From: Dehalococcoidia bacterium | GTDB taxonomy: Bacteria; Chloroflexota; Dehalococcoidia; Lucifugimonadales; SHYT01 | Reading direction: 5' to 3' | Length of the DNA: 64,000 bases | Assembly (NCBI GenBank): GCA_009693045.1 | Contig: SHXZ01000008.1 | Coordinates: forward strand, 1 to 64,000 | Shown here: in pieces, positions 1 through 64,000 of the stretch | Layout of the letters: each line of letters begins with the position of its first letter | How positions within the stretch are numbered: position 1 is the first letter of the stretch | Program-made: the position numbers and the translations under genes | Notes under the pieces: generated by a model | What the model was told of the DNA's origin: nothing | What the model saw: only the letters and a program-made list of their open reading frames with translations | Database searches by the model: none

Positions 1-2
1 GC

Positions 3-329
3 GCTGTTCAGCGCATTTCGTTTGAAGACCAGGTGAAGCAGCTCCGCATCATCCACGGGACGCCGAAGACGGTGCTGCCGAAGATCCGGACGGTGCTGGA
101 GACGCTGCGCCCCGGAGGCATCTTCTTCTGGGACGGCGACGGGGCCATGAGCCATGACGACCAGATGCGGAACCTGCACCTGTTTGGCCAAGAGGTGCTA
201 CAGGCAACCCGGGAGGTAGGCAAGGAGCTGGACCTGAAGGGGCCCGTACGACGTGGAGCGGGTCACGGGCGTGACGATTCCGGAGCGACTCCCCTGCTAG
301 CGGCTGCCGCCGACCCTGGTTGCTTGTAG
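3..329 (+). CDS. C-terminal part of an LLM-class flavin-dependent oxidoreductase, cut by the window edge, with a possible frameshift near 240
   Basis: Reading AVQRISFEDQVKQLRIIHGTPKTVLPKIRTVLETLRPGGIFFWDGDGAMSHDDQMRNLHLFGQEVLQATREVGKELDLKG resembles the C-terminus of LLM oxidoreductases; after the GGGG run the +1 frame gives GPYDVERVTGVTIPERLPC*. Confidence 0.55.
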   Translation, partial: AVQRISFEDQVKQLRIIHGTPKTVLPKIRTVLETLRPGGIFFWDGDGAMSHDDQMRNLHLFGQEVLQATREVGKELDLKGPVRRGAGHGRDDSGATPLLAAAADPGCL

Positions 330-452
330 AACAGGCGTCGCTGCGCGGCCTGGTCCTGAGTTGAATGCAATGAGCGGCTGGCCCTCAATGACACGAAGGG
401 CCAGAGGTTCATTGCGTGGCGCCGTCAGGCACCTTGTTTAAGGAGCATCTTT

Positions 453-577
453 ATGCCTGGTAAACCTTACGCCAGGTCGCCATTGTCACAGGCGCGGGCC
501 GAGGTATTGCGTTCGTCAAGGCGAAAGAGGGAGCAAAGGTCGTGGTAGCCGATAACGGGAGCCTCACGGATCCCGCG
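453..577 (+). pseudogene. Remnant of a short-chain dehydrogenase N-terminus
   Basis: QVAIVTGAGRGIAFVKAKEGAKVVVADNGSLT matches the SDR TGxxxGIG nucleotide-binding motif with an internal deletion and a frame change after ATG (MPGKP). Confidence 0.6.
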
Positions 578-749
578 TTGGAGAGGTCGCGGGAATGGAA
601 AGGGGCTCGGGGTGAGGTTGGGTAGGGTCGCCATCCATCCGATCAACACGAACGCAAGAGAGATGGGAACTGCTTTATGCTTCACAACCAATGGCTAAGC
701 ATTGGCTCGTAGTTTGAAGAGGTTGGGTAGGATCGAGGGTTGGGGAGCG

Positions 750-805
750 AGGCGGTGGGTGAGGGGAGCGCTTGCGCTTGGCGATTGCGAAGCTACCCAC
801 CGCCT
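750..805. repeat. Inverted repeat AGGCGGTGGGT...ACCCACCGCCT downstream of rsmH
   Basis: Perfect 11-bp arms separated by 34 bp. Confidence 0.4.
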
Positions 806-837
806 GTGCTCCTGTGTATTGAGCGGGTAAGGCCGCC

Positions 838-1788
838 TTACCTCCCCGCAATCCGCTCAGCGACCCGCAAGCGGGCGCTGCGACTCCTAGGGTTGAACCG
901 GACCTCCTCTGGTGAGGGACGCCGGAGCTTGGGGCCGACGACGGCGACCTTCGCCGCTGCGGTGTGAGCCGCTTGCCGGATGGCCCGTTTCACCACGGCG
1001 TCCTCCAGGGAGTGGTATGAGAGCACGGCGAGTCTTCCTCCTGGGCCCAGCATCTGTATCGCTTGGGGGAGCGCCTGCTCCAGGGAAGCGAGCTCCTGGT
1101 TGACCTCAATCCTGATGGCCTGAAACACTCGCGTGGCTGGGTTGATGCGTTGGCCGCGTGCTGCAACGCCAGCCACGGCCTGGGCAAATTCCCGCGCCGT
1201 CCGGATGGGCCGCTGCCGGAGGATGGCGCGGGCGATGCCTTTCGCCCGTGGCTCCTCGGCGTAGTCACGGATGACCCTGACCAGCGCGTCCTCACGGTAC
1301 CGGTTGACCACGTCGTCGGCGGTGAGGGTTTGGCTGGGGTCAAACCGCATGTCCAACGGGGTGTCGTCGGAGAAGCTGAAGCCGCGACCGCCGCCAAGCT
1401 GGCGGGTGCTGAGGCCCAGATCCAACACGATGCCGTCCACGGCTTGGAACCCATGTCGTTCCGCAATTTCCAGGAGATCGCGGAAATTGCCGTGGGCTAT
1501 GACGATGCCTTGGTAAGGTGCGAACCGCTCACGTGCCCGCTCCACGGCTGCAGGATCGGCGTCCAAGGCCAGAACGCGACCCCCCGGCTGGGAGCGGGCC
1601 TGGACGGCTTCCAGGTGGCCTCCGTCGCCGAGCGTGCCGTCAACGTAGACGCCACCGGGGCGAACCTGGAGCGCGTCCAGGACCTCGGCGACCATGACGG
1701 GGACATGGCGCGCGAACCTACGGTTATCGTCGTGTTCAGGTGCGTCGGCGGCGACCTCGGCGGACATCCCCGCTACTTTCACCACCAT
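838..1788 (-). CDS. rsmH: 16S rRNA (cytosine(1402)-N(4))-methyltransferase
   Basis: HVPVMVAEVLDALQVRPGGVYVDGTLGDGGHLEAV ... GRLAVLSYHSLEDAVVKRAIRQA ... NPRSRSARLRVAERI; start placed at MVVKVAGMSAE. Confidence 0.93.
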   Translation of the reverse strand: MVVKVAGMSAEVAADAPEHDDNRRFARHVPVMVAEVLDALQVRPGGVYVDGTLGDGGHLEAVQARSQPGGRVLALDADPAAVERARERFAPYQGIVIAHGNFRDLLEIAERHGFQAVDGIVLDLGLSTRQLGGGRGFSFSDDTPLDMRFDPSQTLTADDVVNRYREDALVRVIRDYAEEPRAKGIARAILRQRPIRTAREFAQAVAGVAARGQRINPATRVFQAIRIEVNQELASLEQALPQAIQMLGPGGRLAVLSYHSLEDAVVKRAIRQAAHTAAAKVAVVGPKLRRPSPEEVRFNPRSRSARLRVAERIAGR

Positions 1789-1966
1789 GTGCGAATCATA
1801 GGGTACTTGATGAGATGTTTTCAAGAGGTTTTTCCGAATATTTCCTAGTCTTTTCCTAACTATTCGGTTCGTTCCTGAGAGCCTCCGCCGACCCGGCTGT
1901 GCTATGATGCGCCGTGGAACGGCACTCAGCATTCTACACCGGCGCGAGCGACAGGGGGGGGCAGGT

Positions 1967-2452
1967 ATGGTCACCGTAGGCATCCTCACGTGCAGCGACG
2001 CGGGTTCCCGTGGACAGCGGCAGGACACGAGTGGGCAGACGATCCGAGAGATGGCGGAGGCGCAGGGCTTCAAGGTGACGCGGACGGAGATTGTGCCCGA
2101 CGAGCGGACGGTGATCGCGGACCGGATCCTGCGGTGGGCCGCCGAAGTGGACCTGGTGTTGACGACGGGCGGCACGGGCATGGGGCAGCGGGACGTGACG
2201 CCGGAGGCGACGCGGGACGTGATGGAGCGGGAAGCGCCGGGGCTGGCGGAGGCGATGCGCTTCGTGACGGCGCAGAAGACGCCGATGGCGTGGTTGAGCC
2301 GCGGGACCGCGGGGGTTCGTGGGCGGTGCCTGATCATCAACCTGCCGGGGAGCCCGAAGGCGGTGCGCGAGTGCCTGGAGGTTGTGATGCCGCTCATTCC
2401 GCACGCGTTGGAGACGTTACACGGGCCGACGAACGTGCATCCCGCGAGCTGA
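1967..2452 (+). CDS. mogA: MogA/MoaB family molybdenum cofactor biosynthesis protein
   Basis: MVTVGILTCSDAGSRGQRQDTSG ... VLTTGGTGMGQRDVTPEAT ... LIINLPGSPKAVRECL. Confidence 0.9.
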   Translation: MVTVGILTCSDAGSRGQRQDTSGQTIREMAEAQGFKVTRTEIVPDERTVIADRILRWAAEVDLVLTTGGTGMGQRDVTPEATRDVMEREAPGLAEAMRFVTAQKTPMAWLSRGTAGVRGRCLIINLPGSPKAVRECLEVVMPLIPHALETLHGPTNVHPAS

Positions 2453-2574
2453 AGGATGCGCAGGCGACAATGTGGGATGGGCTTGTCCTGAGCCATGAAC
2501 GAAGTGCATGGGACTGGCCCTGCAAGAGAGCTTCTTCCACAACCTCCGCTAATGACTTGAGCAAGAGGGGGAAC

Positions 2575-3429
2575 ATGCCAGAGGTTACGCGGCCCGATGG
2601 CGCGGTCATCCACTACGAGGTCTTTGGCCGTGGGCGCCCGCTGCTGCTCATCGCGCCGGGAGGGGTGAACAGCGAGATCGGCTTCTGGGAGCGGAGCCGC
2701 ATCAACCCGATCAAGGAGTTCGCGGGCGAGTTCATGGTCATCGGCATGGACCAGCGGCACGCGGGAAAGAGCTGGAACGCGCCGCCGACGTTCTCGTACG
2801 ACCTGACCGCCGCGGACCAGGTGGCGGTGCTGGACCACGCGGGCGTCCAGAGGGCGCACGTGTGGGGCGGGTGCATCGGGGTGGCGCACGTACTGAAGCT
2901 GGTGCACCACGCGCCGGGGCGGATCAGCGCGGCGGTGGGGCAGGACCCGGTGGGCTTGGACCAGACGAACTCCATCGCCACGTTCACGGCCATGTTCCAA
3001 CCGACCCTGGAGATGGCGCGGCGCGAAGGGACAGCGGCGGTGGTGCAGTCGGCGCTGGGTGGCCCGATGTTCATGGCGAACAACGCGGGAGGGCCGTTCG
3101 CGCGGCGGATCGTCGCGGACACCGCCTTTCGCGCCCGCATCGGCGCGATGAACGCGGACGAGTACATCGCGCTGGTGCAGGCGTTCTCAAGCGGGATCTG
3201 GCCGGAGGGATCGCCGTTCTTCACGGTGGACAGGGAGTGGCTGGCGACGTGCCCGGCGCCGCTGCTCATCCTGCCGGGCAACGATGCGTTCCATCCAACA
3301 AGCATTGCGCGAGAGATCTGCCGGACGGTGCCGCGCGCCAGGTGCCTGGACGTTGACTGCCGCTCGGACGAGAAGCGGCCGGCGACCATCCAGAGCATTC
3401 GAGCGTTCCTTCAGGAGCACTCCAGGTAG
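2575..3429 (+). CDS. Alpha/beta hydrolase
   Basis: IHYEVFGRGRPLLLIAPGG ... MDQRHAGKSW ... VWGGCIGVAHVLKL ... LLILPGNDAFHPTSIAREI. Confidence 0.88.
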   Translation: MPEVTRPDGAVIHYEVFGRGRPLLLIAPGGVNSEIGFWERSRINPIKEFAGEFMVIGMDQRHAGKSWNAPPTFSYDLTAADQVAVLDHAGVQRAHVWGGCIGVAHVLKLVHHAPGRISAAVGQDPVGLDQTNSIATFTAMFQPTLEMARREGTAAVVQSALGGPMFMANNAGGPFARRIVADTAFRARIGAMNADEYIALVQAFSSGIWPEGSPFFTVDREWLATCPAPLLILPGNDAFHPTSIAREICRTVPRARCLDVDCRSDEKRPATIQSIRAFLQEHSR

Positions 3430-3502
3430 CCGGCGGGGGAGTAGCAGGCTGCGGCGGCGACCTCGTCCATGCGCGGTGAAGCAGGTTAGCGGGGAGGAGA
3501 CG

Positions 3503-3826
3503 GTGCTCAACGTTGAGCGGTATTGCCTCTCCAAGGACGGCGTCGGCGTTGACTACCCTTTTGGCCCTCAGGCCGCCGTCTTCAAAGTCGGCGGGAAGAT
3601 GTTCGCGTTGACCAGCCCGCCGAAGAAGCCTGACAGGATCAACCTCAAATGCGTCCCGATGCTGGCCGTGCAGCTGAGGGAGCGATACTCGGCGGTGCTT
3701 CCGGGCTACCACATGAACAAGACCCACTGGAACACCGTGCTCCTTGACGGCAGTATTGACAACAGAGAGGTGAAGAAAATGATTGACCTCTCGTACGATC
3801 TGGTCAAGGGCAGACGGAAGGCATGA
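3503..3826 (+). CDS. MmcQ/YjbR family protein
   Basis: VGVDYPFGPQAAVFKVGGKMFAL ... INLKC ... PGYHMNKTHWNTVLLDGSI ... IDLSYDLVKG; GTG start. Confidence 0.8.
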   Translation: MLNVERYCLSKDGVGVDYPFGPQAAVFKVGGKMFALTSPPKKPDRINLKCVPMLAVQLRERYSAVLPGYHMNKTHWNTVLLDGSIDNREVKKMIDLSYDLVKGRRKA

Positions 3827-3833
3827 GCACGCC

Positions 3834-4595
3834 GTGATTTTTCACATCGTCACCATCTTCCCGGAGCTCGTGCGAGGCGTTCTCTCCCACTCCATTCTCA
3901 AGCGGGCGCAGGAGTCGGGGGCAATCTCGGTGCAGGTGCACGAACTGCGGGCGTTCACGCATGACCGGCACCGCGTGGTGGACGACGCGGTGTATGGCGG
4001 CGCGCCGGGAATGCTGATGAAGGCGCCGCCCTTCTTTGAGGCGGTGGACGTGATACGGGCGGAGGTGGCCTCGCGGCGTGGCGCCGAGGCGGCAGCGCGG
4101 CTGCGGGTGGCGCTCCTTTCGCCTGCCGGGCGAACGTTCACGCAGCGAGTGGCGGAGGAGTTGGCGCGGGAGCCGGAGCTGGTGCTGCTGTGCGGGCACT
4201 ACGAGGGCGTGGACGCGCGGGTGGAGCAGGCGCTGGCGACGGACGTGATCAGCATTGGGGACTATGTGATGACTGGCGGGGAGCTGGCGGCGCTGGTGGT
4301 GCTGGACGCGGTGGCGCGCTTGCAGCCGGGGACGCTGCACGACCCGGCCTCGGCGGGAGACGACTCGTTCACGACGGGGCTGCTGCAGGAGCCGCAGTAC
4401 ACGCGGCCGCCGGAGTACCGCGGGATGGCTGTGCCGGCGGCGCTGCTTTCGGGCGACCACGCGGCGGTGGCGCGGTGGCGTCGGCGGGAGGCGTTGCTGA
4501 GGACGCTGCGGCTGCGGCCGGACCTGCTGGCGAGGGTGGACTTGACGGCGGCGGAGCGTAGCCTGCTGAAGGCGATGGGGTGGGAGGGATCATGA
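3834..4595 (+). CDS. trmD: tRNA (guanine(37)-N1)-methyltransferase
   Basis: FHIVTIFPELVRGVLSHSILKRA ... DDAVYGGAPGMLMK ... LLCGHYEGVDARVEQ ... ISIGDYVMTGGELAALVVLDAVARL. Confidence 0.95.
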   Translation: MIFHIVTIFPELVRGVLSHSILKRAQESGAISVQVHELRAFTHDRHRVVDDAVYGGAPGMLMKAPPFFEAVDVIRAEVASRRGAEAAARLRVALLSPAGRTFTQRVAEELAREPELVLLCGHYEGVDARVEQALATDVISIGDYVMTGGELAALVVLDAVARLQPGTLHDPASAGDDSFTTGLLQEPQYTRPPEYRGMAVPAALLSGDHAAVARWRRREALLRTLRLRPDLLARVDLTAAERSLLKAMGWEGS

Positions 4596-4645
4596 CTACA
4601 AAGCCTTGGCATTCAAAAAATTGGAGGCAGGAGCGCGCAAAGTGA

Positions 4646-5260
4646 CTTTCTGATAAGTGTCAGACATGCGGAAAAGGGCGAGACGACGGGAAAATCCTTG
4701 TTCTTCATCATCCTGCGGAACTTGCCTCGACCCAGCGGATATCTAAACGTGAGGTTCTCTACGCTTGCTTCCAGGAGGCTATATCCGAGGGGAAAATAAA
4801 GTTAGCGACCGAGCGAAAACTTACGTGCCCGAGGGGCCACAAGAATGTGAAATTCGCACTTAGGCGGCAGGCGCATGTTTGTTATTCATGCCATCCCCAA
4901 AGGGTCAATCCTTGTCCTAGTGGACATGATGATTCCTCCTTATATGGTCATTGCTTTCAGTATCCAGAGGTAATTGTAGAAGACCGTGAAGTCACGGTTT
5001 CGCACCCCTACAAAGAGCCGTTCCGCCTCTTTGCTCAGGAACACGAAGAGGCCGCTAATCAGGCGGCACGAGAACAAAATCAGAAGGCTAACATAGCCTA
5101 TATGAGCCTTGAGGGAAGTATTACCCTGTGTCAGGGTTGTCACCTGATGACTCACAAAGGGTGGAAGAGATGTGCTAGTTGCAATCAACGTTGGTATCTT
5201 CCTCAGTATCGAACCTGTTTCAATTGCAGGCCGTCGCGATCGGCAGGAGCCATAAGCTAA
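4646..5260 (+). CDS. Cys-rich protein with several CxxC motifs, HNH-like in outline; N-terminus or start unclear
   Basis: Open frame from the stop at 4643-4645: LSDKCQTCGKGRDDGKILVLHHP ... CPRGHKNVKFALRRQAHVCYSCHP ... LCQGCHLMTHKGWKRCASCNQRW...CFNCR. The ORF track starts only at an internal GTG (4847). Confidence 0.5.
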   Translation, partial: LSDKCQTCGKGRDDGKILVLHHPAELASTQRISKREVLYACFQEAISEGKIKLATERKLTCPRGHKNVKFALRRQAHVCYSCHPQRVNPCPSGHDDSSLYGHCFQYPEVIVEDREVTVSHPYKEPFRLFAQEHEEAANQAAREQNQKANIAYMSLEGSITLCQGCHLMTHKGWKRCASCNQRWYLPQYRTCFNCRPSRSAGAIS

Positions 5261-5400
5261 TGACCGAGCTCCGGGACCCAGCCCAACGTGGCGGCATCAC
5301 CCCCTTGCGTCGCCAGTACCTGCTCGTCAAGAAGCAGTACCCCGATGTGATCCTGCTGTTCCCGCCTCGGCGAATTTCTACGAGACCCTGGTGTGAGCCC
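5260..5400 (+). pseudogene. mutS: Remnant of the mutS 5' end
   Basis: ITPLRRQYLLVKKQYPDVILLF, then after one-nt shifts RLGE and FYETL*, matching the MutS N-terminal motif TPLxxQYxxxKxxYPDxxLLFRLGDFYE. Confidence 0.7.
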
Positions 5401-5556
5401 GGGCAGCGCCAACACTACACCCGCAGGCGCGGCATCGGCGTAGCTCATTGATGCCGCAGCTTTCAGGCTTGCGGTCCACTGCCACGGTTGGCCCAGATAC
5501 CCTTGGCCTTGCGCCTGACGGCGTATAATCGTGGCGTCTGAGCAGGAGGATGCGTT

Positions 5557-6600
5557 ATGACAAGCCGCAGCGGACACGCCACAGCGGACGCCCGCAAGGC
5601 CGACCGGCCCCTCGTCGCCATCACCATCGGCGACCCATGCGGCATCGGGCCGGAGGTGGTCGCCAAGGCGCTGGTCCTTCGCGAGGTCACCGACCTCTGC
5701 CGCCCCGTCGTCATCGGCAGCGCCGCCGTGATGCGCGACGCCGTCCGCGTGGCGAAGGCCAGCCTCGCCGTCCGCACGCTGACGCAGCCGCAGGCCGCCA
5801 CCGGCGAGTACGGCGTGGTGGAGGTGCTGGACCTGGAAAACCTGGCGCCGAGCGCCGTGACCGTCGGCAAGCTCTCCGCCACCGCGGCCAAGGCCGCTGT
5901 GGAGTGGGTGCTCCACGCGGGGCGGCTCTGCCTGGACGGCACGGTGAAGGCGATGGCGACCGCGCCCATCAACAAGGAGGCGGCCAGCCTGGCGGGGTAC
6001 AAGGCCGTGGGACACATGGAGCTGCTCCAGGAGCAGAGCGGCGCCAAGAATGTCGCCACCATGCTGATGACGAAGGGCCTGCGCGTCGTCCACCTGACCA
6101 CACACCGCTCACTGCGTCGCGCCTGCGACGCCGTCACCAGGGACAACGTGCTCGGCAAAATCCTGCTCACGCACCAGTGCTTCCAGGACTGGGGATTCCC
6201 GTCGCCCCGCATCGGCGTGGCGGCGCTGAATCCGCACGCGTCCGACGGCGGCCTGCTGGGCACGGAGGAGGCGGAGCACATCGCCCCCGCCGTGGCCGAG
6301 GCGCGCCGCCAGGGCGTGGACGCGACGGGGCCCGTCGGGGCCGACGTCGTGTACTACCAGGCCATCCAGGGCAAGTACGACGCTGTGCTGGCCATGTACC
6401 ACGACCAGGGCCACGTCGCCATCAAGGTCCACGGGTTTGAGGAGAGCGTGAGCCTGAACCTTGGCCTGCCGTTCGTGCGCACGTCGGTGGATCACGGCAC
6501 CGCGTTTGACATCGCGGGTAAGGGCGTGGCCAGCGCCGTCAGCATGACCGAGTCCATTCGCATTGCGGCCCACCTTGCCCTTGGCCACCGGCTGCCGTAG
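5557..6600 (+). CDS. pdxA: 4-hydroxythreonine-4-phosphate dehydrogenase
   Basis: VAITIGDPCGIGPEVVAKAL ... ATAPINKEA ... MYHDQGHVAIKVHGFEESVSLNLGLPFVRTSVDHGTAFDIAGKG. Confidence 0.95.
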   Translation: MTSRSGHATADARKADRPLVAITIGDPCGIGPEVVAKALVLREVTDLCRPVVIGSAAVMRDAVRVAKASLAVRTLTQPQAATGEYGVVEVLDLENLAPSAVTVGKLSATAAKAAVEWVLHAGRLCLDGTVKAMATAPINKEAASLAGYKAVGHMELLQEQSGAKNVATMLMTKGLRVVHLTTHRSLRRACDAVTRDNVLGKILLTHQCFQDWGFPSPRIGVAALNPHASDGGLLGTEEAEHIAPAVAEARRQGVDATGPVGADVVYYQAIQGKYDAVLAMYHDQGHVAIKVHGFEESVSLNLGLPFVRTSVDHGTAFDIAGKGVASAVSMTESIRIAAHLALGHRLP

Positions 6601-6618
6601 GCGGGGCCCGCGCTTGCC

Positions 6619-6647
6619 TTGACAGCACCGAAACACTCACCTAGGCT
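6619..6647 (+). promoter_or_regulatory. Putative sigma-70 promoter upstream of proC
   Basis: TTGACA - 17 bp - TAGGCT, ~27 bp before the proC ATG; the -10 is weak. Confidence 0.4.
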
Positions 6648-6673
6648 ACAAAGGCGATAATACGGGAGGCGAG

Positions 6674-7480
6674 ATGAAAATAGCATTCGTCGGCGGCGGC
6701 GTCATGGCGGAGGCGCTGCTGAGCGCCGCGCTCGCCAAGGGCGTCACCACGCAGCGCGAGGTCGCCATCGGCGAGCCGGTTGAGGAGCGTCGCCGCCAGC
6801 TCAGCCAGCAGTACGGCGTCGCGGCCAGTGCCAGCAACATCCAGGCTTGCGCCGCCGCGGAGATGATCGTGTTCAGCGTCAAGCCGCAGCACCTGGGGCC
6901 GGTGCTCCAGGAACTGCGCGGCTCGGTCAGGAGCGCGCAGGTCGTGCTCTCCATCGTCGCCGGCGCGCCGATCCAGAAGCTGACCCAGGGGCTGAACCAT
7001 CAGGCGGTCGTCCGCGTCATGCCCAACATGCCGGCCCAGGTGGGCGCGGGCATGAGCGTGTGGACGACTACCCCGCAGGTCACCCAGCAGCAGCGAGACG
7101 CCGCGCAGGCGTTCATCCGCTCCTTCGGCGAGGAGATCTACGTCGCCGACGAGAAGTACCTGGACATGGCCACGGCGCTGAGCGCGAGCGGCCCGGCGTT
7201 TGTGTTCAAGTTCCTGGAGTCGCTGGTGGACGCGGGCGTCCACATCGGCCTGCCGCGAGACATGGCGCAGACACTGGCCTATCAGACCGTCGCCGGGAGC
7301 GTGGAGCTGGCGCGCAAGACGGGCAAGCACCCCGCCGAGCTGAAGAACCTGGTGTCGTCTCCGGGCGGCACCACCGTGGAAGGGCTGCTGGAGCTGGAGC
7401 GCGGCCGCCTGTCCGCCACCGTGGTCAACGCGGTCATCGCCGCCTTTGAGAAGTCCAAGAAACTCGCTGATGCTTCATGA
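6674..7480 (+). CDS. proC: Pyrroline-5-carboxylate reductase
   Basis: MKIAFVGGGVMAEALLSAAL ... VFSVKPQHLGPVLQEL ... VRVMPNMPAQVGAGMSVW ... SSPGGTTVEGLLELE. Confidence 0.95.
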   Translation: MKIAFVGGGVMAEALLSAALAKGVTTQREVAIGEPVEERRRQLSQQYGVAASASNIQACAAAEMIVFSVKPQHLGPVLQELRGSVRSAQVVLSIVAGAPIQKLTQGLNHQAVVRVMPNMPAQVGAGMSVWTTTPQVTQQQRDAAQAFIRSFGEEIYVADEKYLDMATALSASGPAFVFKFLESLVDAGVHIGLPRDMAQTLAYQTVAGSVELARKTGKHPAELKNLVSSPGGTTVEGLLELERGRLSATVVNAVIAAFEKSKKLADAS

Positions 7481-7728
7481 ATGGCAATATCGTCCAGGCA
7501 ATCCTCTACCTAACGTACGTGCTGCAGATCCTGATCTTCGTGCGGATCGTGCTGAGCTGGCTGCCGCTTGGCCCCAACCCGGTGTCCGAGTTCGTCATCC
7601 GGCTGACCGACCTCATTCTGTCGCCACTCCGCCGCGTTCTGCCCAAGTTTGGGATGTTTGACCTTGCGCCCATGATCGCGCTGCTCATCATTGTGGTGGT
7701 GCAGCGGGTCCTGCAGGGCGCTGCCTAG
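7477..7728 (+). CDS. YggT family membrane protein
   Basis: 83 aa hydrophobic protein; YVLQILIFVRIVLSWLP ... FVIRLTDLILSPLRRVLP; overlaps the proC stop (ATGA). Confidence 0.88.
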   Translation: MNGNIVQAILYLTYVLQILIFVRIVLSWLPLGPNPVSEFVIRLTDLILSPLRRVLPKFGMFDLAPMIALLIIVVVQRVLQGAA

Positions 7729-8003
7729 CGGACTGTGGACTGCTTGAGCTTGACGAGGGTTTGTTCTGTGCTCAGCCCGTCCACGGCGACGAGCTTCCTG
7801 CGCGCGCCGTGCCCGCGAGTGATGCTGACCCGTGTTTTGGCGACGCCCAGCGCATCGGCGAGCAGGGCGACGACGGCCTCGTTGGCCTTGCCGCCCTCGG
7901 CGCGCTCGGTCACGAATACGTGGACGGCTTCGCCGTCGCGGACATCAATCCGCCGCTCTTTGGAACCCGGGTGGGCCTGGATAGCGATGCGAGCCAGTGG
8001 CAT
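7725..8003 (-). CDS. DUF167 (YggU) family protein
   Basis: IAIQAHPGSKERRI ... VHVFVTERAEGGKANEAVVALLADALGVAKTRVSITRGHGARRKLVAVDG. Confidence 0.88.
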   Translation of the reverse strand: MPLARIAIQAHPGSKERRIDVRDGEAVHVFVTERAEGGKANEAVVALLADALGVAKTRVSITRGHGARRKLVAVDGLSTEQTLVKLKQSTVR

Positions 8004-8030
8004 GAAGCGCGGTCCTTACGGAGTGTTGGC

Positions 8031-9029
8031 ATGAGGACTATGCAGGCCGTCGCGCGCGCGCTGAACCGCCTGGAGATCAACGTGGGCCCTGTCGGCAGGA
8101 GCGTCATTGACGAGGCGCTCAGGGCCATTAGCGCGCCGCTCTTCGTGCGCGAGCTGCCGGAGCAGGCTGGCTCCACCGCCATAGCGTACATCCGGCTGAC
8201 GGATGCGGGTCAAGAGCTTTTCCTGCCGCGGAAGTCCTCGGAGCTGGCCGTCATCCACGAGCTGCTCCACGTGATGCTCCTGACGGATGGGTACTTCTTT
8301 CCCGTCATCTGGCACCCGGAGCCGACTGTTGAGACCGCCATGGTGTCCCTGGTCGGCGGGATGATTGAGGCCATCACGCACCCCATGGTGCGGCAGCGCA
8401 TGGAGGTGCGCGGCCTGGACACGCGTCTGTTTCACCAAGCGCATCGGAGCTTGCCGGAGATGGCTCACGGCCACGGCGAGCCGACGCCGGAGGAGGACGT
8501 GTCGCTCGCCGTCAACGAGCTGCTCCAGGCTGTTGAGTACCCGTCGCTGCGGCCTGAGATTGAGCGTGAGTTCACCGGGGCGTACCCGAACGCCGCGGTG
8601 CTGGGCCGCGAGATGGCGCAGGTAGTGGAGGGTGGCCGCGTGACCAGCCCAGGGACCTACCGTGCCCTGCTGCGCCGCCTCCTGGCGCTCGCCGACCAGC
8701 ACATCCGCCAGCGGCAGGGCACGCTGGCACTCTCGTTGTACGTGCCGCTGCCGCCCATCTGCACGGCTGCGGAGCTGGCGAAGCCCGCCAAGGACTTCAT
8801 CCGCATGACCGACACCGGAGTGCTTTCCATCGTCCAGGCTGGCTCGCAGGCCACCACTGCTCCGCCGGCCGTGTTCCTCGTCTGGCAGGCGGACAACAGC
8901 ACCGTCCAGGTCCGGTCGGTGGCCCACTCGGCGCTGATGCTGCAGGTCAAGGACGGCATGCGGAAGTCGCTGGAGCGGCCGCTGGAGGCGTTTCTCAAGG
9001 ACTTGCAGGTGCCGTACTGGGTGGAGTAG
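8031..9029 (+). CDS. Uncharacterised protein with an HExxH (HELLH) zincin-like motif
   Basis: RKSSELAVIHELLHVMLLTDGYFFPVIW; no other family signature recognised. Confidence 0.7.
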   Translation: MRTMQAVARALNRLEINVGPVGRSVIDEALRAISAPLFVRELPEQAGSTAIAYIRLTDAGQELFLPRKSSELAVIHELLHVMLLTDGYFFPVIWHPEPTVETAMVSLVGGMIEAITHPMVRQRMEVRGLDTRLFHQAHRSLPEMAHGHGEPTPEEDVSLAVNELLQAVEYPSLRPEIEREFTGAYPNAAVLGREMAQVVEGGRVTSPGTYRALLRRLLALADQHIRQRQGTLALSLYVPLPPICTAAELAKPAKDFIRMTDTGVLSIVQAGSQATTAPPAVFLVWQADNSTVQVRSVAHSALMLQVKDGMRKSLERPLEAFLKDLQVPYWVE

Positions 9030-9127
9030 GCATCATAGATGGAACGCCGGCTTGACGCTCCATGGCGTCCATTTGATAATGGTCCCGTGGTCGCCGGCTG
9101 CGGCATCCCACAGGAGGATTGGTCCAC

Positions 9128-9475
9128 ATGTCCCGTCGCGAGCTGCTGAAGGGCAGCACGGAAACGCTGCTCCTCTCGCTGGTGGCCCGCGAGCCGATGT
9201 ACGGCTACCAGCTCGTGAAACAGATGGAGCTGCGCAGCAGCGGCTACTTTCGCTTTAAGGAAGGGACGCTCTACCCCGCGCTCCACCGCCTTGAGTCCGA
9301 CGGCCTCATCACCGGAGCGTGGCGTCCAGCGCCGAACGGCCAGCTCAGGCGCTATTACCACATCACCGATGCTGGTCTCCGCAAGCTCAGCTCGCTGCAG
9401 ACTGAGCGGCGACAGTTCGCCCAGGCGGTGGAGTTGGTCGTCAAAGCCCAGCCTACGCAGCTGGAACGCACATGA
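9128..9475 (+). CDS. PadR family transcriptional regulator
   Basis: TLLLSLVAREPMYGYQLVKQME ... FRFKEGTLYPALHRLESDGLI ... RRYYHITDAG. Confidence 0.92.
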   Translation: MSRRELLKGSTETLLLSLVAREPMYGYQLVKQMELRSSGYFRFKEGTLYPALHRLESDGLITGAWRPAPNGQLRRYYHITDAGLRKLSSLQTERRQFAQAVELVVKAQPTQLERT

Positions 9476-10431
9476 TGGCGACGGCAATCCAAAGGTACCT
9501 CGGAGAGCTTGGCAGGCGGCTTCGGCTTGACCCGAAGGAGCGGCTGGAAGTCTTGCGCGAGCTCCAGGCCCACCTGGAAGACAAGGCGCAGGAGTTGCAG
9601 CAGCGCGGCTTGTCGCCTGAGTCGGCTTGGCGGCTCGCCGCGCAGGAGCTCGGCAGCCCAGCCAAAGTGGGCGACGAGTTGTACGCCGCCCATCACCGCA
9701 CCTCGCTGGCAGAGGCCTGCCTCGCGGCGCTGCCCCACGTTCTCTTCGGCGTGCTGTTCGCCCTCCACTTGTGGAACGCGATCGGCGTTATCGCCGTCTT
9801 CCTCATGCTCGCAACCGTAACGACGGTGCTGGTCTGGCGCAAGGGCCCGCCGTCCTGGGTCTATCCCTGGCTTGGCTACTGCCTGGTGGCCCCGGCCGCG
9901 GTCTGGTTGTTCGCTTTCTCCGAGGTGTCGTACGCGACGCTCGAGCTCTTCTTGCGCGGCACTCCAGGCATACCCGTGCTGCTCTACGTTCTAGGCTCCG
10001 TTTACGTCCTGCTCGCCATCCGCCTGGCGTGGCGCCTGCTCGTGCGGGTTGTCCGGCGCGACTGGCTCTTTGCCAGCCTCATGGTCTTCCCCTTCCCCGT
10101 GCTGGTCTCGTGGCTGGTGTACTTGAACAACAATGGCGGCGTCCTCTCATACGACAGGCAACAGCTTCTCTTCGTTGACGGCGCAACGGCGCTGGTGTTC
10201 CTGCTGCTGGCCGGGACGACCGCCGTCGTGTACCGCGTTGGCTCGCGCGTGGTCAAGGTAACGACCCTTGCGTTCGCCATGCCGGTGATTGCGCTCTTGG
10301 CCGGACTCACCCACCTTGGCAGCCTGTGGAGCGGCGGCGCGTTCCTGCTCCTGCTGCTGAGCGTCGCCGGCCTGGCCCTGCCGGCGTACCTTGAAGGCCA
10401 GGTCGCGCGCGGCAATCGCACGGCGGCATAG
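9472..10431 (+). CDS. Integral membrane protein with an N-terminal HAAS/permease-prefix-like region
   Basis: RYLGELGRRLRLDPKERLEVLRELQAHLEDKAQELQQRGLSPESAWRLAAQELGSP followed by multiple TM helices; overlaps the padR stop. Confidence 0.75.
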   Translation: MMATAIQRYLGELGRRLRLDPKERLEVLRELQAHLEDKAQELQQRGLSPESAWRLAAQELGSPAKVGDELYAAHHRTSLAEACLAALPHVLFGVLFALHLWNAIGVIAVFLMLATVTTVLVWRKGPPSWVYPWLGYCLVAPAAVWLFAFSEVSYATLELFLRGTPGIPVLLYVLGSVYVLLAIRLAWRLLVRVVRRDWLFASLMVFPFPVLVSWLVYLNNNGGVLSYDRQQLLFVDGATALVFLLLAGTTAVVYRVGSRVVKVTTLAFAMPVIALLAGLTHLGSLWSGGAFLLLLLSVAGLALPAYLEGQVARGNRTAA

Positions 10432-10459
10432 CCGTGACGCTTAGCCCTTCCTTTTAGAC

Positions 10460-11344
10460 GTGGCAAACGCCGTTCCGCAAGCGCCCGTGGCTGTGGTTGT
10501 GGACAGCACCGCCTCCCTTCCCGCCGGCCTTGCTTCGCAACATCGCATCGTCGTCGTGCCCATGAGGCTGAGCTTCGACGGCGAGCCGCTCAGGGACGGC
10601 GTGGACATCCAGCCCGACGAGTTCTACCGCCGCCTCGCCTCCAGCAACACACTGCCCAAGACGGCCAGCCCGAGCCCAGGCGACTTCGTCGCCGCGTTTG
10701 AGGCGGCGGCATCCCGCGGCGCCCGCGCCATCCTCTGCCTGACCCTTGCGAAGGAGCTGAGCAGCACCTACGAAGCGGCCCGCCTGGGCGAGAGCCAGGC
10801 GCGCGAGAGGCTGCCCAGCGTGGCCATAGAGGTCGTGGACACGCGCACCGCGGGTGGCGCGGAAGGGCTGGTGGCCCTCGCCGCCGCGCGCGCCGCGGCA
10901 CGAGCGTCCACCCTCGGCGACGTTGCCTCGGTCGCGGCGCGGGTCATCGCCCAGGCGCAGTTCATCGGCGTGCTGGACACGCTCTACTACATCTGGAAGG
11001 GCGGCCGCATCCCCAGGGCGGCGCTCTGGGCGACGAGCATCCTCCAGATCAAGCCCATACTGGAGATCCGCGATGGCAAGGTGCCCATCGTGGAGCGGCC
11101 GCGCACCCGCAAGAGGGCGCTTGAGCGCCTGGTTACGATTGTGGCGGAGCGGTCAGTCGGAAAGCCCCTCCGGATGATCGTGCTCCACGGCAACGCGCCA
11201 CAGGAGGCCGACGTGCTGCTGGCCCGCCTGCGCGGGGCCGTCCGGTGCGAAGAAGCATTCATCGCGCCCTTCACGCCGGTCATCGGAGCGCACACCGGGC
11301 CTGGCCTGCTCGGCGTGGCGTTCCACCCGGCGGAGGCGGGGTAG
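10460..11344 (+). CDS. DegV family protein
   Basis: VAVVVDSTASLPAGLASQHRIVVVPMRLSFDGE.L.DGVDI..DEFYRRL ... LPKTASPSPGDF ... GVLDTLYYIWKGGRI. Confidence 0.92.
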   Translation: MANAVPQAPVAVVVDSTASLPAGLASQHRIVVVPMRLSFDGEPLRDGVDIQPDEFYRRLASSNTLPKTASPSPGDFVAAFEAAASRGARAILCLTLAKELSSTYEAARLGESQARERLPSVAIEVVDTRTAGGAEGLVALAAARAAARASTLGDVASVAARVIAQAQFIGVLDTLYYIWKGGRIPRAALWATSILQIKPILEIRDGKVPIVERPRTRKRALERLVTIVAERSVGKPLRMIVLHGNAPQEADVLLARLRGAVRCEEAFIAPFTPVIGAHTGPGLLGVAFHPAEAG

Positions 11345-11459
11345 TCGACTCAGGTGTGCTCTTAAGCCGAACGTAGTGTTCTGCCGCGGGCCAACATGGC
11401 GGTTGATGCGGCGTGACGCCCCTAGCCCGTCGGCAGCAACACGGGGTTAGGTTTCATGA

Positions 11460-11678
11460 CTGGCGCTTAGCGGGATCGTCGTCACTCTGCTAGGAAAGAC
11501 AGCAAACATCATTCCAAAACGTGCTGCTCGGGACTTCAACCTAGGCCTATTAGACATCGCGGCCGCGGTGTGCCACGTCAAGAAGGCTGCCTGCTCCGAA
11601 TGTCCTTTGGCAGGGATTTGTGCCTACGTCCAGTGCAACTTAGAACCCAATGGACTGACCAGGAGGCGCTATGGCTAA
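11460..11678 (+). pseudogene. C-terminal fragment of an EndoIII/MutY-type (HhH-GPD) DNA glycosylase carrying a [4Fe-4S] loop
   Basis: Frame reads LALSGIVVTLLGKTANIIPKRAARDFNLGLLDIAAAVCHVKKAACSECPLAGICAYVQC...; spacing is exactly C-x6-C-x2-C-x5-C. TAA at 11676 overlaps the ATG of the HNH gene at 11671. Confidence 0.6.
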
Positions 11679-12624
11679 CCTTGCCGAGGTTCTCGAAAAA
11701 CTCCCTATTCAGCACCAGAACGCTCTGCGCTGGTTTCACGCCCATGTAGGCACAGACCAGGCTTGGCCAACTCCGCTCGTCGATGGAACTCTGCTTGCGA
11801 GCAAGGCGAAAGGCATCTATAAACCTCAGTGGAGTAAATATGCCCTCAGCGTTAGGCAGAGCCTCAATGGACCATATCCCGACAAGAACCCCGAGACCTT
11901 GCCAGACGGGAGTTGGGCATATTCGTATTTCCAGGAGAATTCAGACCCGTCAAAGCGGGACTCCCAGTATACAAACCGAGGACTTGTTGAATGCTTGCAA
12001 GACCGCGTTCCTGTTGGGGTGTTGCGACAGGTCAGCGAAACCCCAAAGGTTCTCTATCGGGTACTAGGGCTGGCCCTAGTGGCTGGGTGGGAGGATGGAT
12101 ACTTCTTCCCCGAGGGAATTTCACCTAGCGGGGAGATACATGGCCTCAGTTCGCAGTCAGGGGCCGACGCGCTGATGTCGCACCAAGAACAATTGGCGTC
12201 AAGCCTAGGCGCTTTTGAGCCTGACAGCATCGTAGAGGGACGTGAACGCGTTCTTGCCTCCATTGTGAGGAGGCGCGGGCAACCTGAGTTCCGCCTAGGG
12301 CTGCTCAGCGCTTACCGAGGGCGATGCGCGATTACAGGATGCGACGCGGTCGAAGTGTTGGAAGCAGCCCACATCGTGTCATACAAAGGTCCGGAGACCA
12401 ATCATCCGGCCAATGGGTTATTGCTCCGGGCAGACATCCACACGCTGTTCGATCTCGGCCACATCGCGATCGATTCGGGAACAATGACAGTCGTTGTTTC
12501 CTCAAATCTGGAATCTACGTCCTATGCCGATCTCAAGGGCAAGCCACTCCGGTTACCTAAGGACGAGCGCCTACATCCAAGCAAAGCAGCCTTTGATCGG
12601 CATCGGGCTCGAGTTGGCTTATGA
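11671..12624 (+). CDS. HNH endonuclease, restriction-like
   Basis: C-terminal HNH: RGRCAITGCDAVEVLEAAHIVSYKGPETNHPANGLLLRADIHTLFDLGHIAID; distinct ~190-aa N-terminal domain. Confidence 0.85.
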   Translation: MANLAEVLEKLPIQHQNALRWFHAHVGTDQAWPTPLVDGTLLASKAKGIYKPQWSKYALSVRQSLNGPYPDKNPETLPDGSWAYSYFQENSDPSKRDSQYTNRGLVECLQDRVPVGVLRQVSETPKVLYRVLGLALVAGWEDGYFFPEGISPSGEIHGLSSQSGADALMSHQEQLASSLGAFEPDSIVEGRERVLASIVRRRGQPEFRLGLLSAYRGRCAITGCDAVEVLEAAHIVSYKGPETNHPANGLLLRADIHTLFDLGHIAIDSGTMTVVVSSNLESTSYADLKGKPLRLPKDERLHPSKAAFDRHRARVGL

Positions 12625-12773
12625 ATTCAACCGGAAGCCTCTGGGCTGTACCGTGAGTCTACCGCTAGGCCAGCGGCAACCTGGAAACAGGCGGCGCCTT
12701 CCGGCTCATCCAGGTTGAGCGTCCTTGTGTGGGGCCCAAAAATGCACCGTTCTGGAGAACCTGCGTGGCTTGA

Positions 12774-13334
12774 TTGTCACCTCGCTGGTCACGCAGCGAC
12801 GAGCATTCGCCCCCTGTGTTCCTCGTACACATTGACTCTCCTCGAACCCCCCGTCCAGAGCATAAAAGGGTGGAACGGGTGCTCCAACGCTACGGCGGCG
12901 CGTACCACCTCATGCGGCCCAAGACGCGGAACTCCCGCCGGACCGTCTCCCTGCCCGCCGCCGTCGCCGTGGCACTCAAAGAGCACCGCGTCCGGCAGCT
13001 ACAGGAACGGCTGCAAGCGGGCCCACTTTGGGACAACGAGACTTGGGGCGGCTTGGTGTTTGCCACCGAGACGGGCGGGCCGCTGTCCGGCTTCTCCGTC
13101 ACGAGACGTTTCTACAAGCTCCTGCGGGTTGCTGGCCTACCACCGATGCGTTACCACGATTTGCGCCACGGTGCGGCGTCCATCATGGCCGCGTTGGGAG
13201 TATCGCCCAGGACAGCGATGGAGACGCTAGGGCACTCGCAGATCAGCACGACGATGAACATCTATACCCACGTCACGCCGGAACACCAGCGGGAAGCAAT
13301 GGACAAGGTAGGCGCTGCCCTTTTCGGCCAGTAG
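12774..13334 (+). pseudogene. Tyrosine recombinase/integrase, C-terminal catalytic part only
   Basis: PKTRNSRRTVSLP ... MRYHDLRHGAASIMAALGVSPRTAMETLGHSQISTTMNIYTHV; no N-terminal core-binding domain upstream. Confidence 0.75.
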
Positions 13335-13510
13335 GTGGCAGGGTAGCCCTCAAACTGGTGTAAAACTGGTGTAACACGGTGGTGAGCGCAGAACGGAAAA
13401 GAGCCACAGAGCGCATACCGACGCCAGCCATCCAGCGTAGCCCAGTGGTAGAACTGCACCAATCATAGGTGATGCGGTGAGATGGCGCCATCACGAGGAC
13501 GAGACGGTGA

Positions 13511-14131
13511 ATGCGCATGCCACTTGAACGAGACCCCCATCTTCTTCGGGACATGATGCCGCTGCTCCCTCTTGCGGTCCCTCGTCCCGCGCTCGTGGTC
13601 CTCGTCGGGCTGCCGGGCACGGGGAAGTCGTACTTCGCGGCGCAGCTTGCCGCGCTGTTTCCGCTGGCCGTCGTGGAATCGGACGTCATGCGGAAGGCGC
13701 TCTTCCCGCGCCCGAATTACACGCGGAAGGAGAGCGCACGCGTGTTCGCCGCCATCCACGCCCTGCTGCGTGAGTTGCTCGACCATCGCGTTCCCACGTT
13801 GCTGGACGCCACCAACCTCGTGGAGGCAAATCGGCGGGTCTTGTACCGCATCGCCGAGGAGGCGGACGCCAGCCTCGTGCTGGTGCTCCTCACCGCGCCG
13901 GAGAGCGTGGTGCGCAAGCGGCTGGGAGCGCGGTCCTCCTCCGGCAGCGCCGGGACGAGCTCGGACGCGGACTGGAGGGTCTACGAACGCCTCCGCCGCG
14001 AAGACGAGCCCATCCAGCGGCAGCATTTTGTGGTGGACTCGTCCGGCGACATCCAGCCCGCACTCGCCAGCATAGCGCGGGTCTTGGAACAATACACACA
14101 GCCCGGCAACGCCTCCGGCCCACGGGAATAG
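13511..14131 (+). CDS. AAA family ATPase / predicted kinase (P-loop)
   Basis: ALVVLVGLPGTGKSYFAAQLA ... VVESDVMRKALF ... LLDATNLVEANRRVLYRIAEE. Confidence 0.82.
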   Translation: MRMPLERDPHLLRDMMPLLPLAVPRPALVVLVGLPGTGKSYFAAQLAALFPLAVVESDVMRKALFPRPNYTRKESARVFAAIHALLRELLDHRVPTLLDATNLVEANRRVLYRIAEEADASLVLVLLTAPESVVRKRLGARSSSGSAGTSSDADWRVYERLRREDEPIQRQHFVVDSSGDIQPALASIARVLEQYTQPGNASGPRE

Positions 14132-14211
14132 CCTTCCGCAATCCGAGAGGGTACACTTGCGTAGCGTCAGCCGTGCCTTAGCGCGCCGCAACCTCGCAGG
14201 AGGGGAGTGTC

Positions 14212-15714
14212 ATGGACATCCGGGTGCTTCATGGCGACATCACGCAGCAGGACGTTGGCGCCATCGTTGTGAACCTCTTTGAGGGCGTCACGCAGCCGCG
14301 CGGCGCCACCGGCGCCGTGGACTCGGCACTCAAGGGAGCCATCTCTGGCCTCATCGCCGACGGAGAGATCAAGGGCAAGCGCGGCGAGGCGACGGTCATC
14401 CACACGCTGGGCATGATGCGCCCGAAGCGCGTGGTGGTCGTCGGCCTCGGCAAGCAGGACTCGTTCAACATGAACGCGGTGCGAGAGGTGAGCGGCGACG
14501 TCGCGCGCACGCTCAAACGCCTTGGGGTTGAGCGCGCCGCGACCATTGTTCACGGCGCGGGCATCGGCGGCGTGGACGCCGAGCAGGTGGCCCAGGCTCT
14601 CGCCGAGGGCGCGCTCCTAGGCGCGTACGAGTTCAACCGGCACAAGAGCAAGGGGGCCGACGGCAAGGGCGTGCAGGAGATGGTCATCGTTGAGAGCGAT
14701 TCCGCCAAGCTCCTTGCGCTGGAGCGTGGCGTGGCAACCGGCAAGACCGTCGCCGACGCCGTCTTGCTCTGCCGCGACCTGGCGAACGAGCCCGCCAACC
14801 ACATGACGCCCACGATCCTCGCGGAGCAGGCGCGCCAGATCGCCCGCGAGCAGAACCTGGAGGTCACGATCCTGGACCGGCCCCAGTGCGAGGAGCTTGG
14901 CATGGGGAGCTTCCTGAGCGTCGCCCAGGGGAGCGCGCAGCCGCCCAAGTTCATCGTGCTTAGGTACTGGGGCGACCGAGGGAACCCGGAAAACAGCCTC
15001 GCCCTCGTCGGCAAGGGCATCACGTTTGACAGCGGCGGCACGTCGCTCAAACCCGCCGACGGCATGCAGTCCATGAAGGGCGACATGGCGGGCGGCGCGT
15101 CCGTCCTGTGCGCCGTTAAAGCCGTGGCCCGGCTTGGCTGCAAAGTCAACGTCACCGCCATCGTGCCCGCCACGGAGAACATGCCCGGCGGCAGCGCCAC
15201 CAAGCCTGGCGACGTGGTGCGCGCCATGAATGGCAAGAGCATTGAGATACTCAACACGGATGCCGAGGGACGCCTGGTGCTGGCGGACGGCATCTGCTAC
15301 GCCAAGCACCTGGGCCTCAAGCGCGTGGTGGACGTGGCGACCCTGACTGGCGCTATCGGCCAGGCGCTAGGCAGCGTGCGCATGGGCATATTCGGCAACG
15401 ACCAGGCGCTCATTGACCGGCTCATCGCCGTGGGCGACGAGGCGGGCGAGTTCATGTGGCAGTTGCCGCTGGACGAAGCGTACAAGGAGCAGGTCCGCAG
15501 CGAGGTCGCCGACATCAAGAACACCGGCAGCCGAGGCGCGGGGGCCATCACCGCGGCGCTCTTCATGGAGTTCTTCGCCGACGGGGTGCAGTGGGCGCAT
15601 CTAGACACCGCCGCTGTCTCGCGCACGGACCAGGTGCGCGGCCACACCGTGAAAGGCGCAACCGGCGTGCCCGTCCGGACGCTCGTGAGGCTCTGCCAGC
15701 GCATGGCGTCGTAG
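14212..15714 (+). CDS. pepA: Leucyl aminopeptidase (M17)
   Basis: LVGKGITFDSGGTSLKPADGMQSMKGDMAGGA ... NTDAEGRLVLADGICYA. Confidence 0.95.
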   Translation: MDIRVLHGDITQQDVGAIVVNLFEGVTQPRGATGAVDSALKGAISGLIADGEIKGKRGEATVIHTLGMMRPKRVVVVGLGKQDSFNMNAVREVSGDVARTLKRLGVERAATIVHGAGIGGVDAEQVAQALAEGALLGAYEFNRHKSKGADGKGVQEMVIVESDSAKLLALERGVATGKTVADAVLLCRDLANEPANHMTPTILAEQARQIAREQNLEVTILDRPQCEELGMGSFLSVAQGSAQPPKFIVLRYWGDRGNPENSLALVGKGITFDSGGTSLKPADGMQSMKGDMAGGASVLCAVKAVARLGCKVNVTAIVPATENMPGGSATKPGDVVRAMNGKSIEILNTDAEGRLVLADGICYAKHLGLKRVVDVATLTGAIGQALGSVRMGIFGNDQALIDRLIAVGDEAGEFMWQLPLDEAYKEQVRSEVADIKNTGSRGAGAITAALFMEFFADGVQWAHLDTAAVSRTDQVRGHTVKGATGVPVRTLVRLCQRMAS

Positions 15715-15859
15715 CCGCTCTTCGAGCTTCTTTGTACGACGTTCGGAATTGATGAGACTGTCAAACTTGTGGAATCACATTGGCTCGCTACCTATCAGGG
15801 CTTGACCGTGCTAGAATGAAGACCCCCCAAGCTTGATAATCCTTCCAAGGATTGGCATT

Positions 15860-16189
15860 ATGTCAAATAATCAGTTCCCTTTTGTCACGACCCACGGCCG
15901 GGTGCTCGCCTTCCTGGCCAAGCACCCGCGCGGCACCACTCGGGAGATCGCCGAGGCCGTGGGCGTCACCGACAGGACCGCGTACGCCGTCATCCGTGAC
16001 CTGGCAAAAGAAGGGTACATCACCAGCAAACGCGTAGGACGACAGAACATCTACCGACTGAAGACCAGGGCCTTCATCGCCGAAGACCCGGAGCGCGACA
16101 CCACGGTGAACGACCTGGCCCGCGTGCTGCGGTACGGCAAACCGCGGGACGAGGCCACTGCCAGCCGGGAGAAGGTCGCCGTCACGTAA
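15860..16189 (+). CDS. Winged-helix transcriptional regulator
   Basis: HGRVLAFLAKHPRGTTREIAEAVGVTDRTAYAVIRDLAKEGYITSKRVGRQNIYRLK. Confidence 0.8.
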   Translation: MSNNQFPFVTTHGRVLAFLAKHPRGTTREIAEAVGVTDRTAYAVIRDLAKEGYITSKRVGRQNIYRLKTRAFIAEDPERDTTVNDLARVLRYGKPRDEATASREKVAVT

Positions 16190-16197
16190 TCCGCCTC

Positions 16198-17232
16198 TTA
16201 CCCCGCCTTCGCGTCCGCCTCAGCAACGCGCTTTTTTGCCAGAGGGTGTGCGCTTTCATACGCCTGCCGCGCCTTGGATTGCGTGACGTGCGTGTATATC
16301 TCGGTGGTGGCGGGGCTGCTGTGCCCCAGAAGCTCTTGGACCACGCGCAGGTCGGCGCCACCGTCCAGGAGATGTGTCGCGAAGGTGTGACGCAGCGTGT
16401 GCGGGTGCACGCCGCCGCCCAGGGCCACCTTCGCCGCGCTGCTCCGGACCAGCTTCTGGACGCTCCTTGCCGTAAGACGACCGCCTCGCGTGTTGAGGAA
16501 CAGCCCTTCTTCCGGTGATGCTGGCTCCAATCCCGGCCTGCCGTCCTTCAGGTACGCCTCCAACGCGCGCCGGGCCTGGAGTCCAAAGGGCACGACGCGC
16601 TCCTTTGACCCCTTCCCCAGAACGCGGACGCGGTCGTCCTGCCACTCCACGTCCCGGAGCCCCAGCCCGACGATCTCGCTGACGCGCAGGCCCGATGCGT
16701 ACAGAAGCTCAAGGATGGCGCGGTCGCGCAGGCCGGCGGGTTCGACCGAGGTCACGGACCCGATGAGAGACTCGGTGGCGGCGATGTCCAGGAACTTGGG
16801 AAGGCGGCTCTCACGCTTAAGCGTTCCGAGTCGAAGGGTAGGATCGACGCCAACCAGCCCGCTCCTGGCGAGGAGCTTGAACAGCACGCGCAGCCCCACT
16901 ACACGGCGCACAACGCTCTTAGGGGCGTAGTCACTGCCGCCGCGTCGCACCCCCACAGGCGCTTTCGCGTTCGTGAGGAGCCAGTGGAGATACGACCGGA
17001 GCAGCTCGCGGTCCACGGTGCGGAGGTCGGCGATGCGCTTGTCATCCAGAAAACGCCAAAACGTGCCCAGGTCGCTGAGGTAGTTACGGACCGTGTACAG
17101 GGCCAGGCCGCGTCGCGCCTCAAGGTGGGTGCGAAACTGGTCGTAAATCGGGCGCGCCCAATGGCCTTCCCCGGGGTCGCCGGGCAACGCGTGCTTCTCT
17201 GGGGGCTCACGCTTTAAAGACGACTTTGCCAT
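16198..17232 (-). CDS. xerC: Tyrosine recombinase XerC/XerD
   Basis: Full N-terminal core-binding and catalytic domains: ASGLRVSEIVGLGLRDV ... VRVLGKGSKERVVPFG ... HPHTLRHTFATHLLDGGADLRVVQELLGHSSPATTEIYTHV. Confidence 0.9.
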   Translation of the reverse strand: MAKSSLKREPPEKHALPGDPGEGHWARPIYDQFRTHLEARRGLALYTVRNYLSDLGTFWRFLDDKRIADLRTVDRELLRSYLHWLLTNAKAPVGVRRGGSDYAPKSVVRRVVGLRVLFKLLARSGLVGVDPTLRLGTLKRESRLPKFLDIAATESLIGSVTSVEPAGLRDRAILELLYASGLRVSEIVGLGLRDVEWQDDRVRVLGKGSKERVVPFGLQARRALEAYLKDGRPGLEPASPEEGLFLNTRGGRLTARSVQKLVRSSAAKVALGGGVHPHTLRHTFATHLLDGGADLRVVQELLGHSSPATTEIYTHVTQSKARQAYESAHPLAKKRVAEADAKAG

Positions 17233-17235
17233 CGA

Positions 17236-19482
17236 TCACTCCGCCCCTGCGTCCACGGCCTCCTGTACCACGTCCCCGCGATAGGCGCACTTGGTACACC
17301 GGGAGGCGCGGCGGCCCGCCGTCACCAGGAGGCCGCCGCACTCAGGGCAAGGCTCCTGCAGCGGCTTGCTGTTGACGGTGAAGCTGCATGTCGGATAGTT
17401 GCTGCACCCGTAGAACGTGGCCCTGGGACCGCCCTTGCGGGCCTTCCGTTCCACCAGGTCGCCGCCGCACTGCGGGCAGTCCACGCCGGTCCTGATCACC
17501 AACGGGCGGCTGGCGCGGCATTCGGGGAAGCTGGAGCAGGACAGGAAGCGCCCGAAGCGGCCGGATTTGATCACCATTGGCCGCGCGCACAGCTCGCACA
17601 CCTCGTTCGACGGTTCGTCAACGCTCACGCGGGGCATGTTTGCCTGCGCCTCTTTGAGCGCCAGCTCAAACGGGTCGTAGAACTCGCGGACGACCGGCAC
17701 CCACTCCCGCTCGCCTGAGGCAACGTCGTCCAGCTCCTCCTCCATGTGGGCCGTGAAGCCCAGGTCCATGACCTGCGGGAAGTAGCCGACGAGCTGGTCA
17801 TTGACCACCGCGCCGAGCTTGGTGGACCGGAGGGAGCCACGCTCCCGCGTGACGTAGTTGCGGGCGATGATCGTCCCGATGATGGGCGCGTACGTGCTCG
17901 GCCTGCCGATGCCGTCCTCTTCCAGCGCCTTGATGAGCGACGCCTCGGTGTAGTGCGGGGGCGGCTCCGTGAAGTGTTGCTTCGGCTCCAGCCGCGCGCA
18001 GGCGAGCGCGTCTCCCCGCGTGAGCTCGGGAAGCCTGTTCTCCTTGTCCTCGTCATCGCCCGTGTCGGTGCTCTCCATGTAGAGCGTGCGGAATCCGGGG
18101 AATTTCATAACAGAGCCGTTGGCCCGGAAGATGTAGGCGACGCCTTGCGCGGGCGTGGCGGTGACGTCCACCTGGGTGGCGTCAAGCACGGCGTCGCTCA
18201 TCTGGCTGGCCACCATGCGCTTCCACACGAGGTCGTACAGGCGGTGCTGGTCAGGGGAGAGGAAACGCTGCATGGCCTGTGGCGTGCGGCTGGACGCGGT
18301 GGGCCGGATGGCCTCGTGGGCCTCCTGCGCGCCCTTCACCTTGCGGGTGTACACGCGCGGCGCGGCGGGCAGGTACTCGCTGCCGTACGCGCTCCGAATG
18401 AAGCTGCGGGTCTCCTGGAGCGCGCTCGCCGCCACGTCCGTGGAGTCGGTGCGCATGTAGGTGATGAGGCCCGTGCTGCCCTCGCTCCCCAGCGCCACGC
18501 CCTCGTAAAGCTGCTGCGCAATGGCCATCGTCCGGCTGGCGGCCCAGCGGAGCTTGCGGTTCGCTTCTTGCTGGAGCGTGCTGGTGATGAAGGGCGGCGC
18601 CGGGCGGCGGTGGACCTCGCGCTTGACGACCTGGCCGACGCTGTATGATGCACGCTCAAGCGTGTTCAGCACCGTGTCGGTGGCGGTCTGGTTGGGCAGG
18701 CTAATGCGGTCTTTTTCGCCCTGTATAGAGTGGAGCTGCGCCGAGAACTGACGCGCCTGAGCGCCGTCGGCTGCCTTGCGCAGCAGCGCTTCCAGCGACC
18801 AGTACTCCACCGGCACGAATGCCCCAATGGCCCTGTCGCGTTCCACAACAAGCCTGAGAGCGACCGACTGGACGCGCCCCGCCGACAGGCCGCGCTGGAC
18901 CTTGCGCCAGAGTAGGGGGCTGAGCTGGTATCCCACAAGCCGGTCAAGAATCCGTCTTGCCTGCTGGGCCTGCACCAGCCGCATGTCAATGTCCCGGGGG
19001 TGGTTGAAGGCCTCGCGGACGGCTTCCTCGGTGATCTCGTGGAAGACGACGCGCCTCTGCTTCTCGGGCCCGATACCGGCGGCGCTAGCGATGTGCCAGG
19101 AGATCGCCTCGCCTTCGCGGTCCGGGTCGGTCGCGAGATAGACCATGGACGCGCCGGCGGCCCGGTCTTTGATACCCTTGATAACGGACCGCTTGTCTGG
19201 TGGAGTGACGTACTCGGGGTCAAAGTCGTCTTTGACCAACACGCCCAGCTTGCCCTTCGGCAGGTCGCGGACGTGGCCCATGGAGGCGACCACGTGGTAG
19301 CGGTCGCCAAGGATGCGGCCTATGGTCCGTGCCTTGGTCGGCGACTCCACGACCACGAGGGCCGTTCCGTCGGCGTCGACAGGCCGGCCCGCCGACGCCG
19401 ACGGAACGGGAGAGGGCGTCCCATTGATGGCCCCCTTCTTTGCACGAGCTCTTGGTGCGTGTTTTGGCTTGGTTGTGCTCAT
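17236..19482 (-). CDS. topA: DNA topoisomerase I
   Basis: ALVVVESPTKARTIGRILGDRYHVVASMGHVRDLPKGKLGV ... LATDPDREGEAISWHI ... ITYMRTDSTDVA; C-terminal zinc ribbons. Confidence 0.95.
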   Translation of the reverse strand: MSTTKPKHAPRARAKKGAINGTPSPVPSASAGRPVDADGTALVVVESPTKARTIGRILGDRYHVVASMGHVRDLPKGKLGVLVKDDFDPEYVTPPDKRSVIKGIKDRAAGASMVYLATDPDREGEAISWHIASAAGIGPEKQRRVVFHEITEEAVREAFNHPRDIDMRLVQAQQARRILDRLVGYQLSPLLWRKVQRGLSAGRVQSVALRLVVERDRAIGAFVPVEYWSLEALLRKAADGAQARQFSAQLHSIQGEKDRISLPNQTATDTVLNTLERASYSVGQVVKREVHRRPAPPFITSTLQQEANRKLRWAASRTMAIAQQLYEGVALGSEGSTGLITYMRTDSTDVAASALQETRSFIRSAYGSEYLPAAPRVYTRKVKGAQEAHEAIRPTASSRTPQAMQRFLSPDQHRLYDLVWKRMVASQMSDAVLDATQVDVTATPAQGVAYIFRANGSVMKFPGFRTLYMESTDTGDDEDKENRLPELTRGDALACARLEPKQHFTEPPPHYTEASLIKALEEDGIGRPSTYAPIIGTIIARNYVTRERGSLRSTKLGAVVNDQLVGYFPQVMDLGFTAHMEEELDDVASGEREWVPVVREFYDPFELALKEAQANMPRVSVDEPSNEVCELCARPMVIKSGRFGRFLSCSSFPECRASRPLVIRTGVDCPQCGGDLVERKARKGGPRATFYGCSNYPTCSFTVNSKPLQEPCPECGGLLVTAGRRASRCTKCAYRGDVVQEAVDAGAE

Positions 19483-19601
19483 CAGCATCCCACATTGACA
19501 GTCTGGTCGCGAAGAATTCCCCGCGATATACACCTATTAGATGAGATTAATTCTCGGAGGATTCTCAGTCCATGAGCTAAGGATAGCAAAAATGATACAC
19601 G

Positions 19602-20721
19602 TTATCCCGACTGATAGGCGACTGATTCTTCTCTCGCCCTCAGGTAATCCATGCCGCCGACCTGCTTTACGATGCCCTTGAGCTCCATGAGCGCAAGGGT
19701 GCTGCTCACGGTGGTTACGGGAAGATTTGTCCGGCGCACCACGTCGTCAATGTGCACCGGTTCGTGGCCGATAAACCTCAGCAGCCGCGACTCGTCGTCG
19801 TCAAGGCGGGCCGCCTGGCGCGGCGCTGCCGTCACCGCCGGAGCACCCGTCCACGCAAAGAGGTTGAGTTCTTGCAGAACATCGTCACAGTCCAGGATAA
19901 GTTTGGCCCCGTCCTGAATCAGCTTGTTGGTCCCGCGGCTCGCGGGTGAGAAGACGCTGCCCGGCACCGCGAATACGTCGCGGCCCTGCTCCAGCGCGTG
20001 GCTCACCGTGATGAGGGCCCCGCTGTCCTCCGGTGCCTCCACCACCAGGCAAGCCCGCGCCATGCCGCTCAGGATGCGGTTGCGCCGTGGAAAGTTGCTG
20101 GCTTCGGGGCGCCTGCCCAACGGCAGCTCGCTGATCAACGCTCCGTTTGTAATCACCTGCTCGGCGAGCGCCTGGTGCTCAGGCGGGTGGATGACGTCAA
20201 CGCCCGACCCCAGGACCGCGAGCGTCCGGCCTTTGCTTTCCAGGGCCGCCCGGTGCGCTACCGCGTCTATCCCGCGCGCCAGGCCGCTGATGATGGTGCA
20301 CCCCGCCTTCGCCAGCCCGCCACGAGATGGTCACAGGCCTCGCGGCCATAGGCGGTGGTGCGACGCGTACCGACGACGGTGACGGCTCGCTCATCCTCGG
20401 GAAGCAGCGTGCCATTCACAAACAGCACCGGCGGCGGATCGGAGATCCCTTTGAGCAAGCGGGGATATTCGTCCTCGTACCAAGTGATCGCGCGAGCGCC
20501 CGCGGCGGCCACGCGCTCCAACTCCTGCGCCGGGTCAATCTTGGCGCGCGTCTGGACGATGTGCTCCGCCAGGTGGCTGTCAAACCCTGCCGCCCGCAGC
20601 GCGCCCACTGGAGCTTTCCACGTGTCGGCCATCGTGCCAAAGGCCCGCTCCAGCGCACGGAACCGCGCCGGCCTATGGACGGCACGTGCAATCAGGCAAC
20701 GCAAAACTCAAGATCGCTCAT
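19602..20721 (-). pseudogene. dprA: DNA-processing protein DprA, disrupted by a TGA and two frameshifts
   Basis: Pieces in sequence: MSDLEFCVA* LHVPSIGR | RFRALERAFG...VTVVGTRRTTAYGREACDHLVAG | LAKAGCTIISGLARGIDAVAHRAAL...SGVDVIHPPEHQAL...ELPLGRRPEASNFPRRNRILSGMARACLVVEAPEDSGALITVSHALEQGRDVFAVPGS. Gene order dprA-topA-xerC supports the call. Confidence 0.85.
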
Positions 20722-20753
20722 AACGTCGGCAACAATCGCGGCCTTCTTGCTGA

Positions 20754-20845
20754 TGGCGGAGAGGGCGGGATTTGAACCCGCGAGAACCTGTGAAGGCCCT
20801 ACGCGCTTTCCAGGCGCGCCTGTTCGACCGCTCCAGCACCTCTCC
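20754..20845 (-). tRNA. tRNA-Ser (GGA anticodon), 3' CCA encoded
   Basis: Reverse strand GGAGAGGTGCTGGAGCGGTCGAACAGGCGCGCCTGGAAAGCGCG...GGTTCTCGCGGGTTCAAATCCCGCCCTCTCCGCCA: acceptor stem, CTGGAAA anticodon loop, long variable arm, T-arm GGTTCAAATCC. Confidence 0.93.
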
Positions 20846-21064
20846 ATTGCCGGTGGGGGACACAAAAATCGGTGAGCGTGGAGAATCCCCACGGTCCCAT
20901 TGGCGCTGCTGAGGGCCACCTTCTCTCGGTCGGATGAGCCACTTGCAGCCTGTACCAGTATGGGCGAGACGCGCCAGCGGTGTCAAACCGAGGATTTCTG
21001 AGGAGGAGGGTCTTTTAGTTATCGCCTTGGCTCACTTTCTCGCTCACAGTGCCGAGTCTGTGGA

Positions 21065-21104
21065 GAATGTGTAGGGGCAATTCATGAATTGCCCCTACAC
21101 ATTC
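21065..21104. repeat. 40-bp perfect palindrome of the GTAGGGGC/GCCCCTAC hairpin family
   Basis: GAATGTGTAGGGGCAATTCATGAATTGCCCCTACACATTC equals its reverse complement; second copy at 51382-51413. Confidence 0.92.
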
Positions 21105-21206
21105 CTTCCTTTGTTGCAGGGAATCAGAAAACGGGAAAACCTGTTCTGAGAAGGAGGCATCCGACAGAACCAACGCCGCCGTTTCGGGACGCTCAGGCAC
21201 CTTGCT

Positions 21207-21782
21207 TCACCGGTGCGGCGCGAGAAAACATGCTTCCAGGTGGTCGTTGACCATGCCGACTGCCTGCATAAAGGCGTAGCAAATGGTCGGCCCGACAAAC
21301 CGGAATCCTCGCCGCCGCAGGTCCTTGGACATGGCCCGCGACTCCTCGGTTTCCGCTGGCAGGTCGGCCATAGCGCCCGGGCCTCGCTTACGCAGGGCCT
21401 TATACCCCGTGAACTGCCACAGATACCGGTCCAGGCTCCCGAATTCCCGCTGCACCGCCAGCGCCTGCTGCGCGTTGGTGATGGCGGTGTCCACCTTGAG
21501 CCGGTTACGGATGATCCCTTGGTCCGCAAGAAGGCGCTGACGGTCGCTGGCGCCGTACCGGGCGATGGCGGCGATGTCAAAGTCGCTGAACGCCTTCCGG
21601 TATCCGTCACGCCGGTGCAGCACGGTCCGCCATGAGAGGCCTGCTTGCGCGCCCTCAAGCACCAGCAGCTCAAAGAGTCGCCGGTCGTCGTGGACCGGCA
21701 CGCCCCACTCCTCGTCGTGGTAGCGCATCATCAGCGGGTCGTCCGGGCCGCCAAAGCAGCGAAACGTGCTGTCCGTCGTCAT
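21207..21782 (-). CDS. tag: DNA-3-methyladenine glycosylase I
   Basis: CFGGPDDPLMMRYHDEEWGVPVHDDRRLFELLVLEGAQAGLSW..VLHRRDGYRKAFSDFD ... FRFVGPTICYAFMQAVGMVNDHLEACF. Confidence 0.93.
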   Translation of the reverse strand: MTTDSTFRCFGGPDDPLMMRYHDEEWGVPVHDDRRLFELLVLEGAQAGLSWRTVLHRRDGYRKAFSDFDIAAIARYGASDRQRLLADQGIIRNRLKVDTAITNAQQALAVQREFGSLDRYLWQFTGYKALRKRGPGAMADLPAETEESRAMSKDLRRRGFRFVGPTICYAFMQAVGMVNDHLEACFLAPHR

Positions 21783-22023
21783 CCTGGCCCCTCATGCGAC
21801 GCTGGCTCTTTGACCCCATGGAGATGGGACCCGTGCCAGTTAGCCTTGCCCCGGATGTCGTTACGCGCGCGTAGCCCTTGCGGCCCACAATGCGGGGTGG
21901 TTAAAGGCCGGGCTGCGCCGGGCCTGTTGGAGGTCGGCGATGTAGCCCGCGAGCAGGCGATAGTCTCGGCGAATATCTTGTGATGGGACAAAAGGTTCTC
22001 GCAATGGAAGGAGGGAATGGCCT

Positions 22024-23709
22024 CTAAATCACCGTCGGAGGCTGGTACTCGCCGTATACTTCGCGCAGCGTGTCGCAGATCTCGCCTGTGGTGGCGTAGG
22101 CCTTCACCGAGGTCAGAATCTCCCGCATGAGCGGGGCCTTCGGATCTTCAGCGGCGGCCTTCAACCTGCCAAGCGCGGCTGCCACGGCGGCGTTGTCGCG
22201 GGTGGCGCGGAGCTTGGCAAGCTTCTGCGCCTGGAGCTTGGCCACCCCTGGGTCAACCTGGAAACGTAGGGCGGAGCCCTCGTCGCCCTCGGTGAACTGG
22301 TTCACGCCGACGATGACGCGCTTTCCACTCTCTATTTCACGCTGGTAGCGCACCGCCGACTCCTGGATGCGCCGCTGGTAGAAGCCGGACTGGACCGCCG
22401 CCACGGCGCCGCCCATGTCCTCAATCTGCCGCATGAGCGCCCAGGCCTGGTGCTCCAGCTCGTCGGTAAGCGCCTCAACGTAGTACGAGCCGGCCAGCGG
22501 GTCCACGGTCTCCGCCGCGCCCGTCTCGTAGGCGATGACCTGCTGCGTGCGCAGCGCGATGCGCTGGGCCTTCTCGGTTGGGATTGCCAGCGCCTCGTCG
22601 TAGCATGAGAGGGCCATGGATTGGACGCCGCCCAGCACGGCGGCGAGGGCCTGGATGGCGGCGCGGGCGATGTTGTTCTCCGGCTGCTGCGCCGTCAGCG
22701 TGGAGCCGCCCGTCTGCGTGTGGGTGCGGAGCATCATGGACTGGGGCCGCTGCGCGCCAAACCGCTCCTTGAGCAGCTTGGCCCAGACGCGGCGCAGCGC
22801 TCGGTACTTGGCGACCTCTTCCAAGAAGTTGTTGTGGGTGTTGAAGATCCAGGAGATGCGCGGCGCGAAGTCGTCAATCTTCAGGCCGAGCGCCAGCACC
22901 ACGTCAATGTACGCGATGGCGTTGGCGAATGAGAAGGCGATCTCCTCGGCGGCGGTGCAGCCCGCGTCGCGCATGTGGTAGCCGCTCACGGAGATGGGGT
23001 TCCACTGAGGGACGCGCTCGGCGCAGTAGGCGATGAGGTCGGCGGCGATGCGCAGCGACGGGCCGGGCGGATAGATGTACGTGCCGCGCGCGACGTACTC
23101 CTTCAGCACGTCGTTCTGCGAGGTGCCGGAGAGCTTGTCGGCGGACACGCCCTGCTTCTCCGCCGCCACGACGTACATCGCCAGGAGTACGGATGCGGGC
23201 GCGTTGATGGTCATGGAGGTGCTCACCTTGTCCAGCGGAATGCCCGCAAAACAGGTCTCCATGTCCTGCAGGGATGAGATGGCCACGCCGACCTTGCCCA
23301 CCTCGCCCATCGCCATGGGGTTGTCCGAGTCGTAGCCGAGCTGCGTGGGCAGGTCAAAGGCCATGCTCAGGCCTGTCTGGCCCTCTTTCAGCAGGTACTG
23401 GAAGCGCTGGTTCGTCTCCTCGGCGGCGCCGAAGCCCGCGTACTGCCGCATGGTCCAGAGCCGTCCGCGGAACATGGTGGCCTGCACGCCGCGGGTGAAG
23501 GGGTACTGGCCGGGGAAGCCCTGCTTCTCCAGGTAGCCGTCGCCCTCCGCGTCTAGCGGCGTGTAGAGGGTCTTGGTCTCCACGGAGCTTGTCCCGACGA
23601 TGCCCTCGCGCTCCTTGAAGCGCTTGACGGAGGGGTCAAGGACCTCTTTTTGCCACTTGTCTTGGGCGGTACGAAGAGTTTCTTGGTTGAGCCCGTGCTT
23701 CTCGGTCAT
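22024..23709 (-). CDS. Methylmalonyl-CoA mutase family protein, large-subunit catalytic domain
   Basis: [56 protein letters not shown] ... [17 protein letters not shown] ... [21 protein letters not shown]-type motif; no B12-binding domain. Confidence 0.92.
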
Positions 23710-23753
23710 GCCTACCCCCCTGGAGTACGAGCCTATAGCATCTGGCTGGTTGC

Positions 23754-25070
23754 TTAAAGTGTACTGTTTCTTGCGGTCTTGGGGGGAGTTCCCATGTGTC
23801 GCGACCAGGGCGAGGGCCACGTTGAGGCTCGCACTAAGGAAGGCGGCAAGCCAAGGAACGGAGGAAGATTCCTCGCTCCGCTCAGAATGGCGACACAGTG
23901 GAGCGCTGCGGATGACGGAGGAACGTGGTCGCTGCGCCATGCCCGCTTGCTGCTCAGATAGCGGCTTTTTTGTAGAGCGGCGCGAGGCATGAAGTCAATG
24001 GCAACGTGCCGCGCATCGGCGGGGGTATCCTCGGCGCGCGTGAGGTCTCGGTCGAAGACGCGCATGAGCGAGTTGCCTGCGAGGTCCTCTAGGCGAGGGT
24101 CAACGATCACCGAGTGGTGGCCTTCTTTCCACGGCGACTGCGGCTGGAACCGCCAGGACCGCTCGCCTTGGCCGACGGAGGCCTGACCGGCGAGGGGCGC
24201 ACCGGCTGCGTCGTTGATCCAGAGACAGTGCTGGAGGAGCGCGTGGTCCAGCGGCCGGTCAAACTCCACCGTCAGCGGGTCGGTGGATCCTGCGGCGGGC
24301 TGCTGGAGCCGCCACTTGACGGGGTCTATCCTGGCCAGCAGAACAGGGCCGACCTGGTAGCGCTGTTCCGCTCCGGCCCGCAATGGACGGCCTGTGGCGT
24401 CGCGGAAACTGGCGTCAATGGTGACGACGACCGGCGCGCCCTCGGTCAGTGGGTAGCCTGCCTCCTGGTTCGGGATGAGTCCACGCTTGATGCGGCCCGG
24501 GTCCAACAGCAGCGTGAGGCGTTTGCGGTCTGGATCCCACAGCTCAGGCTCCATCCTGAGGAACACGTCCGCAAGGCGCTCATGGGTGTCTAAGCGAAGG
24601 ACGTGGACGGCGCGGGCGGCCCATCCCTCGCTCATGGGATGAGAGAAGTGGACGTAGAGCTTGAGCTGGTTGACGGGCAACTCGTCTGTGGTGGGGTAGA
24701 TGGCGACGACGGTGGTCTCCGGCACGCCTGTCCGCGCGGGCCGCTGGATTGTCCAGGTTTCCGGGTCGCCACGCCCGTCCGCAGACGCCGGAAAGAGAAG
24801 CAGGGAGTAGCCGGCGCCGTCCAGGAACGGGAAGCGAGGGATGAAGCAGACCGCGCCGCCGTCCAGCACAAAACGACCCGCGACGGGCTGAAGGGCGCGC
24901 AGGTCCAGGCCCGCCTTCGTTAGCTCGCTCGGCAGGACGGCTAGATGAGGCACGAGCTGCGCGAACCCGGTGTGCTCGCGCAGCTCGTCTGCAGTCCAAC
25001 CCCGAACACGGAGGCAGGCACGCCCCTCGTGCTCAGACCAGTCAAGCCTGATTTGGCGGCACCGGGTCAC
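23754..25070 (-). CDS. Ig-like (SbsA-type) domain protein whose C-terminus reads into a dispersed repeat
   Basis: KLYVHFSHPMSEGWAARAV ... LTVEFDRPLDHALL ... DPRLEDLAGNSLMRVFD; the terminal ~60 aa cover repeat DNA at 23866-23892 and adjacent sequence. Confidence 0.6.
   Translation of the reverse strand: MTRCRQIRLDWSEHEGRACLRVRGWTADELREHTGFAQLVPHLAVLPSELTKAGLDLRALQPVAGRFVLDGGAVCFIPRFPFLDGAGYSLLLFPASADGRGDPETWTIQRPARTGVPETTVVAIYPTTDELPVNQLKLYVHFSHPMSEGWAARAVHVLRLDTHERLADVFLRMEPELWDPDRKRLTLLLDPGRIKRGLIPNQEAGYPLTEGAPVVVTIDASFRDATGRPLRAGAEQRYQVGPVLLARIDPVKWRLQQPAAGSTDPLTVEFDRPLDHALLQHCLWINDAAGAPLAGQASVGQGERSWRFQPQSPWKEGHHSVIVDPRLEDLAGNSLMRVFDRDLTRAEDTPADARHVAIDFMPRAALQKSRYLSSKRAWRSDHVPPSSAALHCVAILSGARNLPPFLGLPPSLVRASTWPSPWSRHMGTPPKTARNSTL
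23866..23892. repeat. Dispersed repeat AGATTCNTCGCTNCGCTCAGAATGGCG (CHPERSEES-type)
   Basis: Similar copies at 31131-31156 and 31484-31510, a diverged one near 46270, and one inside 51109-51292. Confidence 0.75.
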
Positions 25071-26200
25071 AGCGTCGCGGTGCTGTATGACCGGAGGTCG
25101 ACGTTTCCGGCGTCGTTCAACTGCATCATGAGGACGTAGCCGTCGTTCAGATTGGCCATTCGCCCGACGCCCTTTTGCGGCAGCGTCTGGCGGGGAGCGC
25201 CTTCCGGCTCTTTCGGCTGCGTAAGCGCGTCCTGCCGGTCCAAGTCCTTGCAGGCCAGCTTCATGAGGGGGTGCCGTGCGTTGGAGACGAGCAGATACTC
25301 CTGCCCTTTTTGCTTGAACGACACCATGTCCAGGGGCGTGTTGCCCTAGCCCAGCTCGGCAACGGTCTTGCCCTTGACGTGGGTCTTGGACTTGACGTCC
25401 TTAAGGGAGAACTGAACGACGGGCGTGCAGGTGTAGCTAGCCAGGATGCTGGAGTTGCGGCCGTATGGCACGAAGGTGCGGATCGGCGAGGCCGTCTCGT
25501 ACTTGCCGTGCGAGACGTGGAAGATCTCCAGCGAGTTGGTCAGCGCCTTGCCGGTGAACGGGAATGGGATGCGCCGCAGGGTGGACGAGAACTCCTCGTT
25601 GGAGGCGCCCGCCACGAGCAGGACGCCGTCAACGTAGGCCATGTCGGTCACCGTCACGGTGCGGAGCTTGTCGCGGGCGATGCGGATCGTGCCGCCCGTG
25701 CGCATCTGCATCTCCTCGCCCTCACGCTTGCCCTGGACGAGGCGGACCTCAAGGCGGGCGTCGTCCTCGGCGGGCGGGTTCTCAATGGACGTCCGCGAGA
25801 ACGGCACGTTCTCAAGCGGGACTTCGGAAAGGCTCCCGTCCGTCGCCAGCTTGACTAGGACCGGGACGGCGGCAGCGCCGCTGCCTCGCATCACGGCGAG
25901 GTAGACGTTCTCAGACGACGGGTGCATCGCCATGTCGCGGATGAAGACATCCTCGCGGGAGCAGCCCAGGAACGCGGCAAGGCGCGTGTCCAGCTTGTCC
26001 ACGTTAACGGGCCGTGAGGCGCCTGCCGCGCCGCCATCGAGGGTGTCAATGGCGAAGATCTTCGCCCCCGCATTGTCCGCGACGAACAGGACACCTTCGG
26101 GGCCAAAAGCGAGAGACCCAACCGACTTCAGATCGGGCGTCCCAACCTTCAAGCCATGCTTGCCTGTGCCAACCGCCAAGCTCATCGTCTCCTCTTTCAC
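25067..26200 (-). pseudogene. Secreted/beta-propeller-like protein interrupted by an in-frame TAG
   Basis: 25346-26200 and 25067-25327 share one frame, separated only by AELG-TAG-GNTPLDMVSFKQKGQEYLLVSNARHPLMKL; the TGA overlaps the GTG of the next gene. Confidence 0.65.
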
Positions 26201-26303
26201 CTATGCGGAATGAACTTCCGGCCCAAGGTACCACGCCGATGGCGATCCCGCAAACTCCCCCGGTCCCATGAGCGAAGCCCGCAATTTCGTCCACAACGAA
26301 GGC

Positions 26304-26780
26304 TTATTTGGCGGGCCGCTTTGGCACCAAGATCTTGCGACGGAAGGTGACGACCGTCTCGCCGCGCTGGTTCCAGCCACGCGTATCCACCGTCACGATG
26401 CCGCGGTCGGGGCGGCTGCCGGAGACGCGCGAGTCAACGACTTTGGACTCGGCGTAGAGGGTGTCGCCGTGGAAGACGGGCCCCACGTGCTGGAGCGACT
26501 CGGTTTCCAGGTTGGCGATGGCCTTGCCTGACACATCCGCCACGCTCATGCCGAAGACGACGGCGTAGACCAGTGGCCCGGCGACGACGCGCTGCTTGAA
26601 CTGGGACTGCTCGGCGTAAGCGGCGTCAATGTGGAGTGGGTGCTGGTTCATGGTGATGAGGGTGAACCAGGTGTCGTCGGCCTCCGTGATGGTGCGGCCC
26701 GGCCAGTGCTTGTACACGTCGCCGACCGTGAAGTCCTCCAAGTACCGACCGAAGCGGTCGCGGCCGTCGTAGGTTGTCAT
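26304..26780 (-). CDS. MaoC family dehydratase
   Basis: YLEDFTVGDVYKHWPGRTITEADDTWFTLITMNQHPLHIDAAYAE ... GPLVYAVVFGMSVADVS. Confidence 0.9.
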   Translation of the reverse strand: MTTYDGRDRFGRYLEDFTVGDVYKHWPGRTITEADDTWFTLITMNQHPLHIDAAYAEQSQFKQRVVAGPLVYAVVFGMSVADVSGKAIANLETESLQHVGPVFHGDTLYAESKVVDSRVSGSRPDRGIVTVDTRGWNQRGETVVTFRRKILVPKRPAK

Positions 26781-26847
26781 AGTTCCCTCACCTAACCTCT
26801 CCAAGCGGGAGAGGAAGTTGCCGATTCTTCGTCGTGGAGTTTACCAC

Positions 26848-27030
26848 CTCGGCAGGCCCTCGGCAGGCCCTCGGCAGGCCCGGGGCAGGCCCGGGGCAGG
26901 CCCGGGGCAGGCCCGGGGCAGGCCCGGGGCAGGCCCGGGGCAGGCCCGGGGCAGGCTCGGAGCAGGCTCGGAGCAGGCTCGGAGCAGGCTCGGAGCAGGC
27001 TCGGAGCAGGCTCGGAGCAGGCTCGGAGCT
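26848..27030. repeat. 11-bp tandem repeat array, 16 units plus a partial unit
   Basis: CTCGGCAGGCC x3, CGGGGCAGGCC x6, hybrid CGGGGCAGGCT x1, CGGAGCAGGCT x6, then CGGAGCT. Confidence 0.95.
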
Positions 27031-27112
27031 AAGCGAACGGGCTTCACAGAATGACACGATGCCGCGTCCAGGCCGTCCCAGTCATCCCGCTCAAGGCGTA
27101 TGGTATATGAGC

Positions 27113-29653
27113 CTAATGAACACTCGCAGGATCTGCGGATGCACTCGTGGGTACGGGGCGCCCCCGGTCCCGCCGCACAAGATTATATACGACCGGGATG
27201 ACCACCAGCGTCAGGAAGGTGGAGGTGATGAGCCCGCCTATCACCACGGTGGCAAGCTCGGCGCCGATGATGCCGGATTTGTCGCCGGGCAGGACGGCGA
27301 GGGGGAGGAGCGCGAAGACGGTGGTGAAGGCGGTCATAAGGATGGGCCGCAGCCGCGTGCGACCTCCCTCAACGAGCGCCTGGGAGACGGTCCGCCCCTG
27401 GGCGCGGAGCTGCTCCACGAACACGATGAGGACGATGGCGTTGGTGACGACCAGTCCGATGAGCATGAGGATGCCCATGAGCGCGGGCAGGCCGAGCGCG
27501 CGCTGGGTAATGGCGAGCGCTCCCAGCGCGCCAATGGAGGCCAGCGGCAGGCTGAAGATGATGATGAAGGGTGTGACGAAGGACCGCAGTGTCAGCAGCA
27601 TGACGAGCAGGACAAGGCCCACGCCCGTGGCCATGGCTATGCCCATCTGGGTGAAGACTTCGTTGATGTCCTGGAAGGCACCGCCGGTCTCTATCTCAAC
27701 GCCTGATGGCAACGGGAGCTGCGCCAGGATGCGGTTCACTTCCTGGTTGACGCGCTGGGTGTTCTCGGCGGTGATGGCGCCCGTGACGGTGACGGCGCTC
27801 CTGCCGTTGACCCGGACGATCTGCGTGGCGCTGGCATCCCCCGGCGTGACGGCGTCGGAGCGGACGTTGATGAGGCCGCCCACTCCCTTGATGGCCCCAA
27901 CGATCTGGTCGGCAGCGCTTGCGAGGGCGCCAGTGTCCTCGGCGAAGAGGGTGATCTGCACGGTGTTGCCCTGGGGTCCGCCGCCCTCCGCCTGAGCGAC
28001 GGTCACCTCACGCCCAGGGCCGGCAAGCTCCCTCCGGAGGGCCTCCGTGACCTGTTCCGGGTTGGCATCCTCGTGGAGGACGGCGAGAAGCCCCGCGCCG
28101 CCCGCGCCCGCGCCCAGCCGGAAGGGATTGCCGTCGCTTCCGACCGTCACCTGGTACGTCATCAGCGTGCCTTGCTCGCGCTTGGAGGCAAGGACCCGCT
28201 CAATCTCTTCTACCTGTTGCGTCATGGCCTCCCTGGCCGTGCCGGGAGGAAAGTTCACCTGCGCCGTGAGGACGCCCTGCGTGGAGCTTGGCAGGAAGCT
28301 CACGGGGATGACGCTGAGCAGCCCCAGGCTGCCCACGAAAAGCACGAGCGCAATGGCGATGGTGGCCAGCTTGTGGGCGAGCGCCCAGCGCAAGAAGGGC
28401 GTGTACACCCGCTGGAGCCTCGTCTCGCGCTCCGGTTCATCGCCACGCCGCTGGATGAGGAAGCTGCCGAGGACCGGCACGATAGTCAAGGCGACGAGGA
28501 GCGAGGCGAGGAGGCAATAGGTGACGGTGAGGGCGAAGGGAAAGAAGAAGCTGCCGATGATGCCGCCCATGAAGCCCAGAGGCGCGAAGACGGCGATGGT
28601 GGTAAGCGTGGAGCTCGTGATGGCGCCCGCCACCTCGCGGGTGCCGGCGAGGGCGGCCTGGAGCGCCTCCTCGCCGCGCTGGCGGTGGCGGTAGATGTTC
28701 TCCATGACGACGATGCTGTCGTCCACGACGCGCCCCACGGCTATCGCCAGGCCGCCCAGCGTGATGATGTTGAGGCTCATTCCCTGCAGGCCAAGGACGA
28801 TCAGCCCGCCCAGCAGACTGACCGGGATGGCGATGCCGCTGACGATAGTCGGACGCACGTTAAGCAGGAAGGCGAAGATGACCAGGACGGCGAGGATGCC
28901 GCCTAAAAACACCTCGCGGGTGAGTGTGCTAATGGAGTTCTGGATGTCCGGCGCCTGGTTGGCGATGGTGATGAACTGCACATCCGGGGGCAGGGTGGAC
29001 TGCGCCTCCCTTAGGCGCTCCATGATGCGAATCACGACCTCCACCGTGTTGGAGTCCGGATGCTTGATGATCGTGATGGGCAGGCTTGGCAGGCCGTTGG
29101 TGCGGGAGACCACCATGCCGGACTCGGAGCCGAGGGGCAGCTCCGCACTGAAAACGCCGGGCGTCTGCTGGAGCAAGGGAATGACCTGGGTGGAAAGGAT
29201 GCGGTGGAGGTCGGCGACGTCACGCTGGCCGATGGCGCTTAGCTCCAGGACGGGAAACTCGTCCGGGTTGACGCGCGCGACCCGAGGAGGCTGGACGCTC
29301 GGTGGGAGGGCCGACGCGCGCACCTTCTCGGCGACCACGCGCTCAACCCGCTTCATGTCCGTGCCGAAGTCAAACTCGGCCAAGATGAGGGAGAAATTCG
29401 GGGAGGTGATGGAGCGCACCGTCCGCAAACCCTCCAGGCCATGGGTTGTCTTCTCAAGCGGCTGGGAGACGTCCCTGAGCACCGTCGCCATGTCCGCGCC
29501 CGGGTAAAACGCGGATACAGTCACCAGGGGAAAGTCAACGTCGGGGAGAAGCTCAACCTGAAGCCTGCTCAGGGTGAAGGCGCCGCCGGCGATGATGAGC
29601 GCCATAATGACGAGCGTAGCAATGCGGGCGCGCAGGGCGAGTCTTGTGAACAT
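27113..29653 (-). CDS. RND superfamily efflux transporter, short form (846 aa)
   Basis: LLPDVDFPLVTVSAFYPGADMATVLRDVSQPLEK ... GGLAIAVGRVVDDSIVVMENIYRH ... LMLIGLVVTNAIVLIVFVEQLR. Confidence 0.92.
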   Translation of the reverse strand: MFTRLALRARIATLVIMALIIAGGAFTLSRLQVELLPDVDFPLVTVSAFYPGADMATVLRDVSQPLEKTTHGLEGLRTVRSITSPNFSLILAEFDFGTDMKRVERVVAEKVRASALPPSVQPPRVARVNPDEFPVLELSAIGQRDVADLHRILSTQVIPLLQQTPGVFSAELPLGSESGMVVSRTNGLPSLPITIIKHPDSNTVEVVIRIMERLREAQSTLPPDVQFITIANQAPDIQNSISTLTREVFLGGILAVLVIFAFLLNVRPTIVSGIAIPVSLLGGLIVLGLQGMSLNIITLGGLAIAVGRVVDDSIVVMENIYRHRQRGEEALQAALAGTREVAGAITSSTLTTIAVFAPLGFMGGIIGSFFFPFALTVTYCLLASLLVALTIVPVLGSFLIQRRGDEPERETRLQRVYTPFLRWALAHKLATIAIALVLFVGSLGLLSVIPVSFLPSSTQGVLTAQVNFPPGTAREAMTQQVEEIERVLASKREQGTLMTYQVTVGSDGNPFRLGAGAGGAGLLAVLHEDANPEQVTEALRRELAGPGREVTVAQAEGGGPQGNTVQITLFAEDTGALASAADQIVGAIKGVGGLINVRSDAVTPGDASATQIVRVNGRSAVTVTGAITAENTQRVNQEVNRILAQLPLPSGVEIETGGAFQDINEVFTQMGIAMATGVGLVLLVMLLTLRSFVTPFIIIFSLPLASIGALGALAITQRALGLPALMGILMLIGLVVTNAIVLIVFVEQLRAQGRTVSQALVEGGRTRLRPILMTAFTTVFALLPLAVLPGDKSGIIGAELATVVIGGLITSTFLTLVVIPVVYNLVRRDRGRPVPTSASADPASVH

Positions 29654-29904
29654 ACGAGTCTTGATTACCCCCCACGAAAACGCTTAGGCGATACGACGAC
29701 GTTGCTGCTGCGGAACAACAGGCTATGAGCGTGGAGTCGCCCTCCCGGACCTTTCGCCTGCGGGATCGGGGTGACAGAGGAAGGCGGATTCAGCATGAAA
29801 GAAGAAGGCAGTCTGTGAAACGTTGAGAGGTATGACCGTGGTTTGGACCTGACTCCAGCACGTTCCTGTTCGCTTAAGGCAGGCTCCCAGAGAAGGGGAA
29901 TCGC

Positions 29905-31065
29905 CTACTCCTTCTTGTACAGCCGCTCCAGCGCCCGCGCGATGACGATCTTTTGGATGTCGCTGGTGCCTTCGCCGACGATGAGCATGGGGGCGTCGCG
30001 GTAGTAGCGTTCGGCGCGCATGTCCTTCGTGTAGCCGTAGCCACCAAACGTCCGCATGGCGTCAATAACGACTTCTTGGCACATCTCGCTGGCAAAGAGT
30101 TTCGCCATTCCCGCTTCAAGGTCGCTGCGTTCACCGTGGTCCTTCTTCTCCGCCGCCTGCTTCACCAGCAGGCGCGCCGCCTCAATCTTGGTGGCCATGT
30201 CGGCGAGGCGCATGTGGACGGCCTGGTGCTCAAAGATGGGCTTGCCGAAGGCCTTGCGCTGAAACGAGTAGGCGATGGCGTCCTCAAAGGCCGCGCGGGC
30301 GAGGCCAACGGCGCGGGAGGCGACGTTGATGCGTCCCACTTCCAGCCCGCTCATCACCTGCCGGAAGCCATCGCCCTCTTTGCCGCCTACCAGGTTGGTG
30401 ACGGGCACGCGCACGTCGTCAAAGCTGAGGGCGACGGTGTCCAGGCCCTTGTAGCCAAGCTTTTCAATGTCGCGTTGGACCACCACGCCGGGGCTCTTCT
30501 GGTCCACGATGAGCGCGCTTATGCCACGGTGCGGCGGGTTGGCGTTGCGGTCGGTCTTGCAGAGCACGAGGTAGTAGGCGGCGCGGCGGCCGTTGCTGAC
30601 GAACATCTTGTTGCCGGTGAGGCGGTACTCGTCACCGTTCTTGAGAGCGAAGGTTTTGATGGCGGCGACGTCTGATCCCGCGTCAGGCTCTGTGAGCGTG
30701 AAGGCGAAGCGCTGCTTGCCTTCCACCATGATGGGAAGCCACTGCCGCTTTTGCTCCTCAGTGCCGAAGTTTTCGATGATGTACGAGACGATCACGTGAG
30801 TGTTGACGAAGCCCGCGACGCTCATCCAGCCTCGGGACAGCTCCTCAACCACAGCGGCGTAGGTGACGAAGGGCAGCCCCAGCCCGCCGTACTCGGAGCT
30901 GATGGTCATGGCGAAGACGCCCATCTCCGCCAGCTGGTCCACGAGAGCCGCGGGGTACTCGTTCTTGTGCTCCAGCTCCGTGGCGACAGGGATGACCTCC
31001 TTGTCCACGAAGCGCTTGACCTCGCGGATGATGACGGCGGACGCATCATTGGCAGCGGTGGTCAT
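29905..31065 (-). CDS. Acyl-CoA dehydrogenase
   Basis: FAFTLTEPDAGSDVAAIKTFA ... GYKGLDTVALSFDDVRVP ... QEVVIDAMRTFGGYGYTKDMRAERYYRDAPMLIVGEGTSDIQKIVIAR. Confidence 0.94.
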   Translation of the reverse strand: MTTAANDASAVIIREVKRFVDKEVIPVATELEHKNEYPAALVDQLAEMGVFAMTISSEYGGLGLPFVTYAAVVEELSRGWMSVAGFVNTHVIVSYIIENFGTEEQKRQWLPIMVEGKQRFAFTLTEPDAGSDVAAIKTFALKNGDEYRLTGNKMFVSNGRRAAYYLVLCKTDRNANPPHRGISALIVDQKSPGVVVQRDIEKLGYKGLDTVALSFDDVRVPVTNLVGGKEGDGFRQVMSGLEVGRINVASRAVGLARAAFEDAIAYSFQRKAFGKPIFEHQAVHMRLADMATKIEAARLLVKQAAEKKDHGERSDLEAGMAKLFASEMCQEVVIDAMRTFGGYGYTKDMRAERYYRDAPMLIVGEGTSDIQKIVIARALERLYKKE

Positions 31066-31130
31066 GGCTCGTTCACCTCGTCAGACCTCTCCCTCTTATC
31101 CCTCTCCCGAAAGGGAGGGAAGGGGGCACG

Positions 31131-31156
31131 GATTCTTCGCTTCGCTCAGAATGACA
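31131..31156. repeat. Dispersed repeat (CHPERSEES-type)
   Basis: GATTCTTCGCTTCGCTCAGAATGACA. Confidence 0.7.
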
Positions 31157-31163
31157 GTTGCGA

Positions 31164-31388
31164 CTACGCCTGCTCGTACAGCTTCGTGATCTTCACCGTC
31201 CCTGCGGGGCAGGCCTGGATGCACAGGTCGCAGAGGACGCACTCGTCCAGATTGTCCTCCACGATGCGGAGGCTCTGGTCTGCGTTCTGGGCGAAGATGT
31301 CCACCGGGCAGACCTCCACCAGCTTCTTGGCGAGGTCGGCCCGCCGAGCAACCGAGGGGTCTACCTCCACGCGGATGAACATGGGCAT
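31164..31388 (-). CDS. 4Fe-4S ferredoxin
   Basis: DECVLCDLCIQACPAGTVKI plus VEVCPVDIF. Confidence 0.85.
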   Translation of the reverse strand: MPMFIRVEVDPSVARRADLAKKLVEVCPVDIFAQNADQSLRIVEDNLDECVLCDLCIQACPAGTVKITKLYEQA

Positions 31389-31483
31389 GGCACGCACTCC
31401 TATTCTTGGGATGTCTCCTCGTGAGACGGTCAGAGAGGCGTTGTTTCCTCGGCGGTTACGTCCTTCATTGGGAACGGGCGGGG

Positions 31484-31510
31484 AGATTCCTCGCTCCGCT
31501 CAGAATGGCG
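31484..31510. repeat. Dispersed repeat (CHPERSEES-type)
   Basis: AGATTCCTCGCTCCGCTCAGAATGGCG, identical to 23866-23892. Confidence 0.72.
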
Positions 31511-31524
31511 AGTCAGACGCACTC

Positions 31525-32424
31525 CTATCTTGAGAGGCGCTCTTGGATCAAGCTCGGTATGGACTCGATTGACTCGGCGACAGTGATGCCTGCCTGCTGC
31601 ATCAGCCGGATCTTCTCGGTGGAGGTGTCTGCGCGTCCCTCCACGATGGTCCCCGCGTGGCCGAACCGCATGCCAGGCATCTCGTCCATGAAGCGGCCCG
31701 CCATGAACGCCACCACCGGCAGTCGCGACTTGCGGTGCGTCAGGTATGCGGCCAGCTGCGCCTCGTATGGCCCGCCTGGTTCGGAGTAGACGACGATGGC
31801 CTTGGTCTGGGAGTCGGCCTCAAAGAGGGGCATCAGCTCCGCGTACGTGCTGCCGATAATAGGGTCACCGCCGATGCTCACGGCGGTGCTGATGCCCAGG
31901 CCGGCCGCGCTCAGCGTGTTGCAAATCTCGGTGGTCATGCCGCCGCTGCGGGACATGACGCCGATGGAGCCGGCGACGAAGGCCTTGCGGGTCCCCTCGG
32001 CGGTGCCGCCGATGCCGCCCATCTTGGACTTCCCCGGCGAGATGAGGCCCAGACAGTTGGGGCCGATGACCCGTGAGCCCCGCAGCTTCGCGAACTCCAG
32101 GATCTCCGCCACCTCGCCTCGCGGGATGCGCTCGGTGACGATGACCACCAGCTTGATGCCCGCGTCAATGGCCTCCAACGCGGCGTCCTTGGCGAAGCCG
32201 GGAGGAACGGAGACCACGGCGCCGTCCACGCGCATTTGGTCAGTAATTTGTCGCACGGTGTCATAGACCGGCACGCCGTACACGTCGCGGCCCTTGCGTC
32301 CTGGGGTCACGCCGCCCACCACCTTGGCGCCGTAGTCCTTGCACTCCCTGGTCATGTTCACGGCTTCTCGCCCCGTGATGCCCTGAATGATGAAGGTGGT
32401 GCTGCCATCAATAAGAACGGACAT
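31525..32424 (-). CDS. Succinyl-CoA (or malate-CoA) ligase alpha subunit-like
   Basis: TFIIQGITGREAVNMTRECKDYGAKVVGGVTPGRKGRDVYGVPVYDTVRQ ... IGPNCLGLISPGKSKMG ... FGHAGTIVEGRADTSTEKI. Confidence 0.88.
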   Translation of the reverse strand: MSVLIDGSTTFIIQGITGREAVNMTRECKDYGAKVVGGVTPGRKGRDVYGVPVYDTVRQITDQMRVDGAVVSVPPGFAKDAALEAIDAGIKLVVIVTERIPRGEVAEILEFAKLRGSRVIGPNCLGLISPGKSKMGGIGGTAEGTRKAFVAGSIGVMSRSGGMTTEICNTLSAAGLGISTAVSIGGDPIIGSTYAELMPLFEADSQTKAIVVYSEPGGPYEAQLAAYLTHRKSRLPVVAFMAGRFMDEMPGMRFGHAGTIVEGRADTSTEKIRLMQQAGITVAESIESIPSLIQERLSR

Positions 32425-32425
32425 G

Positions 32426-33631
32426 CTATCTCCCCCGCATATTGACTACAGCGCGGCGGGCGGCCTCGTCCATGGACACACTCCGGTCGCCATACTCCAC
32501 GCCGTACTTCCTCAGAATTCTGGCTCCTTCATCTTCCCAGGAGCCTGGGATGCGAAAGAAGGTGATCTTGTCCTTCGGCTGATAGCCCGCCTCAATCACC
32601 CCCTTGATAACACCACGGGCCATGATGTCCACGCGGGTGTTGCTCACCACGTTCATCATCACGGCGATCTTTTCCACACCCGGCTTGGACAGGATGAGCT
32701 TGGTGAGCTCGCACGCCTTTCGGACGCTGGGGTTGCCGCCGATCTCGCAGTAGTTTGCGGGCCTGCCGCCGTGCTTGCGGACGGCGTCCAGCAGCGTCAG
32801 GCTACCGCCGCCAGCGCCGATGATGAGGCCCAGGTCGCCGTCAAACTCAATGACATGCCCGGCGACGCCCTTGTTGTCCAGGGCGTCAACCTGGGCGCCG
32901 CGAATCTCAAAGGGGGTGGGAGGACGCGCCTGGCGGGTCTCCTCGCGGCCCACGCCGAGCTCCTGGAGCAGGCGGGTGTGGCGGTCGCGGGCCTCCTCTT
33001 CCATGTCCAGGTGGCAGTCCAGGCAGAGGAAGTTGCCGTCTTCAAGCTCGCAGAGGGGATTGATCTCCGCCAGGGTGAGGTTATATTGGAGGAACAGGCG
33101 CACCAGGCGGGTCAGGATGGGGGTCAGGCGGCTGAGCTGGTTCCCGGTGATGCCCAGGGAAGCAACGACGTTCTTGGCCTGGTAGTCGGAGAAGGGTTCA
33201 AGGACGGAGAAGTGGGCGCGGGCGACGTGCTCGGGGTGCTGCTCCGCGACCTGCTCAATGTCGATGCCGCCCATGTCGCTGAAGATCAGCACGGGGCGCT
33301 TTGCCAGCGCGTCGTAGATGACGCCCGCGTAGAACTCCTTGCGCACAGGCGCCTTTGCCTCCACCAGCACCGAGCGCGGACGCTGGCCGTTGATGGCCAG
33401 GGCGAGGATCGCCCCGGCTTCCCGCCGTGCTTCCTGGGGAGAGCCGGCGAAGCGTATGCCGCCCGCCTTCATGCGCCCGCCGGAGAGGACCTGAGACTTG
33501 AGGACCACGGTGCCCGCGATCTGGCCGGCGATTTGCTCCGCCTCCTCCGGTGTCTTGGCGTTGCCGCTCTTGGGCAGCGGAAGTCCCTGCCTTCCCAGGA
33601 GGGTTTTCGCCTCGTGCTCGTAAAACCGCAT
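32426..33631 (-). CDS. Succinyl-CoA (or malate-CoA) ligase beta subunit-like (ATP-grasp)
   Basis: MRFYEHEAKTLLGRQGLPLPKS ... VLKSQVLSGGRMKAGGIRFA ... LAEINPLCELEDGNFLCLDCHLDME ... NVVSNTRVDIMARGVIKGV. Confidence 0.88.
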   Translation of the reverse strand: MRFYEHEAKTLLGRQGLPLPKSGNAKTPEEAEQIAGQIAGTVVLKSQVLSGGRMKAGGIRFAGSPQEARREAGAILALAINGQRPRSVLVEAKAPVRKEFYAGVIYDALAKRPVLIFSDMGGIDIEQVAEQHPEHVARAHFSVLEPFSDYQAKNVVASLGITGNQLSRLTPILTRLVRLFLQYNLTLAEINPLCELEDGNFLCLDCHLDMEEEARDRHTRLLQELGVGREETRQARPPTPFEIRGAQVDALDNKGVAGHVIEFDGDLGLIIGAGGGSLTLLDAVRKHGGRPANYCEIGGNPSVRKACELTKLILSKPGVEKIAVMMNVVSNTRVDIMARGVIKGVIEAGYQPKDKITFFRIPGSWEDEGARILRKYGVEYGDRSVSMDEAARRAVVNMRGR

Positions 33632-33651
33632 TCGTTGTCTCCTGGGGCGTC

Positions 33652-34680
33652 CTACGCCACGCGCTTCATCATCTGGAGGATGTCGTAGCCGCTGACCTGC
33701 CTAGACTTGGCGGCGACATCGGCCAGGTAGGCCGCGTCGACCTTGCCTGCCTGCACGCCCTTGGCCAGGTGCACGAGCATGCCTTTGATGACCGCCTCGT
33801 CCAGGAACTCTCCCGTCTCCGGGTACATGAGGGCGCCTCCGCCGTGCTGGTGGTAGTAGTCCACCGAGCCCTTGGCGGTCTTGATCTCCTCGTCCGTTGG
33901 CGTGAAGCACTCGTTGGCGATCTCCGCCTGCTGCGGGTGAATGATCCACGTGCCGTCCATGCCAAGGTTGGCCGCTCCCTGGTTCTTTTGGCGCAGCTCT
34001 TCTCGGAGGCGCTTCGCTTCCTCGGGCGGCGCGTCGCGGCGGATGATAGTGAGGAACGCGTTGTCAACCGCGTGCAGTCCCGCAGCCTTGGCGGCGACCA
34101 CCACAGCCTGCTTGGTGTAGTGGAAATTCACGTTCTGATCCTTGACCATTTCCCGCACGCCCATCGCCGCCGAGAAGTCGGCAATGCCGAAGATGAGGCC
34201 CACCATGCGGTCAGACGCTGTGGCTATCTTGTACGCGTTGATCACCGCGAGCGGAGTCTCAATGAGCGCCTCAATCTGCACGCGGGTCTTCCAGCGGCCC
34301 TGCCGCTCCAAGGTGTCCAGCAGCCTGGAGAGGTGCATGATGTCTTCAGGTTCGTTGGCTTTCGGCAGGATGATGCCGTGGAAGCGGTCAGCGGCCCCCA
34401 GCATTATGGCTTCCAGGTCCCCAAGGAAGAACGGCGAGCGGATGTTGTTGGGCCGGATAACGACCACCTTGTGGCCAAAGTCTACGGTGTTGAGAGCCTC
34501 CACCATCGTCTTGCGGGATTGCTCTCCCTTGAACTCGTAGGGACAGGCGTCCTCAAAGTCGGCCATTACCAGGTCTGTCGGGGCCGCGGCGGCGTTCTGG
34601 TGCATCCGCAAAAGGTGACAGGGATAGGTCAACTCGGTCCGTGGGATGACGAACCGCCGGCCCCCTTCAATGATGTACAT
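33652..34680 (-). CDS. HpcH/HpaI aldolase/citrate lyase family, malyl-CoA lyase-like
   Basis: RTELTYPCHLLRMHQNAAAAPTDLVMADFEDACPYEFK ... VVVIRPNNIRSPFFLGDLE ... QIEALIETPLAVINAYKIA ... GMDGTWIIHPQQAEIANECFTPTDEEI. Confidence 0.85.
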   Translation of the reverse strand: MYIIEGGRRFVIPRTELTYPCHLLRMHQNAAAAPTDLVMADFEDACPYEFKGEQSRKTMVEALNTVDFGHKVVVIRPNNIRSPFFLGDLEAIMLGAADRFHGIILPKANEPEDIMHLSRLLDTLERQGRWKTRVQIEALIETPLAVINAYKIATASDRMVGLIFGIADFSAAMGVREMVKDQNVNFHYTKQAVVVAAKAAGLHAVDNAFLTIIRRDAPPEEAKRLREELRQKNQGAANLGMDGTWIIHPQQAEIANECFTPTDEEIKTAKGSVDYYHQHGGGALMYPETGEFLDEAVIKGMLVHLAKGVQAGKVDAAYLADVAAKSRQVSGYDILQMMKRVA

Positions 34681-34765
34681 GCTCGCTCCTCTCGTTCTAA
34701 CGCGCTGCTCAACAGCGCGTTATTACAGCGGATTGGCCACGGTGCGCTTTGAACGTGAGATAAGC

Positions 34766-34799
34766 AATCTGCCCAGGGGATGAACCCTCTGGGCAGATT
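34766..34799 (-). terminator. Strong hairpin downstream of the MDR reductase gene, terminator-like without a clear U-tract
   Basis: AATCTGCCCAG GGGATGAACCCT CTGGGCAGATT: perfect 11-bp stem. Confidence 0.45.
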
Positions 34800-34839
34800 C
34801 TACACCAACCACCGAAGCAAAGACCAAGAAGCCGCGCCG

Positions 34840-35955
34840 CTACGGCACCAGCACCACTTTACCTATCGCCTCGTCTTCCTCAAGCACGCGGTACGCCTCG
34901 GCGGCCTTGCTCATTGGAATGACCTTGTGCACCGTCGGCTTGATGACCCCTGCTTCAACCATCTTCATCGCCTGCCGCAATTCGTCCACGGTCCCCAGCG
35001 TGGATCCGATGAGCTGGACCTGGCGGAAGAAGATGTGCCGTAGGTCAATAGTCCCCTCGTACCCGGACGTGGCGCCCGAAATAACCACCTTGCCGCCCCA
35101 TTTGGTCAGGCGCAGGCTGCTGTTGATCGTCGCCTGGCCGGGGTGCTCAAACACGATGTCCACGCCTCGGCGCCCCACAATCTTGCGGACCTCTTCGTGA
35201 AGGTCCTGGGTCTTGCGGTTGATGACGAACTCGGCGCCTAGCTCTTTGCACATCGCGAGCTTCTCATCGCTGGACGCGATGGCAATCGGCCGCGCCCGGA
35301 AGACCTTGCACACCTGTATGGCCATGGAGCCGATGCCGCCCGCGGCGCCCCAGATGAGCACAAAGTCTCCAGGACGGATGCCACCCTTCGTCACGAGCTG
35401 GCGCCAGACCGTGACGAGGACGAGGGGAAGGGATGCGGCCTCTTCCCAGCTGAGGTTCTTGGGCTTGGGCAGCAGGTTGTCCTGGTGGATCTTGGCGAAC
35501 TGGGCGTGGGAGCCTTCCATGGGGCCGCTGTCAAAGCCCCAGATGATGTGCTCCTGGCCCTCGGGGCTGCCCATTGCGGGGATGCCGCAGTGGTTCAGCA
35601 CCTCGTCGCCAACTTTCACCTTTTTGACCGCCGAGCCGATCTCGCGGACGATGCCGGCAAAGTCGCTGCCGAAGATGTGGGGCAGCGCCACCTGGAGCGG
35701 CGTGCCGCGCCGCGCCCAAACGTCGTTGTAGTTGGAGCCTGCGGCCTTCACCTCTACAATCACGTCGTTGGGACCGGGCTTAGGAGTCGGGACCTCCTTC
35801 CATAGCACCGCCTCCGCCCCACCGTACGCTTCCATGACGGCCGCCATCATCGTCTCAGGCAGCCGCCCGTTGGTCGCAGCACCAGTCCTTGTCTGAGCCT
35901 GTGTCACGACGGTCCCTCCTGGTTTTCCGCGATGTCCGTTTCCGGTAGGCAACAA
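34840..35955 (-). CDS. MDR zinc-type dehydrogenase similar to crotonyl-CoA carboxylase/reductase
   Basis: SNYNDVWARRGTPLQVALPHIFGSDFAGIV ... IIWGFDSGPMEGSHAQFAKI ... PGDFVLIWGAAGGIGSMAIQ ... GVDIVFEHPGQATINSSLRLTKWGGKVVISGATSGYEG. Confidence 0.8.
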   Translation of the reverse strand: MLPTGNGHRGKPGGTVVTQAQTRTGAATNGRLPETMMAAVMEAYGGAEAVLWKEVPTPKPGPNDVIVEVKAAGSNYNDVWARRGTPLQVALPHIFGSDFAGIVREIGSAVKKVKVGDEVLNHCGIPAMGSPEGQEHIIWGFDSGPMEGSHAQFAKIHQDNLLPKPKNLSWEEAASLPLVLVTVWRQLVTKGGIRPGDFVLIWGAAGGIGSMAIQVCKVFRARPIAIASSDEKLAMCKELGAEFVINRKTQDLHEEVRKIVGRRGVDIVFEHPGQATINSSLRLTKWGGKVVISGATSGYEGTIDLRHIFFRQVQLIGSTLGTVDELRQAMKMVEAGVIKPTVHKVIPMSKAAEAYRVLEEDEAIGKVVLVP

Positions 35956-36173
35956 TTTTGTAACATATCAGATTGTACGATGCCAATCGCGGCTTTCAAT
36001 AGATTTGAGAGAATGGCTGTAATAGTCAGGAGCGTTCGTAGAGGCAGTTTTGCAGCTTATGTAGCCACTCCAAGAGAACTTGGATCTTAAACCATCGGTG
36101 CACTTCGCACATACATGGACAGTCTCTAGGTGCAAGTATCCACCATTTTCCACGCCAATGGAAGGGAGTATGC

Positions 36174-36375
36174 ATGGAATTTGGACAACTCGAAGCCTTT
36201 GTCCAGGTGGCGCAGCTTGGGAGCTTCCGCCGCGCGGCTGATGTCCTTTTTCTCACCTAGCCGACGGTTAGCCACCGGATCCAGGCCCTGGAGCGCGCCT
36301 TGGGCGAAACGCTCTTTGAACGCAGTACCAGGAGCGTCCGTCTGACTGAAGCTGGTCGCCTTTTCCTTAGAGCCT
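36174..36375 (+). pseudogene. LysR-family regulator, HTH part only, with an in-frame TAG
   Basis: MEFGQLEAFVQVAQLGSFRRAADVLFLT-TAG-PTVSHRIQALERALGETLFERSTRSVRLTEAGRLFLRAC; TAG sits where LysR proteins have Q (TQPTVS). Confidence 0.85.
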
Positions 36376-36540
36376 GTAACAAAACCCACAGCAGTGGACG
36401 CATGGCGCTTCACTGGCCTGCACGTCATTGGTTGGCGAGCAAGCCCATTCCCCCTTGAGCGGGAAGGTTAGGATAGTGGTGAAACGCGTCTTCCCCAGCC
36501 ACAATACGGTTTCGTTAGGCGCTTTAAGGGACAGCCTGGA

Positions 36541-37785
36541 CTAGATCACCTTTTTCTGGAGCAAGTCTTTGATCTGCTGCGGGGTGAACCCGGCGACCTG
36601 GTTGTAGATCATGTCGTTGTCGTAGCCTACCGGGCCGGGACCGCGCCAGATCTTCCCCGGTGTCTCAGAGAACCTGGGTACCGGGCCAATGCCCTTCACG
36701 GTGCGCTGGAGCGAATAGTCGTACCATTCCTGGTGGACGCCGCGCGCCTGGTAGTGCGGGTCTTCGGCGATGTCCTGGGAGCTCATGACTTTGGAGCAGG
36801 CGACGCCCTTGGCGTTCAGCAGGGCGACCACCTCAAGAGCGATCTTGTCGCTGACCCAGGTGCGGAGCAGGTGGTCAAACTCCCTGCCCGGCGCGGAATC
36901 GGGGTCGCGGTGAGCGCGCTCCCACTTCTTGGCGTCCTCGCCAAACACCTCGCACACTTTCGCAAAGTCCGGCTCCGTGAGCGCGGAGATGGCCACCCAG
37001 CCGTCCAGGGCCTCGTAGGTGTCGTTGGGCTGCGTGGTGGTGGTCACGTCCCGGTTGCCCCTGCGCTTGAGGACCTTCTTCTCGCGGTGATAGATGGCAG
37101 CGACCGCGCCGCTGTGCCGCTGGATGACCTCAAACTGCGGGATGTCCAGCACCTGGCCCTCGCCGGTCTTCTGGGCGTGGATGTACGCCGCCAGGGTAGC
37201 GCTGATGGCGTGGAGCGCGGTGATGAAATCGCCGAACCACGGCGCCGTTCGGATGGGCGGGTGCGGCTCCGGCAGGCCGGTGAGGGACATGAGGCCGCCG
37301 TAGGCCTGGGCGATGGCGTCGTACGAGGGCCGGCCCATGTAGTCGGGGAGGCCCGACTGCCCGTAGCCGGATACGTGGGTGATCACAATCTTTGGATTGC
37401 GCTTGAGCACCGCCTCGTCGGTGATGCCCCACTTGCCGACGGTGCCCGGCTTGGAGCTCTCCATCCAGATGTCAAACTTTGGGATGAGCTTGTCCAGGAA
37501 GATGTCCCGACCGGCCGGCGTGCTGAGGTCCAGGCTGATGAAGAACTCGTTGTGGCGCTCGCCGGTCCAGTCGGCGCTCACGGGCTTGCCATCCGGCGTC
37601 TGGAACTTGTAGCCCGTGTACCGCCAGGGATCGCCCTCGCCTGGGCGCTCCAGGTTCACGACGAACGCGCCCTGCTCCGCGGCCAGGATGGGGGCGAACG
37701 GCTCGGCGATGTACACCCCGGACGATAGGATGCGGAGCTGCTGCAGGGAACCAAACGGCGGGGGCGCTGAGGACTGTTGAGTCAC
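36541..37785 (-). CDS. CaiB/BaiF CoA-transferase (family III), CaiB-like
   Basis: LRILSSGVYIAEPFAPILAAEQGAFVVNLERPGEGDPWR ... WMESSKPGTVGKWGITDEAVLKRNPKIVITHVSGYGQSG ... PGKIWRGPGPVGYDNDMIY. Confidence 0.92.
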   Translation of the reverse strand: MTQQSSAPPPFGSLQQLRILSSGVYIAEPFAPILAAEQGAFVVNLERPGEGDPWRYTGYKFQTPDGKPVSADWTGERHNEFFISLDLSTPAGRDIFLDKLIPKFDIWMESSKPGTVGKWGITDEAVLKRNPKIVITHVSGYGQSGLPDYMGRPSYDAIAQAYGGLMSLTGLPEPHPPIRTAPWFGDFITALHAISATLAAYIHAQKTGEGQVLDIPQFEVIQRHSGAVAAIYHREKKVLKRRGNRDVTTTTQPNDTYEALDGWVAISALTEPDFAKVCEVFGEDAKKWERAHRDPDSAPGREFDHLLRTWVSDKIALEVVALLNAKGVACSKVMSSQDIAEDPHYQARGVHQEWYDYSLQRTVKGIGPVPRFSETPGKIWRGPGPVGYDNDMIYNQVAGFTPQQIKDLLQKKVI

Positions 37786-37838
37786 TGGACGCTACCTCCT
37801 GACACGGCTCTTGTACTGCTTGAGCGCCACCAGTCAGG

Positions 37839-37984
37839 CGCTAGTGTAGTGTTTCTAACGCTTCGTTACGTTGGATCAGGAGCAACGTCTCATCCCCACC
37901 TTAATCCTCCCCCTCAACGGGGGAGGAGATTGCTCTCCTGCGCCACTTCAAAACTAACGGAACGTCAGAGGCACTACACTAGCG
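37839..37984. mobile_element. MITE-like element, ~146 bp, imperfect terminal inverted repeats, full copy
   Basis: Left end CGCTAGTGTAGTGTTTCTAACGCTT; right end reverse complement CGCTAGTGTAGTGCCTCTGACGTTC; second copy at 44419-44518. Confidence 0.8.
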
Positions 37985-37995
37985 TACCGGTGCGG

Positions 37996-39225
37996 CTAGA
38001 TTACTCCCTTGGATTTGAGGCCGTTGATCTTGGCGCGATCCAGGCCCGCCACTTTCGTTAGCACCGCATCGTTGTCGTGGCCGACGGCTACTGACCCTCT
38101 CCAGACCTTGCCGGGCGTCTTGGAGAACCACGGCACGGGGCGCACGCCCTTCACCTTGCCCACGAGGTCGTCGTTCCACTCCTCGTGGATCTTGCGCGCT
38201 TTGAAGTGGGGGTCCTCGGCGGCCTGCTGCGGGTCGTTCACCGGGCCGCAGGGAATGGTGTTTTCGTTGAGGATGCGAACGACGTCCGCGACGGTGCGTT
38301 CGCCGACCCACTTTCGCAGCGCGCCGTCAAATTCCTGGCCCTCAGGCGAGTTCGGATTGGAAAAGGCGCCGCTCCATTTCTCGTCGCTTGGGTCCAGCCC
38401 AACGATGCTCAGGCTGCGGCGGAAGATCGGCACGGAGATTGCGCCGATGAAGAGCCAGCCGTCTTTGGCCATGAAGGTATCGTACGGCTGGAACGCGCCG
38501 GCCTTGTTGCCGGCCCGCTCGCGGACGGCGCCATCCACGAAGAACATGGGCATGGTGCCCGAGGTGATCTTGTTGATGCACTCGTACTCGGCGATGTCAA
38601 GCACCTGGCCCTTGCCGGTCCTCTCGGCGTGGATGTAGGCGGCGAGCATGCTCCACAGGGCGAACAGGGCCACCATCTTCTCCCCACCGTGCGCGGGCGC
38701 GGACACCGGGGTCTGGTCGGCCTCGCCCGTGGTGTACATCAGCCCGCCGAACGCCTGCATGACCAGGTTGGAAAGCGAGCGCTGCGTGTAGTCCGGGTCG
38801 CCGTCCTGGCCGAAGGGGGAGACGTGCACGATGACGATCTTGGGGTTCTTGGCCTTGACGGCCTCGTCGGTAATTCCCATCGCCGGATAGGTCCCCGGCT
38901 TGGAGTTCTCCACCCAAATATCGCACTGGGGAATGAGGTTGTTCAGGAAGACGTCGCGGCCTTCGGGCTTGCGCAGGTCAAGGGTGATGTAGAACGCGTT
39001 ACGGCGGTCGTGGACCCAACTGACGTTCACGCCGTTCCATGTGTAGTCCTCGTGCCGCCAGGGATCGCCCTTTCCGGGAGGTTCCACCTGAATGACCTCG
39101 GCGCCAAAGTCGGCGGCTAAGTGAGCGGCGTAAGGCCCGGTGATGTGCGTGCCCGTTGACAGCACTCGCACACCCTTCAACGCCCCGAACGACTCCGGTA
39201 CGATGCTCGGCGCTCTGTTCGGCAT
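37996..39225 (-). CDS. CaiB/BaiF CoA-transferase (family III), CaiB-like
   Basis: VRVLSTGTHITGPYAAHLAADFGAEVIQVEPPGKGDPWRHEDYTWNGVNVSWVHDRRNAFYITLDLRKPEGRDVF ... WVENSKPGTYPAMGITDEAV. Confidence 0.92.
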   Translation of the reverse strand: MPNRAPSIVPESFGALKGVRVLSTGTHITGPYAAHLAADFGAEVIQVEPPGKGDPWRHEDYTWNGVNVSWVHDRRNAFYITLDLRKPEGRDVFLNNLIPQCDIWVENSKPGTYPAMGITDEAVKAKNPKIVIVHVSPFGQDGDPDYTQRSLSNLVMQAFGGLMYTTGEADQTPVSAPAHGGEKMVALFALWSMLAAYIHAERTGKGQVLDIAEYECINKITSGTMPMFFVDGAVRERAGNKAGAFQPYDTFMAKDGWLFIGAISVPIFRRSLSIVGLDPSDEKWSGAFSNPNSPEGQEFDGALRKWVGERTVADVVRILNENTIPCGPVNDPQQAAEDPHFKARKIHEEWNDDLVGKVKGVRPVPWFSKTPGKVWRGSVAVGHDNDAVLTKVAGLDRAKINGLKSKGVI

Positions 39226-39834
39226 GGTTCCTCCCACCAGCAAGGTTCAAGGCTCCCAAAGTTCGGAGTCATTATACCTAGAACGCTCAAAAAGGGTAGT
39301 GGGCGCGAGGCGTGCCTTGCCTTTTTACCGGCGCACTGTTGAACGTCTGCACAACCCGTTCGATTCGCGTTTGTTTGCGGCTTGGGGCGAATCGTCCGCG
39401 GCTGGCCCGCGATTTGATTGCGCGGAAGGGCGCATTTGTTCATGATGCCTCGGTAACCTGGTGGTGATGGCCTGGAAAGCCACCGCGAGCCCGTTTATTT
39501 ATTCGTAGGGGGCGGCGGGCCGGGCTGGGGTAGGGGCGGGGCATGCCTCACCTCTACGCACTGCCGCACCGGGACAGTGGTTACGCTTCCAGGCTAGGGC
39601 ACGCCGGGTGGAATGCGCAAGGGGAGGGTGGCAGGCAGGGTGGGGGATAGGGGCGGGTGTGCCTCGCCCCCTGTGGCGCACAGCCAAACGATTTGCCTCG
39701 GATGCGCACGCTCCCGTACACTAAGCGCATATGACCGTACGTCTTGCGACACGCTGCCCGTGGACAGTCCGGGCAGAGCAGACTGGCAGAACACCGTGAG
39801 CTCTGGGCAACCACCGGCTGGAATAAGCCGCGGG

Positions 39835-41097
39835 ATGCGGCGGAAGCCACGTCTCTACTACGGCTGGGTCATCGTCGGCGTCATTTTCTTGACGAGCCTG
39901 GCCGCCACCGTTCAGCTCAACCCCACCATCAGCGTGTTCGTTAAGCCCATCACGATGGAGTTCGGCTGGAGCCGCTCCGCTCTGGCGGGCGCCCTCACCA
40001 TCGGTACGATCCTGGGCGGGATACTCGCGGCTGCCGTCGGGCCGCTGGTAGACCGGTTCGGCGGACGGTGGGTGCTGTTTGGCGGGTTCCTAGTCCTTGG
40101 CGGTCTGCTGATCGCCTTCAGCTTCATCAATGCTCTGTGGCACTTCTACGCCATCGCCATCACCACGCGGATGCTCATTCAGGGCGTGATCGGCATCACC
40201 AACAACGTGGCGGTGGCTAAGTGGTTCGTGCGGCAACGCGGGCGGGCGGTGGGCCTTGCCAGCCTTGGGCAGCGAGTGGGCAACGGGGTGACGCCGTACT
40301 TTGCCCAGGCGTTCATCGGGGCGCACGGCTGGCGGACGGCCATCGTGGCGGTGGGGCTGTACGCGTGGGGGCTGTCGCTGGCGCCGGTGCTGCTGTGGCT
40401 GAGGAGGCAGCCGGAGGACATGGGGCTGCTGGCCGACGGCGCGCCGCCGGAGCGTGACGGGGCGCGAACGGCGAGCGCGGGGCCTCGGGTGGACGGGGCC
40501 GCCCAGCCGGAGGTATCGTTCACGCTGAGGGAGGCGCTGCGCGCGCCGGTTTTCTACGTCCTCTTGGTCTCGGCGGCGTTCAGCGTGTTTGCGGGGGCGG
40601 GCATCAACTTCAACATGCAGCCTCTGTTCACGGACCGGGGACTCAGCGCCTCGCAGGGCGCGCTGGTGATCGCCATCTGGTCGTTCACCGGCATACCGGC
40701 GTCGGTGATTGCGGGTCTCCTGGCGGAGCGGCTTGCTGGCCGGCACATGCTCGCGTTGATCTATCTGGGAGTCGCCGGCGGCATCGTGCTTCTAACGCAG
40801 GTCAATTCCATGAACAGCGCGCTGCTGTTTGCGTTGGTGCACGGGTCGTTCTTTGGCGGGATGCTGCTGCTGCAGAACCTGATCTACGCCGACTACTTTG
40901 GGCGGAGGTCGCTGGGGTCTATTCGTGGCTTCACGACGCCCTTCCAGATGGCGGCGAACGCCGTAGGCCCCCTGGCGGGCGCGCTGGTGTACGACCTGAC
41001 GGGCGGGTACACGCCCATCCTGGTGGTGTTTACGGCGCTGATGGCGGTGTCCGCGCTGGCGATGGTGGTGGCGAAGCCGCCTGTCAGGGCGGCGTAA
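39835..41097 (+). CDS. MFS transporter
   Basis: YYGWVIVGVIFLTSLAATVQLNPTISVFVKPITMEFGWSRSALAGALTIGTILGGILAAAVGPLVDRFGGRWV; ~12 TM helices. Confidence 0.9.
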   Translation: MRRKPRLYYGWVIVGVIFLTSLAATVQLNPTISVFVKPITMEFGWSRSALAGALTIGTILGGILAAAVGPLVDRFGGRWVLFGGFLVLGGLLIAFSFINALWHFYAIAITTRMLIQGVIGITNNVAVAKWFVRQRGRAVGLASLGQRVGNGVTPYFAQAFIGAHGWRTAIVAVGLYAWGLSLAPVLLWLRRQPEDMGLLADGAPPERDGARTASAGPRVDGAAQPEVSFTLREALRAPVFYVLLVSAAFSVFAGAGINFNMQPLFTDRGLSASQGALVIAIWSFTGIPASVIAGLLAERLAGRHMLALIYLGVAGGIVLLTQVNSMNSALLFALVHGSFFGGMLLLQNLIYADYFGRRSLGSIRGFTTPFQMAANAVGPLAGALVYDLTGGYTPILVVFTALMAVSALAMVVAKPPVRAA

Positions 41098-41110
41098 GGT
41101 GGCATAGAGG

Positions 41111-41134
41111 GTAGGGGCGCAGCATGCTGCGCCC
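41111..41134. repeat. Degenerate member of the GTAGGGGC hairpin family
   Basis: GTAGGGGCGCAGCATGCTGCGCCC; the inner 20 bp are a perfect palindrome. Confidence 0.6.
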
Positions 41135-41347
41135 GGTCGTCGACTCACCAACCCCTCTCCACTTTATGTGGAGAGGGGAATTGAGTAACCAGTGAGACGG
41201 TATCCACCAGGTACGGCATCCTTGCCAAAAAAGTGTCGTGAAATGAGCAATGGGAGAGGAGGAAGCTCTTGACCCTCTCCCGTTGGGCCTGTCCTTGACC
41301 CTGAGCGCAGCGAAGGAGAAGGAAGAGGGTTAGAGCCTGCCCCGAGC

Positions 41348-41525
41348 TTACCGAGGAGGTGAGGGTCGGGGCGCGAAGACCTGGATGCGGTTGTTACCCT
41401 GATCCGCCACGTACACGTCTCCCCTGGCGTCCACCGCCAAGCCCCTGGGACCCTCGCTGCCCCACTTGGCCAGGAACTGGCCTGTGGCGCTGAACTTCTG
41501 GATGCGGTTGTTCTCCTCGTCTACC
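41348..41525 (-). pseudogene. C-terminal fragment of an NHL-repeat protein
   Basis: VDEENNRIQKFSATGQFLAKWGSEGPRGLAVDARGDVYVADQGNNRIQVFAPRPSPPR*; no upstream NHL repeats remain. Confidence 0.7.
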
Positions 41526-43179
41526 ACTGATCCTTGAACGGGAGCCTCTCAACTCCACCGCGAAGAGCCAGTTCAATCGCCCGTTCCGGCGTCATCGTCT
41601 TATCCGTATAAATCGCCTGAAGATATGGTTCCAAAAGCGTCCCGATGTCAGTGCCAAGCGCGACAGCAAGCCTCCCAAGCAGTTCAGCACCCACAAGCCC
41701 TTGAATGGCGTTTATCGCCTTTTCCTTGTTCGCCGCCACCGCCTGCAACGCTACTTTCTGCCCCGCCGCCGTCGCGCCCGCCGACGCCGACGTCGCGGCC
41801 CCTCCGCCCCCACGAGTCACCCGATCCGCGATCTCAAAGTCTATCGCCCTTCGCTCGCCTTCGGGTATCTGCGCTTTGAGCGCGCCCAGCGCGACCTGCA
41901 CCGCCTCAGCCATCCCCAACCCCTTACCCACCTCGATCGTCCCATTTGCCTCTACAATGAGTTTGTTCAGGTCAATGTTGTTCGCATCGGCGTATTTCTT
42001 CAACAAGTCAAAGTTCGGAATCTTCGCCGCGTTAATAAGCAACTTCTGTGCCAGCACCTTGTCCAACGCCCGCAAATTAACTGCATCGCTCTTCACAGAA
42101 TCGCCATAAAAGTCAAGCACCGCCTGTTTAGCCCACAAAGCAATCGTTTCAGGGGTAATGTCAGCAACCCCAGCGCCAGAGACGAAATTATAGCCTGTTA
42201 GCCCGTTGTCAGCCGATGGAAGAGGCGTCAGTCGAGTCAATTTGGCGTTGACAATCTGGAATATCTTCGCCAGGTCTTCGGGAGAACTCTTCCCCACCTT
42301 TTCGCTCTGCGCCCACAAGGGATCAACCCTCCGCATCTCGGCAATAGCGCTCTTAATCGCATCCCCCACTCCTTCCGAGCCAGATGCGAGTTCTGTTAGC
42401 TGGGTACGCATGAAGAACGATACCGCGCTGTCTACCCCCCCCTCGAAGAAAAAGGGCCGATTTCTCAAAAGGGCCTTGAGTTGGGCTGTATAGTCCACGC
42501 TCTGCTTCAACATCCGCAGGCGTGTCGCGTCATTGGTCACGTTCTCCGCAATCCAGTAATTCGCCGCAGCTTGTATGGCGCTGTTCACATGACCATCAAA
42601 CATCGCAGGTTTCATCCGCCCCGTGCGGAGCAAAAAGGCTGCGATACGCGGCTCAAGAATGTCGCCTTTCTCTAGTTTACCCGCAGCAAAGGCGGCCATG
42701 TCGTCCTTCTCGTCCCCAGTCATTGGCCTGCCGAACATACTACGGAACGACGTTTGGTCTTGCGTGGCTTGCTGCGATGGAGTCTCTACCTTATCAGCGT
42801 GAAGAGCCAATTGGTACGCTTGATCGTCGACCCTGTACACGTTCCCCTGGGCGTCCACCGCAGCTTTGGCGTCGGCGGCGGCCTTGGCGTCGGCTGCGGC
42901 CTTGGCAGATGAGGCTGAAGCCGCGACCGGAGCGGGTGGGGCAGAGGGAGGGCTAGTTATTGGAGGAGTGCTACGAGAAGCAACAGGAGCTGGCGCGCTT
43001 GACCCTTGCTCAGTTTTGGTTCCGACCGTGAAGACCACGATCACCACAGCGACAAGAGCGCCAATAGCAGCCAGAGCCACCAGCACTATGGGCCAGTTCA
43101 CTATCTGGTGTTGGACAACGATAGAAGACGGGTTATCCCCCGCTTGGGTAACCTTTGGCTCCCGTCTATTTTGGTCCAT
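41521..43179 (-). CDS. Uncharacterised membrane-anchored protein (552 aa)
   Basis: N-terminal TM (VNWPIVLVALAAIGALVAVVIVVFTVG), Pro/Ser/Ala-rich linker with (KAAADA)n, then a helical region with no family recognised. Confidence 0.7.
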   Translation of the reverse strand: MDQNRREPKVTQAGDNPSSIVVQHQIVNWPIVLVALAAIGALVAVVIVVFTVGTKTEQGSSAPAPVASRSTPPITSPPSAPPAPVAASASSAKAAADAKAAADAKAAVDAQGNVYRVDDQAYQLALHADKVETPSQQATQDQTSFRSMFGRPMTGDEKDDMAAFAAGKLEKGDILEPRIAAFLLRTGRMKPAMFDGHVNSAIQAAANYWIAENVTNDATRLRMLKQSVDYTAQLKALLRNRPFFFEGGVDSAVSFFMRTQLTELASGSEGVGDAIKSAIAEMRRVDPLWAQSEKVGKSSPEDLAKIFQIVNAKLTRLTPLPSADNGLTGYNFVSGAGVADITPETIALWAKQAVLDFYGDSVKSDAVNLRALDKVLAQKLLINAAKIPNFDLLKKYADANNIDLNKLIVEANGTIEVGKGLGMAEAVQVALGALKAQIPEGERRAIDFEIADRVTRGGGGAATSASAGATAAGQKVALQAVAANKEKAINAIQGLVGAELLGRLAVALGTDIGTLLEPYLQAIYTDKTMTPERAIELALRGGVERLPFKDQW

Positions 43180-43276
43180 CGTAGCACTCGCTGCCGTGGT
43201 GCAAGAATACGGGCCTGTCTCGCTCTGGATTAATCATGATTATTGACCTTTGTGCTTTGTCTTACAACCTGGTGCG

Positions 43277-44353
43277 CTACGCAGTTAGCAGCGCCTCGCA
43301 AAACCGCGCGGCGTCCATCAGGTCGGGGATGGAGACTGACTCGCGGACGGTGTGCATGCCCGTCGTCGCGACGCCGACGACCACGCTCCGAACGCCGTGC
43401 AACGCGAAGACGTTAGCGTCGGTGCCGCCGCCGGAGGGGGCGAGCGTGGCCTCTTTGCCCATCCCCTTCATCACGCTCACCACGCGAGCCACCAGCGGGT
43501 CGTCCGGCCTCAGGTTGTAGCCCTGGAACCCCGGCCTGAGAACCTCCTGGATGCGCGCCTCGGGGTACCGCTGGCGAATCGCGGAGACGGCGTCCAGGAC
43601 CTGGCGGCGGACGCGCTCCGACGTTTGCGGGTTGCGGCTGCGGAACTCGCCGGTGACCTCGGCGTGCTCCGGCACGGCGTTCCGGACGCTGCCGCCCGTG
43701 ATCGTCCCGATGTTGAAGGTCGTTTCGGGGTCCAGGCGGCCCTGGGGCAGGCTGGCGACCAGCTCGGCGGCGATGCGGATGGCGGAAATCCCCTTCTCCG
43801 GCTCCACGCCGGCGTGGGCGGCGCGGCCGGTGATCGTGAAGTCCACGTAGACGTAGGTTGGGCTGCCGGTGGTGACCTTGGTGACCGCGCCCTCGCCGTC
43901 AAACACAACCGCCTCTTTGGCGCGCACAAGCGAGAAGTCCAGGTTCTGCGAGCCGACGAGGCCGGTCTCCTCCTGCCGCGTGAGCACCACCTGGACCGGG
44001 CGCCTGCGCGCGCCGCGCTCTTTCAGCGACGTCAACGCCTCCAGAATCGCCGTGATGCCTGCCTTGCAGTCGCCGCCGACGATGGTTGAGCCGTCCGAGG
44101 CGATCCGGTCGCCGTCCACCAGGGGGTTGATGCCGCGGCCCGGCTCCACGGTGTCCATGTGGGCCGACAGCATGAGCGGCGCTTCGCCCGGCTCCGAGGC
44201 GATGACGTTGCCGTGCTTGTCGCGGGCGACGCTGAGGCCGAGCGCCTCAAGGCGTCGCTGGAGCTCGCGCGCGACCTGCTCTTCCTCGCCGGTGGGGCTG
44301 TCAATTCTTGCCAGGTCGCAGAAGGTCTTCACCAGGCGCTCGCGGTTGGCCAT
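43277..44353 (-). CDS. M20/M42 family metallopeptidase, peptidase T-like
   Basis: LMLSAHMDTVEPGRGINPLVDGDRIASDGSTIVGGDCKAGITAILEAL ... VLTRQEETGLVGSQNLDFS ... GGGTDANVFALHGVRSVVVG. Confidence 0.9.
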   Translation of the reverse strand: MANRERLVKTFCDLARIDSPTGEEEQVARELQRRLEALGLSVARDKHGNVIASEPGEAPLMLSAHMDTVEPGRGINPLVDGDRIASDGSTIVGGDCKAGITAILEALTSLKERGARRRPVQVVLTRQEETGLVGSQNLDFSLVRAKEAVVFDGEGAVTKVTTGSPTYVYVDFTITGRAAHAGVEPEKGISAIRIAAELVASLPQGRLDPETTFNIGTITGGSVRNAVPEHAEVTGEFRSRNPQTSERVRRQVLDAVSAIRQRYPEARIQEVLRPGFQGYNLRPDDPLVARVVSVMKGMGKEATLAPSGGGTDANVFALHGVRSVVVGVATTGMHTVRESVSIPDLMDAARFCEALLTA

Positions 44354-44418
44354 CTTCGCCTCCTACGGGGACGCTGCGGGCTTGACGCCGCACCAGCATA
44401 GTAGACGGCGTGAGGGAA

Positions 44419-44518
44419 CGCTAGTGTAGTGTTTCTAACGCTTCGTTACGTTGGATTAGAAGCAATGTCTCACCCCCACCTTAATCCTCCTCCTCAACGG
44501 GGGAGGAGATTGCGCCAC
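44419..44518. mobile_element. Second, 3'-truncated copy of the 37839-37984 MITE-like element
   Basis: CGCTAGTGTAGTGTTTCTAACGCTTCGTTACGTTGGATTAGAAGCAATGTCTCACCCCCACCTTAATCCTCCTCCTCAACGGGGGAGGAGATTGCGCCAC aligns with five transitions and one 8-bp deletion. Confidence 0.82.
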
Positions 44519-44588
44519 GGCGGTACGGCGAGGCGAATACCGGGCAGCGTGGTATCATGGCGGTGCAATTTTGCCAGCGAGGGTTTTC

Positions 44589-45095
44589 ATGCCGCCTCGA
44601 GAGGTTGACTTCGGCCACGCGCACGGGATCAAAGCGGACGCCGTCGGCGCGCCAGGGCAGAGGCGTTTCCGCGTGCTGATTGAGGCCGAAGGCGGCAAGG
44701 CGTGCGCGTGGCTGGAAAAGCCGCAGCTGATGCAGCTCGCGCTTGGGATTCAGGAGCTGCTTTCCACGCAAAGCCCGCCGCAGAGCCCCGGGGTGCGCAG
44801 GCGCTCCGCCGGAACGCCGGGCGGCGGGCACAACCTGGAGTTCCAGGTTGGAACGCTCACGCTGGGGTACGAGCGCGACGCGGACCTGGTGGTGCTGGAG
44901 TTCGGCGGAGAAGACGCCGAGCAGGACGGCGGCGCCGGGTTTCGCGTTCTGCTGGACCGGCGCCGGAGTAACGCCTTCGCGGAGCAGGCACTGGCTGTGT
45001 GCGCGGCGGGGCGGCCGCTGTGCCCGCTTTGCCAAGGCCCGGTGGGGCCTGGCCCGCACGTGTGTCCGCGCACTAACGGACACGTTGTGGTCTAG
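44589..45095 (+). CDS. DUF3090 family protein
   Basis: DFGHAHGIKADAVGAPGQRRFRVLIEAEGGKACAWLEKPQLMQLALGIQELL; ends with Zn-ribbon-like LCPLCQGPVGPGPHVCPRTNGH. Confidence 0.85.
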   Translation: MPPREVDFGHAHGIKADAVGAPGQRRFRVLIEAEGGKACAWLEKPQLMQLALGIQELLSTQSPPQSPGVRRRSAGTPGGGHNLEFQVGTLTLGYERDADLVVLEFGGEDAEQDGGAGFRVLLDRRRSNAFAEQALAVCAAGRPLCPLCQGPVGPGPHVCPRTNGHVVV

Positions 45096-45173
45096 CGGAA
45101 CTTCGCGCGGCCGCCGCCCGCAATGCCGAGCGTTAGAACGTCCGCAACTTCCCTGCTCGTCAGGAAAGCGCGT

Positions 45174-45677
45174 TTATTCGTCGCGCTCGAGAGTCCAGCG
45201 CTTCCAGACCAGGACCAACGCTCCAAGCATGCCGACGGCTGCGCCAAGGGGCAGGGTGAGCTGGTAGTAGGTGGCGAAGAAAGCCGCCTGGGACGTGGCG
45301 ACGGGGATGGAGGCTGCGGCAGCACCAATGAGCGCGCCAGCCATGCCGCCAACGAGCATTTCAATGCTGCGGACGAGGCCCGTCATGTGCCGCTCGGAGC
45401 GGCGTCCCCAGCCGTCCCACGTCCAGGGCTGTGGCTCCGGGGCCTGGGCTGGCTGGGAGCGAGGCCGCTCGGAGCGCTCGCGCTGGTCGTGATGGCGCTC
45501 GGAGCGATTGGGAGCGGTGACGCCCCGGTACCATGACGTGTATGCCGAAGTCGGGCCGCCCGGCATGGTGGTGCGGCGCCGGAAGTTGAGGCGGCTCTCC
45601 AGCAGAGGCTCGGTGGCTTCAACCGTGGTGGTGGTCTCCGGGAGTCCGGGGTATTGAGCGAACGGGTCGCGAAGCAT
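45174..45677 (-). CDS. Hypothetical membrane protein
   Basis: Arg-rich N-terminal region followed by two hydrophobic helices (MLVGGMAGALIGAAAASIPVA; LTLPLGAAVGMLGALVLVW). Confidence 0.55.
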   Translation of the reverse strand: MLRDPFAQYPGLPETTTTVEATEPLLESRLNFRRRTTMPGGPTSAYTSWYRGVTAPNRSERHHDQRERSERPRSQPAQAPEPQPWTWDGWGRRSERHMTGLVRSIEMLVGGMAGALIGAAAASIPVATSQAAFFATYYQLTLPLGAAVGMLGALVLVWKRWTLERDE

Positions 45678-45877
45678 GGGCGCCTCCTATCTACATTGCC
45701 TCGCTGCGGCTGGGCCACCGAGTGCGAATGGCCGGCGGCGGAGAGGCAGGAATGAACAAGTATAAGAATAGTTTTAGACAAAAAGCAATAGTTTTTCTAA
45801 CGTTCCGGACTGAATTTCGCACTGAGCTCGCTTGATTCCCGAAGTTCGGAGGTGGCGAAGATGAGACAGGCTCTGTA

Positions 45878-46056
45878 ATACCAACTCTGATTGAAAGTGG
45901 CGTTCATCTTGAGGGCTCGCCGCTGGTGGACGGTAACGCACGGCGTTCGTCCATGCCGATGTTGATCTAACCCCTCGCCCCTTCCCTAAAGGGAAGGGGC
46001 AGCTTGCCCACCAAGCCAACTGATACCATTGAGCCACCTTTTTACAGAGATGGTAT
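45878..46056. mobile_element. MITE-like element with TIR ATACCANNTCTG...CAGANNTGGTAT (copy 1)
   Basis: Left ATACCAACTCTGATTGAAAGTGGCG; right reverse complement ATACCATCTCTGTAAAAAGGTGGC; same TIRs at 51109-51292. Confidence 0.7.
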
Positions 46057-46333
46057 AAGAGTGAGGAGACCTTTCGAGGGCACGATGATTGACGTCGGCC
46101 CCGCAAAGTTCTGGGCCGTTTGTCCTCCCGCAATGCGCGTCAAGATCGGGGAAAATGCGGTCAAACGGGCGGTCAGGGTCTTTCAGTTCTCAGCAAGTAA
46201 GGCATCCTGGGGCGACGAAACAGCGGACATCCGGATTCATCGCGCGTCAGGTGGCGGCTTTGGAACCAGGGGAGATGCTTCGCTCCGCTCAGCATGGCAG
46301 AATTGAAAGACCCTGACCGGGAGGGGAAACGGC

Positions 46334-46363
46334 TTGACATCGCGTGGCCTGGCAGGGTATGGT
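46334..46363 (+). promoter_or_regulatory. Putative sigma-70 promoter upstream of the DUF5679 gene
   Basis: TTGACA - 18 bp - TATGGT, 27 bp before the ATG at 46391. Confidence 0.55.
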
Positions 46364-46390
46364 CGTGTTACTTTCGCCCTGAGGAACACC

Positions 46391-46534
46391 ATGGCAGAGG
46401 CGTACTGTCTCCGCTGTCGGGCTAGCCGCGAGGTCAGCAACCCCCGAGAAGTCAAGCTCAAGAATGGCCGCCCCGCGGTTGAAGGGACATGCCCGGTCTG
46501 CAAGACCAAACTGTTCCGCATCGTGAAGGGCTAG
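46391..46534 (+). CDS. DUF5679 domain protein (small Zn-ribbon)
   Basis: MAEAYCLRCRASREVSNPREVKLKNGRPAVEGTCPVCKTKLFRIVKG. Confidence 0.88.
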   Translation: MAEAYCLRCRASREVSNPREVKLKNGRPAVEGTCPVCKTKLFRIVKG

Positions 46535-46691
46535 CCACTCTTATCCCGCCTCGTCGCTCCCACCACGTTTGGGCTCAGCACTCCCTTGACCAAGGAGGAC
46601 GATGGCGTTTGCGTCACAGGTAACGCGAAATCGCCGGCGCCTGCGAACTTTGGGGACGGTCAACCGCGTTGCACGCAGTGGGTGAAGCTGC

Positions 46692-47384
46692 TCAGGCGGG
46701 GCCCGGAAGCCGCTTGAGCTTTTTGAGCAGCGCCAGCGGGTTGCCCTGCAGGGCGCTCATGGCCTGGTCGGTGGTCAGACCCGCGCCCAGGGCGACGGAA
46801 GTTGCGAGGCGCGGCGTGTGCAGGTCGTCCGGCGAGTGGGCGTCGGAGTCTACAACCAGGTTGGCGCCCGCCGCCATCGCGGTCCGCGCGACCAGGCCGT
46901 TGGTGAGCGAGTGGCCTCGGCGAGAGGTAAGCTCCAGGTAGATGCCCCGCTGCTTGGCGAGTCGCGCCTCTTCTTCAGTGAGCATGCCGGGATGGGCGAG
47001 CACGTCCACGTAGGCGGACGCGAGGGCGGCGCGGTTGGTGCCGGGGGCCACGGGCTCTTTGATGGTCTCGCCGTGGACGATGACGATCTGCGCGCCGAGC
47101 GACTTGGCTTTCTTCGCCGCATCGTCAATCAGGTGAGGCGGCACGTGGGTGAGCTCCACCCCCGGAACGGCGATGATGCCCATCTCGCGCGACGCCACCT
47201 CGCACTCGCGGACGAGCACCTCAAGGATGCGCTCTTGGTCGTGGATGCCCGCGTGGTCTGTGACGGCGATGGCCTTGTAGCCGTTGACGACGGCCCTGCG
47301 GATCAGCTCAATGGGAGAAAGCTCACCGTCGGTCAGGAACGTGTGGGTGTGGAAGTCGTAGACGTCGCGGATGAGCTGTGTCAC
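46692..47384 (-). CDS. PHP domain protein / histidinol-phosphatase family
   Basis: DFHTHTFLTDGELSPIELIRRAVVNGYKAIAVTDHAGI ... GVELTHVPP ... VVDSDAHSPDDL. Confidence 0.9.
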   Translation of the reverse strand: MTQLIRDVYDFHTHTFLTDGELSPIELIRRAVVNGYKAIAVTDHAGIHDQERILEVLVRECEVASREMGIIAVPGVELTHVPPHLIDDAAKKAKSLGAQIVIVHGETIKEPVAPGTNRAALASAYVDVLAHPGMLTEEEARLAKQRGIYLELTSRRGHSLTNGLVARTAMAAGANLVVDSDAHSPDDLHTPRLATSVALGAGLTTDQAMSALQGNPLALLKKLKRLPGPA

Positions 47385-47688
47385 GCGGCTATGATAGCAC
47401 GCCGCGAGCGGGTGTTTGTAGGGTGTTTGTAGTCAGAGAACGACATGGGGTGGGATGACTACGGGCATCAATGGTCATCAAAAAGATGCGTCACCAGTCG
47501 GCGCAAAGGTGTTCCTGTTGGGACCCAAACCTCACCCCTTCCCCCTCTCCGCACTGCGGAGAGGGGGAAGGCGCTCAGCGATGGAACGTCCCCCTTGGCA
47601 TGGTTGGTCTTAGTCGCGACTGGATGAGCATGGATTGAGTTGATCACTATGAGTGTGACTCGTGGCACTGTAGCCGTGCACGAGGCCG

Positions 47689-47717
47689 TTGACAGGTTTA
47701 CGCAAGATGTCTACAAT
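47689..47717 (+). promoter_or_regulatory. Near-consensus sigma-70 promoter upstream of rpsP
   Basis: TTGACA - 17 bp - TACAAT. Confidence 0.75.
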
Positions 47718-47761
47718 TACAGCGAATGACTTCCGCGTAATGCCGAAGGAGCTTAGGGTTC

Positions 47762-48031
47762 ATGCTTCGCATCAGGTTGAGGCGCGTGGGCAAGAGCAAA
47801 CAGCCCAGCTACCGGATCGTCGTGGTGGACGGCCACGCGCCCAGGGATGGGGCCTACCTTGACCAAGTGGGCTTCTACAACCCGCTTGTGGACCCCCCGC
47901 TGATCAGGATAGACGAGGGCAAGGCTGTGGAGTGGCTTCGCAAGGGCGCGCAGCCGTCAGAGCCAGTTGAACAGATGTTGCGCCGTCTGGGGACGATTGA
48001 AAAGGCCAAGGCTCATGAAGGAACTGGTTGA
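47762..48031 (+). CDS. rpsP: 30S ribosomal protein S16
   Basis: MLRIRLRRVGKSKQPSYRIVVVDGHAPRDGAYLDQVGFYNPL. Confidence 0.96.
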   Translation: MLRIRLRRVGKSKQPSYRIVVVDGHAPRDGAYLDQVGFYNPLVDPPLIRIDEGKAVEWLRKGAQPSEPVEQMLRRLGTIEKAKAHEGTG

Positions 48032-48242
48032 GTACATGGCGCGGGCGTTGGCGCACAACCCCGACGCCGTCAAGGTATCCGAGGCTGAGCAAGACGGCCT
48101 GAAGGTGATCCAGCTAGAAGTCGCGCCGGAAGACAAGGGCAGGATCATCGGCAAGCAGGGCCGGGTCGCGCAGGCGATGCGGCTTATGCTGCGTGTGGCG
48201 GCGGTCAAAGAGGGCACGCGGGCGACGCTCCAGATCCTCTAG
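48015..48242 (+). CDS. khpA: KH domain RNA-binding protein (KhpA/YlqC)
   Basis: MKELVEYMARALAHNPDAVKVSE ... IQLEVAPEDKGRIIGKQGRVAQAMRLML; starts inside the rpsP 3' end. Confidence 0.92.
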   Translation: MKELVEYMARALAHNPDAVKVSEAEQDGLKVIQLEVAPEDKGRIIGKQGRVAQAMRLMLRVAAVKEGTRATLQIL

Positions 48243-48329
48243 TTCAACGATCCATGCGGTGGTTGCCAGCGGGTCGGTCCTAGCGGTGATGACCCAGAAC
48301 AAGACGACTGAGCTTCAGGAGACGGCGCC

Positions 48330-49085
48330 GTGTCCGGTCATTCCAAATGGAAAACCATCAAGCACGCGAAGGGCGCGGCTGACGCCAAGCGCGGCCAGAT
48401 CTTCACGAAGATAACGCGGGAGATCATCATGGCGGCGCGCCAAGGCAGCAGCGACCCCGCCACCAACTCGCGCCTCCGTTTGGCCGTGGAAAAGGCCCGC
48501 GAAGCCAACATGCCCATGGACAACATTGACCGGGCCATCAAGCGCGCCACGGGGGTCGCCGACCAGTCCCAGCTGGAAGAGATGATGTACGAGGGCTACG
48601 GCCCGGGCGGCATCGCCATCCTCATCTTTGTTCTCACCGACAACAAGAACCGGGCCGTGTCCGAGGTGCGGAACATCATGGATCGCAACAACGGAAAGTT
48701 GGGCCAGGCCGGTTCGGTGAGCTGGGGTTTTGAGCAGAAGGGTACCTTGACTCTGGAAGTGGACCCGAAGCGGGCGGAAGAGATCGCGCTGGCGTCCATT
48801 GACCTTGGCGCCGAGGACTTTTCGGTGGAAGGCTCGTTTGTGGAGCTTCGCTGCGAGCCAACCCAGTTGGAGACCTTGCGGGAGGCCATCACCAAGCAGG
48901 GCGTGAAGCCCACCTCCGCCGAGGTAGCGATGGTGCCGAAGACGACCGTGCGACTGGAAGACCGGCCCGCCGAGCAGGCGCTCCGCCTGCTTGACCGGCT
49001 GGAAGACTTGGACGACGTGCAGCGTGTTGCGAGCAACGCCGACTTTGCCGAAGGGGTCCTTGAGCGTTACTCAAACGCGGCCTAA
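48330..49085 (+). CDS. yebC: YebC/PmpR family transcriptional regulator
   Basis: MSGHSKWKTIKHAKGAADAKRGQIFTKITREI ... EGYGPGGIAILI..LTDNKNRAVSEVRNIM. Confidence 0.95.
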   Translation: MSGHSKWKTIKHAKGAADAKRGQIFTKITREIIMAARQGSSDPATNSRLRLAVEKAREANMPMDNIDRAIKRATGVADQSQLEEMMYEGYGPGGIAILIFVLTDNKNRAVSEVRNIMDRNNGKLGQAGSVSWGFEQKGTLTLEVDPKRAEEIALASIDLGAEDFSVEGSFVELRCEPTQLETLREAITKQGVKPTSAEVAMVPKTTVRLEDRPAEQALRLLDRLEDLDDVQRVASNADFAEGVLERYSNAA

Positions 49086-49110
49086 GCAGTCCCGACAGGT
49101 CGGGACGCCT

Positions 49111-49653
49111 GTGAACGGTAGTCAGCGGTTCCTTGGCGTTGACCCGGGGACGCACCGCATGGGCTACGGCCTCATTGACGTATCCGGCGCCTCCCTTCAG
49201 TACCTCTCTTGCGGCGTCATCAAAGCCACCGCCTCCGCGCCCATTGAACAACGCCTGCTGGAGGTATATCAAGGCCTCCAGGCCGTGCTCGAAGAGTGGC
49301 GCCCGGACGTTGTAGCCCTTGAAGAGCCTTTTCTGCCCCGGTCCACCAGCGGCGACAACGGCTACCAGACGAGCGCTCGTTCGGCCATCGCCGTTGGGCA
49401 GGCCCAGGGCGCGGCGCTGATGGCGGCGGCTCAGCGCCGCGTGCCTGTGGTGCGATACGCCCCCGCGCAGATCAAGCGCGCGGTGAGTGAGTATGGCCGC
49501 GGCTCCAAGGAGCAGGTCCAGGAGATGGTCAAGCTGCTGCTAGGGCTGGATGCGCGTCCGGAGCCATCGGACGCCGCCGACGCGCTGGCGGTGGCCATAT
49601 GCCACGCGCAGCAGATCAGAGTGCAGACGCTGACGGCGCTGGGTGAGTCATGA
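49111..49653 (+). CDS. ruvC: Crossover junction endodeoxyribonuclease RuvC
   Basis: FLGVDPGTHRMGYGLIDVSG ... PDVVALEEPF ... VRYAPAQIKRAVSEYGRGSKEQVQEMV ... SDAADALAVAICHA. Confidence 0.95.
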   Translation: MNGSQRFLGVDPGTHRMGYGLIDVSGASLQYLSCGVIKATASAPIEQRLLEVYQGLQAVLEEWRPDVVALEEPFLPRSTSGDNGYQTSARSAIAVGQAQGAALMAAAQRRVPVVRYAPAQIKRAVSEYGRGSKEQVQEMVKLLLGLDARPEPSDAADALAVAICHAQQIRVQTLTALGES

Positions 49654-50234
49654 TCGCGGGCGTTCGCGGGACCATTGAGGCTGTCGGCGACGCGTGGGTC
49701 GTGGTCGCGGTCGGTGGAGTTAGCCTGAGGGTTGCGGTGCCCAACACGGTGATCCCCACGCTGGGAGGCATCGGCGGGCCGGTGCGGCTTCACACCCACC
49801 TGGTCGTCCGCGAAGAGGAGCTGTCTCTCTACGGCTTTCCGACGACTGAGGCGCTGCGCCTTTTCCAGACCCTGCTGACGGTGAGCGGCGTTGGGCCGCG
49901 GCTCGCGCTTTCCCTGCTGAACAGCGCAAGCCCAGAGGCGTTGGCCGTGGCGATTGCCTCCGGCGACGTGGCGCGCTTGCAGCGCGCCCAGGGCGTTGGG
50001 CGGAAGATCGCGGAGCGCGTGGTGTTGGAGCTTCGGGAGAAGTTCTCCGGCGTCCGGGCCAGCGCGCCGGGGGCCGTGCCTGACGAGGGCGAAGACGAGG
50101 CGACTGCCGCGCTCACCTCCCTGGGGTACACGGGGGCGGAGGCGCAGGACGTGCTCCGACGGACGCCGGTCACGCCTGGGGAGCCGCTTGAGGAGCGCGT
50201 CCGCCGGGCGCTTCAACACCTTGCCGCGCGATAG
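49650..50234 (+). CDS. ruvA: Holliday junction DNA helicase RuvA
   Basis: MIAGVRGTIEAVGDAWVVVAVGGV ... LVVREEELSLYGFPTTEALRLFQTLLTVSGVGPRLALSLL. Confidence 0.94.
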   Translation: MIAGVRGTIEAVGDAWVVVAVGGVSLRVAVPNTVIPTLGGIGGPVRLHTHLVVREEELSLYGFPTTEALRLFQTLLTVSGVGPRLALSLLNSASPEALAVAIASGDVARLQRAQGVGRKIAERVVLELREKFSGVRASAPGAVPDEGEDEATAALTSLGYTGAEAQDVLRRTPVTPGEPLEERVRRALQHLAAR

Positions 50235-50265
50235 GCGGTCAAGTTTTGGCGCGACGTGGGGCGTC

Positions 50266-50898
50266 AGGCTAATCTCGTTCCACAGGGCTGCGCGATGGTA
50301 TCCGATCATAGCCTTGGCGCTTGGCGCGACGCTGGTTGTGTCCTGCCGCGGCGTTAGTTCCGGACCGGCGGCTGCTCCACCGGCCTCCATCTCCACGACG
50401 ACGCCCGCCCAGCCCCAGCCGTCCGGTGCGCCGCCCGCCGCGCCGGCAGCGTCAGTCGCGCCGTCGCAAGCTCCGGCGGACCGCGTGGTAGACGGCTACG
50501 CAGTCATGAAGGGCTGCCGCATGACGCTGGAGATCGCGGACACGCCGCCGAAACGCATGCGAGGCCTGATGGACCGGCCGAGTTTGCCGCGTGACCACGG
50601 GATGATCTTTGTGTATGACGAAGTGAGGGCGTGGCCCTTCTGGATGCTGAATACGCTCATCCCGCTGGACATTGCGTGGCTGGACAAGAGCGGGCGCGTG
50701 GTGGATATCCAGACGATGGCGCCGCAACCGGGTGTTTCGCAGGACAAGTTGACACTCTACTACCCGAAGGGTGAGGCCCAGTCCGCGATTGAGATGAATG
50801 CGGGGCTTGCCGGCGGGCTTGGGCTAGCCAAGGGAGACGCCGTGGAGCTTCGCCTTGGTCCTCAGACAAGCCTGCCTGCTGCCTCCCCATGTCGGTGA
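50266..50898 (+). CDS. DUF192 domain protein with N-terminal lipobox-like signal; start uncertain
   Basis: IIALALGATLVVSCRG ... MTLEIADTPPKRMRGLMDRPSLPRDHGMIFVYDEVRAWPFWMLNTLIPLDIAWLDKSGRVVDIQTM. Confidence 0.82.
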   Translation, partial: RLISFHRAARWYPIIALALGATLVVSCRGVSSGPAAAPPASISTTTPAQPQPSGAPPAAPAASVAPSQAPADRVVDGYAVMKGCRMTLEIADTPPKRMRGLMDRPSLPRDHGMIFVYDEVRAWPFWMLNTLIPLDIAWLDKSGRVVDIQTMAPQPGVSQDKLTLYYPKGEAQSAIEMNAGLAGGLGLAKGDAVELRLGPQTSLPAASPCR

Positions 50899-51108
50899 AC
50901 AGCGAGCAACAGGTTTCGCGGATTACACCGAAGAATCACGAAGTCATCCCAAAATGCGCCCTGCCGAGAAAGCGATACGTGGTCCTGTCGGCGCGCCTGA
51001 CCTCTCCCCTGCCCCTCCCCTAAATGGGGAGGGGGATTGCCGCTTTCCTTGGTAACGAGGCTGGCGAAGGAAAGATGGGGGACGATTTTTGGGATACGTT
51101 CATGAATA

Positions 51109-51292
51109 ATACCAAGTCTGAATAAAGGTGGCGGTCATAAAACACGCCCGGCCTTCACCCGCCATTCTGAGCGCGGCGAAGAATCTCCCCCGATTCGTGG
51201 GGCGGGGGCGACATGTGGAGAGATTTCTCGGTCGCTTCGCTCCCTCAGAATGGCATCATTGCGGAGGCGCCACTTTCTCACAGAGCTGGTAT
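51109..51292. mobile_element. MITE-like element with TIR ATACCANNTCTG...CAGANNTGGTAT (copy 2)
   Basis: Left ATACCAAGTCTGAATAAAGGTGGCG; right reverse complement ATACCAGCTCTGTGAGAAAGTGGCG; interior contains a GCCATTCTGAGCGCGGCGAAGAATCTC repeat. Confidence 0.72.
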
Positions 51293-51381
51293 ATATCAGG
51301 GTGACCCGGAACTGGGAAGCAGGCGCTTTGGGTTATCGCGTTGGCCACCCTTGTAGCTCATAGCGCTCAGTCTCTGGAAAC

Positions 51382-51413
51382 GTGTAGGGGCAATTCATGA
51401 ATTGCCCCTACAC
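51382..51413. repeat. 32-bp perfect palindrome of the GTAGGGGC hairpin family
   Basis: GTGTAGGGGCAATTCATGAATTGCCCCTACAC; same as the core of 21065-21104. Confidence 0.92.
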
Positions 51414-51461
51414 ATTCCTTCAGGTCCGCCCATCAAGCGCGCATCCGCGGTGGGCTGCGCC

Positions 51462-52556
51462 CTACAGTGGTGCTTCCTGCTCCGCTCCGAGCGGCGTGCT
51501 CTCCGGGGCGAGCACGTAGGGTATGGGACGCACGTCGTGGGTGTTTCCTCGGTTCCGGTTGAAGGGGCCCGGCTCTTCGGTCACGCGAAACTGCACAATC
51601 TGCCGCTCTTGGAGCTGCGCGAAGTCCAGTGCGTGCAGCGCGGAGAGATGGAAGAAATAGGTCCGCCCGTCCTCCGAGCGTATGAACCCAAAGCCCCGGT
51701 CGGTGACGATGTTGGCGATCCGGCCAACCATAAAGCCACGCTCCACCATCCCTTGGAGCTCGATGGGCATGGGCTGGCTGAGCTCGGCCTCGGACTGGGC
51801 GCGCTGCTGGGCGAATCGGGCGCGGCAGTCGTCGCAGTACACCCGCTCGCCGGGGCGCTGGTGGTAGCTGGTGGTGAACTCGCGATCGCCCACGTGGTCG
51901 GGGGACTCGCAGCGGACCTGCGCCGTGACGTACTCCAGGCGCAGGTCGTTCACGACGTCGTTAAGGAAGACCACAGTGCTGTCACGGACGCGGAGCGCAT
52001 CCAGAGGGTCCGTGTACGAATCGCTGCAGCTTCCGCGCACGCTGGCGATGACCACGCGCTTGCCGAGCCTGCGGACGTGTTGGAGCGCGGGGACGTAGTC
52101 ATCGTCGCCGATCACGGGCAGCGCCACGTCGTAGGCGTTGGAGATCATGGCATAGTAGAGCATGCCGCAAGCGAGCGCCACGTCGGCGCGCTTCTCCTCC
52201 GGGTAGAAGGGGTCACTGGCCTCGCGGTCCTCGCGGCGTACCCTGCGGCGGCGGAAGTCAATGGGCAGGATCTCGGTCTCAAAGTGGAACTCTTCCTTCA
52301 GCATGTCGTAGAACTCTTGGCGGCGCGCCACCTCGTCCGAGTCCCGCGCGTCAAAGTTAACCGGAATGCTGGCGAAGAACAGCGTGCGCACCAGCTCGAC
52401 GTCGGGCAGGCCCAGATCGGTCTTGGCCTTCGCCATCAAGATCTGGGGCAGCTTGCGGTAGTCAATCACGTACTGAGGGTCGGATGCTTCTTGCCTGAGG
52501 ATGAGGCGGCACCGGTAGAGCCAACTCCCATCAATAAACAGCATTACCTTGGCCAC
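51462..52556 (-). CDS. NYN (PIN-like) domain + Zn-ribbon + cold-shock domain protein
   Basis: MAKVMLFIDGSWLYRCRL ... KRADVALACGMLYYAMISNAYDVALPVIGDDDYVPALQHVRRLGKRVVIAS; CESPDH...YCDDCRARF; GRIANIVTDRGFGFIRSEDGRTYFFHLSAL. Confidence 0.85.
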   Translation of the reverse strand: MAKVMLFIDGSWLYRCRLILRQEASDPQYVIDYRKLPQILMAKAKTDLGLPDVELVRTLFFASIPVNFDARDSDEVARRQEFYDMLKEEFHFETEILPIDFRRRRVRREDREASDPFYPEEKRADVALACGMLYYAMISNAYDVALPVIGDDDYVPALQHVRRLGKRVVIASVRGSCSDSYTDPLDALRVRDSTVVFLNDVVNDLRLEYVTAQVRCESPDHVGDREFTTSYHQRPGERVYCDDCRARFAQQRAQSEAELSQPMPIELQGMVERGFMVGRIANIVTDRGFGFIRSEDGRTYFFHLSALHALDFAQLQERQIVQFRVTEEPGPFNRNRGNTHDVRPIPYVLAPESTPLGAEQEAPL

Positions 52557-52639
52557 AATTGACAGACCTCCCTCGTTCTATCGCTTTTGTGTAGGAACCC
52601 ACTTAACTGCACTGGAACACTGACTCAAGGCGCTCTGCG

Positions 52640-53830
52640 TTATGTCACCCCCCGCTCCGTGAGCCGCTCAATGTCGGCCCACGAGTAGCCCAGCTCCTGG
52701 AGAATCTCCTCCGTGTGCTCTCCCAGCTCAGGCGGATTGCCCTGGATTGTCAGCGGCGTGTCACTCATGGTAAACGATGGGCCCACGACGGTGATAGTCC
52801 CGAGGAGCGGGTGCTCCATGGTCTGAATGTAGCCGTTGGCGCGCGCCTGCTCGTCGCGGAGGACATCGTGGTAGGTCTGCACCGGCGCGCACAGGATGTC
52901 GGCCTTCTGGAGGTCGTCAATCCACTCCTGAGTGGCGCGTCTTGGGAAGACCGCGTCCAGGAAGGCGACCAGAGCGTCGGGGTCCTTGGTCCGCGCCTCC
53001 GTGGTCGCAAACCGGGTGTCTTCCGTCAGGCCGGGCACGATGCGGCAGAACCGCTCCCAGCGGTCCTCTCCGACGCCCGCCAGGCAGAGGTAGCCGTCCG
53101 CGGTCTTGAAGGCCCCCCACGGGCCACGGACGAACACGTGGTGCCGACCGGCTTTGACCGCCTGTCCGGTCAGCGAGTATTGGGTCAGCTCCCACGTCTG
53201 CAACCCAATAAGCGAGCCGTAGATGGAGGTAGACACGCGCTGCCCCTTGCCGGTCCGTTCGCGGCTGTACAGCGCGGCGAGCACGGCGGCGGCTATATTG
53301 AAGCCGCCGCTTTCGTCGCCCATGAGGTTGCCCGCGGGCAACGGATAATCGTCGGCGCGGCCAGTCATGCTCATCAGGCCGCTGTAGGCTTGCGCCAGCA
53401 CGTCCCGCGCGGGGCGGTTGGCCATTGGCCCTTTAGGGCCGAAGCCGGACGCCTGCGCGTAGATGATGCGCGGGTTGCGGGCCTTCAGGTCTTCGTAGCC
53501 CAGTTGCAGCCTGTCCAGGACGCCTTCGCGCCAGTTGCTGATGACCACGTCGGCTTTCTGCGCCAGGCGGTACACCACCTCCTTGGCCTCCGGTGTCTTC
53601 AGATCAAGGGTGATGCTCCGTTTGCCTCGGTTGAACGCGAGGAAGTAGGGGCTCACTCCTTTGAGTTTGTCAACCCAGCGCGCGGCGGCGCGGCGGGAAG
53701 CGTCTCCGCCATCCCGGCGCTCAACCTTGTAGACCTGCGCGCCCATGTAGGAGAGGAGCAAGCCGGCAAAAGGCCCTTGGATCTCCTGCCCGAACTCAAT
53801 GACCTTTACGCCTTCCAGTGGACCACCCAT
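52640..53830 (-). CDS. CaiB/BaiF CoA-transferase (family III)
   Basis: MGGPLEGVKVIEFGQEIQGPFAGLLLSYMGAQVYKVERRDGGDASR ... RGKRSITLDLKTPEAKEVVYRLAQKADVVISNWREGVLDRLQLGYEDLKARNPRIIYAQASGFG. Confidence 0.93.
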   Translation of the reverse strand: MGGPLEGVKVIEFGQEIQGPFAGLLLSYMGAQVYKVERRDGGDASRRAAARWVDKLKGVSPYFLAFNRGKRSITLDLKTPEAKEVVYRLAQKADVVISNWREGVLDRLQLGYEDLKARNPRIIYAQASGFGPKGPMANRPARDVLAQAYSGLMSMTGRADDYPLPAGNLMGDESGGFNIAAAVLAALYSRERTGKGQRVSTSIYGSLIGLQTWELTQYSLTGQAVKAGRHHVFVRGPWGAFKTADGYLCLAGVGEDRWERFCRIVPGLTEDTRFATTEARTKDPDALVAFLDAVFPRRATQEWIDDLQKADILCAPVQTYHDVLRDEQARANGYIQTMEHPLLGTITVVGPSFTMSDTPLTIQGNPPELGEHTEEILQELGYSWADIERLTERGVT

Positions 53831-53961
53831 CTGTTTTCCCTCACTAGGCGATAGCGGCGGTGCGGTATGCGTTGGCGCTCCAAGGCCCATACTATACTGT
53901 TTCCGTCCCAGCACTGAAACGCCGGCATGGTTTCGCAACCATTTATTGAGAGGGTACGTGA

Positions 53962-53990
53962 GTAGGGGCGACCCGACGGGTCGCCCCTAC
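53962..53990. repeat. 29-bp hairpin of the GTAGGGGC family
   Basis: GTAGGGGCGACCCG-A-CGGGTCGCCCCTAC. Confidence 0.9.
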
Positions 53991-54014
53991 GACCACACCA
54001 CCCACAAAGAACAT

Positions 54015-54728
54015 ATGCTGATGACCCAACGAATCTGTATTGTCCATGACCTGGGCCTCGTTGACTACGACCGCGCCTGGGAGCTCCAGAAGGCGCTGGC
54101 CGCTCGACGCGCCGACGGTGCGATTCCCGACCTGCTCCTTCTGCTACAGCACCCCCACGTCTTCACGTTGGGCCGACGCGGGCAGGACGCGGACATCTTG
54201 CTCTCGCCGGAAGAGCTTGTTCGCCTGGGCGTGACGGTGCACCACGTGGACCGGGGCGGGCTGGCGACGTACCACGGGCCGGGGCAGCTCGTGGGCTACC
54301 CCATCGTGGACCTGCGGGCGTGGGGCGGCGGGCCGGTGCGGTACGTGCGCACGCTGGAGGATGCGCTCATCAAGGCTGCCATCCAGCTAGGCGTGCCAAC
54401 GGAACGGCGCGAGGGCCTGACGGGCGTGTGGGCCGGCAAGCGGAAGCTGGCCGCCATCGGCGTGCGCGTGAGCCGGGGGGTGACGACGCACGGCTTCGCG
54501 CTGAACGTCTCCACGGACCTGAGCTTCTTCAAGCACATCGTGCCGTGCGGGATGCCGGAGGCGGAGGCCACGTCGCTGGAGCGCGAGCTGGACGCTCCGG
54601 TGGACATGGCGCGCGTGCGGGACGAGGTGGAGCGGGTGTTTGGGCAGGTGTTTGGCTTTGCGATGGGGCGGGACGAAATCCTCACCACCGCCCTTGGGGA
54701 GAGGAAACCTCGGTTCGCGTCCCTTTAG
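54015..54728 (+). CDS. lipB: Octanoyltransferase LipB
   Basis: LLQHPHVFTLGRRGQDADIL ... VHHVDRGGLATYHGPGQLVGYPIVDLRAWGGGPVRYVRTLEDALI. Confidence 0.94.
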   Translation: MLMTQRICIVHDLGLVDYDRAWELQKALAARRADGAIPDLLLLLQHPHVFTLGRRGQDADILLSPEELVRLGVTVHHVDRGGLATYHGPGQLVGYPIVDLRAWGGGPVRYVRTLEDALIKAAIQLGVPTERREGLTGVWAGKRKLAAIGVRVSRGVTTHGFALNVSTDLSFFKHIVPCGMPEAEATSLERELDAPVDMARVRDEVERVFGQVFGFAMGRDEILTTALGERKPRFASL

Positions 54729-55177
54729 GCCGTGCCAGCGGCCGAAAACCCCTTCGTGTTGTCGTAGGCGGCTTCAACCATGGTGTGGATGCCTCCGCGG
54801 GGCTTGTAGTCCAGCGTGAGCTTCATGCGGCGCGGCTTGCAGCAGGCCACCAGGTCGCGGAGGATGCGGTTGGCGGCGTGCTCCTGGACGATGCCGACGT
54901 TCCGGTACGCCAGCAGGTAGTACTTCACCGACTTCAGCTCCAGGAGCAGCCGGTCCGGCACGTAGCGCACGGTGAGCGTGCCGAAGTCGGGGAGGCCGGT
55001 CCACGGGCAGACGGCGGTGAACTCGTCGGTGTCCAGCGCCACCTCGGCGTCCGAGTCGGGGTAGTCGTACGCGAACGAGATGAGCGCGCCCGGATCAGCG
55101 ACCTCCGGGCTGTCAACGGGGCCTTTCCAGTCCAGGGCGTCGTAGCGGGCTTTCAGGTCGTCGTAGCGGTGAGGCAT
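54725..55177 (-). CDS. queF: preQ1 reductase QueF
   Basis: EFTAVCPWTGLPDFGTLTVRYVPDRLLLELKSVKYYLLAYRNVGIVQEHAANRIL. Confidence 0.94.
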   Translation of the reverse strand: MPHRYDDLKARYDALDWKGPVDSPEVADPGALISFAYDYPDSDAEVALDTDEFTAVCPWTGLPDFGTLTVRYVPDRLLLELKSVKYYLLAYRNVGIVQEHAANRILRDLVACCKPRRMKLTLDYKPRGGIHTMVEAAYDNTKGFSAAGTA

Positions 55178-55318
55178 CGCTGGCGTCCTACGTTTTCCAT
55201 CTATGGTACCACGCCACACAGGGAGTTCCCCCAAGTCGCTAGTTTCGCTATACTTCGCACCGAGACTGTCACCTCTGCTGCCCCGAACAGACTGACATTG
55301 ATGGAGGAGGTAGAAACC

Positions 55319-55564
55319 ATGACGACCGCCGTAAATCCCAGGCTCAAGGTACTCCAGGCTCTGCGCTCCAAAGAGGGACAACGCATTTCGGTGGTTGACC
55401 TGGTGAAGACCACGGGCCTGGAGGAAGAGTTGGTCAAGAACAACTGCATCGACCTTGAGGTCGCCGGGTTCATCGTCGGGTACCGCAAGTCCGCGACGGA
55501 CGTCAGCTTCTCCATCTCGGATACGGGGAAGGTCCATGCTACGTATCTGGAGAGCAGGCGCTAG
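55319..55564 (+). CDS. Small winged-helix-like hypothetical protein
   Basis: 81 aa, GGAGG just upstream; MTTAVNPRLKVLQALRSKEGQRISVVDLVKTTGLEEELVKNNCIDLEVAGFIVGYR. Confidence 0.6.
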   Translation: MTTAVNPRLKVLQALRSKEGQRISVVDLVKTTGLEEELVKNNCIDLEVAGFIVGYRKSATDVSFSISDTGKVHATYLESRR

Positions 55565-55620
55565 GGCGCGCCCCGCAGAAGGACCCTGCGTGTCTTAGTT
55601 ATGGAGCGCCTGACGGGCCA

Positions 55621-56706
55621 TCACCGCCGCAAGCGGTGCAGCAGGTCTCGTTCCAGCCGCTCAAGCTGTCTCATTTGGTCAAACGAGGCAAAGCGCAGGA
55701 TGATCGTCTGCGCGCCCGCTTCGTGGTATTCCGCGATGCGGTCGGCGATGCGGGCCGCGCCGCCGAAGGGCCCCCACGCGTCGCCCCAGTGGCGTACGCC
55801 GTAGTAGCGCATCAGGAACGTGTCGGCCTCCTGCGCCGCCTGGGGCTCGTCCTCGCCGACGTTCACGGTCATGTAGAAGACGGCTTGCAGTGATGCCGGG
55901 TCGCGGCCCGCCTCCTTGGCGTACGCCCGGACCTTGCGGACGACCTCGGCGAACTCTTCCGGCGAGTCGGTGATGCCCATCACGCCGTCGGCGATGGTCG
56001 CGGCACGCCGGTACTGCCGCTCGTTGCCCGTGCGGTAGTGGCAGGCCAGCAACAGCGGGACGCCGGACTGCTGGACGGCGCGCGGTTGCATCGTGGGGCC
56101 TTCGTACTGGTAGAAGTCGCCTTTGAATTCCACCCACTCCGTCGCCTGAAACGCCCGCAGCAACGCCACGACCTCCTCTAGTCGCGCTGTGCGCTGCTTT
56201 GGCGGCACGCCCGCCGCAGCCCACTCCCGCCGCATCCCCTCCGTGAACGTGCCGCCCACGCCCATCGCCAGCGTCAGCCGCCCGCCGGAGAGCTGGTCCA
56301 GCGTGTGCGCCGTCTGGGCCAGCAGCGCGGGCTGGCGGAGCGCGCCCAGCAGCACGGCAGTGCCGAGGCGCACTCGCCGCGTCCGCGCCGCCACCGCCGC
56401 GAGGGTGGACAGCGGCTCCAGGCGGGGCTTGGCGGTGAGGCTGTCGCCGACCCAGACAGAGTCGCAGCCGATGGCCTCGGCACGCTCCGCCATCGCTAGG
56501 ACGAGCGCGGTGTCGGGCTGGCCCTCGCCGGAGAGCAGGATGCCGCGCGTGGGGAGGAGGATGCCGATGCGGAGGGGTGCGGACCTAACCCCCTCGCCCT
56601 CCCTCGCTCCGCTCGGGACAGGCTCTTCCCTGAAGGGAAGGGGGGAGTTCCCCTCCCCTGAAGGGGAGGGGCTAGGGGAGAGGTGTTCCCGCCGCTCAGT
56701 GGCCAC
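55621..56706 (-). CDS. LLM-class F420-dependent oxidoreductase with a repeat-derived N-terminus
   Basis: LRIGILLPTRGILLSGEGQPDTALVLAMAERAEAIGCDSVWVGDSLTAKPRLEPLSTLAAVAARTRRVRLGTAVLL; GTG at 56706 overlaps the cofC stop. Confidence 0.88.
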   Translation of the reverse strand: MATERREHLSPSPSPSGEGNSPLPFREEPVPSGAREGEGVRSAPLRIGILLPTRGILLSGEGQPDTALVLAMAERAEAIGCDSVWVGDSLTAKPRLEPLSTLAAVAARTRRVRLGTAVLLGALRQPALLAQTAHTLDQLSGGRLTLAMGVGGTFTEGMRREWAAAGVPPKQRTARLEEVVALLRAFQATEWVEFKGDFYQYEGPTMQPRAVQQSGVPLLLACHYRTGNERQYRRAATIADGVMGITDSPEEFAEVVRKVRAYAKEAGRDPASLQAVFYMTVNVGEDEPQAAQEADTFLMRYYGVRHWGDAWGPFGGAARIADRIAEYHEAGAQTIILRFASFDQMRQLERLERDLLHRLRR

Positions 56707-57385
56707 GTCGTGACCTCTCGCTTTCTCGGAACAGCTTGTCGGGAGGGACGTGCGCCAGGGTCCAACCCTGCTCGCCGACGAAGGCGTCCGGCCTGAGCGA
56801 CCGCCACTGCCGCAGGTCGTCAATCGTGTCCACGTCCAGCCCCAGCGCCTGGCTGAAGTACGGCACGACCTGGTAGCCGAGGCGCGTCGCCTCCGCCAAG
56901 TGGCACTTGAAGCTCTGCTCGCCCAGCAGGAACGCGAACGTCGAATTGCGAGGCATGAGGACAGCGTTGCTGCCGCCGTCGCGCGCGGCAGGGACGAGCA
57001 CGGGGTAGCGCTGCCGCCCGGAGGCCTCCACGCACGCGGCCACCTCGGCCGGGGTGACCAAGGGCAGGTCGGCGGGCAGGAAAAGCGCCGCGTCGCCGCT
57101 CTGGGCGAACCACCGCGCGAAGGCCGAGTCCAGGGCGGCGTTTAGTCCCGCGCCTCCGTCGTCAAACCACTTTGCGCCCGCTTGCCGGGCAAGGGCCTGC
57201 ACCGCGCCGTCTCCGCCGACTACCCACGTCTCGGCGATGGCGGGGCACTGCGCGGCGGCCGCGACGACCCGCATCGCCAGGTGGCATGCGATGGCCGCGC
57301 GTTCGACATCGCTCACGTGCGGGGCCAGCCGCGACTTGGCGGCGGCGAGCGGCTTCATGGGGATGACGGCGAGGACCTGGGGCAT
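56696..57385 (-). CDS. cofC: 2-phospho-L-lactate guanylyltransferase
   Basis: LAVIPMKPLAAAKSRLAPHVSDVERAAIACHLAMRVV ... LFLPADLPLVTPAEV ... GSNAVLMPRNSTFAFLLGEQSFKCHL. Confidence 0.9.
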   Translation of the reverse strand: MPQVLAVIPMKPLAAAKSRLAPHVSDVERAAIACHLAMRVVAAAAQCPAIAETWVVGGDGAVQALARQAGAKWFDDGGAGLNAALDSAFARWFAQSGDAALFLPADLPLVTPAEVAACVEASGRQRYPVLVPAARDGGSNAVLMPRNSTFAFLLGEQSFKCHLAEATRLGYQVVPYFSQALGLDVDTIDDLRQWRSLRPDAFVGEQGWTLAHVPPDKLFRESERSRRGH

Positions 57386-57588
57386 TTTTATGTCACCTGG
57401 ACCGCAGTGCGTCTGGCCGCTTCAAGGGTACATGAGAGGAGGCACAGGACGGAAGTGGCAATTGCTCCGGGGGGCCGGGGCCGCGCGTAGGCGGCGGCGT
57501 GGGGATGAGCGGGGGCGCGGCCCGGTGGGGATGAGGAGTGGGGCGCCGGCCCCCCCACCTCATGCCTCTCGCCCCACCTTGTTCTCTG

Positions 57589-58524
57589 TTATCGCGTCGC
57601 CAGATCCACGACCAGCTTCGCCAGCCGAACCTTGTCCTCAGGCCCAGTCATGATCGTGTCCGCCACGACGGCGCGCATCCCCAGCGCCTCCACCTGCGGC
57701 GCGAGTGCGCGGTCCACAGTGTCCAGCACGAACGTCGTGCACAGGCCCTTCAGCCGCTTCGCGACGGCGAGGGCGCTCGGCTCTTCGCCCAGCTCGCGGA
57801 AGAGCTTCGCCGCCGGGCCCTTGATGGCCTCGCCGCCGACGATGGGGCTGACGGCGATCTTGGGGCCGGAGAACGCCGCTATCCTCTTCCGCACGCCGAG
57901 CAACTCCAGAATCGGCTGGAGGCTCAGGAAGGGATTTGAGGGACAGAAGACGATGGCTCGGGCGGTCTCCAGCGCATCGGCGAAGGCGGGCGAGGGCGAC
58001 GACCAGTCCGCGCCCTCGTAGGTGATGTCCGTGACCCGTGGCTCGCAGCGGTGCTTGACGAAGTATTCCTGGAACTTGAGCACGCCCTGGTCGGTGAGCA
58101 GCGACGTGCGGACCGGATCATCGCTCATGGGCGCGACGCGGTGCTTGACGCCCAGCGCGGCGCAAAGCTCCTCGGTGGCCTGGGAGAGGCTGGCGCCGTG
58201 CTTCATCAGCTCGGAGCGGCGCAGGTGCGTGGCGAGGTCTTTGTCGCCCAGGTTGAACCAGGTCGGCACGCCGTATTTCTCCAGGGAGCGGAGCACCGTG
58301 AATGTGTCGTCCGCCAGGCCCCAGCCCGTCGCGGGGTTGACGATGCCCGCGAGAGTGTACATGACCGTGTCCAGGTCCGGCGAGACGTGGAGGCCGTGGA
58401 ACTCATCGTCGTCGCCCGTATTGACCACCACGAGGAACTGCTCGGGCGGCAGGACTTGCGCCAGGCCCCAGGCGAGCTTGGCGCCGCCGACGCCGCCAGC
58501 CAAGGCCAGGATTTCGTTGGGCAC
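57589..58524 (-). CDS. cofD: 2-phospho-L-lactate transferase
   Basis: LALAGGVGGAKLAWGLAQVLPPEQFLVVVNTGDDDEFHGLHVSPDLDTVMYTLAG ... STS-like FCPSNPFLSLQPIL ... IAVSPIVGGEAIKGPAAKLFRELG. Confidence 0.94.
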   Translation of the reverse strand: MPNEILALAGGVGGAKLAWGLAQVLPPEQFLVVVNTGDDDEFHGLHVSPDLDTVMYTLAGIVNPATGWGLADDTFTVLRSLEKYGVPTWFNLGDKDLATHLRRSELMKHGASLSQATEELCAALGVKHRVAPMSDDPVRTSLLTDQGVLKFQEYFVKHRCEPRVTDITYEGADWSSPSPAFADALETARAIVFCPSNPFLSLQPILELLGVRKRIAAFSGPKIAVSPIVGGEAIKGPAAKLFRELGEEPSALAVAKRLKGLCTTFVLDTVDRALAPQVEALGMRAVVADTIMTGPEDKVRLAKLVVDLATR

Positions 58525-58579
58525 AGTGGCATACTCCAGTGCAGTGCGAAACTGTTCGCCGTGGGTTTCACGTCGCTGG

Positions 58580-58608
58580 GTAGGGGCGGGTTTGAAACCC
58601 GCCCCTAC
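58580..58608. repeat. 29-bp hairpin of the GTAGGGGC family
   Basis: GTAGGGGCGGGTTT-G-AAACCCGCCCCTAC. Confidence 0.9.
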
Positions 58609-58668
58609 GGCTACCGTCTCACCAGGTAGTTTGTGAGAGCCTCTTCCGAGACGCCGTCTATGGCAAGA

Positions 58669-60177
58669 CTAGCGAATGCCTTCCCACGTGAGACGCTCTT
58701 CGCGCCAGGGGTCGTTCATCGTCTTGCACTCGTAGTCAATGACCATGGTCGCCCGCTCGCTCAGGGAGTACGTCGGCCACTTTGGCATCGTGGAATGGTT
58801 CGGGTCGCCGGTGCGGGCGAAGTGGACGAAGGCTGGATTCACTTGGCCGACAACGCCGCGAGAAGCCGTTCGGACGAGCAGTGGCGACTCCACGTTGGCA
58901 AAGACCAGCGGCGTGGGGAGGCCGGTGTCCAACTGGTAGAAGTACATGTACGGCGCCTTCCCGCCTGCGGCGATCTGCGCCTCGGCCACGCGAATGGCGG
59001 GGATGCGCCATTCGAGGTCCGACGAAATTGTTGCGAGCAGCGCCGATGCCGCAGACCCCGGCCGCGTCCGGCGGTACGTCTCCACCACGCCGTCGGCGCG
59101 GCTCCCGAGCATGGGACGCAGGTCGCGGCGGAGCGCCGCGTCGTCCATCCAGCCGAAGTCCGGGTTCAGCCTCGTGGCGTTGAAGTGGTCATGGCGGCTG
59201 CTCCCGAGCATGATGGAGACGTTCTTGGCGGAACCGGACGCGATGGCGGCGGTCGGCTGGTCAAGCAGGGCGATCCCGTCAATGGCCGGAATGAACACTG
59301 TTGTATTTGGGAACGCAAGGAGCGGGGCGTCCTTCGCGATCATCTTGGCGGTCACTGCCGTTGACACTTGATAGAAGCGCTCCGCGGGTACGGAGGCGAG
59401 CTTGTTGATGTCGCCCTTCTTGACGCCAAGCTCCGCAAGGGCAGCGTCTGCATTGCGCGCCGCTTCTTCGCGGGTGACGCGCGGCCACATGAGGTAGCCG
59501 CTGATGGGGATTGCGCGGTGGAACAAACCCTTTGCCGCTGGCATAGCCAACAGGGTCCAGATCTTGGAGCCGCCGCCGGACTCGCCAAAGATGGTCACGT
59601 TGCCAGGGTCGCCACCGAACGCCGCAATGTTGTCGCGCACCCACTCCAGAGAGGCGACGATGTCCAACACTCCCGCGTTGGCCGACGTGGCGTACTCCTC
59701 GCCGAACGCGTCGCCCAGGTAAAGGTGGCCGAAAATGCTCAGGCGGTGGTTGACGGACACGGCCACCACGTCCCCGCGCTTCGCCAGCGCGGTGCCCTCG
59801 CACCGGGGCCCCGCGCCGGAGCCGAACTCCCACGCGCCGCCGTGGATCCACACCATCACCGGGCGGCGCGCACCGTCCCGGAGGCCGGGCGTCCACACGT
59901 TGAGCACCAGGCAGTCCTCGCCCTGTTGCTCGTTCTCGGCGAAGAACCCCGACGCCGCTCTCACGGCGGCCGCGTCCGCGCGTTCCGGCTGCGGACAGGC
60001 CTGGCCGTACTGGGTTGCATCGCGCACGCCAGCCCACGGCTTGGGCGCTGTAGGCGGCAGGAAGCGGTTGCGCCCTCCCGTCGGCCCACCGTAGGGGATG
60101 CCCTTGAAGATGTTGACGCCGCCGGCAGTGGTCCCGCGTACTTTGCCGGTGGTCGTTTCCACGATTGGGTCAGCCAT
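58669..60177 (-). CDS. Carboxylesterase/lipase family protein (type B)
   Basis: [19 protein letters not shown] ... [12 protein letters not shown] ... [13 protein letters not shown] ... [21 protein letters not shown]. Confidence 0.92.
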
Positions 60178-60356
60178 TGCCCCCTCCTTGCTCTGCCAAT
60201 TGTGTCGCAGGACACGATCCACAGCTTTCATGTGGTAAGAGCGAAGCGAGATGATTCTTCCCCACCTCTCCGCCCTGACCTAACCCCCAGCCCCTTCCCT
60301 GCAAGGGAAGGGGAGTAAGCGACTCCGAAGGGGCTGAGCCCCTTCGGGCTTCCCAT

Positions 60357-61733
60357 TCACTTAGGTGACTTAGGGGCATCACCGTTCCGCGGGTGGCTGT
60401 ACCGGAACTTTTCCGACTTGACGAGCTTGTGGTAGGTGCCGAACCGCTCCTCGGGCTTGTCAGTTACCTGGTCCAGCGGCTCCATTGGGTCGTCGCCGGC
60501 TTCAAAGACGTGGCGCAGCTTGTACAGCGTGGAGCGCTCCGCAGGCACGCGGTCGGCCTCGCGGATGAGCTTGCGGAACTCCTGTGGACGGACGAGCTGG
60601 CCCCAGCCCGCTCCCGCGCTGGTGGAGATGCTCTCGTTGATCAGGGTGCCGCCAAGGTCGTTGACGCCCGCGTTCAGCAGCACCTGCGCCATGCGCGGAC
60701 CCTCTTTGACCCACGACGACTGGAGGTTCGGTATCCAGTTGTTGAGCATGATACGCGAAACGGCGTGGACCTTGAGCACTTCGACGCCCGTGGGACCGGG
60801 GCGGATGCCCGGCACGGTCTTCTGCAGAAACATCGGCGCTTCCGTGTGGACGAAGCTCAGAGGGACGAACTCGGTGAAGCCGCCCGTGTCCTGCTGGATG
60901 CTGCGGATCAGCGCCAGGTGCTCCGCAACGTGGCGGCTGGTCTCCGCGTGGCCGAACATCACCGTTGACGTGGTGCGGATGCCGAGCGCGTGGGCGGTGG
61001 TGATGACCTCCACCCACTGCTTGACGGTGATGCGCCCCGGCGAGATGCGGTCGCGCATCTCCTGGTCCAGCACCTCGGCGGACGTGCCCGGCAAGCTGCC
61101 GACGCCCGCGGCCTGAAGTTCCGTCAGGTATTCGCGGACGGTGCACTGCGAGCGGACGGCGCCGTACAGAACCTCCTCCGGCGAGAAGCCGTGGATGTGG
61201 ATGCCCGGAACCGCCTCCTTGATGGCGCGGCAGAGCTTGATGTACAGGTCGCCCTCCATCTTGGGCGGCAGGCCCGCCTGCACGCACACCTCGGTGGCGC
61301 CCAGGTCCCAGGCCTCGCGCACGCGGCGGAGAATCTCCTCCGTCGGCAGGAAGTAGCCCTCCTCCTGCCGGAAGTCGCGGCTGAAGGCGCAGAAGCCGCA
61401 GCCCTTGATGCAGACGTTGGTGAAGTTGACGTTCCGGTTCACCACGTACGTAACGACATCGCCGACGCGCTGGCGTCGCAGCGTGTCCGCGGCGAGCAGC
61501 GTGGCCATCATGTCCAGGCCGCTGGAGCCGAGCAGGGTCTCGCCGGCGGCGGCGGTGACGTCCTTGCCAGCCAGGGCGTCGTCAAGGACGCGCGCGACGA
61601 CGGGCGAGACGGCGCTCAGAAGCCGATCCAACCCACCGATTCCCTCTCCCCGGATGGGAGAGGACGAGGGTGAGGCTGAGACATCGCGCTGTATTGCAGT
61701 CTCCGATTTACGTAGCTGGGACATACCGTTCAA
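60357..61733 (-). CDS. cofH: FO synthase subunit CofH
   Basis: VTYVVNRNVNFTNVCIKGCGFCAFSRDFRQEEGYFLPTEEIL (CxxxCxxC) ... YLTELQAAGVGSLPGTSAEVLDQEMRDRISPGRITVKQWVEVITTAH. Confidence 0.92.
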   Translation of the reverse strand: MNGMSQLRKSETAIQRDVSASPSSSPIRGEGIGGLDRLLSAVSPVVARVLDDALAGKDVTAAAGETLLGSSGLDMMATLLAADTLRRQRVGDVVTYVVNRNVNFTNVCIKGCGFCAFSRDFRQEEGYFLPTEEILRRVREAWDLGATEVCVQAGLPPKMEGDLYIKLCRAIKEAVPGIHIHGFSPEEVLYGAVRSQCTVREYLTELQAAGVGSLPGTSAEVLDQEMRDRISPGRITVKQWVEVITTAHALGIRTTSTVMFGHAETSRHVAEHLALIRSIQQDTGGFTEFVPLSFVHTEAPMFLQKTVPGIRPGPTGVEVLKVHAVSRIMLNNWIPNLQSSWVKEGPRMAQVLLNAGVNDLGGTLINESISTSAGAGWGQLVRPQEFRKLIREADRVPAERSTLYKLRHVFEAGDDPMEPLDQVTDKPEERFGTYHKLVKSEKFRYSHPRNGDAPKSPK

Positions 61734-62967
61734 TCCCTTCTTTCACATAGCCGTCCTCGCCGGCGACGGCCAACACACGCGGCGCAACCGCATCCGCCAG
61801 CCAGCCTTGCTCTGCAATGTAGCTGGGGTACACAGGCAGGCGCGGCACGAGCTCAAAGCCCTCTGCCCGGGTGCGGCGAGCGAGGTCGGTGAGGTGCGGC
61901 CACGGCGCCTCCGGGTTTACGAAGTCGGGCGTCAGGGGCGAAACGCCGCCCCAGTCGTTCAGCCCCGCGTGCAGGTAGAGGGGGAAATCGCGGGGCGTGA
62001 GGTTTGGCGGCGCCTGGATGTTGGCGTCCTTGCCCAGCGCCAGGCGAGTTACCGCCAGGGTCCTCACCATGTCCACGCTGCCCGGCTCGCCGCGGCCCCA
62101 CATGGCGGTCTGGGGCTTGGCGCGGAAGTTCTGGACGATGACCTCCTGGATTTGGCCGTGCTGGTCGTGGAGCCGCTTGATGGCGAAGAGCGACGCCACA
62201 CGGTCTTCCAACGTCTCGCCGATGCCGATGAGGATTCCGGTGGTGAAGGGCGCTTTGAGCTTGCCCGCGTTCTCCAACGTCTTGAGGCGCACGGCGGGCC
62301 GCTTGCTGGGCGCGAACTCGTGCGGGCCGCCCGGCGCGTACAGCAGCGGGCTGATGTTCTCCAGCATGATGCCCATGGACGCGCTCACCTCGCGGAGCGA
62401 GGCCATTTCGCGGTTGCTCATGGTGCCGGGATTGAGGTGCGGCAAGAGGGTAGTCTCTTCAAGCACCAGGGCGCTCACGTCATGCAGATATTCCAACGTC
62501 GTGCGGTAGCCGCGGTGCGCGAGCCAGTCCCTGGCCTCGGGGTAGCGCTGTTCGGGGCGCTCGCCCAGCGTGAAGAGGGCCTCGGTACAGCCGAGGCGCT
62601 CGCCTGCGCGGGCGACCCCCAGCACCTCCTCCGGCGTCATGAAGAGGCGGGCGGCCTTGCCGGGCTCCTGGCGGAAGGTGCAGTAGCCGCAGATGTCGCG
62701 GCAGAGCTGTGTGAGCGGGATGAACACCTTGGGCGAGAAGCTGACGCGGTGGCCTTTTCCCTGGTCACGGAGCGCCGAAGCCGCCTTGCAGATGGCGGGG
62801 AGGTCTGTGAGCGGCGCGCGCATCAGCTCGCAGCCCTCAGCCTCAGCGAGCGCGCTGCCGCCAGCGAGCCGCTCCAGGATGGCCGCTACGGCAGGCGTTG
62901 CTTCGGCGGAGGTGGGCGCTTTGAGCAGCCAGGCTAGCTCTGGTTGGGCTTTCACGGTTGGGGACAC
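61708..62967 (-). CDS. cofG: FO synthase subunit CofG
   Basis: VFIPLTQLCRDICGYCTFRQEPGKAARLFMTPEEVL (CxxxCxxC) ... EALFTLGERPEQRYPEARDWLAHRGYRTTLEYL ... LLPHLNPGTMS. Confidence 0.93.
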   Translation of the reverse strand: MSPTVKAQPELAWLLKAPTSAEATPAVAAILERLAGGSALAEAEGCELMRAPLTDLPAICKAASALRDQGKGHRVSFSPKVFIPLTQLCRDICGYCTFRQEPGKAARLFMTPEEVLGVARAGERLGCTEALFTLGERPEQRYPEARDWLAHRGYRTTLEYLHDVSALVLEETTLLPHLNPGTMSNREMASLREVSASMGIMLENISPLLYAPGGPHEFAPSKRPAVRLKTLENAGKLKAPFTTGILIGIGETLEDRVASLFAIKRLHDQHGQIQEVIVQNFRAKPQTAMWGRGEPGSVDMVRTLAVTRLALGKDANIQAPPNLTPRDFPLYLHAGLNDWGGVSPLTPDFVNPEAPWPHLTDLARRTRAEGFELVPRLPVYPSYIAEQGWLADAVAPRVLAVAGEDGYVKEGIERYVPAT

Positions 62968-63154
62968 GTAACCCTCTTGTGGAGTTCCTACTCAGTAAGG
63001 GTGGGATTATGGTCATTGTATCGCGCGCCGTACGGCCATCACAACAAGGTCTTTCTCTTCTCGCCGCCATGCGCGTAATCGGGATCAGAAACAGGAGGAA
63101 CCCGCCACGACAAGACGAGGTTGACGCACGCATCCCCGACGCCTAGACTGGCGC

Positions 63155-63526
63155 ATGATGGCCGTCGGCACAGTGTTCTGCGAGGGAAGCGTGGAGAAGG
63201 GTCTGCTGGGCTTTCTGCTCAAGGCTGCGGAGCGATTTGCCCGGCTCAGGAGAGAGCGGTGGTTCCGGTGGTGGAGCTTCGCCGCGATGGCTGGCTTTGT
63301 CCTGGTGTTGCTGTTCACGGACAAGGCTGAGCTTACGACGTCCAGCTGGGGCGTGCTGGCGGCGACGCTGCTCGTCGTGGGCTTTCCGTGGCTGGTTGGT
63401 GTGCTCGTTGACGCCTTGATCACGGGCATCGTCGTCATCCTGTCCAGCGCCATGGTCGTCCGGTGGCTGGCGCGCTTGGGCCTCAGGAAACGCGGCGTTG
63501 GCAGTGGCTCGCAGGGACCGGCTTGA
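63155..63526 (+). CDS. Hypothetical membrane protein
   Basis: Two to three hydrophobic helices; stop overlaps the start of the following HAD-like gene. Confidence 0.55.
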   Translation: MMAVGTVFCEGSVEKGLLGFLLKAAERFARLRRERWFRWWSFAAMAGFVLVLLFTDKAELTTSSWGVLAATLLVVGFPWLVGVLVDALITGIVVILSSAMVVRWLARLGLRKRGVGSGSQGPA

Positions 63527-63972
63527 ACATCTTCTTTGACGTGGACTACACCATCATCTCCTACGACGGCACGCTCCGTCCCGGCGTCAAGGAGGTGTTC
63601 GAGCAGCTCAAGCAGGACGGCCTGGACATTTACGTGTGGTCGGGGATGGGGATACGCTGGAACGTGGTGCGCACGCACGGGCTGGCGCCGTTCGTTAGCG
63701 GGGTGTACGAGAAGCCGATCCAGAACTACGTGGAAGCGGTGAACGCCATGCTGACGCGGCAGGAGCTGCCCGTGCGCCCTGAGTTTGTGGTGGACGACTA
63801 CCCGGAGATCGTCACCGCCCTGGGTGGGATGGCCATCAGGCCGTTCTGGGCGGTGGACATGCGCGATCGGGAGATGGAGCGGGTGTACCGCATCGTGTGC
63901 GACTACCGCCGAACGGGCACGTCCAGCGACACGGCGTTCCGCCCGCCGCCGAGCGACCACAGCGCGCCATGA
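63523..63972 (+). CDS. HAD superfamily-like hydrolase
   Basis: NIFFDVDYTIISYDGTLRPGVKEVFEQLKQDGLDIYVWSGMG ... FVVDDYPEIVTALGG; TTG start inferred. Confidence 0.72.
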   Translation: MNIFFDVDYTIISYDGTLRPGVKEVFEQLKQDGLDIYVWSGMGIRWNVVRTHGLAPFVSGVYEKPIQNYVEAVNAMLTRQELPVRPEFVVDDYPEIVTALGGMAIRPFWAVDMRDREMERVYRIVCDYRRTGTSSDTAFRPPPSDHSAP

Positions 63973-64000
63973 GTCCCATTAGAGTCCTGCCCCGCCAACT

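Follow-up and report, generated by a model that had tools for sequence, protein, structure and literature searches.

Short intergenic sequences that recur within a genome may be mobile elements, structured RNAs or other dispersed repeats, and two such sequences raise this question in the DNA considered here. The window, a stretch of 64,000 nucleotides from a Dehalococcoidia (Chloroflexota) MAG of 1.85 Mb (15 contigs, 82.8% complete), carries two nearly identical intergenic segments, which a first-pass annotation based on the letters alone had taken for one full and one truncated copy of a MITE-like, non-autonomous element with terminal inverted repeats (TIRs). What the segments are, and from which source they arose, was examined from their structure, their other copies and relatives, their target sites and the elements that carry the same termini.

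Structure and genomic context of the two segments

The two segments lie at 37839-37984 (copy 1) and 44419-44518 (copy 2), and with 12 copies in the genome their near-identity is not a matter of chance. Copy 1 is situated, as had been proposed, between two CoA-transferase family III genes, both on the minus strand: one at 37996..39243 (PF02515, 304.5 bits), with its stop codon about 14 bp from the copy, and one at 36541..37785 (PF02515, 292.4 bits) downstream of the copy. Copy 2 is found about 67 bp upstream of the predicted start of an M20-type peptidase gene on the minus strand (43277..44353; PF01546/PF07687).

The inverted termini of copy 1 form arms of 46 nt that are 74% complementary, and the window contains their 13-nt core, CGCTAGTGTAGTG, exactly three times, in each case at an end of copy 1 or copy 2. 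Comparison with the relatives suggests that the element proper of copy 1 is the 136 bp at 37844-37979, a refinement of the 37839-37984 given at first. A TA is duplicated at its edges (37842-37843 and 37980-37981), inside CTAG on either side, and together with what remains of the two CTAG targets the full MITE spans 37841..37982; the 'CG' at either outer edge is taken for flanking DNA outside the TIR, even though G is favoured at this position in the window's family (15/21 termini). With 136 bp between the TAs, no coding capacity and terminal inverted repeats, the element lies within the size taken here for a MITE (less than about 400 bp). Copy 2 (44419..44518, with its CTAG at 44421-44424) differs from copy 1 by five transitions and by the loss of 8 bp between TGC repeats; its right end is missing, and the homology with copy 1 ceases at about 44518, all as originally described.

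Copies in the genome and their ages

A search of the whole genome with the 146 bp of copy 1 identified 12 copies on 8 contigs, with identities of 74-100%, and one extra match that consists of the internal hairpin only. Most of the copies end at the TIRs and a few are truncated or decayed; the best-preserved termini read CTAGTGTAGTG, while those of several copies have decayed. The family comprises the 136-bp short form and a long form with an extra block resembling CCCTTCGCTTCGCTCGAGGGCAGG, the latter represented at C5:70124, C11:13287 and C1:16511. Identities to the consensus, in which a few flanking bases are counted, extend from 78% to 95%, which indicates copies of different ages. The suggestion that the element moved fairly recently holds for a part of the family, as five copies share 89-95% identity with copy 1, but the others reach only 74-81%, and this range of identities argues for amplification over a long time. 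A long-form copy (C1:16511-16679) and a short-form copy (C1:16968-17113) were also observed 288 bp apart in the same orientation (L076).

Relatives in other genomes

Had the two segments been the only copies, with no TIR-bounded homologues elsewhere, the MITE reading would have been in difficulty; besides the 12 copies, TIR-bounded relatives were found. Other genomes of the same order and class contain short elements (87-243 bp) with CTAGTGTAGTG ends and different interiors. When 250 genomes of the order were searched for the exact right end of the family in the window, the window's own genome (G000) was the only one to carry it. A TIR scan of IMG/VR gave no match, and on that scan there is no sign of viral carriage of the element. 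Two abutting elements with one CTAG in common were noted at L067:1-200 (G059 C126), as if the target that borders one of them had received the other.

Full-length IS630 elements with the same termini

The first-pass annotation saw no transposase gene in the window, and none of the IS630 kind is present there. A search of the window's own genome, as represented by an assembly that is 82.8% complete, likewise gave no IS630 transposase or DDE_3 domain; multicopy insertion sequences are often missing from MAGs. A search for transposases flanked by these termini, which had been advised at the outset, identified two elements in other Dehalococcoidia, L151 (PUON01000010.1; 1125 bp, 359-aa ORF) and L119 (1211 bp, CTAGTGTAGTG ends, 387-aa transposase). 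Both share the termini of the MITE, and their transposases match NF033545, the NCBIfam IS630 transposase model, with 295.5 and 248.8 bits, respectively (cut-off 100 bits), and PF13358 (DDE_3) above its cut-off, which places these autonomous elements in the IS630 family. A transposase-bearing element with exactly the right end of the window's family was looked for and none was found. The L151 transposase had no match by sequence in the PDB, and a search of one literature collection found no paper on IS630 insertion sequences in Dehalococcoidia.

The ORF of L151 continues across the right TIR and is closed by the TAG within the terminal CTAG, the end reading GCT AAC GAA GCG TTA GAG ACA CTA CAC TAG (ANEALETLH*). 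Further relatives were obtained by a class-wide search. Among the elements with a readable right end, the stop codon is supplied by CTAG in 13 (L155, which is L151, L156, L157, L159-L162, L164, L166, L169, L170, L172 and L120), L169 being counted on its CTAG ending with no downstream TIR detected, while five elements have internal stops (L119, L132, L163, L168 and L177). The CTAG-stop transposase genes include a subgroup with CTAGTGTCCTGA ends.

MITE ends as remnants of an IS630 element

The left end of the MITE is identical to the right end of L151 at 31/36 nt and, in the frame of L151, reads AAC GAA GCG TTA GAA ACA CTA CAC TAG (NEALETLH*), its stop codon again being the TAG of the CTAG target. 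The left terminal repeat of copy 1 (37841..37867, minus strand) is thus a relic of the 3' end of a transposase gene of the IS630 family. The right terminal repeat (37948..37982, minus strand; CTAGTGTAGTGCCTCTGACGTTCCGTTAGTTTTGA) corresponds to the 5' end of the insertion sequence, the right end of the family being identical to the 5' end of L151 at 28/35 nt. Since one end corresponds to the 3' end of the gene and the other to the 5' end of the insertion sequence, the MITE is best described as an internally deleted relative of IS630. The same nucleotides also form the TIR, so that both transposase binding and common ancestry may account for their conservation; the claim, made from sequence, is one of shared descent of the ends and does not extend to present-day translation of the codons.

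The MITEs of four further whole genomes and of four further public MAGs likewise carry IS630 C-terminal codons at one end, which read NEALETLH*, NEALDALH*, a close variant, or CKxIYETLH*. A second MITE in the window's genome (C11:2407-2528; L075:2408-2527) has the same CTAGTGTAGTG ends and a different interior. One of its ends reads CKAI*QTLH* and resembles the C-terminus CKAIAETLH* of L162, an element of another IS630 subclade, which suggests that this MITE came from a subclade other than that of the window's family.

Target site and empty site

In the window's family, the base outside the terminal TA is C at 17/21 termini and a G next to this C is favoured (15/21 termini). In the other elements this base is C at 34/34 termini, a count partly biased by termini found with a pattern that includes the C, and the positions further out vary. 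The search for target duplications and empty sites was successful in part: the TA is duplicated at copy 1 and a sister MITE provides an empty site, but none was obtained for the copies in the window's genome. The sister MITE, 120 bp long, interrupts an IS481-type transposase ORF in Dehalococcoidia Kmv37 (L149). Joining its flanks at a single CTAG restores the reading frame, the IS481 model aligns across the junction, and the joined frame is 60-62% identical, ungapped over 87 residues, to three intact homologues. The same joining of flanks at the copies in the window's genome gave no convincing interrupted gene, the spanning frames being short or situated upstream of starts. Members of the IS630/Tc1/mariner family move by cut-and-paste into TA, which is duplicated, and IS630 prefers a TA within 5'-CTAG-3' (PMC2170065 and the title of Tenzen and Ohtsubo cited there). 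The empty site of L149 fits this chemistry.

The internal hairpin

The interior of copy 1 includes a hairpin, TCCTCCCCC-TCAAC-GGGGGAGGA (37905..37927), which relatives also carry as an independent dispersed repeat. This CCTCCCCC/GGGGGAGG hairpin was not seen in the insertion sequence, and many genomes of the order have it by itself, with no CTAG termini around it. In the window's genome, 9/10 hairpins (with up to 2 mismatches) are inside MITE copies and one exact match, at C10:87846, stands alone. This distribution suggests that the hairpin was acquired by the element and subsequently spread by it. In the relatives (L015-L032), the hairpin core CCCCACCTTAATCCTCCCCC...GGGGGAGGA is dispersed and often lies near a second hairpin (CCCCCATCCTAACCTTCCCCC).

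Origin of the element and alternative explanations

The first-pass reading as a MITE is borne out by the 12 copies, the TIR-bounded relatives and the transposase-bearing elements with the same termini, and the segments are almost certainly copies of a MITE family that arose by internal deletion of an IS630-family (Tc1/mariner-like) insertion sequence, was inserted at the TA of CTAG and would have been moved in trans. An internal deletion of an IS630 element would have left the 3' end of the lost transposase gene at the left and the 5' end of the insertion sequence at the right, and the DNA between them would have come to include the captured hairpin. An IS630 transposase supplied in trans would bind both ends of the MITE, cut the element out and paste it into the TA of a CTAG, with duplication of the TA.

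A repeat of this kind could also be a structured intergenic RNA or a REP-like terminator repeat, kept for its hairpin and not a transposon. Such a repeat would account for the fold of the strand, which is much stronger than that of shuffled sequences (z = -6.58), for the stand-alone occurrence of the hairpin in relatives, and for the position of copy 1 between same-strand genes just after a stop codon. However, an Rfam scan of the window gave 0 matches above the gathering threshold, the match of both termini to IS630 ends already disfavours this explanation, and the precise CTAG/TA junctions and the clean empty site of the sister element are those of a transposon. A hairpin repeat or structured RNA is thus very unlikely, and as an explanation of the whole element it was rejected on the IS630-derived termini and the lack of an Rfam match. 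A secondary regulatory effect of the repeat is possible even if it is a transposon.

It is less probable still, to the point of being barely credible, that the termini are alike by convergence or belong to another family that targets TA or CTAG, such as the IS5/IS427 group. IS870 is placed in the IS5 family. Judging from a title cited in PMC6471742 (Fournier et al. 1993), this element of Agrobacterium also requires a CTAG target, which provides its large ORF with a stop codon; CTAG targeting is therefore not unique to IS630. Against such an origin, the two MITE ends match the two different ends of a single IS630 element, down to the C-terminal coding frame, and the transposases of the full-length elements are of the IS630/DDE_3 type.

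An internally deleted IS630 element being the preferred reading, a wider generalisation appears somewhat favoured: in an entire lineage of IS630 elements from Dehalococcoidia the transposase gene may end in the right TIR with its stop in CTAG, and a C-terminal 'tag' (NEALETLH*, CKxIYETLH*) would therefore stay legible in their deletion derivatives and name the source subclade of each, to which this MITE family would have added an independent hairpin that it picked up and spread.

Comparison with known systems

A parent-offspring link between a bacterial MITE and an insertion sequence was called rare in a 2007 review, with RUP as the exception (PMC2229807); the link described here is a clean one and rests on codons beyond the short TIRs. 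Stop codons supplied by the target, for which IS870 is the precedent, are seen again in about 13 Dehalococcoidia IS630 elements and would tie CTAG specificity to the expression of the transposase. When Dehalococcoidia MAGs are annotated, repeated intergenic stretches and some of the contig breaks can be attributed to these elements.

RUP of Streptococcus pneumoniae is described in the pertinent passages of PMC2229807 as a 107-bp non-coding MITE with IS630-like TIRs and a TA target, found inserted also in transposase genes of insertion sequences. The pair RUP/IS630-Spn1 resembles the present case in joining a short non-coding MITE to an IS630-family element with matching TIRs and a TA target, whereas the sequence and the host phylum differ and RUP has about 108 intergenic copies as against 12 here. 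Those passages make no mention of terminal transposase codons in RUP, while such codons are kept in the present family. The Correia elements/NEMIS of Neisseria (about 107 and 155 bp, with TA at the termini and TIRs; same passages) similarly have long and short forms that differ by an internal block, but are unrelated in sequence as judged by Rfam and by eye; no source transposase is identified for them in that review, whereas the present family has full-length relatives among IS630 elements whose ends match. IS630 of Shigella sonnei and ISY100 of Synechocystis belong to the same family and insert at TA but are autonomous, a likeness drawn from family and target rather than from TIR sequences. 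IS870 has the CTAG-supplied stop codon in common with the elements described here, but it is not a MITE and belongs to another family. Thus the element is of an ordinary kind, comparable to RUP and the Correia elements, and its ancestry is unusually clear, with the codons of its source and the stop supplied by the target both preserved.
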